Shown here: piece by piece, positions 1-41,293 of the stretch
Layout: each line of letters starts with the position of its first letter
Position numbering within the stretch: the stretch's first letter is position 1
Assembly: GCA_001824435.1 (NCBI GenBank)
Contig: MHXH01000015.1
Coordinates: 1-41,293 of the forward strand
DNA length: 41,293 nt
Origin: Parcubacteria group bacterium RIFCSPLOWO2_01_FULL_48_18
GTDB lineage: Bacteria; Patescibacteriota; Minisyncoccia; UBA6257; WO2-01-48-18
Reading direction: 5' to 3'
Translations under genes and position numbers: made by a program
The notes under the pieces: generated by a model
Database searches by the model: none
What the model was told of the DNA's origin: nothing
What the model saw: only the letters and a program-made list of their open reading frames with translations

Positions 1-163
1 TCCCGTCCAATTTATGCTATCGTTACAAGGTCAAAATATTCCTCATGTACCCGTGGAATCCAAAAGTGGGTGGCATCATACATTATTTTGACTTTTCATT
101 GCTTTCCCTGTAGATTGTAGGCAGGTCTTCATGATATTCGGGGCAAAGAACGGGAGAGCCAAG

Positions 164-490
164 ATGGAAGAAAAACTGCCCGGTTTGCCGCTTATTAAAG
201 CAGATGAGCCATACGGGTTTGAAGAGCACATCCATCGTTATGGTTCGGGCGATAATATGCTTAGGACCCATCGACTTGTCCAGCCGCGGGCTTTGCGAGC
301 GGGAGACATCCTCGCGACCGGAGATCGTGTTTTGTCTTCTCCCCGTGAGGGCGGCAACGGTCTCGTGCTCATTCATCTCACCGGTGGATCCGACGGGCAA
401 TGGGTAGGCGTACCCGCTCGTATCCCGATCGCGCTTCTTACCGAAGAAGACGGCGCCCCCGCAGACGTTTGGAAATTCAGCGAAGGGTGA
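164..490 (+). CDS. hypothetical protein, 108 aa
   Basis: I do not recognise this soluble protein of 108 residues. I chose the ATG at 164 over the in-frame ATG at 131 because a GGGAGAG ribosome-binding sequence lies about five bases before it. The middle (RALRAGDILATGDRVLSS, then GLVLIHLTGG) alternates hydrophobic and polar residues as in a small beta-rich domain, and there is no signal peptide or membrane segment. It stands alone before the presenilin-like gene, about 100 bases away, and I see no clear promoter. The opposite strand also has an open frame here, but it has no plausible start and reads as a shadow. Confidence 0.6.
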   Translation: MEEKLPGLPLIKADEPYGFEEHIHRYGSGDNMLRTHRLVQPRALRAGDILATGDRVLSSPREGGNGLVLIHLTGGSDGQWVGVPARIPIALLTEEDGAPADVWKFSEG

Positions 491-593
491 TTGCTGGCCG
501 TCAATCAATACGCCGCTTATCTGTACGAGAGCGGCATTTTTATGAAAATTGACTCGGTGATTTCATGCGCGGCTTCTGATATCATAAAAGGTG

Positions 594-1421
594 ATGCCGA
601 CGCATACCGTGTATTTTTTCCTCCTGCCGTTTATTGTTTCGCAGGCGCTTGCGATTTTTTTAACCGCGAAACTTTCCGGCGCCGAGCAGCTGGCGGTTTT
701 GGGACAGCAGGAATTTGATTGGATATCCATAGTCATTTCCGTAATCTTGTTCGCCGCACTCTTTTTTCTATTCAAGAGGTTCTTTACAAAGAAAGCCGCG
801 TTCGTATTTAGGATTCTTTTCATCGCTTCGATTTTCTTTAGTTTCGAGATTGTCTTTTCTGCTTTTGCCCTTGATCCTCTGCTTATCTTCTTGAGTGCGG
901 GAGTTATTGCAGCGGCGTATATGCTGCTGTCTTCTATTCTTGTCCATGATGTGCTGATTTTGGTTTCCTTTTCGGCGATTGCATCGGTTATGGGTATGGC
1001 GCTCGTTCCCATGGATGTGATTTTCTTGCTGGCGGCGTTGTCTCTCTATGATATTATTGCCGTTTATAAAACCCGGCACATGCAGGAAATGGCGCGGGCA
1101 TTCATCGGTTACCGCGTTATCCCCGCGTTCATTATTCCCGCTGCGCCGGCCGGGTTCTTGAAAAATCGGCAAGAGGTCGTCCCGTCTGTAGGAGATTATT
1201 TTATCATCGGAGGAGGAGATGTGGTATTGCCTACTGCCTTGACTGCGGCGGTGTTCCGGTTTGGAACGCTTCATTCCGTAATCGTCGGGGCGTTTGTTGT
1301 TGTAGGAGCGGCCGTGACGTACGGCCTTTTTCGGATGGGAAAGCGGATGCCGATTCCTGCTTTGCCGCCTCTTTCGCTTTTTGGCGTACTTGGCTACTTA
1401 CTCGGAAGTCTATTCCTATGA
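594..1421 (+). CDS. presenilin/SPP-type intramembrane aspartyl protease
   Basis: Predicted GxGD-type aspartyl protease, which cuts transmembrane segments of other proteins inside the membrane. All three hallmarks of the presenilin/signal peptide peptidase fold are visible in order in the 275 residues: LYDIIAVY with Asp153, IIGGGDV with Asp209, and the PAL motif at 255-257 (IPALPPL). Hydrophobic segments fill most of the protein, consistent with about nine membrane passes. Family knowledge: the two Asp residues form the catalytic pair and PAL helps place the substrate. GTG at 591 directly precedes ATG 594; an AAAGG sequence favours 594. The stop overlaps the next start (ATGA), so the two genes are probably co-translated. 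The substrate is unknown; archaeal-type SPP_2/DUF1119 homologues are the closest match by motif. Confidence 0.88.
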   Translation: MPTHTVYFFLLPFIVSQALAIFLTAKLSGAEQLAVLGQQEFDWISIVISVILFAALFFLFKRFFTKKAAFVFRILFIASIFFSFEIVFSAFALDPLLIFLSAGVIAAAYMLLSSILVHDVLILVSFSAIASVMGMALVPMDVIFLLAALSLYDIIAVYKTRHMQEMARAFIGYRVIPAFIIPAAPAGFLKNRQEVVPSVGDYFIIGGGDVVLPTALTAAVFRFGTLHSVIVGAFVVVGAAVTYGLFRMGKRMPIPALPPLSLFGVLGYLLGSLFL

Positions 1422-1765
1422 ATATGCCCTCCATTGTCAAAAATCGCAACCTATTAGTCATATTTTCCATTGCATTCGTACTGTGGTGCATTGCCGCCGG
1501 TTTGGCGTTTTTTAACTTTTCCAGCATTGCGTCGCCTTTGATTATCCATTTTGACGTCTATCGCGGACTTGATTTTCTCGGTTCGCGCGGCCACATATTC
1601 AATATCATCATCATTGCATTTGTACTATTAGTCACCGACTGTCTACTCGCCTCGGTGTTGCTCGAAACAGAAAAGATACTTTCGTATTACATCGGCTTTT
1701 TCTCGATGTTTATAAATGCGGTTGTGCTTATGGTAATTCTTGTATTGATGAATTTTAATCTTTAG
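1418..1765 (+). CDS. small membrane protein, DUF1648-like
   Basis: 115 residues with three hydrophobic segments, roughly at 12-32, 59-79 and 90-112. Between the first two is PLIIHFDVYRGLDFLG, which resembles the signature loop of DUF1648/SdpI-like proteins (P-I-H-F/Y-N-x-x-G-x-x-D-x-x-G). The function of that loop is not known. The start overlaps the stop of the presenilin-like protease by four bases, so the pair is translationally coupled and may act together. The next gene, a sugar transferase, begins three bases after the stop, making this the middle gene of a tight three-gene operon. Confidence 0.75.
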   Translation: MNMPSIVKNRNLLVIFSIAFVLWCIAAGLAFFNFSSIASPLIIHFDVYRGLDFLGSRGHIFNIIIIAFVLLVTDCLLASVLLETEKILSYYIGFFSMFINAVVLMVILVLMNFNL

Positions 1766-1768
1766 ACT

Positions 1769-2374
1769 ATGAAGGTGGACTATCCTTTTAAAAGATTTCT
1801 TGATGTGCTTGGCGCCGCGGTCGGCCTCATCGTTATTGTCCCGTTTGTTCCGATTATCGCGGCGGCGATAAAATTGAACAGCCGGGGGCCGTTGGTGGTA
1901 AAACTAGAAAGAGTAAGCGGCGGTAAGATAATAAAAGTATATAAATTTCGTTCGATGGTGGACGGCGCCCACGCGATGAAACCGAGCCTGGCGCGCCTCA
2001 ATGAACGAACAGACGGCCCGTTTTTTAAGATCAAGAACGACCCGCGTATCACGCGCGCCGGAAGAATATTACGAAAATTCCGCCTCGATGAATTCCCCCA
2101 GCTTTTTAACGTCTTTAAAGGAGAGTTGAGTCTTGTGGGTCCCCGGCCGCATGAGTCCGAAGAGGTGGAGAAGTATCCTCCAGAGCACCGCACGATCGTT
2201 CTTGCGAAGGCCGGCGTCACAGGCCTCTCACAGGTGAATGGGGCATCAAGCCTGCCCTATTTGAGAGAGCTGGAACTCGATAAACATTACATCGAGAATG
2301 TATCGCTATGGCTGGATTTGAAAATTATTGCAAAGACAATCAAAATCATTTTTTCTGACCCCACTGCAGTTTAA
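1769..2374 (+). CDS. polyprenyl-phosphate sugar-1-phosphate transferase
   Basis: Bacterial sugar transferase (PF02397 type) that moves a sugar-1-phosphate from a nucleotide sugar to undecaprenyl phosphate, starting glycan assembly on the inner membrane face. Visible: one N-terminal hydrophobic segment (about residues 12-35), then KFRSM, DPRITRAG, LDEFPQLFNVFKGELSLVG and GPRPHE, all conserved blocks of the family, and a C-terminal amphipathic region. At 201 residues it is the short catalytic-core form, without the N-terminal multi-pass region of WbaP/WcaJ. It follows the DUF1648-like gene by three bases. The downstream glycosyltransferases, MurJ and DUF4012 protein suggest a common surface-glycan pathway now interrupted by the DGR cassette. 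The sugar cannot be told from sequence. Confidence 0.93.
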   Translation: MKVDYPFKRFLDVLGAAVGLIVIVPFVPIIAAAIKLNSRGPLVVKLERVSGGKIIKVYKFRSMVDGAHAMKPSLARLNERTDGPFFKIKNDPRITRAGRILRKFRLDEFPQLFNVFKGELSLVGPRPHESEEVEKYPPEHRTIVLAKAGVTGLSQVNGASSLPYLRELELDKHYIENVSLWLDLKIIAKTIKIIFSDPTAV

Positions 2375-2399
2375 CAAAGTACTCAGGACATGTTATAAT
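2371..2399 (+). promoter_or_regulatory. sigma-70-type promoter for the DGR target gene
   Basis: TTAACA (2371-2376), 17 bases, TATAAT (2394-2399). The -35 box overlaps the stop codon of the sugar transferase. Transcription from here would give a leader of about 165 bases with a long hairpin before the DGR target gene. Confidence 0.7.
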
Positions 2400-2444
2400 T
2401 GGGTTAGCATCAGGATTTTGGAAAAAATGCTTGCATAAGACATC

Positions 2445-2492
2445 AGGCCGCAGTTTTCAGTCCTGTTATTAAAGGACTGAAAACTGCGGCTT
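2445..2492 (+). other. long leader hairpin upstream of the DGR target gene
   Basis: A 17-base perfect stem (GCCGCAGTTTTCAGTCC, 2447-2463, with its complement at 2474-2490) closed by a 10-base loop; a G-T and an A-T pair extend it to 19. No T-run follows, so it is not a standard terminator. It sits between the promoter and the Shine-Dalgarno of the target gene, where it could affect mRNA stability or translation, or be part of a structured RNA. Confidence 0.75.
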
Positions 2493-2568
2493 GTGCAAAG
2501 CGCAGAGCGGGCTTGCTCGGGACTCCGGCGAATGCTTGGGGTGAGGAGTGAGCTAAACAAGGAGATAT

Positions 2569-3234
2569 ATGGCAAGGCGGACTGGTGTTACGGGTGCTGG
2601 TCTTGGTTTCATCACCGACTTTCTGACGAGCTTTCGTCAGGCTATTAAGGACGCTGGTGGCGAGTATAAAGACATCTTGGTTGCGGATCCAACTACGGAG
2701 ACCGGAAGGGTGTTTTTGGCGAAGTGGGCGCAGGATGTCGTCCAAGCTGCGCGTGGAACCGCGAATGTATTTCCGATCTGGAAGACTATCCAGCTCGGAA
2801 CCTACCGGTCTGCGAAGGAACTTCTCGAGGCGTTCGAAGCCGGTGGATACCGCGTGAGTAGTTGGGCGAGCGACATCTTGAATAGGGTTGTCGTGAGCAC
2901 AGCGCTAACGACGATTGATCTGGTCGTTGTCTCTGTTGCTGAACTCGGTTTCAAGGACGGTGCGACGTTCAAGCAGATCTGCGAGTGTGCTTTTAAGCTC
3001 GGTTTCGAGTTCTGTCCTGTAGAAGTTGGTGTACAGCTTCGGCTGCAGTATGCCGACCAGCCGATGGGCGAATGGCTCATCATTGCCCATGGGCCGATTT
3101 CTGGCTCGGGCGGCGTCCTCGACGTGTTCCGCGTGGGACACGACCGCGGTGGTCGGTGGTTGGATGGCGGCAGCGGCTACTCCGGCAGCTTCTGGTCTGG
3201 CGGCAACCGGTTCGTCTTCGCCCGGCGCAAGTAG
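2569..3234 (+). CDS. DGR target protein with C-terminal variable C-type-lectin-like domain
   Basis: 221-residue protein whose last 45 codons are the variable repeat of a diversity-generating retroelement. Its C-terminus (RVGHDRGGRWLDGGSG, then FWSGGNRFVFARR) has the R-W-L, F-W and R-F-V-F framework of DGR target proteins with a C-type-lectin fold, where variable residues form a binding surface. Residues about 115-160 (DLVVVSVAELGF, EVGVQLRLQY, GEWLIIA) match a region often found before the variable domain in such proteins. No signal peptide or membrane helix is seen, so its location is unclear. AAGGAG precedes the ATG by a few bases. Of 20 mismatches between the variable and template repeats, 18 are at template adenines. 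Wild-type ligand unknown; a role in surface or host recognition is inference. Confidence 0.9.
   Translation: MARRTGVTGAGLGFITDFLTSFRQAIKDAGGEYKDILVADPTTETGRVFLAKWAQDVVQAARGTANVFPIWKTIQLGTYRSAKELLEAFEAGGYRVSSWASDILNRVVVSTALTTIDLVVVSVAELGFKDGATFKQICECAFKLGFEFCPVEVGVQLRLQYADQPMGEWLIIAHGPISGSGGVLDVFRVGHDRGGRWLDGGSGYSGSFWSGGNRFVFARRK
3097..3230 (+). repeat. DGR variable repeat (VR)
   Basis: Aligns without gaps to 3580-3713 (offset 483). Differences at template adenines: VR positions 3104, 3110, 3115, 3116, 3121, 3130, 3131, 3137, 3145, 3146, 3149, 3163, 3166, 3170, 3173, 3178, 3185 and 3188 (14 to G, 2 to C, 2 to T). Only 3120 (T to C) and 3165 (C to T) are not at an adenine. The last 42 bases (3189-3230) are identical and probably contain the initiation-of-mutagenic-homing site; they end just before the stop codon. 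Confidence 0.95.
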
Positions 3235-3302
3235 CGCTCGGATCTTGAACCTCGGGTCTTGTACTTTGACCCTTGGAACTTTGTCCTCCGCGCGCATCAA
3301 AA

Positions 3303-3345
3303 TGCCCGGTGTTCCAATAAAGGAATGCCGGGCAGTTGTATTTTT
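3303..3345 (+). terminator. hairpin terminator after the DGR target gene
   Basis: Stem TGCCCGG plus TTCC (3303-3315) pairs with GGAA plus CCGGGCA (3322-3334) around a 6-base loop, with a 2-base internal mismatch. A T-rich stretch (GTTGTATTTTTG) follows. It may also be the stem-loop that commonly lies downstream of DGR variable repeats. Confidence 0.65.
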
Positions 3346-3579
3346 GATATTATTAAATTGGTAGTAGGTAAATATGCAGGAGGTTACGGCTTCCTGATGC
3401 CGAATCCAGTATCCATACATCGGGTGTGTCGCTGACTATGGTTGGTGACAGAGTGGTGTATGCAGACACTTCATAAAAAATGAAGCTACTTGGTGTAGTA
3501 TGCTCGGTGAGTTTAGCTCGCAAATACGATTCAATCCCGAGAGCATTCAAGGGGTGGTGGCACGGACGGCATGCTATAC

Positions 3580-3713
3580 ATTTCTGACTCGGACGGCAAC
3601 CTTAACGTGTTCAACGTGGAACACGACAACGATGGTCGGTGGTTGAACAGCGACAACGGCAACTCCGACAACTTCTGGTCTGGCGGCAACCGGTTCGTCT
3701 TCGCCCGGCGCAA
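3580..3713 (+). repeat. DGR template repeat (TR)
   Basis: Non-coding template copy of the variable repeat, same strand, about 350 bases after it. Read in the target frame it is rich in AAC/GAC codons (for example NDGRWLNSDNGNSDNFW), the codons that adenine mutagenesis diversifies best. It holds 31 adenines, 18 of which are changed in the VR. The 42-base 3' tail is identical to the VR. Known mechanism: TR RNA is copied by the DGR reverse transcriptase with adenine-specific errors and the cDNA replaces the VR. Confidence 0.95.
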
Positions 3714-3728
3714 CTCTCTTCATTTCTT

Positions 3729-3756
3729 CTCCGGTTTTATGCCGGAGTAGTTTTGT
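3729..3756 (+). terminator. short hairpin after the template repeat
   Basis: CTCCGG (3729-3734), a 7-base loop and CCGGAG (3742-3747), followed by TAGTTTTGTTT. It could end the template RNA. It lies just before the reverse transcriptase remnant. Confidence 0.5.
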
Positions 3757-4044
3757 TTATCAAGCTGCCCCTTCCGGACAGTTGCTTCCGGCATAGATTT
3801 TTTAGGTTGGATACATTTTCCGGATCATCGGGCTTTGAGAACCGCTACAAAACGAAGGATGATAAGGAAAGTGGGGGAACATCCGAAACCGGAAATGCTT
3901 ACATCGTATCAAGGGCTTCTCTGGCACGGCAATACTTATGCATTGCAGGAATTGATGTTAAAAAGATATAGTAATGAATATAGGTCTGATGGCGATAGGA
4001 TTATTTTTTCTGATTCAACGAACAATGTAACGGCAGCTTCTTAG
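3751..4044 (+). pseudogene. C-terminal remnant of DGR reverse transcriptase
   Basis: An open frame running from the in-frame TAG at 3748-3750 to the stop at 4042-4044 encodes the end of a retron/DGR-type reverse transcriptase. From about 3778 it reads GIDFLGWIHFPDHRALR, then TATKRRMIRK, then SYQGLLWHGNTYALQ. These are the FLG motif after the palm, the thumb region and the SYxGxLxHxNTY tail of DGR reverse transcriptases. The fingers and palm, including the catalytic YxDD box (normally more than 200 residues), are absent: only about 65 bases separate the template repeat from the homology. A TTG at 3835 could start a short product but would lack all catalytic residues. Its position after the template repeat is a normal DGR order, so I read it as the 3' end of the original gene after a deletion. 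A misassembly is the main alternative. Confidence 0.88.
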
Positions 4045-4127
4045 CTTTTTAGCTTGTAGCTTCTTAGTGTACTGCGTGATTACTGGATATTTAAAGGCGC
4101 TACAAGCTACAAGCTACAAGCTACAAG
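4045..4127 (+). repeat. 7-base tandem repeat with complementary upstream arm
   Basis: Four exact copies of CTACAAG (4100-4127) lie just before the first glycosyltransferase. TAGCTTGTAGC (4050-4060) is complementary to GCTACAAGCTA (4099-4109), so several alternative hairpins can form in the 5' region of that gene. No gene is seen in this stretch. Confidence 0.7.
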
Positions 4128-4133
4128 CTGAAA

Positions 4134-5234
4134 TTGAAAGTAGCCTTAGTCCACGATTATCTCAATCAATACGGAGGAGCAGAACGGGTGCTCGAGGCGA
4201 TTTCCGAGCTTTTTCCCAAAGCGCCAATCTATACGCTTTTTTACGATCCGGAAAAGACCTTTTTTAAATTTGCGCGGCGTACCGTCATTACGTCTCCGCT
4301 TCAGAATATCCCTCTGGTAAAAACGAATCACCGGTTTTTTATCCCCTTGATGCCGCTTGCGGTGAGTTTTTTGGACGCACGACCGTACGACCTCGTCATT
4401 TCCAGTTCGGCAAGTTATGCGAAAGGGGTGAGGAGCGGCAGCGCTTATCACCTGTGTTATTGCCATACGCCTTTGCGTTACGCATGGGAAGACAAAGAAT
4501 ATCTGGTAACGCATCCGGCGCTTCAGTCTTTTCCCATGAAAATAGCCGGCAGCGTACTCGCCGCATACTTGCGTCGATGGGACAGGCGCGCATCAAAAAA
4601 ACCTAATTTGTTTATCGCCAATTCGCGTTTTATTGCAGATAAAATTTCGCGATTCTACGGCCGCGACGCAGCGGTAATGCATCCGCCGGTTGACACCTCT
4701 GTCTTTTATCCGGAAAGAGGGAGAAAGCGCAATTATTTTTTGGCGGTTGGCAGATTTCTTCATTACAAGCGTTTTGACGTAATCATCGAAGCGTTTAATA
4801 AACTTGATGAGCCGCTTGTGATTATCGGTTCCGGTCCCGAAGAGGATCGTTTGAAACGGATGGTATGGAATAAAAGCATTTCCTTTGTGCCGTACGTAGA
4901 AGATGAGCGCGATCTGCGCTTCTATTATAATGGCGCGAGAGCGCTCCTATTCCCGCAAGTGGAAGATTTTGGTTTGACTGCGGCTGAAGCCATTGCGTGC
5001 GGAACTCCGGTCGTAGCATATCGGGCCGGCGGCGCTGTGGAAATTGTGCGAGAAGGAATAAGCGGCTTATTTTTCGATGAGCAAACCCCCGAAGCGATAC
5101 GGGAAGCGGTGAAGCGGTTTAAACGAACTCGTTTTGACAGCCGCAGTGTCGCCAAAGAAGGAAGGCGATTTTCCAAAGAGCGATTTCAGAAGGAATTTTC
5201 GGCAGTACTCTCCGCCCAAGGATTTTTAATTTGA
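4134..5234 (+). CDS. GT4-family glycosyltransferase
   Basis: Retaining GT-B glycosyltransferase that transfers a nucleotide-linked sugar to a lipid- or glycan-bound acceptor at the cytoplasmic face. The 366 residues begin MKVALVHDYLNQYGGAERVL, the usual start of this group with the acceptor-side glycine motif. The C-terminal donor domain starts near residue 200 (NYFLAVGRF, then LVIIGSGPE) and carries the E-x7-E motif in VEDFGLTAAEAIACGTPV. The start is a TTG; no ATG fits and no Shine-Dalgarno is visible, as the tandem repeat lies directly upstream. The stop overlaps the start of the next glycosyltransferase. Related to WbaZ-like mannosyltransferases, but the sugar is not predictable. Confidence 0.9.
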   Translation: MKVALVHDYLNQYGGAERVLEAISELFPKAPIYTLFYDPEKTFFKFARRTVITSPLQNIPLVKTNHRFFIPLMPLAVSFLDARPYDLVISSSASYAKGVRSGSAYHLCYCHTPLRYAWEDKEYLVTHPALQSFPMKIAGSVLAAYLRRWDRRASKKPNLFIANSRFIADKISRFYGRDAAVMHPPVDTSVFYPERGRKRNYFLAVGRFLHYKRFDVIIEAFNKLDEPLVIIGSGPEEDRLKRMVWNKSISFVPYVEDERDLRFYYNGARALLFPQVEDFGLTAAEAIACGTPVVAYRAGGAVEIVREGISGLFFDEQTPEAIREAVKRFKRTRFDSRSVAKEGRRFSKERFQKEFSAVLSAQGFLI

Positions 5235-6463
5235 ACTTGTCAAGGGTACTTATAGATATCCGTTTGCTTTCCTCGGGTAAGACAACCGGCATCGAGGAAT
5301 ACACGCGGCAGATGGTAAAGCATCTGCCCGTGATTGATCGCGACAACGAGTACGCGCTTTTTTATAATTCATTCAAGCGGCGGGAGATAGAATTAGAATG
5401 GGGTGATTATCCTCCGATTCGCGCGAATCGGAGGATAATCGGCGGACATATCCACAAAAATTCCGAAGCTCCGCAGAACGCGCGAAGCGTTTCCGTTAAA
5501 AAGTACTCCATACCGAATAAACTCTTTGATGCATCGATGCGATTTTTCGGATATCCGAAGATTGATGCATGGATAAGAACCGATCTTATTTTCAGCCCAC
5601 ATTTTAATATTCTTTCGTATTCTCGGGGCGTAAAACGGGTTATGACCGTTCACGACTTGTCGTTTCTCCATCATCCGCAGTTTTTTTCATGGCGCAAGCG
5701 ATTCTGGCACTGGCTTCAAAATTATAAAGAGCAAATTCTCCGCGCCGACCACCTCATTGCCGTATCCGATTATACGAAAGCGGATGTCGTGGAGCTCATC
5801 GGCGTGCCAGCCGAGAAGATTACGCGGATTTATTCCGGCATAGACGCTTCTTTTAGGAAAATCTCTCTGGACGACGAAGAGATGCAAAAATATAAAAGGC
5901 AGCACGCCATGACGCGGCCGTTTTTCCTCTATATGGGAGTTTTGGAGCCGCGCAAGAATATCGTCGCCATCATTCGAGCTTTTAACGCGATAAAAGAGGA
6001 TTCTCGTTTCCGTGAATTTCAGCTTGTGCTTGCGGGCTCGGCCGGTTGGCTCTATAATGAGATATTTGAAGAAGCGAGGCGTTCTCGTTGGAAAACGGAC
6101 ATTCGCTTTCTTGGCGAAATAGCGCCTCACGACAGGGTTTATACATATAATCTGGCAGAAGCATTTATCTATCCTTCTTTTTTCGAAGGATTCGGATTTC
6201 CGCCGCTCGAGGCCCAGGCTTGCGGCATTGCGGTGATTGCGTCCAATCGGTCTTCGCTTCCGGAAATACTGGGTAGTTCGGCGCTACTTGTAGACCCGTG
6301 GCGTATTGACGATATCGTGGTAGCCGCGAAAGAGATTGTTTTGTCGCCAAGGTTTAAAGAGAAAATGGTGCAGGCCGGTTTTCAAAATATCAGGCGTTTT
6401 GACTGGAAAAAAACAGCAACCGAAACATTGGAAATATTCAAAATTCAAAATTCTAGATTCTAG
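5231..6463 (+). CDS. GT4-family glycosyltransferase with internal palindromic insertion
   Basis: Second GT-B glycosyltransferase (410 residues), probably adding the next sugar of the same glycan. It starts with VLIDIRLLSSGKTTGIEEYT, continues with VMTVHDLSFLHHP and the acceptor-domain end AVSDYTKADV, then the donor domain from about residue 232 (FFLYMGVLEPRKN, LVLAGSAGW) with the E-x7-E motif in FEGFGFPPLEAQACG. It starts with TTG overlapping the previous stop (TTGA), so translation is coupled. Codons for DYPPIRANRRII (about residues 59-70) are a perfect 36-base palindrome, exactly 12 codons, inside a stretch that looks longer than in related proteins; see findings. Confidence 0.9.
   Translation: MNLSRVLIDIRLLSSGKTTGIEEYTRQMVKHLPVIDRDNEYALFYNSFKRREIELEWGDYPPIRANRRIIGGHIHKNSEAPQNARSVSVKKYSIPNKLFDASMRFFGYPKIDAWIRTDLIFSPHFNILSYSRGVKRVMTVHDLSFLHHPQFFSWRKRFWHWLQNYKEQILRADHLIAVSDYTKADVVELIGVPAEKITRIYSGIDASFRKISLDDEEMQKYKRQHAMTRPFFLYMGVLEPRKNIVAIIRAFNAIKEDSRFREFQLVLAGSAGWLYNEIFEEARRSRWKTDIRFLGEIAPHDRVYTYNLAEAFIYPSFFEGFGFPPLEAQACGIAVIASNRSSLPEILGSSALLVDPWRIDDIVVAAKEIVLSPRFKEKMVQAGFQNIRRFDWKKTATETLEIFKIQNSRF
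5405..5440 (+). repeat. 36-base perfect palindrome inside a coding region
   Basis: The half-site GATTATCCTCCGATTCGC (5405-5422) is followed directly by its exact reverse complement (5423-5440). Its length is a multiple of three and the reading frame continues through it. No flanking target duplication is visible. Confidence 0.95.
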
Positions 6464-6479
6464 ACCCACGTTTTTATAT

Positions 6480-8591
6480 ATGCCCAAAAGCATTTTCGAC
6501 ATTCGGCGCTTCGAAAAAGATGATTCGATCGAGAACCAGGCGATGCTGTTTAAAGATAAAGAGGCTGTTTTGGAATTGTTGGCTGATGCGAAAAGGAAGG
6601 ACAAGAAGAAAAGGGGAAAGGGGATAAACGTCATACGGTTAATTGGCGGTTTTCTGACCCTTGTTATAGTAATTGCGCTGGGAGCTGCGGCGGTCTATGG
6701 ATATACGATATGGAGCATGAAGGGTGCCTTTTTGTACGAAGGGAGGCGGTTTTATCAAAATTTTGCTTCGGGAATCGGGGCGGTCGGCGCGCTCGAATTT
6801 TCATTGGCCAATGGATTTTTCAAAGACGCGCACGGAAGTTTGGCGGTAATCGAAGCATTGATAGAGCGCTATCGCATTGAACGGGTGGCGAATGTTATCG
6901 GCGGCGCCCTCCCTTCGCAGTACAGGCGCATTGGCGACATGATGGTTTTGTTCGACGACGTTCGGCAGTTGAGCGCAGTCACCATTGGCGCCACCGAAAA
7001 GCTTGCGGCGCTTCAAGAGAGCGGCCTTGAATTATTTTTGAATAAACGCGGGATAGAATTATACGACATTCTTTCAGGGTTTAAAGGCGACCTTGGCGTA
7101 CTCAAAGAAACGCTGCCGCGCGTCCAGGCGAATGTATTCGAGCTGAACCGGATGTTTTCGCAGATTAGGCCGGTGCAGGAACGGCTTGAGGCAAATTTTC
7201 TCACCGCAGACATATGGCTTTTGAAAGCCGAGATCTTTTTGGGGTCTTTGATGAACTTTTTGTCGGGTGACGGGGAAAAGCATATGCTGGTGATTTTTCA
7301 GAATCCCTCTGAAATAAGACCCACCGGGGGTTTTATCGGATCATACGCAGATGTGGCGTTCGAGAAAAGCGGCTTAACGTATATCGACGTGCGCGACATC
7401 TATGATCCGGACGGCCAGTTGGATCAGAAGATTGTTCCGCCGAAGCAGCTTCAGACTATTACAAAAAACTGGGGCGCGCGCGACGCGAATTGGTTCTTTG
7501 ATTTTCCGACGTCAATGGAGAAACTATTTGAATTCCTGGAAGCGTCGAAGATATACAAAGAGGAAAATATTGCTTTTGAGGGCGCCATTGCGATCAATAC
7601 CGATGTCATTGAAGATGTGCTGGCGATTGTCGGCCCGATTGAGATGCCGGAATATGGGTTTGCGATTGATGCGAGCAATTTTCTCGAAGAAGTACAGCGG
7701 GAGGTTGAGTCCGGAGCGGACAAGAAAAAAGGAGAGTCGAAGAGAATACTCAAATTGCTTGCCCCCCGATTGTTTGAAAAAATCGCCAACCTTGATGTTG
7801 AGACGAAACGGGCGCTTATCGAAATGATTGTTCGGCGCGGATTGAACAAGGATATTATGCTGTATTTCCGCAATCACGTACTTGAAGCATTTATCGACGA
7901 TGTCAATCTGTCCGGAAAAATTTATGACACGCCCCAGGGATTTCGTGGAGATTATCTCGCGGTGGTCAATGCGAATATCGCCGGAGGAAAAACCGATGCC
8001 GTGATGCGGCAGAAGGTGGCACTCGAAAGCCGGCTGGATCGTTCGGGTATTGTCGAGAATACGCTCCGCGTCACAAGAACGCATACCGGTAAAGGGAGCC
8101 GCTACAGCTGGTATCGCGCCGTGAACCAGAATTTTATAAAAGTGTACACGCCGTCGCATTCGCGCCTTGCGGTTGTATCCGGATTTTCCAAAAAAAGGAT
8201 TCCAGAAATGCTGAAACTTCCTGCGGGTTTTCGTCAGGATCTGTACGTCAAAGAAATGGAGGCACAGGCAGAATACCGCGACGATTACTATACTGACATT
8301 TTCAATGAGACCGGAAAGCTGGTGTTCGGCGTATGGCTCAATACAGAGGCCGGAGATGATCGGACGCTTGAGGTGCGATACGAACTCGGCCATCGCATCA
8401 GTGTTGCAGACGGCAGTCGATATGAGTTCATTCTGGAGAAACAATCCGGAGTCGAAAGCGAGTATGAAATTATTGTGTATGCTCCTGACGGATACGCGTG
8501 GGAAGAATCCGGGGCCCAGGAATTTTATTACCGGCCGCCCGAAACATTTCGAAGAGAAATTGTCCGGTTGACGATGAGAAAGGTTAAATGA
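6480..8591 (+). CDS. DUF4012 domain membrane-anchored protein
   Basis: 703-residue protein anchored by one N-terminal membrane segment (about 55-78, LIGGFLTLVIVIALGAAAVYG) after a charged cytoplasmic tail; the rest should be outside the membrane. The DUF4012 core is clear: MLVIFQNPSEIRPTGGFIGS, then YDPDGQL, DANWFFDFPTSMEKLFEF, EGAIAINTDVIEDVLAIVGP and an MPEYGF segment. The biochemical function is unknown; the family often lies in surface-polysaccharide clusters. I chose the ATG at 6480 because the frame upstream overlaps the end of the glycosyltransferase and reads like it. It lies between two glycosyltransferases and MurJ, supporting a role in envelope glycan assembly or attachment. Confidence 0.88.
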   Translation: MPKSIFDIRRFEKDDSIENQAMLFKDKEAVLELLADAKRKDKKKRGKGINVIRLIGGFLTLVIVIALGAAAVYGYTIWSMKGAFLYEGRRFYQNFASGIGAVGALEFSLANGFFKDAHGSLAVIEALIERYRIERVANVIGGALPSQYRRIGDMMVLFDDVRQLSAVTIGATEKLAALQESGLELFLNKRGIELYDILSGFKGDLGVLKETLPRVQANVFELNRMFSQIRPVQERLEANFLTADIWLLKAEIFLGSLMNFLSGDGEKHMLVIFQNPSEIRPTGGFIGSYADVAFEKSGLTYIDVRDIYDPDGQLDQKIVPPKQLQTITKNWGARDANWFFDFPTSMEKLFEFLEASKIYKEENIAFEGAIAINTDVIEDVLAIVGPIEMPEYGFAIDASNFLEEVQREVESGADKKKGESKRILKLLAPRLFEKIANLDVETKRALIEMIVRRGLNKDIMLYFRNHVLEAFIDDVNLSGKIYDTPQGFRGDYLAVVNANIAGGKTDAVMRQKVALESRLDRSGIVENTLRVTRTHTGKGSRYSWYRAVNQNFIKVYTPSHSRLAVVSGFSKKRIPEMLKLPAGFRQDLYVKEMEAQAEYRDDYYTDIFNETGKLVFGVWLNTEAGDDRTLEVRYELGHRISVADGSRYEFILEKQSGVESEYEIIVYAPDGYAWEESGAQEFYYRPPETFRREIVRLTMRKVK

Positions 8592-8593
8592 AT

Positions 8594-8625
8594 TCAGCCC
8601 CTCGAGTGTGAAGCTGAGGGGCTGA
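8594..8625 (+). terminator. hairpin between the DUF4012 gene and murJ
   Basis: TCAGCCCCTC (8594-8603) pairs perfectly with GAGGGGCTGA (8616-8625) around a 12-base loop. There is no T-run, so it may attenuate or process the transcript rather than end it. Confidence 0.5.
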
Positions 8626-8662
8626 TTAGCTTAAATACTAGATAATTCGCAATTCGTAGCAT

Positions 8663-10237
8663 ATGTTCAAAAAAATTTTAAGTCATCAATCGTCGTCGAT
8701 TTCTTCAGCCGCGTTCACCGTGGCGATTTTTACCGTTATTGGATCACTGTTCAGTATTTTCCGCAACACTCTTTTAGCCGCGAGGTTCGGCGCAGGAGAG
8801 GAGCTGGATATGTATTATGCTGCGTTCCGTATCCCGGATTTTATATACAGCGTGTTTTATCTCGGCGTGGTTTCGGTGCTGTTTCTTCCCATATTCAATG
8901 ATCTGTATGCGAAAAACAGAGATCAGGCATGGAGATTTTTTGGCGCAATGATGAATTGGGTGCTCATTATGCTCGGCGCGGCCGCACTTGTCTTGCTGTT
9001 TGCTGCGCCCGCGATCGTGAAATTGATGGTGCCCGGTTTTTCGCCGCAGCAGATTTCGATCGTCGCAAACATGACGCGGCTTATGTTGATACAGCCGATC
9101 ATTTTGGGCGTTTCCAACATTATCAGCGGCGCGCTCCAGAGTTTTGGCCGATTTGCCGCCGCATCCATGGGGCATATTTCATACAATGCGGGGATCATAT
9201 TCGGTATCTTGGTGTTGGTGCCGTCTTTCGGAATCTATGGCCTCGTTGGAGGAGTGCTTGTTGGCGCGTTTCTTCATTTGGCAATGCAGCTGCCGAGCTT
9301 TAACCAGATACGCGAAAATTTCACTTTTCGCCTCGCATCGGATTTTCAGATCGTCAAACCGTATGTAAAATTGATTCCTCCGCGAATGTTCAACGTAGCA
9401 TCAAATCAGATTAACGCACTTTTTGTGACGATACTGGCTTCCGGGGCGGCAAGCGGCAGTTTGGCTGCATTCAGCCTTGCGCACGACATTGCGAATTTGC
9501 CTTACGGTATTATTGCGCATTCCCTTGCCATTGCCGCGTTTCCGACGCTCGCGCGGCTGGCATTTCATGATCGGGAGAAGTTTTCACATTCCGTAAACGG
9601 GGCATTAAAAAAGATCGTATTCTTTCTCATTCCCATAAGTCTTTTCTTGATTGTATTTCGCGCGCAGATCGTTCGTTTGACGCTCGGCTACGGAAAGTTC
9701 GATTGGGATGATACCATGCTTACTTTGAACGCGCTTTTGATTTTCTCATGGGGGATAGTCTTTTACGGCCTTGCGCCGCTTTTGATACGGGTGTTTTTTG
9801 CGCTCCAGAATACGGTTATTCCCTTTATTGCTGCTCTCACCGGGAACATTATTACTATCGGCATGGGTCTTATGCTGATTCGCGCGGAAGGTTTTTTTGG
9901 AGGGATTGTCGGGCTTTCTCTTGCGGTGGTGGCGGGGCAAATAATGACCACGCTTATCTTGATCGTCTCACTTGCCAAGCGAGCGTTGTTGGATACTTCG
10001 TGGTTTGTGAAAAAGGGGTCGTTGATTGCGCTTGCTTCTGTTGCGGCAGCGGCCAGCGGCAGATTGTGGCTTGGAGCGTTCGAGTTTTTCTATAATGAAC
10101 GAGCGTTCGGCCTTGCGCTTCAGACCGGATTTTCTATGGTCGGCACGCTGGCTGTATTGGTAATTCTATTTAAGCGGTTTAAAATAGAAGAACTTGATCA
10201 GACGTTACGGGCTTTAAAGCAGAAATTTAGCAGATGA
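8663..10237 (+). CDS. murJ: lipid II flippase MurJ (MviN family)
   Basis: MOP-superfamily flippase that moves lipid II across the membrane for peptidoglycan synthesis. 524 residues, about 14 hydrophobic helices. The start matches MurJ closely: FTVIGSLFSIFRNTLLAARFGAGEELDMYYAAFRIPDF, abbreviated here to its two key parts, the RNTLLAARFG loop and the D-x-Y-x-A-F-R-I-P-D helix. Other conserved parts are VLFLPIF and the loop MVPGFSPQQ. It follows the DUF4012 gene by 71 bases and closes the envelope block. A role in moving another lipid-linked glycan made by the neighbouring enzymes is possible, but MurJ is the plain reading. Confidence 0.93.
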   Translation: MFKKILSHQSSSISSAAFTVAIFTVIGSLFSIFRNTLLAARFGAGEELDMYYAAFRIPDFIYSVFYLGVVSVLFLPIFNDLYAKNRDQAWRFFGAMMNWVLIMLGAAALVLLFAAPAIVKLMVPGFSPQQISIVANMTRLMLIQPIILGVSNIISGALQSFGRFAAASMGHISYNAGIIFGILVLVPSFGIYGLVGGVLVGAFLHLAMQLPSFNQIRENFTFRLASDFQIVKPYVKLIPPRMFNVASNQINALFVTILASGAASGSLAAFSLAHDIANLPYGIIAHSLAIAAFPTLARLAFHDREKFSHSVNGALKKIVFFLIPISLFLIVFRAQIVRLTLGYGKFDWDDTMLTLNALLIFSWGIVFYGLAPLLIRVFFALQNTVIPFIAALTGNIITIGMGLMLIRAEGFFGGIVGLSLAVVAGQIMTTLILIVSLAKRALLDTSWFVKKGSLIALASVAAAASGRLWLGAFEFFYNERAFGLALQTGFSMVGTLAVLVILFKRFKIEELDQTLRALKQKFSR

Positions 10238-10268
10238 CCGGGTCACTTGGTGCACCTCCCGCGGACGT

Positions 10269-10298
10269 TAAAAAATGATCAAGGTTAGACCTTGATCA
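10269..10298 (-). terminator. terminator of the unknown 182-aa gene
   Basis: On the - strand TGATCAAGG (10298-10290), a 5-base loop, CCTTGATCA (10284-10276), then six T's. The stop codon of the gene is inside the stem. On the + strand it lies behind murJ but lacks a T-run. Confidence 0.8.
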
Positions 10299-10844
10299 CT
10301 TGGCGTCACGCGCCACCTCATTCAATAAGTACTCGTAATAAACTTTCATACGCGCGTTGTAAATGCGGACAATTTGCAGTTCATATTTTTTCCCGTCAAG
10401 CGTTAAAATCGCAAGGCGCGCGCATACTTCCGGATCTATGCCTGACGCAGGGCGAATAATATAATCGTCTTCGCGTACTTCAATCTCAACTCCTTCTATG
10501 TATATAAATTTTTCCTCCCGTGCAACCGCGCGAAACCATTGTATCAGCCGGTCTCTCCATTCGTCATCGGTAATTTCTTTTCCTTGGCCGAGCTTCGTGC
10601 GAAGCGGACGCATGTCAATAACAACCGTCATCCGGCACATGATATCGTTCATGTCGCGCGCCCGTACAACATCGTAATCCCACAATGCGTCGCGAATGCT
10701 TTGTTCATGTTCAAACGCGGTTGATTGCAAAAACGATACAAGGTCATCTATGCGAAGGTCTGCGTTCTCGGAAAAATACATGCCGTCTTTTTTTATAAAC
10801 CGCCGTCCCTTCCCTTGCGGGAATTTCGGAAAAAGTTCGCTCAT
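10296..10844 (-). CDS. hypothetical protein, 182 aa
   Basis: Not recognised. Acidic, soluble, 182 residues, no membrane segment. It starts MSELFPKFPQGKGRRFIKK and has a middle predicted to be mixed alpha/beta (MTVVIDMRPLRTKL, then WRDRLIQWFRAVAREEKFIYI) and a C-terminal amphipathic helix (MKVYYEYLLNEVARDAK). A longer frame begins at 10901, but that start overlaps the promoter -10 box (TATAAT at 10895-10890), so the ATG at 10844 is preferred; no clear Shine-Dalgarno is seen. It has its own promoter and terminator and is divergent from the thioesterase gene. Confidence 0.65.
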   Translation of the reverse strand: MSELFPKFPQGKGRRFIKKDGMYFSENADLRIDDLVSFLQSTAFEHEQSIRDALWDYDVVRARDMNDIMCRMTVVIDMRPLRTKLGQGKEITDDEWRDRLIQWFRAVAREEKFIYIEGVEIEVREDDYIIRPASGIDPEVCARLAILTLDGKKYELQIVRIYNARMKVYYEYLLNEVARDAK

Positions 10845-10889
10845 CTCGTCGGCCCATGGTGATGATGTATACGGAAAAGTACTACTGCC

Positions 10890-10919
10890 ATTATAGCACA
10901 AGAAGCATTAAGCCGTCAT
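10890..10919 (-). promoter_or_regulatory. promoter of the unknown 182-aa gene
   Basis: On the - strand, ATGACG (10919-10914), 18 bases, TATAAT (10895-10890). The -10 box is perfect and the -35 weak. It is back to back with the thioesterase promoter, about ten bases apart. Confidence 0.55.
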
Positions 10920-10928
10920 CCTCGCGTT

Positions 10929-10957
10929 TTGAGAAAACAAACCTTCCTTGTTATAAT
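10929..10957 (+). promoter_or_regulatory. promoter of the thioesterase gene
   Basis: TTGAGA (10929-10934), exactly 17 bases, TATAAT (10952-10957). Transcription should start near 10964, giving a leader of about 30 bases with GGAGGA before the ATG. Confidence 0.8.
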
Positions 10958-10994
10958 ATAGGCAGTGCTTGAATATATTTCCGCGGAGGACGGT

Positions 10995-11477
10995 ATGGCG
11001 GTGGCGATCAGGAAAAAACGGATTACTCTCGCGCATTTAAATCCTTGGGGAACGCTGCATGGCGGGATTTTAATGAAGTGGATGGACGAGGCCAGCGGGG
11101 ATGCGGCGCAGTGCCATACCGAACGCCTTTGCGTAACGGTCCATGTTGACAATTTGGATTTTCATCGTCCGATTCATGCAGAAGAGCTTTTAATCCTTAG
11201 TGCCTCGGTCAATCGTGTGTGGAATACGTCGCTTGAGGTGGGTATTCGCGCAGAAACATTGAATGAAAGCACCGGGCAAATCTGCCATGTGGCTTCTGCG
11301 TACTTTGTATTTGTGGCTCTCGACGAAAATGGAAGGCCTACTCCTGTTACGGAAGTTATACCCAGAACCGCGGAAGAGAAAAGGCGGTATAAAGAAGCGG
11401 GACTGCGTCACGTGAGGCGCCTCAAGGCAGTTAATAGAAAACGAAGGAAGACCTTTTCTGACAGGACAGGAGCTTGA
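10995..11477 (+). CDS. acyl-CoA thioesterase, hotdog fold
   Basis: Single-domain hotdog thioesterase (160 residues) that hydrolyses acyl-CoA to a free acid and CoA in the cytosol. The signature is in LNPWGTLHGGILMKWMDEAS: N-x-x-G-x-x-x-G-G followed by the helix with the catalytic Asp, as in YciA/BFIT-type enzymes. The end of the fold is visible in ICHVASAYFVFVALDENG. I chose the ATG at 10995, with GGAGGA six to nine bases before it, over the GTG at 10965, which nearly coincides with the predicted transcription start. The basic tail (about residues 130-160) is an extension. The natural acyl group is unknown, and such lineages often lack fatty acid synthesis. Confidence 0.88.
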   Translation: MAVAIRKKRITLAHLNPWGTLHGGILMKWMDEASGDAAQCHTERLCVTVHVDNLDFHRPIHAEELLILSASVNRVWNTSLEVGIRAETLNESTGQICHVASAYFVFVALDENGRPTPVTEVIPRTAEEKRRYKEAGLRHVRRLKAVNRKRRKTFSDRTGA

Positions 11478-11792
11478 GATTGCGTGCATACAATGAAGCT
11501 CCGCGGACTCGCGCCATCGGTATCCTTTCCGAATTGAGGGCGGAGCGAAATCCGCCGAAGCAGAAGGCTGACTCGCATTTCCTCCTTCGTCCCTCGACAA
11601 GCTCGGAACTACGGAGAACAAGCATCCGCTAAAACGCCCACGCTTGCCAGCCATAGCTTTAGCGAAGGTTGGGTCTTCTGCGAAGGCGGATAAATGGAGG
11701 GCCAAGCGTGCTCTCCTCTTTTCATTTGCGCCGACGACCTTCTTTTGTTATGTTAGGTGTAGCACGGCGAGCGTTTAGGAATAGGAGGCGTC
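11478..11792 (+). other. intergenic stretch with short hairpins
   Basis: No gene is seen. It has a small hairpin GGCGGA/TCCGCC (11539-11556), a TAGCTTTAGCGAAGG motif (11655 region) that recurs in similar form near 23787 (GAAGCTTTAGCGAAG), and a CCTCGACAAGCTCGG motif. These look like degraded dispersed repeats. A weak promoter for the next gene may be TTGCGC (11726-11731), 17 bases, TATGTT (11749-11754). Confidence 0.5.
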
Positions 11793-12683
11793 GTGAGAGA
11801 ACGAATAACTCTCTTATTGGTAGCGCTTTTGGCGATTCAGGCAACCAGTGTATACGGTAAAGCCCCTGCTGCCCGCGTACAGTTTGCGGCATATCCATCA
11901 TACGAATGCCCTCCTGATTTTCTAGGACCGCATGAACAACAATTTTTTGAATGCGTGAAAGTGAGGCGGCGCGATACGCTGGCGAAACTCTTCGGCAGCA
12001 ACTGGGAAATCGTGAGTCGCATTAACAAGGTCAATCCGCTTGTTTTGAAGATCGGGATGATACTAAAAGTTCCGCGCGACTTCGAATGGGCGAAAACCTA
12101 CAGTCCGCTTCCGGATAGCCTTCCGCAGGTGAGGCACCTAAAACAATTCGTGCTGATCGACCTGGGAGGACAATATCTGGCCGGATACGAGAATGGCAAG
12201 CAAATGTTTTGGTATCCGATTTCAAGCGGTTTTAATCCTCGACAGACGCCGCATGCATATATCAGGGACATTGTGAGAATAGATAGTATTCAGAGCGGGA
12301 GAATGTATAAAGACAGTTTGCCTGATCTTAGCACGCCCACCGGATTTTTCAGCGTTCTATGGAAGGATTCGACGCACGTATCAGGAACTTTTTTCAAGAT
12401 TGACAGCCTGACTTCTGACAGCATCGGCGCACCCATGCCGTGGGGAATGATGTTTTTTCCCGCTTATTGGGAGCATGGAACCGGTGACAATCCGTGGGGG
12501 CTTCCGGGATACCCGGCGTCGCACGGATGCGTCAGGACGTTTGATAAGGACGCGGAGGCGCTTTACCGATGGGTGAAGCACAGGACGCTTATATTGATTG
12601 TTGAAAACCGTGAAGAGATCGATGTCATGCTTGGACAACTTCCAAAGGGAAGCCGCCCATCTTCGAATACTCGGCAAAACTGA
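11793..12683 (+). CDS. secreted L,D-transpeptidase with LysM domain
   Basis: YkuD-type enzyme that forms or remodels 3-3 peptide crosslinks in peptidoglycan. In order over 296 residues: signal peptide (1-22, ITLLLVALLAIQATSVYG), a LysM-like wall-binding module (about 53-94, VKVRRRDTLAKLFGSNWEIV to LKVP), and a YkuD catalytic domain (about 117-275). The active site is complete, with His228 in WEHGTG and SHGCVR carrying His244 and the nucleophile Cys246. The start is GTG with a strong AGGAGG seven bases earlier. The gene stands alone and ends in a terminator. Evidence for a peptidoglycan wall fits with MurJ upstream. Confidence 0.93.
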   Translation: MRERITLLLVALLAIQATSVYGKAPAARVQFAAYPSYECPPDFLGPHEQQFFECVKVRRRDTLAKLFGSNWEIVSRINKVNPLVLKIGMILKVPRDFEWAKTYSPLPDSLPQVRHLKQFVLIDLGGQYLAGYENGKQMFWYPISSGFNPRQTPHAYIRDIVRIDSIQSGRMYKDSLPDLSTPTGFFSVLWKDSTHVSGTFFKIDSLTSDSIGAPMPWGMMFFPAYWEHGTGDNPWGLPGYPASHGCVRTFDKDAEALYRWVKHRTLILIVENREEIDVMLGQLPKGSRPSSNTRQN

Positions 12684-12698
12684 CATGCCGAGTTTTTT
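12669..12698 (+). terminator. rho-independent terminator of the L,D-transpeptidase gene
   Basis: ACTCGGCA (12669-12676), 9-base loop, TGCCGAGT (12686-12693), then five more T's. The stop codon lies in the loop. Confidence 0.9.
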
Positions 12699-12816
12699 GT
12701 TCTCCTTCAACCTGGGGGATCTTGACCGTTTCCCCTTTTGCTTTTATGATGTAGCCAGGAACTTGAAAATGGATATTCAGACGCGCGTAAAAACGCGCCA
12801 GAGGGGGTGAGGCGCT

Positions 12817-13974
12817 GTGGCGGCACATGATCATGCGGTTGTTCATGCCAGTCATGCATCGGATCGAGTCATTCTTATTACCGGAGCAAACGGGATGGTT
12901 GGCCGTCAGGCGCTTGAGGAATATGCGGATGGCAAAAAAGCCAGCCATATTCTCGCCACCGATATTACTCCGAATTTCTTTGTTCCGGCATCAAGTCCCG
13001 GTCTTACGTACGAGTTTATTTGCGGAAATCTTCTGGACACCCGCCATCTTGCGCGGATCCGTGATTCGCTCTTGCGGCGCCCCGAGCCCGTAGTTGTTGC
13101 AGATGATATCGCCGCGCTTTTTCGTTATGACGCCAAATGGAATGATCTGTATGAGTGCAATGTAGTCGCGCAAAAGAATTTGGTCGAAACGACCCTTTTG
13201 CCCCTTCAGGAAAAGGGCAAGTCGGTGCGTACGGAATTCTGGAGCGCCATTGCAGAGTATGGGAATTTCGATAATCCGAAATATCCGCTTCCCGCAGGCG
13301 AGGATTATCCGCTCGATCCGCAAGATGACTATTCGAAAACGAAGCAGATAGCGGAGGACTTATTGTTGCACTATAATCGCGAGCATGGTTTGTGGGTTAC
13401 GATCATGCGATGCGGTTCTATTTATGGCGAGTGGAGTCGCTACGGCATGGCGAACGCGATAGTTCTTCAGCTTTTGGGAATGCTTGAACCGCTTGTGATG
13501 GGTACCAAGCAAAACCGTTACGGGAAAAATCGTGTGCCGTTGATCTACGCCCGCGATACGGTACGCGTTGCAGATTTTCTCTCGACGCGGGAGTCGGCAA
13601 ACGGCCGCATCTTTAATGTCCGTGATAATTCCGAATATACCCTTGAGACGATTGCGGCAGCACAGGCTGAGGAGTGCGATCAGAAGATTTTTAAACATTT
13701 CCGGATGCGCACGGAAGACTTCCAGGAATATATCGTGGCCAAAGTTAATGCGATGAGCAAAGAATCTGGCCTTTCGCCTGTCGTGGATACCGGTCTTACC
13801 TCGAAGATGCATCTCGACGTGTTTGTTTCAATTGATGCCCTGAAAAGAGAATGTAGGGACGCGGGAGTGAATTATGAATCTTTGCTCCTCTATCCTGATT
13901 CCATCAGGGGATTGAAGCATATTATTCACTGGTTTAAGACAACCGGCCTGAAGGAGGGTTATCTCGATGTCTAA
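12817..13974 (+). CDS. NAD-dependent epimerase/dehydratase (extended SDR)
   Basis: Extended short-chain dehydrogenase of 385 residues, of the type that modifies nucleotide sugars. The Rossmann motif is ITGANGMVGR (Gly23, Gly26, Gly29) and the catalytic pair is YSKTK (Tyr172, Lys176), with the Ser of WSAIAEYG near 143. IMRCGSIYGEWSRYG and IYARDTVRVADFL are typical substrate-domain segments. The start is GTG after GAGGGGGTGAGG. The gene overlaps the following membrane protein gene by eight bases. The substrate is not evident. The N-terminal VAAHDHAVVHASHASD before the first strand is unusually His-rich. Confidence 0.88.
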   Translation: MAAHDHAVVHASHASDRVILITGANGMVGRQALEEYADGKKASHILATDITPNFFVPASSPGLTYEFICGNLLDTRHLARIRDSLLRRPEPVVVADDIAALFRYDAKWNDLYECNVVAQKNLVETTLLPLQEKGKSVRTEFWSAIAEYGNFDNPKYPLPAGEDYPLDPQDDYSKTKQIAEDLLLHYNREHGLWVTIMRCGSIYGEWSRYGMANAIVLQLLGMLEPLVMGTKQNRYGKNRVPLIYARDTVRVADFLSTRESANGRIFNVRDNSEYTLETIAAAQAEECDQKIFKHFRMRTEDFQEYIVAKVNAMSKESGLSPVVDTGLTSKMHLDVFVSIDALKRECRDAGVNYESLLLYPDSIRGLKHIIHWFKTTGLKEGYLDV

Positions 13975-14698
13975 CGCGGCGAAGACTCTTTTTCGCGAAG
14001 GCGTATACGGGATACGCGTCGGCTTCGGGCTGTTCCTGGACGCAAGTCTTTCGGAGAAAATAATCGTTCTCGGCGTTTCATTCTTGATCGCATTCGTGTT
14101 TCGGATATTCCATGGAACGTTTGTGATCGATCATGCTTCGCTTATCCTTCCTCCGTATCTCATTGCCTATTGGCTTTACAATCGCCGCGGAGTGAACCGA
14201 CGGCTTGCCGAAGCCGGATTTAGTTCTCCGCTTGCCCGTTCTTTGAAGTCGCCCGTGTATCGTTTTGAACTTATGACATTTCCGCTGACGCTCTTGTTCA
14301 TGTGGATCGGTGGCATCATGCCGTATTTCAATTGGATTGATCCTGTATCGGTTTATTTCGGAATTTTCCCGGTAGAGTGGCTCGGGGGAACCGGAAACTA
14401 TTTCATGTGGAACGGATTTCTTACCGCATTCGGCATTGAGGTGGTGGCTCCGGAGTTGCTTCCAACAGGTTTGAACCCGTTTTTCTTCGGATACGCGATT
14501 CTTTATTGGCTAAGCTTTATTCCGGTATTCATGTTCGGCGTAAGCGAAGGACGCGCGCTCGCGTTCCTCAAGCTCCACCCGTTTCATCCATATCTTTGGA
14601 AGCATCGCGCGAAGATGATTATGTTTGCGGCCTTGGCTATTTTGGCAGATATCGCGTTGATCCGTTTGGTGGTGTGGCTTTCCACTAATTTTGGATAA
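13967..14698 (+). CDS. hypothetical multi-pass membrane protein
   Basis: Not recognised. 243 residues with about five or six hydrophobic segments (near 30-50, 57-70, 103-120, 133-145, 178-198 and 218-238). The start is ATG with AAGGAGG ten bases before, inside the end of the epimerase gene (8-base overlap), so the two are translationally coupled and probably work together. Basic residues cluster at the loops RRGVNRRL and KHRAK. A bidirectional terminator follows. Confidence 0.75.
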   Translation: MSNAAKTLFREGVYGIRVGFGLFLDASLSEKIIVLGVSFLIAFVFRIFHGTFVIDHASLILPPYLIAYWLYNRRGVNRRLAEAGFSSPLARSLKSPVYRFELMTFPLTLLFMWIGGIMPYFNWIDPVSVYFGIFPVEWLGGTGNYFMWNGFLTAFGIEVVAPELLPTGLNPFFFGYAILYWLSFIPVFMFGVSEGRALAFLKLHPFHPYLWKHRAKMIMFAALAILADIALIRLVVWLSTNFG

Positions 14699-14699
14699 A

Positions 14700-14740
14700 C
14701 GAAAAACCGGTCTCGATGCACATCGGACCGGATTTTATTT
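14700..14740. terminator. bidirectional terminator between convergent genes
   Basis: CCGGTC (14707-14712) and CGATG pair with CATCG and GACCGG (to 14731), with one bulged base. ATTTTATTT follows on the + strand and a run of five T's (14706-14702) on the - strand, serving both the membrane protein gene and the hydrolase gene. Confidence 0.85.
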
Positions 14741-14744
14741 GGTA

Positions 14745-15707
14745 TTAATTATGCGAGGGCGAAAGAACGTTTCTATTGATCCAATCAAGTATGAATTCGG
14801 CGCGCGCTTCCCAGCCGGGTTCGTACTGGAACCAATGGGCGGTCTTCTCAAAAATATGGACGTCGCAAGGATTCGCCCAATCGCGGTATTTTTCATAAAG
14901 ATCTCTGGCGATCTGCGGAGGAGTTACTCTGTCAATTTCGCCGCCGATAATAAGCATGGGCGAACGGATATTTTGCGCTTCGATAAAGATGGGACGAGAG
15001 CCTATTTGCGCAAGCAGGCGAGGGAGGCCGGCGCTGCTTCCGGCAAGCACTTCTCGCGCGGCAGTACCGGATTCGTACACGGCAGCGTCATAGAGCGATC
15101 GACGGAGCCTTTCTTGTTCGGCGGGAGCCAAGCCTTCTAGCATGCCGTTTAAGATATAGAGGGAGTACGAGTCGACGTCCGGTTTAAACGGTTTTCCGCG
15201 GAGGATCTTTAAAGCGTTCTTTCGGGCGCGTTTCTGATAATCCTTGTTTTGATAAAGACTTTGGCCCGCGTCAGGAGCAGAGCAGGCGGGAATGACTGCT
15301 GATACAGGATAGCAACTTGCATAGAAACGCGAAACCAGTCCGCTTAGAGAATGACCCATCACAATCGGCGGTTGGGAGGGGATAAATCCGTCAAGCAGTT
15401 TTCCGCAGTACAGGGCGCGCGCCACGGATTCGGCGTCAGCCACATAATCCAGCGTCGAAGTCTTGCCTAGCTTGCTGCCAATAGGATCATACTGGTTATA
15501 TTTTTCGTGGTAGCGGTACGTCGGAGCTACGGCAAGGAAGCCGTGTTTTGAAAAGAAGGGTCCGAACCTGTCCCATCTTGTCCTTCTGGCCCACATGCCG
15601 TGCAGCATCAGAAGTACCGGGGTTTGGGGCGTAAGGCGTTCCGGAACATACAGCGCTGCCTCTTCGCACATCCCGATACCCTCTGTTACTATCAGCGGTT
15701 CGCGCAT
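14745..15707 (-). CDS. alpha/beta hydrolase
   Basis: Serine hydrolase of the alpha/beta fold, 320 residues, no signal peptide. The catalytic triad is visible: Ser120 in the nucleophile elbow MGHSLSG, Asp259 in GGEIDRVTPP and His291 in EKTAHWFQYEPGWE; the oxyanion loop is LMLHGMW (33-39). A helical cap lies between about 140 and 230. AAAGGAG precedes the ATG by about seven bases. It could be an esterase, lipase or peptidase; the substrate is unknown. Single gene convergent with the membrane protein gene. Confidence 0.9.
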   Translation of the reverse strand: MREPLIVTEGIGMCEEAALYVPERLTPQTPVLLMLHGMWARRTRWDRFGPFFSKHGFLAVAPTYRYHEKYNQYDPIGSKLGKTSTLDYVADAESVARALYCGKLLDGFIPSQPPIVMGHSLSGLVSRFYASCYPVSAVIPACSAPDAGQSLYQNKDYQKRARKNALKILRGKPFKPDVDSYSLYILNGMLEGLAPAEQERLRRSLYDAAVYESGTAAREVLAGSSAGLPRLLAQIGSRPIFIEAQNIRSPMLIIGGEIDRVTPPQIARDLYEKYRDWANPCDVHIFEKTAHWFQYEPGWEARAEFILDWINRNVLSPSHN

Positions 15708-15826
15708 GTTCGTTTCTCCTTTAAGAATGATTACCTGGAGCTAACTCTATAATAGCCGTTTTTTTTGGCATGTCAATTGTAGCGTTGACCATGCAGGAAT
15801 TATCTTTGTGGGGTATACTGACAGAT

Positions 15827-16138
15827 ATGGCTGATAAAAAGAATCTGTTTTTGGCACTAGCGATTTTGTCGGTTCTTGCATTGGGCGCCGGTTTTTGGTA
15901 TTGGCAGAAAAAAAGCGGAGACGATACTTCATCGATGAGTCCGGGGATTACGCCGCCTGTCGCGACCCCCTCGACGGAAGAATTATTATTGACTCCGGCA
16001 GAGGCGGAAGACACGCTCGGCGGACAGATTTTGGGGAAAACGCAAAACCCTATAAAAGGGGAACTTCCCCCGATAAACCCATTCGAGGAGGCACAAACCA
16101 ACCCGCTTAAAGATATTTATAGAAATCCTTTTGAATAG
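15827..16138 (+). CDS. small single-pass membrane or secreted protein
   Basis: 103 residues: one N-terminal hydrophobic segment (FLALAILSVLALGAGFWYW) after MADKKN, then a low-complexity Pro/Thr/Glu-rich part and the tail INPFEEAQTNPLKDIYRNPFE. That N-P-F/N-P-L tail resembles short proteins I associate with Parcubacteria; the function is unknown. I preferred the ATG at 15827 because the hydrophobic helix follows it directly and a TATACT box lies just upstream. The next gene starts right after the stop, so the two are likely co-expressed. Confidence 0.65.
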   Translation: MADKKNLFLALAILSVLALGAGFWYWQKKSGDDTSSMSPGITPPVATPSTEELLLTPAEAEDTLGGQILGKTQNPIKGELPPINPFEEAQTNPLKDIYRNPFE

Positions 16139-16142
16139 AATT

Positions 16143-17933
16143 ATGTGTGAACGCCCCCACCATTTATTTATATCATTCATAATCGTAGCCGCAGCCCTGT
16201 TGGCCTCCTTTTCTCTTATCAGCCGGGCTACTTCGCCGCAAGATATTATTTTTCCTATCGTGGAGCTTGGCGGCTGCAACAGCGAAGCCGAGTGCCGGAT
16301 TTACTGCGACCAGCGCGACAGCGCCGATATTATTCGCGCGTGCCTCGCCTTTGCCAAAAAACATAATCTTCTCCCCGCAGACGTCATTGCGAGAGGAGAA
16401 AAGTTTGCTGATGTTGCCGCAGGCGGCGGACCCGGGGAATGCAAGGACGAAAAAACATGCGTCGCGTACTGCGAGAACATTGCCCACATTCAGGAGTGCG
16501 TTTCATTTGTAGAAAAATACGACCTTTTGCCTGAAGATGAACTTACCGAGATTAAAAATATCGCATCCGCTCTCAAGGCCGGAGCAAAGCTGCCCGGCGA
16601 CTGCACCGGGAAGGAAAACTGCTTGGCGTATTGCGAAAACCCGGCTCATATTGACGAATGTTTGGCTTTTGCCGAAAAAGCCGGATTTATTTCCGGAGAA
16701 GAGCTTGCCGAGGCAAAAAAGGTAGCTCCTTTCTTGAAGCGCGGCGAAACGCCCGGCGGCTGCAAATCAAAAGCAGAATGCGAGGCATACTGCGGATACC
16801 CTGATCATGTTGACGAATGTATAAGTTTTGCCGAGAAACTTGGTCTTATGAGCGCGAGAGAAGCCGAACTTATTAAGAAAGCTGCAGGCAAATCTCCGGG
16901 CGATTGCGCGCGCGGGTCAAGAAACCCCGAAGAAGCTCAAGTTAAATGCGTGGCCTTTTGCAATAAAGAGGAAAATCGCCAAACCTGTTTCAAGTTCGCG
17001 GTAGAGATGGGCCTAATGACCGTCGAAGAAGCTTCGCAAATCGGCCTTTACTCCGATTTTCAGGCATGCTATGCGATTACAACTCCCAAAATACGCCAGT
17101 GCATTGATAAGAATCTCGGACAGGATGTTTTGAAAAAGTTGTTGAAGGGCCAAATGGCGTTTCGGCTTGATGAACTGGAAGAAATGATGGCAAAGATCAG
17201 GAATGCCCGTGATTGCACGAACCGTTACGCCGACGCGCAACTCCAGACCTTTACCGACGATCCGGACGCCCTCGCCTGCCTGGATTCGGAACTAGGAAAG
17301 GATTTTATTGACCGGATCAAATCTGGCCGGGTAGCATGCGGTGATGCTTCAATATTCCAGAAGAAAATTGCCGATTGCATGGGGGGAAAACTTGGCAAAA
17401 AACTTGATCAATGTTTCAATCTCGGCTGTTCCGAAATGAAAACCTGTATTCAGAAATTCCAAAAACAGTCGGATGAGCCCATCGGAGAGGAGCCGATAGA
17501 TATTGATCCTTCGTGGAAAGATAAAATAAGCACCGAGCTGAATGCTTGCGTTGTCGAAGATATTCGTTCTTGTCTTGCCAAAGATTGCTCCGAAATGCTC
17601 GTATGCATCGATAAGCATGGAGAAGCGCCCAAAGGAGGAGCTATGCTAGACTCGTCGCTTGAGGCGGAGATAACCGTTAAAGTTGCCGCGTGCGCCAAGC
17701 AAGGCGCAGCGTTGCCCCTCGGAGGACAATCGCAGACACCGGAATATAAAGCGCCGCAGTACCAAGCGCCGGAGTACCCTCAATATCCTCAAGCCCCCGG
17801 AGGTTCGACATATGAGATTCCAGTTACTCCGGAACTCTGCGCCAACTTTGCCAGCGTCCCGGTATGTTCTTACGCCGGACCTTCGGATTCTCAAAACTAT
17901 CAACTTTGCAAGAAGTGCTATCCGGATAGATAG
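16143..17933 (+). CDS. secreted cysteine-rich repeat protein
   Basis: 596 residues with an N-terminal signal or anchor helix (about 6-30, LFISFIIVAAALLASFSLIS). Then come at least four tandem repeats of about 50 residues with the pattern G-x-C-x5-C-x3-C-x8-C-x2-F-A, for example GECKDEKTCVAYCEN followed by ECVSF, each joined by a charged helix, plus a fifth degenerate copy. The second half has paired-Cys motifs, including CSEMKTCI and CSEMLVCI. The C-terminus is Pro/Tyr/Gln-rich (YKAPQYQAPEYPQYPQAP) and ends in a last Cys cluster. It is probably an extracellular disulfide-rich protein; function unknown. The ATG at 16143 is chosen; TTG 16131 is an alternative. Neither has a good Shine-Dalgarno. 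A terminator follows. Confidence 0.82.
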   Translation: MCERPHHLFISFIIVAAALLASFSLISRATSPQDIIFPIVELGGCNSEAECRIYCDQRDSADIIRACLAFAKKHNLLPADVIARGEKFADVAAGGGPGECKDEKTCVAYCENIAHIQECVSFVEKYDLLPEDELTEIKNIASALKAGAKLPGDCTGKENCLAYCENPAHIDECLAFAEKAGFISGEELAEAKKVAPFLKRGETPGGCKSKAECEAYCGYPDHVDECISFAEKLGLMSAREAELIKKAAGKSPGDCARGSRNPEEAQVKCVAFCNKEENRQTCFKFAVEMGLMTVEEASQIGLYSDFQACYAITTPKIRQCIDKNLGQDVLKKLLKGQMAFRLDELEEMMAKIRNARDCTNRYADAQLQTFTDDPDALACLDSELGKDFIDRIKSGRVACGDASIFQKKIADCMGGKLGKKLDQCFNLGCSEMKTCIQKFQKQSDEPIGEEPIDIDPSWKDKISTELNACVVEDIRSCLAKDCSEMLVCIDKHGEAPKGGAMLDSSLEAEITVKVAACAKQGAALPLGGQSQTPEYKAPQYQAPEYPQYPQAPGGSTYEIPVTPELCANFASVPVCSYAGPSDSQNYQLCKKCYPDR

Positions 17934-17983
17934 ATTACTCGCAAAACAAAACACTGCGTAGGGTTGTCTTGTTCTATATTGCA

Positions 17984-18010
17984 CGGCGTTGACACGCCGG
18001 AATTTTTTTG
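17984..18010 (+). terminator. terminator of the cysteine-rich gene, overlapping the next promoter
   Basis: CGGCGT, TGAC loop, ACGCCG (17984-17999) followed by GAATTTTTTT. The loop and T-run are also the -35 and spacer of the following promoter. Confidence 0.75.
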
Positions 18011-18016
18011 TATAAT
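17989..18016 (+). promoter_or_regulatory. strong promoter of the aldehyde dehydrogenase gene
   Basis: Perfect TTGACA (17989-17994), 16 bases, perfect TATAAT (18011-18016). It is superimposed on the terminator of the preceding gene. Confidence 0.88.
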
Positions 18017-18062
18017 GGAGTCAGCGCCTTGAAAGAACGTATAAAGAACCAAGGAGTCAAAT

Positions 18063-19655
18063 ATGGGAAATCCGGTTATCGTTTCAGAGCGTGCACCGGC
18101 TGTATCCGCTAGTTTGTATCAGGATGCTGATTTGAATGAAATTCAAGACGTGATTTCTCAAGCGCAATCTGCAGCTGAATATTGGCGGTATACAGATCCG
18201 CGGGAGCGTGCAAGGCGGTTAGTCAAGCTCGGCCGCGTGATTGATAAGCGTCGAGAGGAAATTGTTTCGGTTATGCAGCAGGAAATGGATAAGCCCTTGA
18301 TGGAATGTTGGGGAGACGAGCTCGGTATTGTGCTTGGCGCGTTATTGTATTGCGTCAGAAACGGACCGTCCATTCTGGTTGAGCGTTTACCGTCTACCAG
18401 GGCGCAGAAAAAAATGCTGCCCGGTTGTCGGACAACGTTATATCACGAACCTATGGGCAGCGGTATCGTCGTGCTTCAAACTCCATGGAACGTTCCTTTT
18501 CAGATTCCGATAAGCGATGCCGCAGAGGCTTTGATCAGCGGCAATACTGTCATTTTGAAACCTTCGGAATTTACTCCGCAAATCAATGCGTTGGTACGCG
18601 ATGTGGTTGAAGATGCAAAACTTGGCGATGTGTTCTTCCAGATTGAGGGCGGCGCTAAGACAAGCGAAGCCCTTCTTGCAGAGGTTCCCGAGCAGTCGCA
18701 TGTAACCTTTACCGGCAGTCCGGAGGTCGCCGAAATTATTCGGACAAAATGCGCGCAGCGAAACCTCTATGCGCATATCGAAGGCGGCGGCCTTGACGCG
18801 ATGCTCGTATTTCTTGATTCCGATTCCCCCCGGTCATTTGTTGAGCGGACTGTTAATGCAGCGGTCAATGGCAGATTCCGTAATTGCGGAAGAAACTGCA
18901 ACGGCGTCAAGCTTGTTGTCCTTGTCTGTAAAGACGAATCGTTTGCGAACACTTTTACGCGCATGGTTGCCGAGCGAGCAATGCGCCTTCGGAAAGGCGT
19001 AGATTACGGAAGGTTTGTTATGCCGTATCGCTCTCCAAGACATCTTGTTCTTCTTAAAGAACAGCTTCAGGACGCGGTTGATCGCGGTGCAGAGGTGTTT
19101 ACGGGAAATCACAAAGATGCGATGGAAGCAGATGAATATGTCCCTCCGGTTGTGCTCTATAATGTTAATCCGTCCATGCGGGTATTCAACGAAGAGACAT
19201 TTGGTCCCATCCTGCCGGTCTATCGCGTGCGCAGTCCGCAGGAAGCGATTGGCGTCGTCAACTCTTCAGCGTATAAGCTGGATGCCTATATCTTTACGAG
19301 AAATTCTCGGGAGGCTCATGAGATGCGCCAGAGGCTTAAAGTCGGCAACGTCGCAATCAATAATGTTCTGATTCAATACGCGTTTACGCAGGGTCCGTTT
19401 TCAGGCGCCGGCGGAAAGAGCGGAGAATCAAGTAGGCATGGCCCCCAGGGAATCTTACGGTATACTCGGCCGCAATTCGTGGTGGAATCTCGCTTGCTTT
19501 CGGAAAATGAAAATCACTGGTTCCCGTACGATGGAGATGTGGAATTATTTGGAACGAAGCTGCGGTTGAGCGAGAAACTTCGACTGTCAAAGCTCGTTGG
19601 ATTAAAGTTTGCGGTATCCAATTTCTTGGGTAAACCCTTCAGGCCGAGGGCTTGA
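18063..19655 (+). CDS. NAD(P)-dependent aldehyde dehydrogenase
   Basis: ALDH-superfamily enzyme of 530 residues that oxidises an aldehyde to an acid or acyl product. The key residues are in place: PWNVPF with Asn143, ILKPSE with Lys166, FTGSPEV, the general base Glu240 (HIEGGG), catalytic Cys279 in FRNCGRNCNG (the usual G-Q-x-C reads G-R-N-C here) and EETFGPILPV near 380. AAGGAG precedes the ATG. It is a single gene with a near-consensus promoter, implying high expression. The C-terminal 70 residues (ENHWFPYDGDVELFG onward) extend beyond a minimal ALDH. The aldehyde is not predictable; succinate-semialdehyde-like members are one option. Confidence 0.9.
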   Translation: MGNPVIVSERAPAVSASLYQDADLNEIQDVISQAQSAAEYWRYTDPRERARRLVKLGRVIDKRREEIVSVMQQEMDKPLMECWGDELGIVLGALLYCVRNGPSILVERLPSTRAQKKMLPGCRTTLYHEPMGSGIVVLQTPWNVPFQIPISDAAEALISGNTVILKPSEFTPQINALVRDVVEDAKLGDVFFQIEGGAKTSEALLAEVPEQSHVTFTGSPEVAEIIRTKCAQRNLYAHIEGGGLDAMLVFLDSDSPRSFVERTVNAAVNGRFRNCGRNCNGVKLVVLVCKDESFANTFTRMVAERAMRLRKGVDYGRFVMPYRSPRHLVLLKEQLQDAVDRGAEVFTGNHKDAMEADEYVPPVVLYNVNPSMRVFNEETFGPILPVYRVRSPQEAIGVVNSSAYKLDAYIFTRNSREAHEMRQRLKVGNVAINNVLIQYAFTQGPFSGAGGKSGESSRHGPQGILRYTRPQFVVESRLLSENENHWFPYDGDVELFGTKLRLSEKLRLSKLVGLKFAVSNFLGKPFRPRA

Positions 19656-19679
19656 CATGGGTCGCCTCCGCGTTATACT
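19652..19679 (+). promoter_or_regulatory. promoter of a small membrane protein gene
   Basis: TTGACA (19652-19657), 16 bases, TATACT (19674-19679). The -35 box contains the stop codon of the aldehyde dehydrogenase gene. Confidence 0.8.
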
Positions 19680-19721
19680 TGCAGTAGATTCCTTTTGTAC
19701 GCACCGGAAAGGGGAAGCGCG

Positions 19722-20081
19722 ATGAATCAGTTGGTATATCTGGGGTTTGTACTGTTCGGACTCGGATTTTCTTATGCGATCCAGTTCATTATGTACGAGA
19801 AGGGGACAACGACTTTGCCGTTTTATCAGACGATGGGTATTCTTTACGGATTGGCAGTCGTTCTTGGCGTTCTCGTTGCCGCGTTATCAAAACAGTTGAG
19901 CATGACGGCAAAGATACTGCTGTGTATTGGTGTAGGGGTTGTGGCGTGGGTGTGCGCGGTTTCCTGGAATGAGTTTACCAGGTTCGGGCAAGTCTTGTTT
20001 CTTGCCGCTTATCTGTTGGTTGGGTATAGCATGGTGAGGTTTTTCCCCTCTGGTGAAAGCAATAAAATTCAAGAAGAATAA
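19722..20081 (+). CDS. hypothetical four-helix membrane protein
   Basis: 119 residues, nearly all hydrophobic, with four predicted helices (about 4-20, 35-53, 62-80 and 87-105) and a short charged tail (GESNKIQEE). The ATG at 19722 is preferred to 19695 because GGAAAGGGGAAG lies upstream at the right distance. It is not recognised. The gene has its own promoter and terminator. Confidence 0.75.
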   Translation: MNQLVYLGFVLFGLGFSYAIQFIMYEKGTTTLPFYQTMGILYGLAVVLGVLVAALSKQLSMTAKILLCIGVGVVAWVCAVSWNEFTRFGQVLFLAAYLLVGYSMVRFFPSGESNKIQEE

Positions 20082-20089
20082 GCGTACGG

Positions 20090-20116
20090 CCCCGAATGGT
20101 TTTCGGGGTTTTGTTA
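20090..20116 (+). terminator. rho-independent terminator
   Basis: CCCCGAA (20090-20096), 5-base loop, TTCGGGG (20102-20108), then TTTTGTT. Confidence 0.85.
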
Positions 20117-20131
20117 TTGTGGATTAGTCTT

Positions 20132-20159
20132 TTGACAGAAACGCGCAAATCGTTAGAAT
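20132..20159 (+). promoter_or_regulatory. promoter of the 298-aa membrane protein gene
   Basis: TTGACA (20132-20137), 16 bases, TAGAAT (20154-20159). Like the two promoters before it, it uses a 16-base spacer. Confidence 0.75.
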
Positions 20160-20207
20160 AAGGATAGGCTACGCAGCATTGAAAATCGGCAATAAGGGGG
20201 AGTTTAT

Positions 20208-21104
20208 ATGATGATCCGTTCGCCTCCGTTTGCGAGGGGGGTTATTGACTTTTTTAGGCGTTTTGATGAAGCGCCCCTCTCGAAATCCTATCTGGTGGCA
20301 ATGATTGTTATAGGAACGCTGCTTTGGATTGACATGGCGGGTAAAGATATTAATTTGCCCATCGCTGGAGTCTTTAGCCTTGCAGCTGCATATGCGGCAA
20401 GCAGAGCCATTTTGCTTCTCGTGCGGCAGTTTATATTGTGGCTTGTTTACGCCTTGCTTAGGCTTCTCGTGTGGTGTGAAGTTATCCCTGAATCTCATAT
20501 ACATGTGCCGAAACAGCTTGTTGATACATTCAACAAGGTTTTCGATAAGTGGTTGAACGTTATTCTGTTTTTCTTTTGGATTTCTTTCTTCTCCGGTTTT
20601 TTCTATTCATCAGTTATATCCGGAGATTGGCCTTCTGCCGGGAAAGGAATTCCTTCTGCCTGTTTTGGTTATGTGCATCAACACCATTGGCAATGGGGGT
20701 CACTACTCTCTGCGCTTACTTTTATCGCCCTTGCCACTCGGAGCGTCGCTTGGCTTAAGCGGTACGGGAATATATGTTTTGCTGTCGGGTTGTTTCTTTT
20801 CTTGCTTGTCGGCATTTTCTTTGGGGTCCACGGGTGGTTTACGTCCAAGAGCGGATTCTGGCTTGTGTTCGGTATTTTGGGGATTTATTCTCTGGCGACG
20901 GGCGTACTGTTTCGTTCCAAAGAAGTAATCTCTCGCTGGTACCGTCTTTTCCTTGTTGCCAGCTTGGGCATTGCGCTCGGTGTCGCGTTTCAAGGTCTTT
21001 TTATTGGTGTATTTAGAAATTTCCCCGGCGCCCTTATTACGTGGGATAAAGAGGGGTGCACGGCCCGCCAACCGTCGGCTTTTATATCAGATCCCAAACA
21101 ATGA
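20208..21104 (+). CDS. hypothetical multi-pass membrane protein
   Basis: 298 residues with about seven hydrophobic segments, including LVAMIVIGTLLWIDMAG, VILFFFWISFFSGFFYSSV and ICFAVGLFLFLLVGIFFG. A loop containing YVHQHHWQWG is rich in His and Trp. I do not recognise a family. Two adjacent ATGs (20208, 20211) follow a GGGGGAG sequence; the first is taken. The gene is monocistronic and followed by a large structured element with a T-run. Confidence 0.72.
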   Translation: MMIRSPPFARGVIDFFRRFDEAPLSKSYLVAMIVIGTLLWIDMAGKDINLPIAGVFSLAAAYAASRAILLLVRQFILWLVYALLRLLVWCEVIPESHIHVPKQLVDTFNKVFDKWLNVILFFFWISFFSGFFYSSVISGDWPSAGKGIPSACFGYVHQHHWQWGSLLSALTFIALATRSVAWLKRYGNICFAVGLFLFLLVGIFFGVHGWFTSKSGFWLVFGILGIYSLATGVLFRSKEVISRWYRLFLVASLGIALGVAFQGLFIGVFRNFPGALITWDKEGCTARQPSAFISDPKQ

Positions 21105-21106
21105 AG

Positions 21107-21238
21107 CCCGTCTTATGAACCCCGTTACAAGGTGGCCACTAGCTTACGCTAGTGGTATTTTATCGGTCAGAATTCAATTCATCCATAGGCTCACGTTCCG
21201 TGGTTTTTTTGTAACGGGGTGAACAAGGCGGGTTTTTT
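21107..21238 (+). terminator. large multi-stem structured element ending in a T-run
   Basis: Nested inverted repeats: outer stem CCCGTCTT/AAGGCGGG (21107-21114, 21225-21232, one G-U pair); 10-base perfect stem ACCCCGTTAC/GTAACGGGGT (21119-21128, 21211-21220); inner hairpin CCACTAGC/GCTAGTGG (21136-21155); and a small CACG/CGTG hairpin (21192-21202). Six T's follow the outer stem, so it can terminate the preceding gene. The complexity is more than a terminator needs; see findings. Confidence 0.7.
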
Positions 21239-21329
21239 GCAAAAATCAAGTTACAATCCGGAAATCACAGCTTTCAGGCCGAGGAAGAAATACGATATAA
21301 TAGATGAAAGATATTGAAAAGGGGATTCT

Positions 21330-21836
21330 ATGATGCTGGCTACTCATGCTGTTGCCGGAGCGGCGGCGGCGCTTATTGTCCGATCTAATCCTATACTTGG
21401 TTTTTTCGTTGCATGCGCAAGCCATTTTCTGTTGGACGCCATACCCCATTGGGATTACCCGATTCGTTCTCTTGAACATGATCCAAAGACGCTCCGCGGC
21501 ATTCGAATCAGCTTTGATAGGCTTTTTGTAAAGGACTTTTTTCGCGCAGGAGTAGATGCGTCTATTGGCGCCGCGCTCTCCTTCGCGATTATCCGTCCTG
21601 CGGACGGCTATACGGCCTTGATTGCTTCGCTCGGAATCATTGGGGGTATGATTCCGGATTTTCTTCAACTTGTGTATTATGCATTGAAGCGGGAACCGTT
21701 TATCAGCATTCAGCGATTTCATTCGTGGACGCATTCGGATATTCGACTATACGGCACGCATAACATTGTAGGAATAGGATCGCAGATTGTTCTCATGCTC
21801 CTTATCAGTTTTTCCATGTTTAATCTCGCTACTTAA
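21330..21836 (+). CDS. membrane protein resembling DUF457/YdjM metal-dependent hydrolases
   Basis: 168 residues with an N-terminal membrane segment carrying His6 (ATHAVAGAAAALIV), then ASHFLLDAIPHWDY (His32, Asp36, His40, Asp42), GGMIPDFLQ near 104-112 and RFHSWTH near 129-135. This spacing of His and Asp in and next to membrane helices resembles the YdjM/DUF457 'membrane-bound metal-dependent hydrolase' group; the activity is not proven for the family. Double ATG at 21330; AAAAGGGGA lies upstream. The next gene follows at 44 bases. Confidence 0.65.
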   Translation: MMLATHAVAGAAAALIVRSNPILGFFVACASHFLLDAIPHWDYPIRSLEHDPKTLRGIRISFDRLFVKDFFRAGVDASIGAALSFAIIRPADGYTALIASLGIIGGMIPDFLQLVYYALKREPFISIQRFHSWTHSDIRLYGTHNIVGIGSQIVLMLLISFSMFNLAT

Positions 21837-21880
21837 ATAAACGACGATCGTTGCATTTTTAAGTAGATGTTCATTGGTGT

Positions 21881-22252
21881 ATGTTTAAAGTTCCGCGCAA
21901 TGATCGATCTATCACATGGACGCAGCATGCGGTAATGAAGATGAAGCAGTATGCTCTTTCCGAGCAGCGGATCCGGCGGGTGCTCCGCGTGCCGAAACGT
22001 AAGGAAGAGGCCATTGTTCCGGGTTTGGTGGCGGTTATGCAGCCGGCAAGTTCAACTGCGAAACATCAAACCGAAATTTGGGTAATGTATAAACTGATTG
22101 CGAAGCAATCATCTGTGCAAAGAATGGCGTTGCAGAAACATCTGGCTAAAATAAAGATTATCTCCTGCTGGAGATATCCTGGGATTAGTCCCTTGCGCCA
22201 GCCGCCGCCGATTCCGGAAGACATATTGAAAGAAATACATCAATTGGTGTGA
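21881..22252 (+). CDS. small basic protein, DUF4258-like
   Basis: 123 residues, basic, no membrane segment. The start, ITWTQHAVMKMKQYALSEQRIRRVL, has the H-x3-K-M-x-x-Y pattern seen in DUF4258/RelE-like small proteins; the rest (EEAIVPGLVAVMQP, TEIWVMYKL, KIIISCWRYP-like segment) is compatible with a small toxin-like beta-sheet fold. I recall similar short proteins in Parcubacteria but cannot confirm a family. No antitoxin-like partner gene is adjacent, so a toxin role is only a possibility. Confidence 0.6.
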   Translation: MFKVPRNDRSITWTQHAVMKMKQYALSEQRIRRVLRVPKRKEEAIVPGLVAVMQPASSTAKHQTEIWVMYKLIAKQSSVQRMALQKHLAKIKIISCWRYPGISPLRQPPPIPEDILKEIHQLV

Positions 22253-22346
22253 AGATTATTTCGGGTAGTGCATGGCGTTGTCTATTGCGTGGAGCCATAA
22301 AGAAGGTTTGGGGCGATCGTATAATCTAAGTCGGCAAAAGAAAACA

Positions 22347-23315
22347 ATGAAATACCATTCCAACATATTGGAAACTATCGGGAACACGCCGCTGGTGAAA
22401 TTGAATAAAATCGCACAGGAGGTAAAGCCGCTGATTTTAGCCAAAGTCGAGTCGTTTAATCCTGCGGGTGGCGTCAAAGATAGAATTGCCGCTGCAATGA
22501 TTCTGGATGCCGAAGCGGAAGGATGGTTAAAACCGGGCGGAGTCATTGTGGAGCCGACATCGGGAAACACCGGCTTGGGATTGGCCTTGGTTGCAGCCCT
22601 CAGAGGATATCGCTTGGTGTGCGTGATGCCAGATAAAGTTAGCATGGAGAAAGAGCTTTTGCTCCGCGCGTATGGAGCTGAAGTGGTGCGGACACCAACC
22701 AATGTTGCGCCAGACGATCCGCGCAGTTATTACAAAGTTTCCGAAAGAATCGTGAAGGAAACGCCGAATTCCTTTTCGCCGAACCAGTATTCTAATCAAA
22801 AGAATCCTCAAGCGCACTATGAAACGACCGGTCCCGAAATCTGGCGCGATACGAACGGTAAGGTGACTCATTTCGTTGCCGGCATCGGCACCGGCGGAAC
22901 GATAACCGGAGCCAGTCGGTATTTGAAAACTAAGAATTCGGCTATCCGGGTGATCGGCGCAGATCCCGAGGGTTCTATCTATCACCATGTGTTCCGACAC
23001 GAAAAACCTCAAGCGCATCAATATAAAACCGAAGGCATCGGAGAAGATTTTATTCCCGGGACAATAGATCTTCGTCTTATCGATGATATTGTGATGGTAA
23101 ACGATAAAGATGCTTACCTGACTGCCCGGCGGTTGGTAAAAGAGGAAGGGATTTTAACAGGAAGCTCGGCCGGGACGGCAGTTTTTGTCGCCCTTGAGAT
23201 ATCAAAGGACCTTTCGGAGGAAGACATAGTTGTTGTGTTGCTTCCTGATACCGGAAGAAATTATCTAAGCACACTCTTCGATGATAACTGGATGAAAAAG
23301 AACAACCTTTTATAA
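22347..23315 (+). CDS. PLP-dependent cysteine synthase / cystathionine beta-synthase
   Basis: Fold-type II PLP enzyme of 322 residues that replaces the beta-substituent of serine or O-acetylserine with a thiol. Visible: ETIGNTPLVKLNK, the PLP lysine in FNPAGGVKDRIA, the substrate loop EPTSGNTGLGLAL, the phosphate-binding GIGTGGTITGASRYLK, and GSSAGTAVFVAL. The segment SPNQYSNQKNPQAHYETTGPE and the end LPDTGRNYLSTLFDDNWM look more like cystathionine beta-synthase than CysK. There is no C-terminal CBS-domain pair. The ATG at 22347 is the natural family start; the frame open from 22272 adds unrelated residues. No other sulfur-metabolism gene is nearby. Confidence 0.9.
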   Translation: MKYHSNILETIGNTPLVKLNKIAQEVKPLILAKVESFNPAGGVKDRIAAAMILDAEAEGWLKPGGVIVEPTSGNTGLGLALVAALRGYRLVCVMPDKVSMEKELLLRAYGAEVVRTPTNVAPDDPRSYYKVSERIVKETPNSFSPNQYSNQKNPQAHYETTGPEIWRDTNGKVTHFVAGIGTGGTITGASRYLKTKNSAIRVIGADPEGSIYHHVFRHEKPQAHQYKTEGIGEDFIPGTIDLRLIDDIVMVNDKDAYLTARRLVKEEGILTGSSAGTAVFVALEISKDLSEEDIVVVLLPDTGRNYLSTLFDDNWMKKNNLL

Positions 23316-23873
23316 ACCAGTACTTCATTAACTTAATTTTGCTTGCTCTATGACAAAAAAACGCTGTATGCATGGAACGTTTTGTGACGACGATGGTATC
23401 AAAATTAAGTCAACGTCAGCACTAGTCCTCCATTAATTTAATCCTCTCCGCCCATGTCCATATTGAAATCTCGCGTAATAATGCCATTATTTCTTCCACG
23501 CAGAGTGCCAGAATTAAATTAAAGGAGGACTAGCATCGGCGAATCGCTCTTTGTTACATTTCCCCGCACCAGAAAGCCCCAGACTCCTGTCTGGGGATGA
23601 AGGTGCTAAGCCCGAAGGGCTTTCGGTGCGGGGTTTCGCTCCGCGCCGAATCGAAAGAAGCCGCCGACTCCTGTCGGCGGAGCTTCACTATATAACCCAC
23701 AGTTCGCCCGCGCATTTATCCGTCTTCGCCCCGTACCATATGCAAGCTTAGGCATGAGGATGAATGCTGGGCGGATCCGCCGAAGCTTTAGCGAAGTCGT
23801 GTAAAGGCTACGACGGATTCCGCTCCGCGGTATCTCAAGGTAAAAAATACCGCGGGTGTAAACCCGCGGAGCT
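23316..23873. repeat. intergenic region packed with inverted repeats
   Basis: No convincing gene. Contents: inverted repeat ACTTAATTTTG/CAAAATTAAGT (23331-23341, 23400-23410); a second one with 20 of 21 matching bases (23422-23442, 23513-23533); hairpin CCCCAGAC-TCCT-GTCTGGGG (23577-23596) inside a longer stem (CCCCGCACC 23562-23570 with GGTGCGGGG 23625-23633); AAGCCC/GGGCTT (23608-23622); CCGCCGAC-TCCT-GTCGGCGG (23661-23680); and a GAAGCTTTAGCGAAG motif near 23787. Confidence 0.8.
23842..23869 (-). terminator. terminator of the KimA-like importer gene
   Basis: On the - strand CCGCGGGT (23869-23862), 4-base loop, ACCCGCGG (23857-23850), then TATTTTTTA. It lies immediately after the stop codon. 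Confidence 0.85.
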
Positions 23874-25841
23874 TCATCTGCTGTTTTTGAGACGATTGAA
23901 TGTTCTTTTCGCTTTTTTTCCCACGCGATATGTCTCTGACCATAGCAATTCAAGCATATCCTTGAGCGTATACATGGTAACTCTGGCTATATTAAGCGAG
24001 GAGTGGTGTTTAAGCCGATACGGCACATCGAGAATTTCAACATCCTCGCGGTGGCTTAGGGCCCAGCGTAGCTGCATGGCCGTTTGACTGTGAAGAACAT
24101 GTTCCCATGGACGAGACGGAACGAATTCTGGAATAACCAGAATGATGGTGTCATCTCTCCATTGTTTGTCAAGCCTCTCAACATAGTTGATAAGCGGTTC
24201 TATGATATTTCGTTCAGGAGAGGGGAGGATGTCGAGCCGAACGCCCTCTCCATATTTTTTCCATAATTTTTTTACCACTTCTGTTTCTTCGGCGTCGATG
24301 GCAACATGCACCGCTTTAAGATGCGCAGGGCGGATATTTTTTGCCGCCTCGAGGCCTTTAATGGTTCCTTGGTGGACTCCGGAAACGAGAAGAATAACGG
24401 TCCGCTGGGGCAAGATTTTGGGATGAGGATTTTTGAGAAGAGAAAGCTGGCTGGAAACGGAACGATAATGAGCGTGAATGACGCGCATCAGGACAATAAG
24501 TAGAAAAAGCGAAGGGGGCACTATCCATGCGCCATTGGAAAATTTCGAAATGAATACGATGAACAGTACAATTCCGGTGGTGATAGCCCCAATGGCGCTA
24601 ATCGCTTTTTTTATTCGATAAGGCCCTTCGGGATGAAGACGAAGCTGTTCTTTCCAATGTTTTACCATGCCCCACTGGGCTAGCGTAAAGCCGATGAATA
24701 CGCCTACAGCATAAAGAGGAATAAGGCTATGCGTGTTAGCATCGAATGCGTAGATAAGTATTCCCGAGAGGATCGCCAGGGCGATAATGCCGTTTGCATA
24801 GACGAGGCGGGAGCCGAGCGTAAAAAATTGTCTCGGCAAATATCGCTCCTTTGCCAATATAGAACTTAACTTGGGAAGACCTGCAAATGGCGTATTGGCC
24901 GCGAGAAGCAAGATAAGCGCTGTGGAAGATTGTATCAAAAAGTAAAAAGCGCCTTCGCCGAATATATTTCTGCCAATTTGAGAAATGACTGTTTCTCCAG
25001 GCTGAGGAACTATGTGAAGCAAATACGCAAGTGCGCTAATGCCCGCAAAAATAATTGACAGAATAACTGCCATCCATATCAATATTTTATTTGCGTTATG
25101 CGCCTCCGGCGGTTTAAACGATTGAACTCCATCCGCGGTTGCTTCTAGGCCGGTCATTGCAGTACAGCCTGCAGCAAAAGCCCGGATGACGATGAAAGCC
25201 GAGGCTAGCCCTAAGCCTTCTTGCGGAACAAGACCGGATGCGGAAGGAGAAAGGCCGCCGCTAAAATATTTAAATGCGCCAACGCCAATCATGATGAAAA
25301 GAGAGCCGGTAAAGAGATACGGCGGTACGGTGAATAGCTTTCCTGACTCCCTGACTCCGCGCAGGTTCATAACCATAAGAAAAAAGATAACGCCGATGCC
25401 CATGGCGGTTTTGTAATCGAAAAATTGCGGAAATGCTGAGGTTATCGCGGCAACGCCAGCGCTCACGCTTACTGCGGCAGTGAGTATATAATCGAAAATC
25501 AATGATGCACCAACGAGAAGCGAGGGCAGTTCTCCTAAATGCTTTTTTGCGACTTCATATGCGCCTCCACCCATAGGATGTGAGTGGATAATCTGCCGAT
25601 ACGAAAGTACGGTAATAAAAATCAGTCCCGCGATTGCTATGGAAATCGGTAAAGAATAGAGTAAAAGTGAACTTCCGGCCAACACAAGCACCAGCAGTAT
25701 TTCCTCGGTCGCATATGCAGTGGACGATAGGCTGTCCGACGCAAAAATAGCCAATCCTTGAGGATTGGATAGGCGTTCATGCTTTACAGCAGTCGTCGGA
25801 AGCGTATTTCCGATCAGAAAATTTTTGAGTTTTTTGAACAA
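23874..25841 (-). CDS. KimA-like potassium importer (APC superfamily)
   Basis: 655 residues: twelve or so membrane helices over the first 430, then a cytoplasmic domain. The start, KHERLSNPQGLAIFASDSLSSTAYATEEIL-type sequence (key part FASDSLSSTAYATEE), the SYRQIIHSHPMGGGAYEVAK loop and FDYILTAAVSVSAGVAAITS are characteristic of KimA/YdaO, a proton-coupled K+ importer, rather than an amino-acid permease. The tail (TVILLVSGVHQGTIKGLEAA to VIPEFVPSRPWEHVLHSQ) resembles the nucleotide-binding-like domain of KimA, where c-di-AMP acts in Firmicutes. The start is TTG. The roughly 90-base leader has a small AAGGCA/TGCCTT hairpin but no recognisable c-di-AMP riboswitch. Confidence 0.87.
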   Translation of the reverse strand: MFKKLKNFLIGNTLPTTAVKHERLSNPQGLAIFASDSLSSTAYATEEILLVLVLAGSSLLLYSLPISIAIAGLIFITVLSYRQIIHSHPMGGGAYEVAKKHLGELPSLLVGASLIFDYILTAAVSVSAGVAAITSAFPQFFDYKTAMGIGVIFFLMVMNLRGVRESGKLFTVPPYLFTGSLFIMIGVGAFKYFSGGLSPSASGLVPQEGLGLASAFIVIRAFAAGCTAMTGLEATADGVQSFKPPEAHNANKILIWMAVILSIIFAGISALAYLLHIVPQPGETVISQIGRNIFGEGAFYFLIQSSTALILLLAANTPFAGLPKLSSILAKERYLPRQFFTLGSRLVYANGIIALAILSGILIYAFDANTHSLIPLYAVGVFIGFTLAQWGMVKHWKEQLRLHPEGPYRIKKAISAIGAITTGIVLFIVFISKFSNGAWIVPPSLFLLIVLMRVIHAHYRSVSSQLSLLKNPHPKILPQRTVILLVSGVHQGTIKGLEAAKNIRPAHLKAVHVAIDAEETEVVKKLWKKYGEGVRLDILPSPERNIIEPLINYVERLDKQWRDDTIILVIPEFVPSRPWEHVLHSQTAMQLRWALSHREDVEILDVPYRLKHHSSLNIARVTMYTLKDMLELLWSETYRVGKKAKRTFNRLKNSR

Positions 25842-25973
25842 ATATGGTTGTGAATATAAAACTGGTTTCCATTCAGTAGGAACGGGGGATATGGTGGAGC
25901 GTAAAAGGCATTTTTGCCTTGTGCCGGTATCGTATTTATTATATCATTGGCATAGTGGTAGATGTTAGCATGG

Positions 25974-26010
25974 GCAAAAAACCGCATTATTCTTACAAGA
26001 TTATGCGGTT
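25974..26010 (-). terminator. hairpin terminator, - strand
   Basis: AACCGCAT (26010-26003) pairs with ATGCGGTT (25987-25980) on the - strand, followed by six T's. It would stop leftward transcription before the importer promoter region. Confidence 0.6.
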
Positions 26011-26038
26011 CGCATTATAAATTTCTAGATCCTAATTT

Positions 26039-26083
26039 ATTGCCGGGTCGCCTGCCTGCGCAGGCAGGTCTAATGGTAGGACA
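26039..26083 (+). repeat. partial tRNA-Gln 5' copy split by an 18-base palindrome
   Basis: ATTGCCGGGTCG (26039-26050) and TCTAATGGTAGGACA (26069-26083) match the first part of the intact tRNA-Gln (26333-26344 and 26345-26359) at 26 of 27 bases. Between them is the perfect palindrome CCTGCCTGCGCAGGCAGG (26051-26068). The copy ends at the GIY-YIG start codon and lacks anticodon and T arms, so it cannot be a functional tRNA. Confidence 0.88.
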
Positions 26084-26084
26084 A

Positions 26085-26333
26085 ATGTGGTACGTATACT
26101 TGTTAAAAAGTAAAAGTGAAAGATGGTACTATGTTGGGAGTACCAATAGGTTACAGGATAGGTTTACCGAGCATAATAAAGGTTTTGTAAAATCTACCAA
26201 GCATTACCGTCCGTTTGACTTAGTTTTTACGAAGAAATTCGAATTAGAAAAAGACGCCAGAAATTATGAAAGAAAGATTAAAGGCCGTAGAATAGAAAAA
26301 GAGGCAATAATAAGAAAAATTGAAAATCAGTAA
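26085..26333 (+). CDS. GIY-YIG endonuclease domain protein
   Basis: 82 residues forming one GIY-YIG nuclease domain: WYVYLLKSKSERWYYVGST (the GIY and YIG strands), then RLQDRFTEHNKG with the catalytic Arg region, and the conserved Glu in FELEKDARNYERKIKG. This is the small single-domain (UPF0213/YhbQ-like) form; related proteins include structure-specific nucleases and domains of homing enzymes. The ATG at 26085 follows directly on the broken tRNA copy; the longer frame from 25962 would read through that copy. No good Shine-Dalgarno. Base composition is A+T-rich. Position between a partial and a complete tRNA-Gln suggests arrival by insertion or duplication at the tRNA. Confidence 0.87.
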   Translation: MWYVYLLKSKSERWYYVGSTNRLQDRFTEHNKGFVKSTKHYRPFDLVFTKKFELEKDARNYERKIKGRRIEKEAIIRKIENQ

Positions 26334-26334
26334 T

Positions 26335-26405
26335 TGCCGGGTCGTCTAATGGTCGGACAGCGGCCTTTGAAGCCGTTTATCGGGGTTCGAATCCCTGCCC
26401 GGCAG
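26335..26405 (+). tRNA. tRNA-Gln (anticodon TTG)
   Basis: Acceptor TGCCGGG pairs with CCCGGCA; D arm GTC-TAATGGTCG-GAC; anticodon arm GCGGC-CTTTGAA-GCCGT with anticodon TTG; T arm CGGGG-TTCGAAT-CCCTG. The discriminator is G and CCA is not encoded. It starts two bases after the GIY-YIG stop codon. A hairpin GAATTTTTC/GAAAAATTC (26410-26448) follows and may help end or process the transcript. Confidence 0.93.
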
Positions 26406-26409
26406 CCGC

Positions 26410-26470
26410 GAATTTTTCCCAAGAGCGAAGCGAGTGGCTGAAAAATTCAGCGTCCCGAGCGTAAGCGAGG
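26410..26470 (+). repeat. hairpin and GAGCGnAAGCGAG motifs after the tRNA
   Basis: GAATTTTTC (26410-26418) pairs with GAAAAATTC (26440-26448). Two similar motifs, GAGCGAAGCGAG (26423-26434) and GAGCGTAAGCGAG (26457-26469), occur here; they look like small dispersed REP-like sequences. Confidence 0.55.
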
Positions 26471-26535
26471 GAATAAGTGCGGAACATCGGAGCAACACGG
26501 GCTACCCCAATAAGAGTCGCCAAAAGTAAAGGATT

Positions 26536-26739
26536 ATGACCTACGGCTCTATAAAAGATCTTTCCTCCAAGCATTGCACCATGTGCCACGGGGATGGAGA
26601 TGGTTTTAAATGTCCGAAATGCGGATATACCACGTCCCATTTTGATCCTTCTCACTGGCAGAAATGCATAGAAGGAGCGATGATGCGCGTAAAATGCAGA
26701 AAATGCGGAGAAGCAGAAAATAATTGCACATGCGGATAA
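26536..26739 (+). CDS. small zinc-ribbon-like protein
   Basis: 67 residues with nine cysteines: pairs CTMC (14, 17), CPKC (26, 29) and CRKC (54, 57), plus Cys44, Cys64 and Cys66. The first two pairs can bind one zinc as a rubredoxin-like ribbon. It has no membrane segment, and AAAGGA precedes the ATG. The function is unknown: a nucleic-acid- or protein-binding role is typical of such ribbons. It lies alone between the tRNA and the convergent greA. Confidence 0.7.
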   Translation: MTYGSIKDLSSKHCTMCHGDGDGFKCPKCGYTTSHFDPSHWQKCIEGAMMRVKCRKCGEAENNCTCG

Positions 26740-26790
26740 TTTAACTGCTTTAGAGAACTCAGATGTTGGTGGGGGCAATCATATCCAGTA

Positions 26791-27294
26791 TCATTGGATT
26801 TCAAGGATGCGATACGTTCTAGAACCGCCCCCCGTTTGGATTACAAGGGTATCGCCTTTGCTGTGGTTTAATAGAGCTGCGCCGAGGGGCGATTGATACG
26901 AAATGCGTCCTTTGGCAGGATCGGTTTCGTGCGGGCCCAGGATTTGGAAAATCTTTTTCGCCCCGTTTACTTCAAGCACAACAGTGGAGCCAATCTGAAT
27001 CGTGCCCGAGGCGCCAGAGCCGAATTTGATTATCACCGCCCGTTTTATTTGGTTTTCGATATTCAAAATCTGCCAGTTCGTGCGGCGTAGGGTCGCTTTT
27101 GCAGTCTTATATTCATCATTTTCCGACCGGTCACCGTAGGCGGCTGTCCTTCTAGTTTCCTCAATGCGGTCGGGCAACGCGTGCTTCAAACGCGCAAGTT
27201 TTTCCCGCAGGCGGTTCAAACCCTCTTCCGTTATGTGAAATGGCTCGTAATCTTTGTTTCGTAGTTCATCCGATGGACGTTTAGACATTCGCAT
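26791..27294 (-). CDS. greA: transcription elongation factor GreA/GreB
   Basis: Factor that enters the RNA polymerase secondary channel and stimulates cleavage of backtracked RNA. 167 residues: an N-terminal coiled coil (about 20-90) with the acidic tip AAYGDRSENDEY (Asp55 and Glu58 correspond to the catalytic-tip acids), then the FKBP-like C-terminal domain (IGSTVVLEV, FQILGPHETDPAKGRISYQSP in part, LGAALLNHSKGDT). The N-terminus is about 15 residues longer than usual, and the internal Met of MSKRP could be the start. GreA or GreB cannot be separated by motif alone. Confidence 0.92.
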   Translation of the reverse strand: MRMSKRPSDELRNKDYEPFHITEEGLNRLREKLARLKHALPDRIEETRRTAAYGDRSENDEYKTAKATLRRTNWQILNIENQIKRAVIIKFGSGASGTIQIGSTVVLEVNGAKKIFQILGPHETDPAKGRISYQSPLGAALLNHSKGDTLVIQTGGGSRTYRILEIQ

Positions 27295-27529
27295 AGTTTG
27301 ATCATAACACAGTGTGGATTGTTGGCGCGTCTTTGTTTATAATTGCGGTAAGCATGGGTTTTTGTTTGGCAATGTCTAGAAAAAACACTCAAGCCCCTGC
27401 ATAGTTGCACCCGTCCGGAACTCGAACTGGAACAAAAAACAAGAAACGTAGGTTTTATCAGTCCTCCTTCGATATCGCTCAGGACGAATAGGCCGAGACG
27501 ATTCGATCGGATCCTCTGTAGCCAAATTC

Positions 27530-28543
27530 ATGGAATATTTACCTGAACGAAAACAAGAACATCAAGAAACCAAGAGGGTTTTCATTCGCTCTGAAATTGA
27601 ATCTGCTGACGGTACCAATAAGGAAATTGCCGTCAAGCTTGAAAAAGACGGTAAGCCGCGGGCATTGGCGTTTTTCGATATTGATGCCACTTTAGCGGAA
27701 TTGAGGTTTATTTACGACGGAGCGATCAAAGAGTTATTTCCAAATGTTGATCCTCGAGAAATCACAGAAACGTTCCGTGCGGGTTGGGGTTTGGGCAATT
27801 CATTTCGTGAGTTCGATCGAATGCAATGTATTTATGAAGGGGGCAAAGAGAGTTGGCGAGACGCTGAAGTCTACGTAAGGGAAAGACTTAAAGAACATCA
27901 AGAAGAAATAGACAGTTTGGGCACGCCCGCTCACGAACAAGCGGATTTATATCGTAAACGTTTTGCGGAAATAGTGGCCCGACGAGCCGATAAATTTTTT
28001 GAAGAAAATCCGGAGCAATTCGAGGCAGCTAAAGTTAAACCAATTTTTCGTTTAGCCGAATTGTACCATCGTCTCGGCATTCCCATGGTTCTGATGACAG
28101 CCAATGAAAATATTGCTGCCCGAAAAATAGCGAAATATCTCGGCCTTTCAGACCTTTTTATAGATATTGCGGCCGATGAAACAATGGAGGGCGGCGGTAA
28201 AGAGAAAGCGATGGAATATCTTATGAATCGTCTTCGAGAAAAAGGCATTGAAATACCAAAGGATCGTATTATTATTGTCGGCGATTCCCTTCGCGGAGAT
28301 ATTGGCAGCGGAACGAAACTGAAGGAGCACCATGTTTCTGGTCAAAGGGGCATCCTAGTAATTAAGGATGAGGAGGTTTTAGCGGAATTGAATGCACAAA
28401 TCGCGAATTCCCCCGACCTCCAACGCGTTGTTTCAGAAATCGACACCGAAGCTCTGCTTGTAGACAAAGTCCCTCTTGATAGTCGCGGTGACCCAATTTT
28501 AAGTAGCAAGTATCGCAGTCAGTTCCTTAGAAAATTACCATGA
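27530..28543 (+). CDS. HAD-superfamily phosphatase
   Basis: 337 residues. HAD motifs: I in LAFFDIDATLAE (nucleophile Asp50, acid/base Asp52), II in MVLMTANEN, III Lys in GGGKEKAMEYL and IV in IIIVGDSLRGDIGSG. A helical cap of about 100 residues lies between motifs I and II. The first 45 residues (MEYLPERKQEHQETK...) are a charged extension. The stop overlaps the start of the choline-kinase-like gene (ATGA), so the two are co-translated and may act on the same phosphorylated compound. The substrate is unknown. The upstream 230 bases hold no gene but include a TCCTCCTTCGATATCGCTC repeat-like motif. Confidence 0.87.
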   Translation: MEYLPERKQEHQETKRVFIRSEIESADGTNKEIAVKLEKDGKPRALAFFDIDATLAELRFIYDGAIKELFPNVDPREITETFRAGWGLGNSFREFDRMQCIYEGGKESWRDAEVYVRERLKEHQEEIDSLGTPAHEQADLYRKRFAEIVARRADKFFEENPEQFEAAKVKPIFRLAELYHRLGIPMVLMTANENIAARKIAKYLGLSDLFIDIAADETMEGGGKEKAMEYLMNRLREKGIEIPKDRIIIVGDSLRGDIGSGTKLKEHHVSGQRGILVIKDEEVLAELNAQIANSPDLQRVVSEIDTEALLVDKVPLDSRGDPILSSKYRSQFLRKLP

Positions 28544-29415
28544 AACAGTATGTTGTTGCGTTAAAAACCCTCCCTATTTGGAAAGGCAGAAAAATTAAAA
28601 TATCCCCTCTTAAAGGGGGTATGACCAATCATAATTATCTTGTGAAAATGGGGAAGAAAATTTACGTCGCCCGTTTTGCGCCGGATACTCTTAAATACCT
28701 TGAACTTAGCCGCCCGAAAGAAATTTACAATTACCGAATTGCCTTCTCTCTTGGTTTAGGTGCAAGAATTACCGCCTACTACCCGCGACAGCGGCTTTTA
28801 ATTATCGAGTATCTGCCCGGGAAAATATTGACGCCCAAAAAAGCAAAAACACTCTTAAGGATCAAAAAAATTGCCCACCTGCTCCGTTCCCTCCATCGAG
28901 GACCGAAACTCAAGGGTAATCTCAGTTCTTTTGATCGGATCCGCCGCTATATTTCTTTCGCTGAAAGAAGAAGAATAAGGCTTCCTAAAGATATAAATTT
29001 GCATCTTGAAACCCTCACAAAAATAGAAGAAAGACTGGAAGCTGGCCGCAAAACCACGCCCTGTCACCTTGATTTGATGCTTGAAAATATTTTAGAAACA
29101 CCTTCCGGTAAACTAAAATTGTTGGATTGGGAATATTCCGGAAATGCCGATCCCCGCTATGACTTGGCAATGTTTTCGATAAAAGCAAGCCTGGATTTGA
29201 AGAAAGACGAATTTTTGGTAAAGGTTTATCTTGGCAAAAACGAACCCCGTTTTTACGAAGCGATGCAAATTATGAAAGCGGTAGTTTACTTTGCTGAAGG
29301 AGCCTATGGCTTGATTCAACTTGCGATATCCAAAAAGAAGGGTATTGATTATAAGAAATATGCGGACGAAAATATTGGAGAATTTAAAAGAATTTCCCTA
29401 TTTTATGATTTTTGA
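28540..29415 (+). CDS. choline/ethanolamine kinase-like phosphotransferase
   Basis: APH-fold kinase of 291 residues resembling LicA-type choline kinases: KGGMTNHNYLV (nucleotide loop), LLIIEYLPGK (hinge), the catalytic TPCHLDLMLENIL with Asp and Asn, and the metal-binding LLDWEYSGNADPRYDLAMF. It should use ATP to phosphorylate a small alcohol, probably choline or ethanolamine, though aminoglycoside-like substrates share the fold. Basic and Lys-rich, A+T-rich composition. No cytidylyltransferase (LicC) or transferase (LicD) is adjacent, so a complete phosphocholine-decoration pathway is not shown here. Confidence 0.87.
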   Translation: MKQYVVALKTLPIWKGRKIKISPLKGGMTNHNYLVKMGKKIYVARFAPDTLKYLELSRPKEIYNYRIAFSLGLGARITAYYPRQRLLIIEYLPGKILTPKKAKTLLRIKKIAHLLRSLHRGPKLKGNLSSFDRIRRYISFAERRRIRLPKDINLHLETLTKIEERLEAGRKTTPCHLDLMLENILETPSGKLKLLDWEYSGNADPRYDLAMFSIKASLDLKKDEFLVKVYLGKNEPRFYEAMQIMKAVVYFAEGAYGLIQLAISKKKGIDYKKYADENIGEFKRISLFYDF

Positions 29416-29465
29416 GTCCAAGCCCGGCAGCACTTCGGCAAGCTCAGTGCAAGCCAACTCGTGAT

Positions 29466-29513
29466 AGGCCATTCGGCTCTGAGAGCCTCAGGCCATTCGG
29501 CTCTGAGAGCCTC
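29466..29513 (+). repeat. 24-base direct tandem repeat, two copies
   Basis: Two exact adjacent copies (29466-29489 and 29490-29513) beginning AGGCCATTCGGCTCTGAG. Further on, GTTCAGACCCTGAGGGTC and GTTCAGGGTCTGAGACCC (about 29529-29570) form another pair of related hairpin units. No gene in 29416-29669. Confidence 0.9.
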
Positions 29514-29669
29514 AGGCTCGATGAGTCGTTCAGACCCTGAGGGTCTTCCCGTTCAGGGTCTGAGACCCTTCAGGGTCGAATGACAGATTCGATGAGCTCG
29601 ATGAATTATCCCGCTCGAGACGCGCCACTTACATAAGTTAGTGGAAGCGATATAATTGTCAAACTATAC

Positions 29670-30113
29670 ATGACAGAGCATAAGAAAAGTTCAGCAGTAG
29701 TGATTTTTAACGACAGGGGCGAATTGGCTCTTCAATTGCGTGCAGTGCATGATGACTCGTTTCCATCGCACTGGGATTTTGCAGCGGGTGGTGGAATTGA
29801 TGAGGGCGAGGAAGAAAAACAGTCAGCTGAACGGGAGGTGCACGAAGAGCTTGGTGTTGAAGTAGATGCGCAATTTATAACTCGCAAGCATTATACCTAT
29901 CAGGCCTGGAAGCCAGGCGTTACCCGAGAAACTGATCTTTGGATATACAAAGTCCAACACAATGGTCCATTCGCGCCGGACCTGGGGGAAGTTGAAAAGA
30001 TACAGTTTTTCGGGCCAGAAGAAATTAAAAAAATGATGGAGTCTGGCACTAAATTTCACCCTGAGTTTGTACTGACGTGGAACGACGGGATTGTCGCCAA
30101 GGCATTGGAATAG
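29670..30113 (+). CDS. NUDIX hydrolase
   Basis: 147 residues. The Nudix box GX5EX7REUXEEXGU is complete: GGIDEGEEE, then SAEREVHEELGVEV, which binds Mg2+ for hydrolysis of a nucleoside diphosphate-linked compound. Surrounding sequence (AVVIFNDRGELALQLRA, SHWDFAAGG, FFGPEEIKKMM) resembles the isopentenyl-diphosphate-isomerase-like/YfcD group of Nudix proteins, but the substrate is not certain. No Shine-Dalgarno is obvious before the ATG; it stands alone. Confidence 0.9.
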   Translation: MTEHKKSSAVVIFNDRGELALQLRAVHDDSFPSHWDFAAGGGIDEGEEEKQSAEREVHEELGVEVDAQFITRKHYTYQAWKPGVTRETDLWIYKVQHNGPFAPDLGEVEKIQFFGPEEIKKMMESGTKFHPEFVLTWNDGIVAKALE

Positions 30114-30220
30114 GATGCACACGAGACACGCCAGCCGGTTAATATAAAATTGAGATAACCCATTAAGCAGAGCATAACCCTTTACGGTTCTGGTTCTGGA
30201 AAGCGAACCGATCGTCAAAT

Positions 30221-31459
30221 ATGAATAATCGGAAAAATGTATTTCTCTGGATTTCATACGATTTCGCCAATTCAATAGTGTCGATAGTGTTTTTTCTTTA
30301 CTTTTCACAGTGGATTGTTATAGATCGCGGCGTAGCAGATATATGGTTTAACTTAACGTTTACAATCTCTGCTGTCCTGCTCTTATTCACCGTGCCGACG
30401 ACCGGCGTTCTCTTGGACAAATATTGGCGGCGTATTGCGGGACTCCGATACACGACAATCGGCACGGCAGTGTTTTACGGGCTATGCGCGATATTTGCAG
30501 TTACGGGGAACAATGTTTCGGCTCTGGTTACTTTTACGCTGGGTCTTTATTTTTATCTCCTATCTTTCACTTTTTATACCCCGCTTATTAATGATATTTC
30601 CTTGCTATCGGAACGGGGGAAAATATCGGGATATGGGATTGCCGCGAACTATATGGGGCAAATCGCCGGGCTTATTTTAGTTCTGCCCTTTGCAAACGGA
30701 AGTATAAACTTTTTCAGTAGTTCTCCGAGGGCGGAAACTCTCTTGCCGTCCGTTTTTGTTTTTCTTCTGTTCGCGCTGCCGACGATTCTATTTTTTAAAG
30801 AACCAAAAAAAGAGCGTATATCTTTTTCCCCGCGAAAAGAGATAAAAGCATCTTTATATGACACAAAAAACTTGCTTGCATACCCAAGCATTCCAGCCTT
30901 CCTCGCCGCTTATTTTCTCTTTAATGACGCAATCCTTACCGCCGCAAATAATTTTCCCATATTCTTAGAGCAAGTTTGGCAAATATCAGATACAACCAAA
31001 ACTTATATATTGTTAGGAATTCTTGCAACCTCGGCTGTCGGCGGCATAATTTCCGGGTTTGTAGCAGACCGCTTCGGCCACAAAAGAACGCTTGCGTTCA
31101 TTCTGTCAGGATGGATTTTAATACTTCCTTTTGTCGCACTTCTTCAAAACTATCACCTGTTTCTTGTTGCGGTTACTGTGATGGGCCTCTGGTTTGGCGC
31201 GAACTGGACCGTTTCCCGATCGGTTATGAGTTATCTGGCGCCGAAAAATAATCACAATTTAGCGTTTGCCTACTTCGGTCTCGTAGAAAGGGCATCCTCT
31301 TTTGTTGGGCCTATTGTCTGGGGACTCATCGCTACAAATTTGCTCTCGCTGGGAGCTGGCAGGTACAGACTTGCCGCAACCGCTCTTACATTATTTATTG
31401 TCTTTGGTCTTGTCGCTCTTGCGCGCGTCCATAGCGATAAAGTGGAAATGGTTTCGTAA
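30221..31459 (+). CDS. MFS transporter, UMF1/Atg22-like
   Basis: 412 residues, about 12 membrane helices. The first helix ISYDFANSIVSIVFFLYFSQW matches the Y-D-x-A-N-S start of the UMF1/Atg22 branch of the major facilitator superfamily. The second half has SAVGGIISGFVADRFGHKR, an MFS loop motif between helices 8 and 9. Substrates in this branch are mostly unknown; Atg22 exports amino acids from the yeast vacuole. It precedes a methyltransferase gene by 35 bases on the same strand. Confidence 0.87.
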   Translation: MNNRKNVFLWISYDFANSIVSIVFFLYFSQWIVIDRGVADIWFNLTFTISAVLLLFTVPTTGVLLDKYWRRIAGLRYTTIGTAVFYGLCAIFAVTGNNVSALVTFTLGLYFYLLSFTFYTPLINDISLLSERGKISGYGIAANYMGQIAGLILVLPFANGSINFFSSSPRAETLLPSVFVFLLFALPTILFFKEPKKERISFSPRKEIKASLYDTKNLLAYPSIPAFLAAYFLFNDAILTAANNFPIFLEQVWQISDTTKTYILLGILATSAVGGIISGFVADRFGHKRTLAFILSGWILILPFVALLQNYHLFLVAVTVMGLWFGANWTVSRSVMSYLAPKNNHNLAFAYFGLVERASSFVGPIVWGLIATNLLSLGAGRYRLAATALTLFIVFGLVALARVHSDKVEMVS

Positions 31460-31494
31460 GGGTAGGTTCGAATTCAGAGGTATATAATAATGTT

Positions 31495-32160
31495 ATGAAA
31501 GATAAATTCTTCGAAGGGGCTGATTTTAAGGGGAAATTTAAAGCGCTTATCCCCGAATACTATCCGGCTGAATATCGAAGGTATATCAAAGAAGAAAAAA
31601 CGCTTCTGCAAAGGAAGGTTCGGGGAGCAAACAGGGTTCTGGAAGCGGGTGTCGGTATCGGCAGATTAATTCCTTATCTTGCGCCATCGGTTAAAAAATT
31701 CGTCGGGGTTGATAATGCCACGTTAATGCTTGGAGAAGCTCGGCGTATCGCTGGTCATTATAAAAATGTCCGAATCAAAAAGTTAAGCTTGGAAACTCTT
31801 GCCTCTCATTTTCCCGGCCATTATTTCGATTATAGTCTTTGTGCTTGGAACACGCTTGGCAACGTGAAAGACGAAGCGAAGGTTTTAAAAAATCTGGGGA
31901 AGATAACCAAGCGAAGTATTTTCATAACAGTTTATCTTAAGGGAACCCTAAAAGAGCGAGAAAATTGGTACAGGACCGTTGGTATTAAACTGAAGAAAGT
32001 TGACGAAAAGAATGAGGTCTTCTATTCATACAGCGGTCTAAAATCAAAATCGTATAGCAAGGAAGATATAAAGAAGATCGCGGTACGATCGGGACTGAAA
32101 ATAAAGCAATTCAAGGTCCTCGGTGGAGTAATATTATGGGCGGAAATGGTCTCCGGATAG
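31495..32160 (+). CDS. class I SAM-dependent methyltransferase
   Basis: 221 residues. The SAM-binding motif I is VLEAGVGIGRLIPYL (Gly-rich loop E-x-G-x-G-x-G), followed by KKFVGVDNATLML (motif II with Asp) and DYSLCAWNTLGNV (motif IV). The C-terminal part is Lys-rich and probably shapes the substrate site. The substrate is unknown. It lies 31 bases before a second methyltransferase gene and the two may be co-transcribed. Confidence 0.85.
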   Translation: MKDKFFEGADFKGKFKALIPEYYPAEYRRYIKEEKTLLQRKVRGANRVLEAGVGIGRLIPYLAPSVKKFVGVDNATLMLGEARRIAGHYKNVRIKKLSLETLASHFPGHYFDYSLCAWNTLGNVKDEAKVLKNLGKITKRSIFITVYLKGTLKERENWYRTVGIKLKKVDEKNEVFYSYSGLKSKSYSKEDIKKIAVRSGLKIKQFKVLGGVILWAEMVSG

Positions 32161-32191
32161 TCCGTCCGAGGAGCATCAATTCGTTAAATCG

Positions 32192-33001
32192 ATGAAAGAT
32201 CTTATTCGAAAACATTACGACTTAATAACTCCGTTTTACTTAAAACTTTGGGGCGAGCATATTCATCATGGCCTTTGGTTGAAGGGGAATGAAACCAAAG
32301 AAGAGGCTCAAGAAAATTTAATTCGCGAATTAATTAGGATCGGTCAGGTTCAAAAAGACGCCAAAATTTTAGATGTTGGTTGTGGCTTAGGCGGTAGTAG
32401 TATTTATCTTGCCAATCATCTTTGCGCAGAAGTTACAGGAATCACTATTTCCCCAGTCCAGGCCGAGATGGCCAATAAAAAAGCGAAAAGTGCGGAGGTT
32501 AAAAATGCCACGTTCTTAGTTATGGACGCCGAGGACATGAAGTTTTCTTCTGAAACCTTCTTTGATGTAATTTGGGCAGTGGAGTCAATCTCACACTTTC
32601 CTCGAAAAGAAAAATTCTTCAAAGATGCTACAGCGTTATTAAAACCCGGAGGGAAGTTTATATTAGCCGATTGGTTTCAGGGCGAAGAGATAGGACTTGA
32701 AGAAAGAGAAAGATTCATAAAACCGATTGAAAAAGGTATGCTGACGCCGAAAATTGAAGCGATGAGCGATTATGAAAACCTACTAAAAGAAAGAGGGTTA
32801 CAAATAATTACTTCACAAGATATCAGTAAAAACGTACAAAAAACCTGGGAGATTGCCAGTAATTATTTAAGACCCTTTTACTGGCTACGAGCGCTTATCA
32901 ACGGTAAAGATATTTTTAATTTCCTAAAAGCTTTTAGGTCTATGCGTCGAGGGTTTAAATCTGGTAATTTTAGGTATGGGCTCATTGTTGGCGAGAAATA
33001 G
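32192..33001 (+). CDS. SAM-dependent methyltransferase, gamma-tocopherol-methyltransferase-like
   Basis: 269 residues. The start HYDLITPFYLKLWGEHIHHGLW is typical of the gamma-tocopherol/sterol/glycine methyltransferase group. Motif I is ILDVGCGLGGSSIYLA; then VTGITISPVQAEMA, MDAEDMKF and the post-motif DVIWAVESISHFPRK and LLKPGGKFILADW. It probably methylates a small lipid-like or amine substrate, which cannot be named. The gene is clearly A+T-rich (a 60-base sample at 32881 has 37% G+C) compared with the early window. Confidence 0.87.
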   Translation: MKDLIRKHYDLITPFYLKLWGEHIHHGLWLKGNETKEEAQENLIRELIRIGQVQKDAKILDVGCGLGGSSIYLANHLCAEVTGITISPVQAEMANKKAKSAEVKNATFLVMDAEDMKFSSETFFDVIWAVESISHFPRKEKFFKDATALLKPGGKFILADWFQGEEIGLEERERFIKPIEKGMLTPKIEAMSDYENLLKERGLQIITSQDISKNVQKTWEIASNYLRPFYWLRALINGKDIFNFLKAFRSMRRGFKSGNFRYGLIVGEK

Positions 33002-33109
33002 GCCAGGCCGAGACTTATCAGTTGATCCCCACTTTGATCCTCAAGGAAGTCTTTAGCGGCTTTTTCTTTCATAATTGAAATTTTTTCATCGCGTGTTTAA
33101 AATCGAATC

Positions 33110-33451
33110 ATGAGATTCGTTTTGCGCTCAAAGGTCCACAAAGCCGTAGTTACCGACGCTGACTTGAATTACATCGGGAGCATCACTCTTGACGAGGAGC
33201 TTATTGACAAAGCTGGTTTTTGGCCGGGAGAGAAAGTATTGGTGGTGAGCAATACATCCGGGGCCCGCCTCGAAACTTATATTATCGTCGGCAAGCGAGA
33301 TTCCGGGATTGTCTGCATGAACGGCGCCGCCGCGCATCTTATTAAAAAAGGAGAAGAGATTATCGTGATGGGATTTGAGCTAACAGACCAACCCATTAAT
33401 TCAAAAAGTGTTCTTGTGGATGAAAATAATAAATTCGTTCGTTTTCTATGA
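33110..33451 (+). CDS. panD: aspartate 1-decarboxylase
   Basis: Pyruvoyl enzyme that makes beta-alanine from aspartate for pantothenate and CoA. 113 residues, the normal proenzyme length. LNYIGSITLDEEL has the Gly23-Ser24 self-cleavage site that generates the pyruvoyl group. LETYIIVGKRDSGIVCMNGAAAHL-type sequence (key part MNGAAAHLIKKGEEIIVM) matches the conserved core. No other pantothenate gene is in the window, and it is followed by convergent response-regulator coding sequence only 25 bases away. Confidence 0.94.
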   Translation: MRFVLRSKVHKAVVTDADLNYIGSITLDEELIDKAGFWPGEKVLVVSNTSGARLETYIIVGKRDSGIVCMNGAAAHLIKKGEEIIVMGFELTDQPINSKSVLVDENNKFVRFL

Positions 33452-33476
33452 CGCTCGCTGGTCCACAAATCCTCGG

Positions 33477-33887
33477 TTATTTTGTAACGGGGTTTATGTA
33501 TTTCAAAATTCGTTCTATCATTTCGCTCAAGGCAGTATTTCCTTTAATGAAGTATTCTTTTGCTCCGAGACGGAGCGCTTTTTGTATGTCTGCGTCCTGT
33601 CCGAGATTGGAAACGACAATGACCGGCACCTGTTCCCATCCCGGAGTTTTTTTGATTTTGTCCAGAATTTGAAACCCGGATGCAAAAGGAAGCATTAAAT
33701 CCAGAAGGATTAATGACGGGGGTTCAACCGTTTCGTCGCGCAATAGATTCATCGCTTTTTTTCCGTCGGAAATTACCTTCAGTCCGATCCCTAGGGCGGA
33801 AAACTTCATTTCATACATCCGTGTCAAAAAATCATCGTCTTCGATCATGAGGATGTATGGTTTTTTAATGCCCGTAGCAGTGTCCAT
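33477..33887 (-). CDS. single-domain response regulator
   Basis: 136 residues: a receiver domain only, with no DNA-binding output. Acidic pocket at IEDDDF (Asp17, Asp18), phospho-acceptor Asp63 in LILLDLMLP, Ser93 in VVSN and Lys115 in EYFIKG. It lies 12 bases after the histidine kinase gene on the same strand and is its likely partner. Output must be through protein contact, for example with pilus or motility machinery nearby; that is inference. The last codons (INPVTK) use a GTAACGGGGT-type sequence that also occurs in two inverted-repeat elements of the window. Confidence 0.92.
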   Translation of the reverse strand: MDTATGIKKPYILMIEDDDFLTRMYEMKFSALGIGLKVISDGKKAMNLLRDETVEPPSLILLDLMLPFASGFQILDKIKKTPGWEQVPVIVVSNLGQDADIQKALRLGAKEYFIKGNTALSEMIERILKYINPVTK

Positions 33888-33899
33888 AAAAGAATTATA

Positions 33900-35348
33900 T
33901 CATAGGGTCGAACTTGGGGATTTTCGCTCCTGTGGATTACGGGGGATGGTAAAAGAGAAAGTAACTCCTTCATTCTCTTTCGAGTTGAACCAGATGTCGC
34001 CTCCCCAAATGCTGACGAGGCTTTTCACCAGGTAGAGTCCGATGCCGTCTCCTTCGGGGTTGAGGTTTTTGGCATTCGACGCGCGGAAGAATTTCTTAAA
34101 AATCATGGGTTGTTCTTCGAGCGGAACTCCGATACCGTTATCTTGTACTTCAATCAGGATGTCGTCTTCTTTCGACGTCATGCGGAGATCAATTGTTCCC
34201 CCGTCGGGAGAATATTTGATCGCATTCATCAAAAGATTTTCCAACACTTCGTCGAATAAGAGGCGATCGAGCGATACTGCCGGCAGCTTTGAGGGAGGAG
34301 AATGTAACGCGACTTCGATGTGTTTCGATTGCAGCTGCGGCTTCAGTTTTTCAAGAATAATGCCGGCTGCTTGTACCAGATCGGTTGGTTCGCCGCCAAC
34401 GCTCGAGGCGCCCCCGATTCGGCTTATTTTCAGGAATACATTGATAAGACTGATGAGCTCGATGGTTGTCTGATGTGTACGTTGGGAGAGCTCTTTTTGT
34501 TGTTCCGTGAGCGCGCCGATCTCTTCTGACAGCAGCAGTTCGAGGAATAGCCGAACATTGGAAATCGGCCTGCGCATCTGATGCGACACTAGGTTAATGA
34601 AGTCATTTTTCAGGCGGTCTATCTCTATTTCTTCGGTAATGTCGCGGAATATGGCCACGGCCCCGATTATTTCGTCGTTTAAGACGATCGGCGTAGCGGT
34701 AATTTTTGCGGGAAATTTTGTTCTATCCCTCCGTTCAATATAGTGGGTAGTGATTGAAACTTTTTTCCCGGCGGTTAAGGCCGGATTGAGCGGATTTTCA
34801 TAGAACGGAGTGAATTCTTCTGTTTCGTAGGAAAGGGGAAGTGCCTCGATCCATGATTTTCCCATGTATTCCCCGTATTTGAAGCGAAGGATTTTTTCTC
34901 CGACCTCATTCATGAATACTATTTTGCCGTCTTCGTCCGCCACTGCCAAACCCTCGCCGATATTTTTTAAGATTGCCTCGTCTCGCGCGGCTTCCTTGGT
35001 TTTCTCTTCTGCTTCTCTTCGGAGTTGTCTATGCGTGTCACGAATATAACCGATTGCAGCTACCGCGAAGATGAGTGTTGCTGCGCCGAGAAGAGAGGCC
35101 GTACTATCCATTGACGCCCCTGTTAAACGATTCAGCAGCTCGTTAAGCAGGACATTGATGACGGCTATCGTAATTCCTCCTTTGAAACCGAACAAAAACG
35201 TCCCACCGATCGCCGGCAGCGCCGATACTATGAATATGGCGCTTCCGATTTGTTGGCGGAATACGAAAAACGCCGCGAGATGCGCTATTTGAGCGAGTAT
35301 GACCAAAAGCAATTTTATCCGGAAGGATTTGGTTTTTTGAACGGCCAT
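33900..35348 (-). CDS. membrane sensor histidine kinase with PAS domain
   Basis: 482 residues. In order: N-terminal membrane region with about four helices (10-100); a linker coiled coil (105-125); a PAS domain (about 126-240, ILKNIGEGLAVADEDGKIVFMNEVG to AIFRDITEE); HisKA with phospho-acceptor His256 in FINLVSHQMRRPI; and the HATPase_c domain with N box NLLMNAIKYSPDGG, G1 VQDNGIGVP and G2 GDGIGLYLVKSL. It autophosphorylates and should pass phosphate to the receiver protein encoded next. The signal is unknown. It is divergent from the pilus locus. Confidence 0.93.
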   Translation of the reverse strand: MAVQKTKSFRIKLLLVILAQIAHLAAFFVFRQQIGSAIFIVSALPAIGGTFLFGFKGGITIAVINVLLNELLNRLTGASMDSTASLLGAATLIFAVAAIGYIRDTHRQLRREAEEKTKEAARDEAILKNIGEGLAVADEDGKIVFMNEVGEKILRFKYGEYMGKSWIEALPLSYETEEFTPFYENPLNPALTAGKKVSITTHYIERRDRTKFPAKITATPIVLNDEIIGAVAIFRDITEEIEIDRLKNDFINLVSHQMRRPISNVRLFLELLLSEEIGALTEQQKELSQRTHQTTIELISLINVFLKISRIGGASSVGGEPTDLVQAAGIILEKLKPQLQSKHIEVALHSPPSKLPAVSLDRLLFDEVLENLLMNAIKYSPDGGTIDLRMTSKEDDILIEVQDNGIGVPLEEQPMIFKKFFRASNAKNLNPEGDGIGLYLVKSLVSIWGGDIWFNSKENEGVTFSFTIPRNPQERKSPSSTL

Positions 35349-35463
35349 GAATATATTCTTTGAGAAGAAAGAAAGTCTATAAAGATTATGATAACAGAGG
35401 CGGCAGCACTCTCAAACTCATTTACAGTTATCCACAGTTTAGGCCTACACCCCCTACTTTATG

Positions 35464-35470
35464 ATATAAT
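35464..35470 (+). promoter_or_regulatory. extended -10 promoter element before the first pseudopilin gene
   Basis: TGATATAAT (TATAAT at 35465-35470) is an extended -10. No good -35 is found 16-18 bases upstream. The same TGATATAAT is found before pilB (TATAAT at 36367-36372), so the two pilus genes may share regulation. Confidence 0.5.
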
Positions 35471-35556
35471 AAAATCAATAGAAAAGAATAGTTGCTGCTA
35501 CCCCTTGTTTGGGGCCTGATTGTTTGAGGAAGGTGGGCAGTAATTATAAGCTATCA

Positions 35557-36273
35557 ATGATCGACGGTATGGTTTTAGATAATAAAAACTGTTCTCGAAA
35601 TAGAAGAAAAACAGGAGGATTTACTCTGCTTGAAATGATTATTGTGGTTGGGATTATCGCCGTATTGTCCGCGGTGGTTATTTTTGTGCTTAACCCGGCA
35701 GAAACGCTTAAAAAGAGCCGCGATGCCCAACGACTCTCTGATTTGGCTACCGTAAAAACCGCCCTCGGGCTTTATCTTATTTCCACCTCGACGATTCAGT
35801 TGGATAATCAGAGCGGCATGCCTACGTGTAAGAATTCGACCGGGAACAAAACGCTTTATCTTAGTTATTCTTCGGATGCTCCGGGCGCAACGAGTACTGA
35901 CGGCTCTCTTGATAGTCCTAATGCAACATCGTCCCAGAAAGCCTTTATTAATCTCGGGCTGACAAACGGAAACGGATGGATTCCGATAAATCTTTCTCAA
36001 TTGACCGGAGGAGCTCCTATTTCAAACTTTCCGGTAGATCCGCTCAATCGCATTGCGGACGTTGCCAATGTCACTTCCACGGACACGGTGTATCGATATA
36101 TGTGCGACGAGGACGACTCCACGTTCGAGGTTAACGCCGACCTAGAAAGCATTGCCTACGAAACGGCGAATAGTGTTGACAATAAAGAAGAAGTTGACGG
36201 GGGCAATAATCGCTATATGCTTGAAGTTGGCAATAAACTGGACATTCTGAATTGTACGGCGACCGCGTGTTAA
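35557..36273 (+). CDS. type IV pilin-like protein (pseudopilin)
   Basis: Prepilin with the class III leader ending KTGG and then FTLLEMIIVVGIIAVLSAVV: cleavage after Gly, Phe at +1 and Glu5. The hydrophobic alpha helix runs on to FVLNPAETLKKSRDAQRLSDL, typical of PulG/ComGC-like subunits. The globular part has a Cys near each end (PTCKNS, ILNCTATAC) and a YRYMCDEDD segment. Assembled by PilB and PilC encoded next. The start is uncertain: ATG at 35557 or 35569 both fit; neither has a good Shine-Dalgarno. Terminator after the gene. Confidence 0.87.
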   Translation: MIDGMVLDNKNCSRNRRKTGGFTLLEMIIVVGIIAVLSAVVIFVLNPAETLKKSRDAQRLSDLATVKTALGLYLISTSTIQLDNQSGMPTCKNSTGNKTLYLSYSSDAPGATSTDGSLDSPNATSSQKAFINLGLTNGNGWIPINLSQLTGGAPISNFPVDPLNRIADVANVTSTDTVYRYMCDEDDSTFEVNADLESIAYETANSVDNKEEVDGGNNRYMLEVGNKLDILNCTATAC

Positions 36274-36309
36274 AGCCCTGCTGAAAACCTCGGGCGGATT
36301 AAAGCGATG

Positions 36310-36341
36310 AGCGGATCTTCTATACGATGCCCGCTTTTTTG
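36310..36341 (+). terminator. terminator between pseudopilin gene and pilB
   Basis: AGCGGATC (36310-36317) pairs with GAT and CCGCT (36326-36335) with a 2-base bulge, then six T's. pilB is therefore likely expressed from its own extended -10 promoter (36364-36372). Confidence 0.65.
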
Positions 36342-36399
36342 ATTTTAAAAGGGGAAAGATTGGTGATATAATGAGATAAACCAGTGATGAGGGGCTTTT

Positions 36400-38109
36400 A
36401 TGTATCTTCTTAAAGACGAACTCAAAACTATTTTATTGGGCACCGGATTGGTGAGAGAGAAAGATTATGCGGCGGCAGACGAAGAATCCGTGCGTACCAA
36501 GATTGATGTCATTGACATATTGATCGGCCGCGGCGTTATTTCAGAGCAATTTTTGGCAGAATCGATCGGCACTGCGCTTAAAATACCCTTTGTGAATTTA
36601 GATAAAGTGGATTTGAATCCGGAAGTGTTGGAAGCGGTTCCCGAAGGTTATGCAAAGAATAAGAGCGTCATCCTTTTTGACGTTAATCGCGGGAAAGGAA
36701 TTGGAAAACTTGCAATGGTTGATCCGCTGGATTTTGATACCTTGAATTATCTTCAAGCAAGATTGGAGATTGAGCTTGAACCGCACATGACGACTCTTGC
36801 AAGCTTGCGGCAGGCGCTCAAAAAATATAAATCTAAAATCAAGGAGGATTTTAACCGTCTCATCGAGGAAAATATCGAGAAATCGCTTCGCGAGGGCGGC
36901 GCGCAAGGAAATATTGCGGAGGCGGTGAAGGCGCTGCCCGTTATTTCCGTGCTCGATAATATCATCGAGCATGCGATTACGCTTGGCGCTTCGGATATCC
37001 ATCTTGAACCGATGCCGGAGTATTTTTTGGTGCGGTATCGTATCGACGGCATATTAAGGGAAATTTTGTCTCTTCCGAAAGAAATTGGACCGATCATCGT
37101 GGCCCGCATCAAGGTTATAGCGCAACTTCAGATCGATGTGCATCATCTTCCGCAAGACGGCCGTTTCCGATTCCCGCACGAAAGCCATTTCGTGGATGTA
37201 CGGGTGTCGGTCGTTCCGGCTTTCCACGGCGAGAAGGCGGAAATGCGTCTTTTGAAAGGGTCGTTGAGGCCGCTCACGCTTTATGAATTGGGCATATCGT
37301 CAGAGAATTTGGATGCGGTCGCGAATGGACTTAAGGCTTCTCATGGAATGATTTTAGTTACCGGGCCGACCGGTTCCGGAAAGACGACGACGCTGTATTC
37401 CATGATTGGTATTTTAAATACTCCGCAAGTGAATATCACGACCATTGAAGACCCGGTGGAATACGATATGCCTCGTGTAAACCAAATGCAGGTGAACGTA
37501 AAAGCCGGTTTGACGTTTGCCACGGGACTTCGGTCTATTGTAAGGCAGAATCCGGATATCATCATGGTAGGAGAGATCCGCGATAAGGAAACGGTTGATA
37601 TCGCGATTCATGCGGCTCTCACCGGCCATTTGCTTCTTTCCACGCTCCATACCAATGATGCGCCGAGCACCATTCCTCGGCTTATCGATATGGGAGGGCA
37701 GCCTTTCTTGGTGTCGTCGGCATTGCGACTGGTGATTGCGCAGCGGCTTGTGCGAAAGAACTGTTCTTTCTGCATTTCAAGTTATGATATTACGGAAGAG
37801 GCAAAAAAATCGCTGCGGGATAACGCAAGGATCGTCGGGATAAAATCATTTGAGATGCCGACGTTGCTCTATCGAGGAAAAGGCTGTCATGCGTGTAACC
37901 ATACAGGCTATCGAGACCAGATTGGAATCTTCGAGGTTTTGAATGTGACGGATACGATCAAGGAATTGCTTTTAAAGCAAAGCCCCGCGGGCGTTATTCG
38001 GGATGCAGCGCAAAAAGAAGGAATGAAAACGATGTTTGAAGACGGCCTCCAAAAAGTAGAAGCCGGAACCACGACCATGGAAGAAGTGTTGAGGGTTATC
38101 AGCGAATAA
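36400..38109 (+). CDS. pilB: type IV pilus assembly ATPase PilB / GspE
   Basis: Hexameric AAA-like ATPase that powers pilus extension or pseudopilus assembly. 569 residues: MshEN/GspE N-terminal domain (1-150), then NTD2 (ASDIHLEPMPEYFLVRYRIDG), Walker A GPTGSGKT at 322-329, Asp box TTIEDPVEY, Walker B region IIMVGEIRDKETVDIA and His box LSTLHTNDAPS. The Zn-binding tetra-Cys module of PilB is present (CSFC and CHAC in the last quarter). GAGGGG precedes the ATG by six or seven bases. It is 47 bases before pilC. No pilT retraction ATPase is in the window. Confidence 0.95.
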   Translation: MYLLKDELKTILLGTGLVREKDYAAADEESVRTKIDVIDILIGRGVISEQFLAESIGTALKIPFVNLDKVDLNPEVLEAVPEGYAKNKSVILFDVNRGKGIGKLAMVDPLDFDTLNYLQARLEIELEPHMTTLASLRQALKKYKSKIKEDFNRLIEENIEKSLREGGAQGNIAEAVKALPVISVLDNIIEHAITLGASDIHLEPMPEYFLVRYRIDGILREILSLPKEIGPIIVARIKVIAQLQIDVHHLPQDGRFRFPHESHFVDVRVSVVPAFHGEKAEMRLLKGSLRPLTLYELGISSENLDAVANGLKASHGMILVTGPTGSGKTTTLYSMIGILNTPQVNITTIEDPVEYDMPRVNQMQVNVKAGLTFATGLRSIVRQNPDIIMVGEIRDKETVDIAIHAALTGHLLLSTLHTNDAPSTIPRLIDMGGQPFLVSSALRLVIAQRLVRKNCSFCISSYDITEEAKKSLRDNARIVGIKSFEMPTLLYRGKGCHACNHTGYRDQIGIFEVLNVTDTIKELLLKQSPAGVIRDAAQKEGMKTMFEDGLQKVEAGTTTMEEVLRVISE

Positions 38110-38156
38110 AACGAGTAAAGGTTTTCCAGATTTTAGATTCTAAATTCCAGCGTAAG

Positions 38157-39374
38157 ATGCCTTATTATTTCTACAAAGCCATCGATAAACAGGGGAGCGT
38201 GCAATCTGGCGTAGTTGAAACCGGAGATAAAGACGCTGCGGCCGACTCGCTCTTGCGGGACGGTTTTGTTATTTTGAATCTCGAAAAAAGGGGAGGAATT
38301 GGAGGCGGGCGAGGCTTTGGCGCTTTTTTCTTTAGGAAAGTTTCCGCGGTTGATAAAATCCTGATGACGAAACATCTTGCGGTGGTCGTACGCGCAGGCC
38401 TAAGCCTCTCTGAAGGATTGGACGTGCTGATCGGAGAAACAAAGAATCCGCTTATGCTTGCTATTATCAAAGATGCGAAACGCGTACTGGAGAGCGGGAG
38501 GCCGCTTTCTGCCGTTTTTTCCTTCTATCAAAAATACTTCCCACCGATATTTGTCGGATTAATCAAGGCGGGAGAGGCAAGCGGCAAACTGGAAGAGAAT
38601 CTGGATATGCTTGGAAACCAAGTAATCAGAGATTACGAACTTATGCGAAAGGTAAAAGCTGCGCTGGTATATCCGGTCATTTTACTTGTTGCGTCAATGG
38701 GTCTCATCGTGCTTTTGCTCACGTTCGTTTTCCCCAGACTTGTAAAGGTATTCCAGCAGGCGGAAGTTGAACTGCCGGCAATTACAAAGGCGTTCATTGC
38801 CGTGAGCGACTTGCTGAGCCGCAATTCCTCTCTTACCGTCGGCATCTTTTTAGGCATTTTGGCCGCATGCTATATTTTTTACAGAAGCCGCTTTGGAAAA
38901 AGGTGGTTCCGAAGATTATTAAAGCGGCTTCCGGTGTTCGGCGCTCTTTTGCAGAAATTGGCCATTGCGCGTTTTTCGCGCGCGTTGGGCAACATGACGG
39001 AGAGCGGCGCATCAATTATAGAGGCAATTAATGTTTCCTCAAGCGTGGTAGACGATGAACGGTATAAAGACGAACTCGAAGGAGTCATAGAAGAACTGAA
39101 AAGGGGGTCGTCTCTTGCCGACACGTTCAGGAAAAGAGAGGAAATGTTCGGAAGGCTTGTGGTAAGCTTGGTCGCGGCAGGAGAAAAAAGCGGCACGCTC
39201 AAAAAATCTCTTGACACGGTTTCTGATTTTTACGAGGAAGAGGTTGATAGGTTGTTGCGGAACTTGGTGAGTTTGCTTGAGCCGCTTCTGTTATTGGCGA
39301 TGGGGATTATTGTCGGTTCCATCGCGTTGTCCGTGCTGTTGCCGATACATCAGTTTGTGGGATCGCTCGGTTAG
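38157..39374 (+). CDS. pilC: type IV pilus inner-membrane platform protein PilC / GspF
   Basis: 405 residues, full length for the family. Two T2SSF domains: the first (about 65-190) has TKHLAVVVRAGLSLSEGLDVL and LIKAGEASGKLEENL followed by a membrane helix (VYPVILLVASMGLIVLLL), the second (about 268-395) has FSRALGNMTESGASIIEAIN and SLVAAGEKSGTLKKSL and the final helix. The N-terminus YYFYKAIDKQGSVQSG is typical. It anchors PilB and guides pilin insertion. The codons run directly downstream of pilB on the same strand. Confidence 0.95.
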   Translation: MPYYFYKAIDKQGSVQSGVVETGDKDAAADSLLRDGFVILNLEKRGGIGGGRGFGAFFFRKVSAVDKILMTKHLAVVVRAGLSLSEGLDVLIGETKNPLMLAIIKDAKRVLESGRPLSAVFSFYQKYFPPIFVGLIKAGEASGKLEENLDMLGNQVIRDYELMRKVKAALVYPVILLVASMGLIVLLLTFVFPRLVKVFQQAEVELPAITKAFIAVSDLLSRNSSLTVGIFLGILAACYIFYRSRFGKRWFRRLLKRLPVFGALLQKLAIARFSRALGNMTESGASIIEAINVSSSVVDDERYKDELEGVIEELKRGSSLADTFRKREEMFGRLVVSLVAAGEKSGTLKKSLDTVSDFYEEEVDRLLRNLVSLLEPLLLLAMGIIVGSIALSVLLPIHQFVGSLG

Positions 39375-39449
39375 TTGGACAGCGGCTTCACCGCTTAGCG
39401 CCTTTGGCGTTTAGTAACTAACGAGCTAACGAAACCTTAAGCTATTACT
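39375..39449 (+). repeat. small hairpins between pilC and pseudopilin gene
   Basis: AGCGG-CTTCA-CCGCT and CGCC-TTT-GGCG hairpins and a TAACTAACGAGCTAACGA repeat-like stretch. The style matches the AGCTTGTAGC repeats before the first glycosyltransferase. No T-run, so weak as terminators. Confidence 0.5.
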
Positions 39450-40052
39450 ATGCTATTGAGCTGTCGAGCCGTCGAGCCAATCAAGAGCCTTACCCCGTTA
39501 GATATTGAAAACTCCAACTTGAAAACCAGAAATAATAGAACTGCTTACCAAAAATTGAATAAAAGCACTGATTTTCAAAGAGGATATCTAACGGGGTTTA
39601 CCGCGATAGAGTTGATACTTGTCATTGCGGTGCTCGCGCTTCTTTCGGCGGCGGGATTCAATTATTACTTCAATTATTTGAGCCGCCTTGAACTCGATGA
39701 GGACATAAAGATCATAAAGTCCGTACTCCGCGATGCGCAATCAAGCGCGATCAGCGGGGAAGGCTTCGAAAAATGGGGCGTGAGGTTCCATAACGCAACC
39801 GATACGCAGCCCTATTTTGATCTTTTCAGGGGCAGTGCGTATGACAATGCCACCAAGACGCAAGAATTCTCCCTTGCGGCATCGGTAGTGTATGCCACTC
39901 CCGCATCGGGCAATCTTATTGATGTTGTATTTGAAAAAAGAACCGGAACCGTTGCTACGTCGTCTAATATCACTGTGAGCATTAAAGGCCGAAATATAAC
40001 TATCACCCGATCGGTAACCGTAACACCGCAGGGGAGAATCACGACGGAATGA
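39450..40052 (+). CDS. pseudopilin with long leader
   Basis: Prepilin-like protein of 200 residues if started at the ATG 39450. The cleavage motif is YLTG followed by FTAIELILVIAVLALLSAAG, with Glu5 conserved; the helix continues into NYYFNYLSRLELDEDIKIIKSVLRDAQSSAISG, as in GspH-type minor pseudopilins. A leader of about 50 residues would be exceptional; a TTG near 39555 would give one of about 16, so the start is open. A perfect 14-base inverted repeat brackets the leader (39492-39505, 39584-39597), its right arm encoding the cleavage site. The stop overlaps the next start (ATGA). Confidence 0.83.
   Translation: MLLSCRAVEPIKSLTPLDIENSNLKTRNNRTAYQKLNKSTDFQRGYLTGFTAIELILVIAVLALLSAAGFNYYFNYLSRLELDEDIKIIKSVLRDAQSSAISGEGFEKWGVRFHNATDTQPYFDLFRGSAYDNATKTQEFSLAASVVYATPASGNLIDVVFEKRTGTVATSSNITVSIKGRNITITRSVTVTPQGRITTE
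39492..39597 (+). repeat. 14-base perfect inverted repeat around the pseudopilin leader
   Basis: ACCCCGTTAGATAT (39492-39505) and its exact reverse complement (39584-39597), 78 bases apart. The right arm encodes the prepilin cleavage region. Confidence 0.9.
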
Positions 40053-40789
40053 ACTTCCGCGCCACAGAGCTGGCGAGGAATCATCAAGTTGACCATAGTA
40101 TGATACGCCATACGGGCATGAATGGTTCTATATTATTAGAGATTATTATTGCGCTTGCCGTCATTGTTCTTTTAGTTGGGGTCGGCTCGCAACTCATGAG
40201 CGTCGGCGTACGCACAACTCGAGTGAGCAAAGATCGCGCAGCTGCCGTGCGATTGACGCAAGAGGCAACCGAGGCGCTTAGAGCGATTATTTTCAGTAAC
40301 GATGCGGGGTCGCAAGGGTGGAATAGGATGTATCTGCCGCCTGACGGGACAGGAGATGCATCTACATCGAAAGGGATTCTAAACCCCTATTATCCGAAAG
40401 TTTCTTCCACATGGATTCTTGCAACCGGCACAGAAACGGTTGTAGTGGGCGGAACAACGTACGCGAGAAAGATGTTTATTGATAATGTTTCTCGGGATCC
40501 GGTGACAGGATCGATTGAGAGCGCGTATAATCCTTCCCGTGATGATCCGGGAACACAAAAGGTGACTGTCGTGGTTTCTGCCTCCGGATCTCCGGATGTG
40601 GCATTGACGCAATACGTTACCCGTTCTCTTGATGAAGCCCTGGGACAAAGCGACTGGTCGGGCATTGCAACCTCAACGGCAGCTTCCGCAACGAGCACCA
40701 CGACTAATATTACTACATCGACAGCCGTAGATCGCGGGAATACAAATTGTTCTGGCGGAGGCGCGTGTTTTCGCCTTGAACCGCAGTAA
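40049..40789 (+). CDS. pseudopilin-like protein
   Basis: 246 residues with the prepilin signature MNG followed by SILLEIIIALAVIVLLVGVG (cleavage after Gly, Glu5 present), so the mature protein would lack the first 25 or so residues. The mature part includes LTQEATEALRAIIFSND, as in PilV/GspI-like minor pilins that prime assembly, and a long Ser/Thr-rich C-terminal stretch (IATSTAASATSTTTNITTST) ending in a Cys pair (NCSGGGACF). The start overlaps the previous stop by four bases, so the two pseudopilins are co-translated. Confidence 0.82.
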   Translation: MNFRATELARNHQVDHSMIRHTGMNGSILLEIIIALAVIVLLVGVGSQLMSVGVRTTRVSKDRAAAVRLTQEATEALRAIIFSNDAGSQGWNRMYLPPDGTGDASTSKGILNPYYPKVSSTWILATGTETVVVGGTTYARKMFIDNVSRDPVTGSIESAYNPSRDDPGTQKVTVVVSASGSPDVALTQYVTRSLDEALGQSDWSGIATSTAASATSTTTNITTSTAVDRGNTNCSGGGACFRLEPQ

Positions 40790-40826
40790 TTAATGAAACC
40801 GTTTTGAAACATTATAGAAATCATAT

Positions 40827-41293
40827 ATGCCCAATGATAAATTATATATTCTAATTTCCCGTTCCGCCCGCATATCGCTCGCCGTTCTCCTCCTGAGCGG
40901 TCTTGTGGTTGGCGCAATGTTGTCTGGTATGTCGTTATTCCAGCCTGCTGTTCAGGAGGCGCAGGCAGTAGATCAAGGAGACGGCAGGATCATATATGGC
41001 GAGGGCACGGTCACAACCCCAAGAGCCCGTATATGGACTTCTTCTACGCAGAGCTGGGAAGACCCTGAGTCAAGCATAAACGCGGCAGCGGCAACCATCA
41101 GACACGTAGTGGTGAAATCCGCGCCGACGCGGGATGAGACTCTTGTCGGTATTCAGACGACCGGCGGAACGCTCTACGTTCAGCGCTGGAATGGGAGTTC
41201 CTGGTCAAGCGAATGGAACATCACCGTGGGCGACGGCAACCTGCCGCGGTTTGACATTGCGTATGAAAAGACCTCTGGTGAGGCGTTGGTTGT
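40827..41293 (+). CDS. secreted surface protein, truncated at the window end
   Basis: Open to the last base: 155 codons are visible. The N-terminus MPNDKLYILISRSARISLAVLLLSG has a basic stretch then a hydrophobic helix (LAVLLLSGLVVGAMLSGMSLF) with AQA before a mature-looking start, a signal peptide. After it come Trp- and Ser-rich segments (IWTSSTQSWEDPE, LYVQRWNGSSWSSEWNI, RFDIAYEKTSGEALV) that look like beta-propeller or jelly-roll repeat units. It follows the pseudopilin genes by 37 bases and is probably a large cell-surface or pilus-associated protein. The family is not recognised with certainty. Confidence 0.75.
   Translation, partial: MPNDKLYILISRSARISLAVLLLSGLVVGAMLSGMSLFQPAVQEAQAVDQGDGRIIYGEGTVTTPRARIWTSSTQSWEDPESSINAAAATIRHVVVKSAPTRDETLVGIQTTGGTLYVQRWNGSSWSSEWNITVGDGNLPRFDIAYEKTSGEALV

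Follow-up and report, generated by a model that had tools for sequence, protein, structure and literature searches.

The window (the whole stretch of 41,293 nucleotides that was analysed) probably carries a diversity-generating retroelement (DGR) stripped of its proteins, which would have been disarmed recently or depend at most on proteins supplied in trans. Comparison with related loci shows that a self-contained DGR-RNA unit is retained, made up of a promoter-like site, a predicted structured leader, a template repeat (TR) and a terminator-like hairpin, next to a target gene that ends in a variable repeat (VR) (Table 1). The source genome is a 1.21-Mb draft in 29 contigs, estimated to be 95.9% complete, with about 4% missing. 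The preliminary description of this DNA had assumed a working cassette, which is not supported, since avd and the reverse transcriptase (RT) gene are deleted and the assembly yielded no RT.

Table 1. Features of the cassette in the window
Feature	Position	Strand	Basis or remark
Promoter-like site of target gene	2371..2399	+	TTAACA-17-TATAAT, 11/12, extended -10
DGR target gene, 221 aa	2569..3234	+	ORF; helical N-terminus, then conserved 154-aa domain with VR at its end
Variable repeat (VR)	3097..3230	+	Ungapped alignment with TR
Intrinsic terminator-like hairpin 3' of target gene	3303..3334	+
Extended -10 box of DGR RNA (TG-A-TATTAT)	3345..3353	+	6 nt upstream of conserved GG start
5' domain of DGR RNA leader	3360..3407	+	Three covarying helices
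3' domain of DGR RNA leader (model R1)	3479..3582	+	11-bp closing stem and two hairpins, to TR start
Template repeat (TR)	3580..3713	+	Ungapped alignment with VR
avd remnant, last 16 codons and stop (GQLDKQNYSGIKPEKK*)	3720..3770	-	By-eye alignment with relatives' Avd C-termini
Terminator-like hairpin with T-rich tail, directly 3' of TR	3729..3747	+
Deletion junction; N-terminal part of avd and RT codons 1 to ~279 gone	3768..3775		Comparison with relatives
DGR reverse transcriptase remnant, last ~62 codons	3775..3966	+	Frame open to 4044

The repeat pair

VR and TR align without gaps over 134 bases at an offset of 483, and their similarity falls off immediately beyond the repeat limits. The pair differs at 20 positions (TR>VR: 14 A>G, 2 A>T, 2 A>C, 1 T>C and 1 C>T), so that 18 of the 31 TR adenines are affected, against 2 of the 103 other TR bases (Fisher exact p = 3.4e-12). 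The last mismatch lies at 3188 and is followed by 42 identical bases up to the repeat end. With regard to the IMH/IMH* region, divergence sets in after these terminal bases, and 3' of VR merely a weak inverted repeat was seen by eye. Realignment thus reproduced the geometry given in the preliminary description (length, offset, 18 of 20 differences at adenines and identical end), and VR, as stated there, forms the 3' end of an ORF. The two non-adenine differences (3120 and 3165) each occupy a third codon position of the target frame, in which AAC and GAC codons are abundant in TR. A DNA search revealed no further TR copies in the genome.

DGR-type mutagenic retrohoming specific to adenines, already put forward from the window's letters, is supported as the source of the pair by related Patescibacteria, where homologous targets belong to complete cassettes with Avd and a DGR-type RT. 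That we are dealing with an ordinary imperfect duplication, whose differences fell on adenines by chance, has a negligible probability. Its one point in favour is that no RT gene adjoins the pair; the adenine bias (p = 3e-12), the presence of RT and avd remnants where they are expected, and homologous loci displaying the same geometry and bias beside a DGR RT and Avd all speak against it, and the complete cassettes refute it. Until recently, an RT-Avd complex would have read the template RNA, misincorporating at TR adenines, and the resulting cDNA would have overwritten VR, so that the target protein would have varied at its C-terminal face.

The target gene and its product

Structure prediction, proposed earlier as a check on the 221-aa protein, yielded an AlphaFold model of the C-terminal domain with a pLDDT of 92, and nearly all top matches of this model among PDB structures were C-type lectins (best E 0.04, TM about 0.36-0.46). 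The C-type-lectin framework claimed in the preliminary description is suggestive only: the model is confident and lectins head the matches, but their scores lie below significance and the protein has no family match in Pfam, PHROG or NCBIfam. The modelled domain is suggestive of a lectin fold, which we grade as likely and not as shown because the best PDB matches are not significant. No sequence relatives were found among solved structures, and a single-sequence scan retrieved no close relatives from genome collections, viral collections or phage records. A profile scan gave 131 matches, of which 80 were kept. Of 200 related genomes, 39 contain homologues, and those with a name derive nearly all from Patescibacteria/Parcubacteria MAGs, in line with the Patescibacteria-like genome recognised at the outset. 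Three target-domain homologues from outside the phylum, in Mycobacterium sp. KBS0706 (L206), Xanthobacteraceae (L221) and Alphaproteobacteria (L234), have no leader RNA or RT nearby, and are possibly transferred or contaminant sequences.

Domain fusions of the homologues, considered as a clue to function, provided no useful Pfam match; one long frame (L027) has a SpoU methylase match at its far end. Inspection of the target by eye revealed neither a signal peptide nor a membrane segment, and we therefore infer a surface role from the neighbouring genes only. Of note, a long near-perfect hairpin (GCCGCAGTTTTCAGTCC...GGACTGAAAACTGCGGC) lies at 2447-2490, in the predicted 5' UTR of the target mRNA, and the target paralogue on contig C21 of the same genome likewise has a hairpin in the predicted 5' UTR position.

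Deletion of the avd and RT genes

In relatives of the same order whose cassettes adjoin an RT gene, the target with its VR is followed by the leader, TR, a terminator-like hairpin, avd on the opposite strand and RT on the target strand. The Avd proteins of these relatives match Pfam PF22296 (E 5e-9, below the curated cut-off, and 1e-12) and NCBIfam NF033474 (E 7e-15, below the curated cut-off), while their RTs harbour the DGR motif GxxxSQ (LGNLTSQ) together with YADD, which is YMDD or YVDD in two of them. In the window, the end of avd and the end of RT now adjoin. Since these C-terminal remnants lie side by side, a single deletion, estimated from the relatives at ~1.2 kb, would have taken the N-terminal parts of both divergent genes, including ~80% of the RT gene from its start, and it spared every cis element. 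A full Avd was not found in the window, which retains the 16-codon remnant only.

The RT stub corresponds to residues ~280-341 of ~343 (best E 4e-22 against same-order RT C-termini) and lacks the catalytic YADD and GxxxSQ motifs. It shares 52% to 66% identity with the C-termini of intact RTs; its mean identity to them is 0.57, compared with 0.58-0.67 among the intact RTs themselves. Because the stub resembles intact RTs almost as closely as they resemble one another, and because its frame is open, the loss looks recent from these sequence comparisons. Following the deletion, VR would be locked in its most recent variant, and both repeats would drift by ordinary mutation.

It is improbable that the deletion is an artefact of assembly or strain mixture, the true locus having avd and RT and the contig being either falsely joined or derived from a minority variant that bears the deletion. 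The assembly is a draft, and leader and TR are repeated sequences, as such an error would have it. A false join, however, requires a k-mer common to both sides, and merely short similarity exists around 3768-3775; moreover, the junction falls within the remnants of two proteins, and comparable RT stubs are present in four other genomes. In these (L121, L122, L128 and L177) the cassettes are cut down to an RT C-terminal stub, and leader or TR is missing as well in L121, L128 and L177. RT-deletion remnants are thus a recurrent feature of the Patescibacteria DGR group, with which the window shares the leader RNA, the start of TR at the leader end, the VR-TR spacing, a homologous target and the RT and avd remnants.

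The leader RNA

Between the target terminator and TR lies a leader of ~220 nt, which ends where TR starts and whose first bases are a conserved GG at 3360. A TANNNT box is found 5-8 nt upstream of this GG in 22 of 23 cassettes, 17 of them with TGn, compared with 4.1 in shuffles. In the 5' domain, 97.8% of the cells are paired and the covariation score is 0.76, against 0.35 for shuffled alignments. In the 3' domain, 96.8% are paired and two-sided changes affect 17 of 21 pairs, above all 500 shuffles; with 24 distinct sequences, in an alignment fitted to the model, the figures are 96.6% and 20 of 21 pairs. When the window sequence is folded by itself, the minimum-energy structure contains the main leader helices, and leader loci outside model building were retrieved with E 1e-7 or better.

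Of 244 genomes from the order, 54 have a match to the leader model, as do 63 of 380 from the whole phylum, and where a VR/TR pair could be detected, TR almost always starts no more than a few bases from the end of the leader. By a hand count in the 200-genome set, RT is present in 40 of 43 leader-bearing genomes and in 46 of 157 others (Fisher 1e-14). Neither Rfam 15, even at a relaxed threshold, nor a literature search provided a match to, or a description of, this RNA. The leader is most likely the part of the template RNA that serves RT-Avd recognition and as a scaffold, and it would recruit the complex; it makes RT recognition in patescibacterial DGRs directly testable. The leader also represents an RT-independent handle on DGRs, which reveals how frequently the hypermutator is lost.

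Besides the cassette of the window, a protein search identified one paralogous target in the genome, on contig C21 (L006, 10900-11953, - strand). There, the leader RNA is intact, TR ends after ~22 bases and no RT remnant was found; a second cassette of the genome has decayed here independently. The leaders of both cassettes score 113 and 115 bits, among the best of the order (both were in the model seed), and appear more intact than expected of long-dead elements, which counts against a disarmed cassette in the window.

Cassettes without an adjacent RT

No RVT_1 match exists anywhere in the assembly, and the stub is the sole match of the genome to an RT C-terminus. Re-activation of the cassette would require an RT in trans, and none was found in the source genome. 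Since the assembly is a draft with a missing fraction, an RT could be encoded in sequence that was not assembled, on another replicon or by a phage. Avd supply in trans from PF05635 proteins was considered and rejected, as the C16 ones tested are unlike the relatives' Avd and C11 gave no match.

Across 45 RT-bearing loci of relatives, 753 of 785 VR/TR mismatches fall on adenines. Non-adenine mismatches per locus amount to 2.5 in RT-less and 0.71 in RT-bearing cassettes (p 0.006, for loci that are not fully independent and alignments that are in part short), and to 2 in the window. Such an excess is expected once retrohoming ceases, and it could provide a rough clock for cassette death. In several relatives (G097, G116, G055 and G154), RT-less cassettes coexist with an RT elsewhere in the genome, so that being RT-less need not equal being inactive.

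These observations bear on the idea that the cassette of the window is non-autonomous yet active, having kept its cis elements while RT-Avd from an unassembled part of the genome or a mobile element acts on it via the leader. We consider this unlikely, although it deserves more weight than an artefact. In its favour, all cis elements are intact, leader helices included, and the two non-adenine changes of the window sit at third codon positions. Three RT-less leader-TR-VR cassettes of relatives (L122, L124 and L127) have mismatches that are 93-100% adenine-specific and an RT elsewhere in their genome. Furthermore, one genome, G167 (93% complete), carries two RT-less leader-TR-VR cassettes (L133 and L134) with all mismatches at adenines (13/13 and 11/11) and has no RVT_1 match; it is a second case like the window. 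Against trans activity stand the lack of any RT, by family or by RT C-terminus, in 95.9% of the genome, the excess of non-adenine divergence in the RT-less class, and the truncated, decay-like TR of the second copy.

Simple-sequence tracts in avd

In 41 of 57 avd genes of relatives, the first codons contain a poly-C tract of 7-13 residues. Of these 41 genes, 13 are in frame from the ATG, and most others would be so after a change of +/-1 C. Three other avd genes harbour CT16, CT18 or CAAC11 in place of poly-C. RT-bearing loci with tracts at the avd start, which lie on the opposite strand just upstream of RT, include L066, L067, L069, L154, L162, L225 and L227. Such tracts look like phase variation of DGR activity, and no account of phase variation of avd was found among the papers examined. 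Were avd phase-variable, diversification in these bacteria would itself be stochastically switched. In the window, the tract region is gone with the deletion.

We lean slightly towards the broader proposal that patescibacterial DGRs have a distinct architecture, in which a separate template-RNA gene has an extended -10 promoter of its own and bears its conserved, covarying fold on the 5' side of TR, rather than in a 3' spacer as in BPP-1, and avd acts as a simple-sequence contingency gene, the window being a protein-deleted and possibly trans-served copy. With avd as such a gene, slippage would toggle hypermutation on and off. In other respects, one cassette of Candidatus Wolfebacteria (L066 / L163) has leader and TR in tandem duplicate, at offsets of 481 and 962, with TR copies identical over 146 bases.

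Comparison with known systems

Non-autonomous derivatives of mobile retroelements retain the RNA parts that act in cis and have lost their protein genes. The window likewise keeps its cis RNA but, unlike them, gives no sign of cassette mobility. Among described DGRs, the cellular ones of Patescibacteria (CPR), designated 'DGR clade 2' by Roux et al. 2021 (PMC8144416), resemble the window in host group, C-terminal VR and adenine-specific mismatches, and in having targets without recognisable domains or transmembrane parts. The RTs of the relatives are of DGR type, whereas RT and avd are deleted in the window. That survey took as its starting point RT genes with a repeat no more than 1 kb away (PMC8144416), and RT-less loci like this one therefore fell outside its search; more generally, RT-anchored surveys overlook protein-deleted cassettes.

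The prototype DGR of Bordetella phage BPP-1 (PMC12875486, PMC8867640, PMC3240598) shares the adenine mutagenesis between TR and VR and a structured non-coding part of the TR RNA, and possesses Avd and RT, as do the complete relatives of the window. The structured part of the BPP-1 RNA, by which bRT-Avd is recruited, corresponds to the spacer on the 3' side of TR (PMC12875486, PMC8867640), and the arrangement in the window therefore differs: on the leader side, which was the side examined, the conserved fold of the window group precedes TR and stops at its first bases. The window group also differs by a terminator-like hairpin directly after TR and, in the relatives, by an avd that is placed between TR and RT but runs on the opposite strand.

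A precedent for an RT-less TR/VR cassette in a small-genome host is offered by incomplete nanoarchaeal DGRs, such as that of OTU1 contig 26, where the RT ORF is absent (PMC4372165), and the choice between action in trans and decay is common to both. The nanoarchaeal genome, however, has complete DGRs elsewhere (PMC4372165), whereas the genome of the window yielded no RT, and both end points of its deletion can be seen.

Genomic neighbourhood

The surface-glycan cluster mentioned in the preliminary description is real as far as glycan genes are concerned, the cassette being flanked by Bac_transf (1769-2374) and GT4 enzymes (4134-6463). The genes on either side may nevertheless be chance neighbours. 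The sequence GCTACAA / AGCTTGTAGC forms short repeats and inverted repeats at 4029-4130, 3' of the RT stub and immediately ahead of the glycosyltransferase gene.
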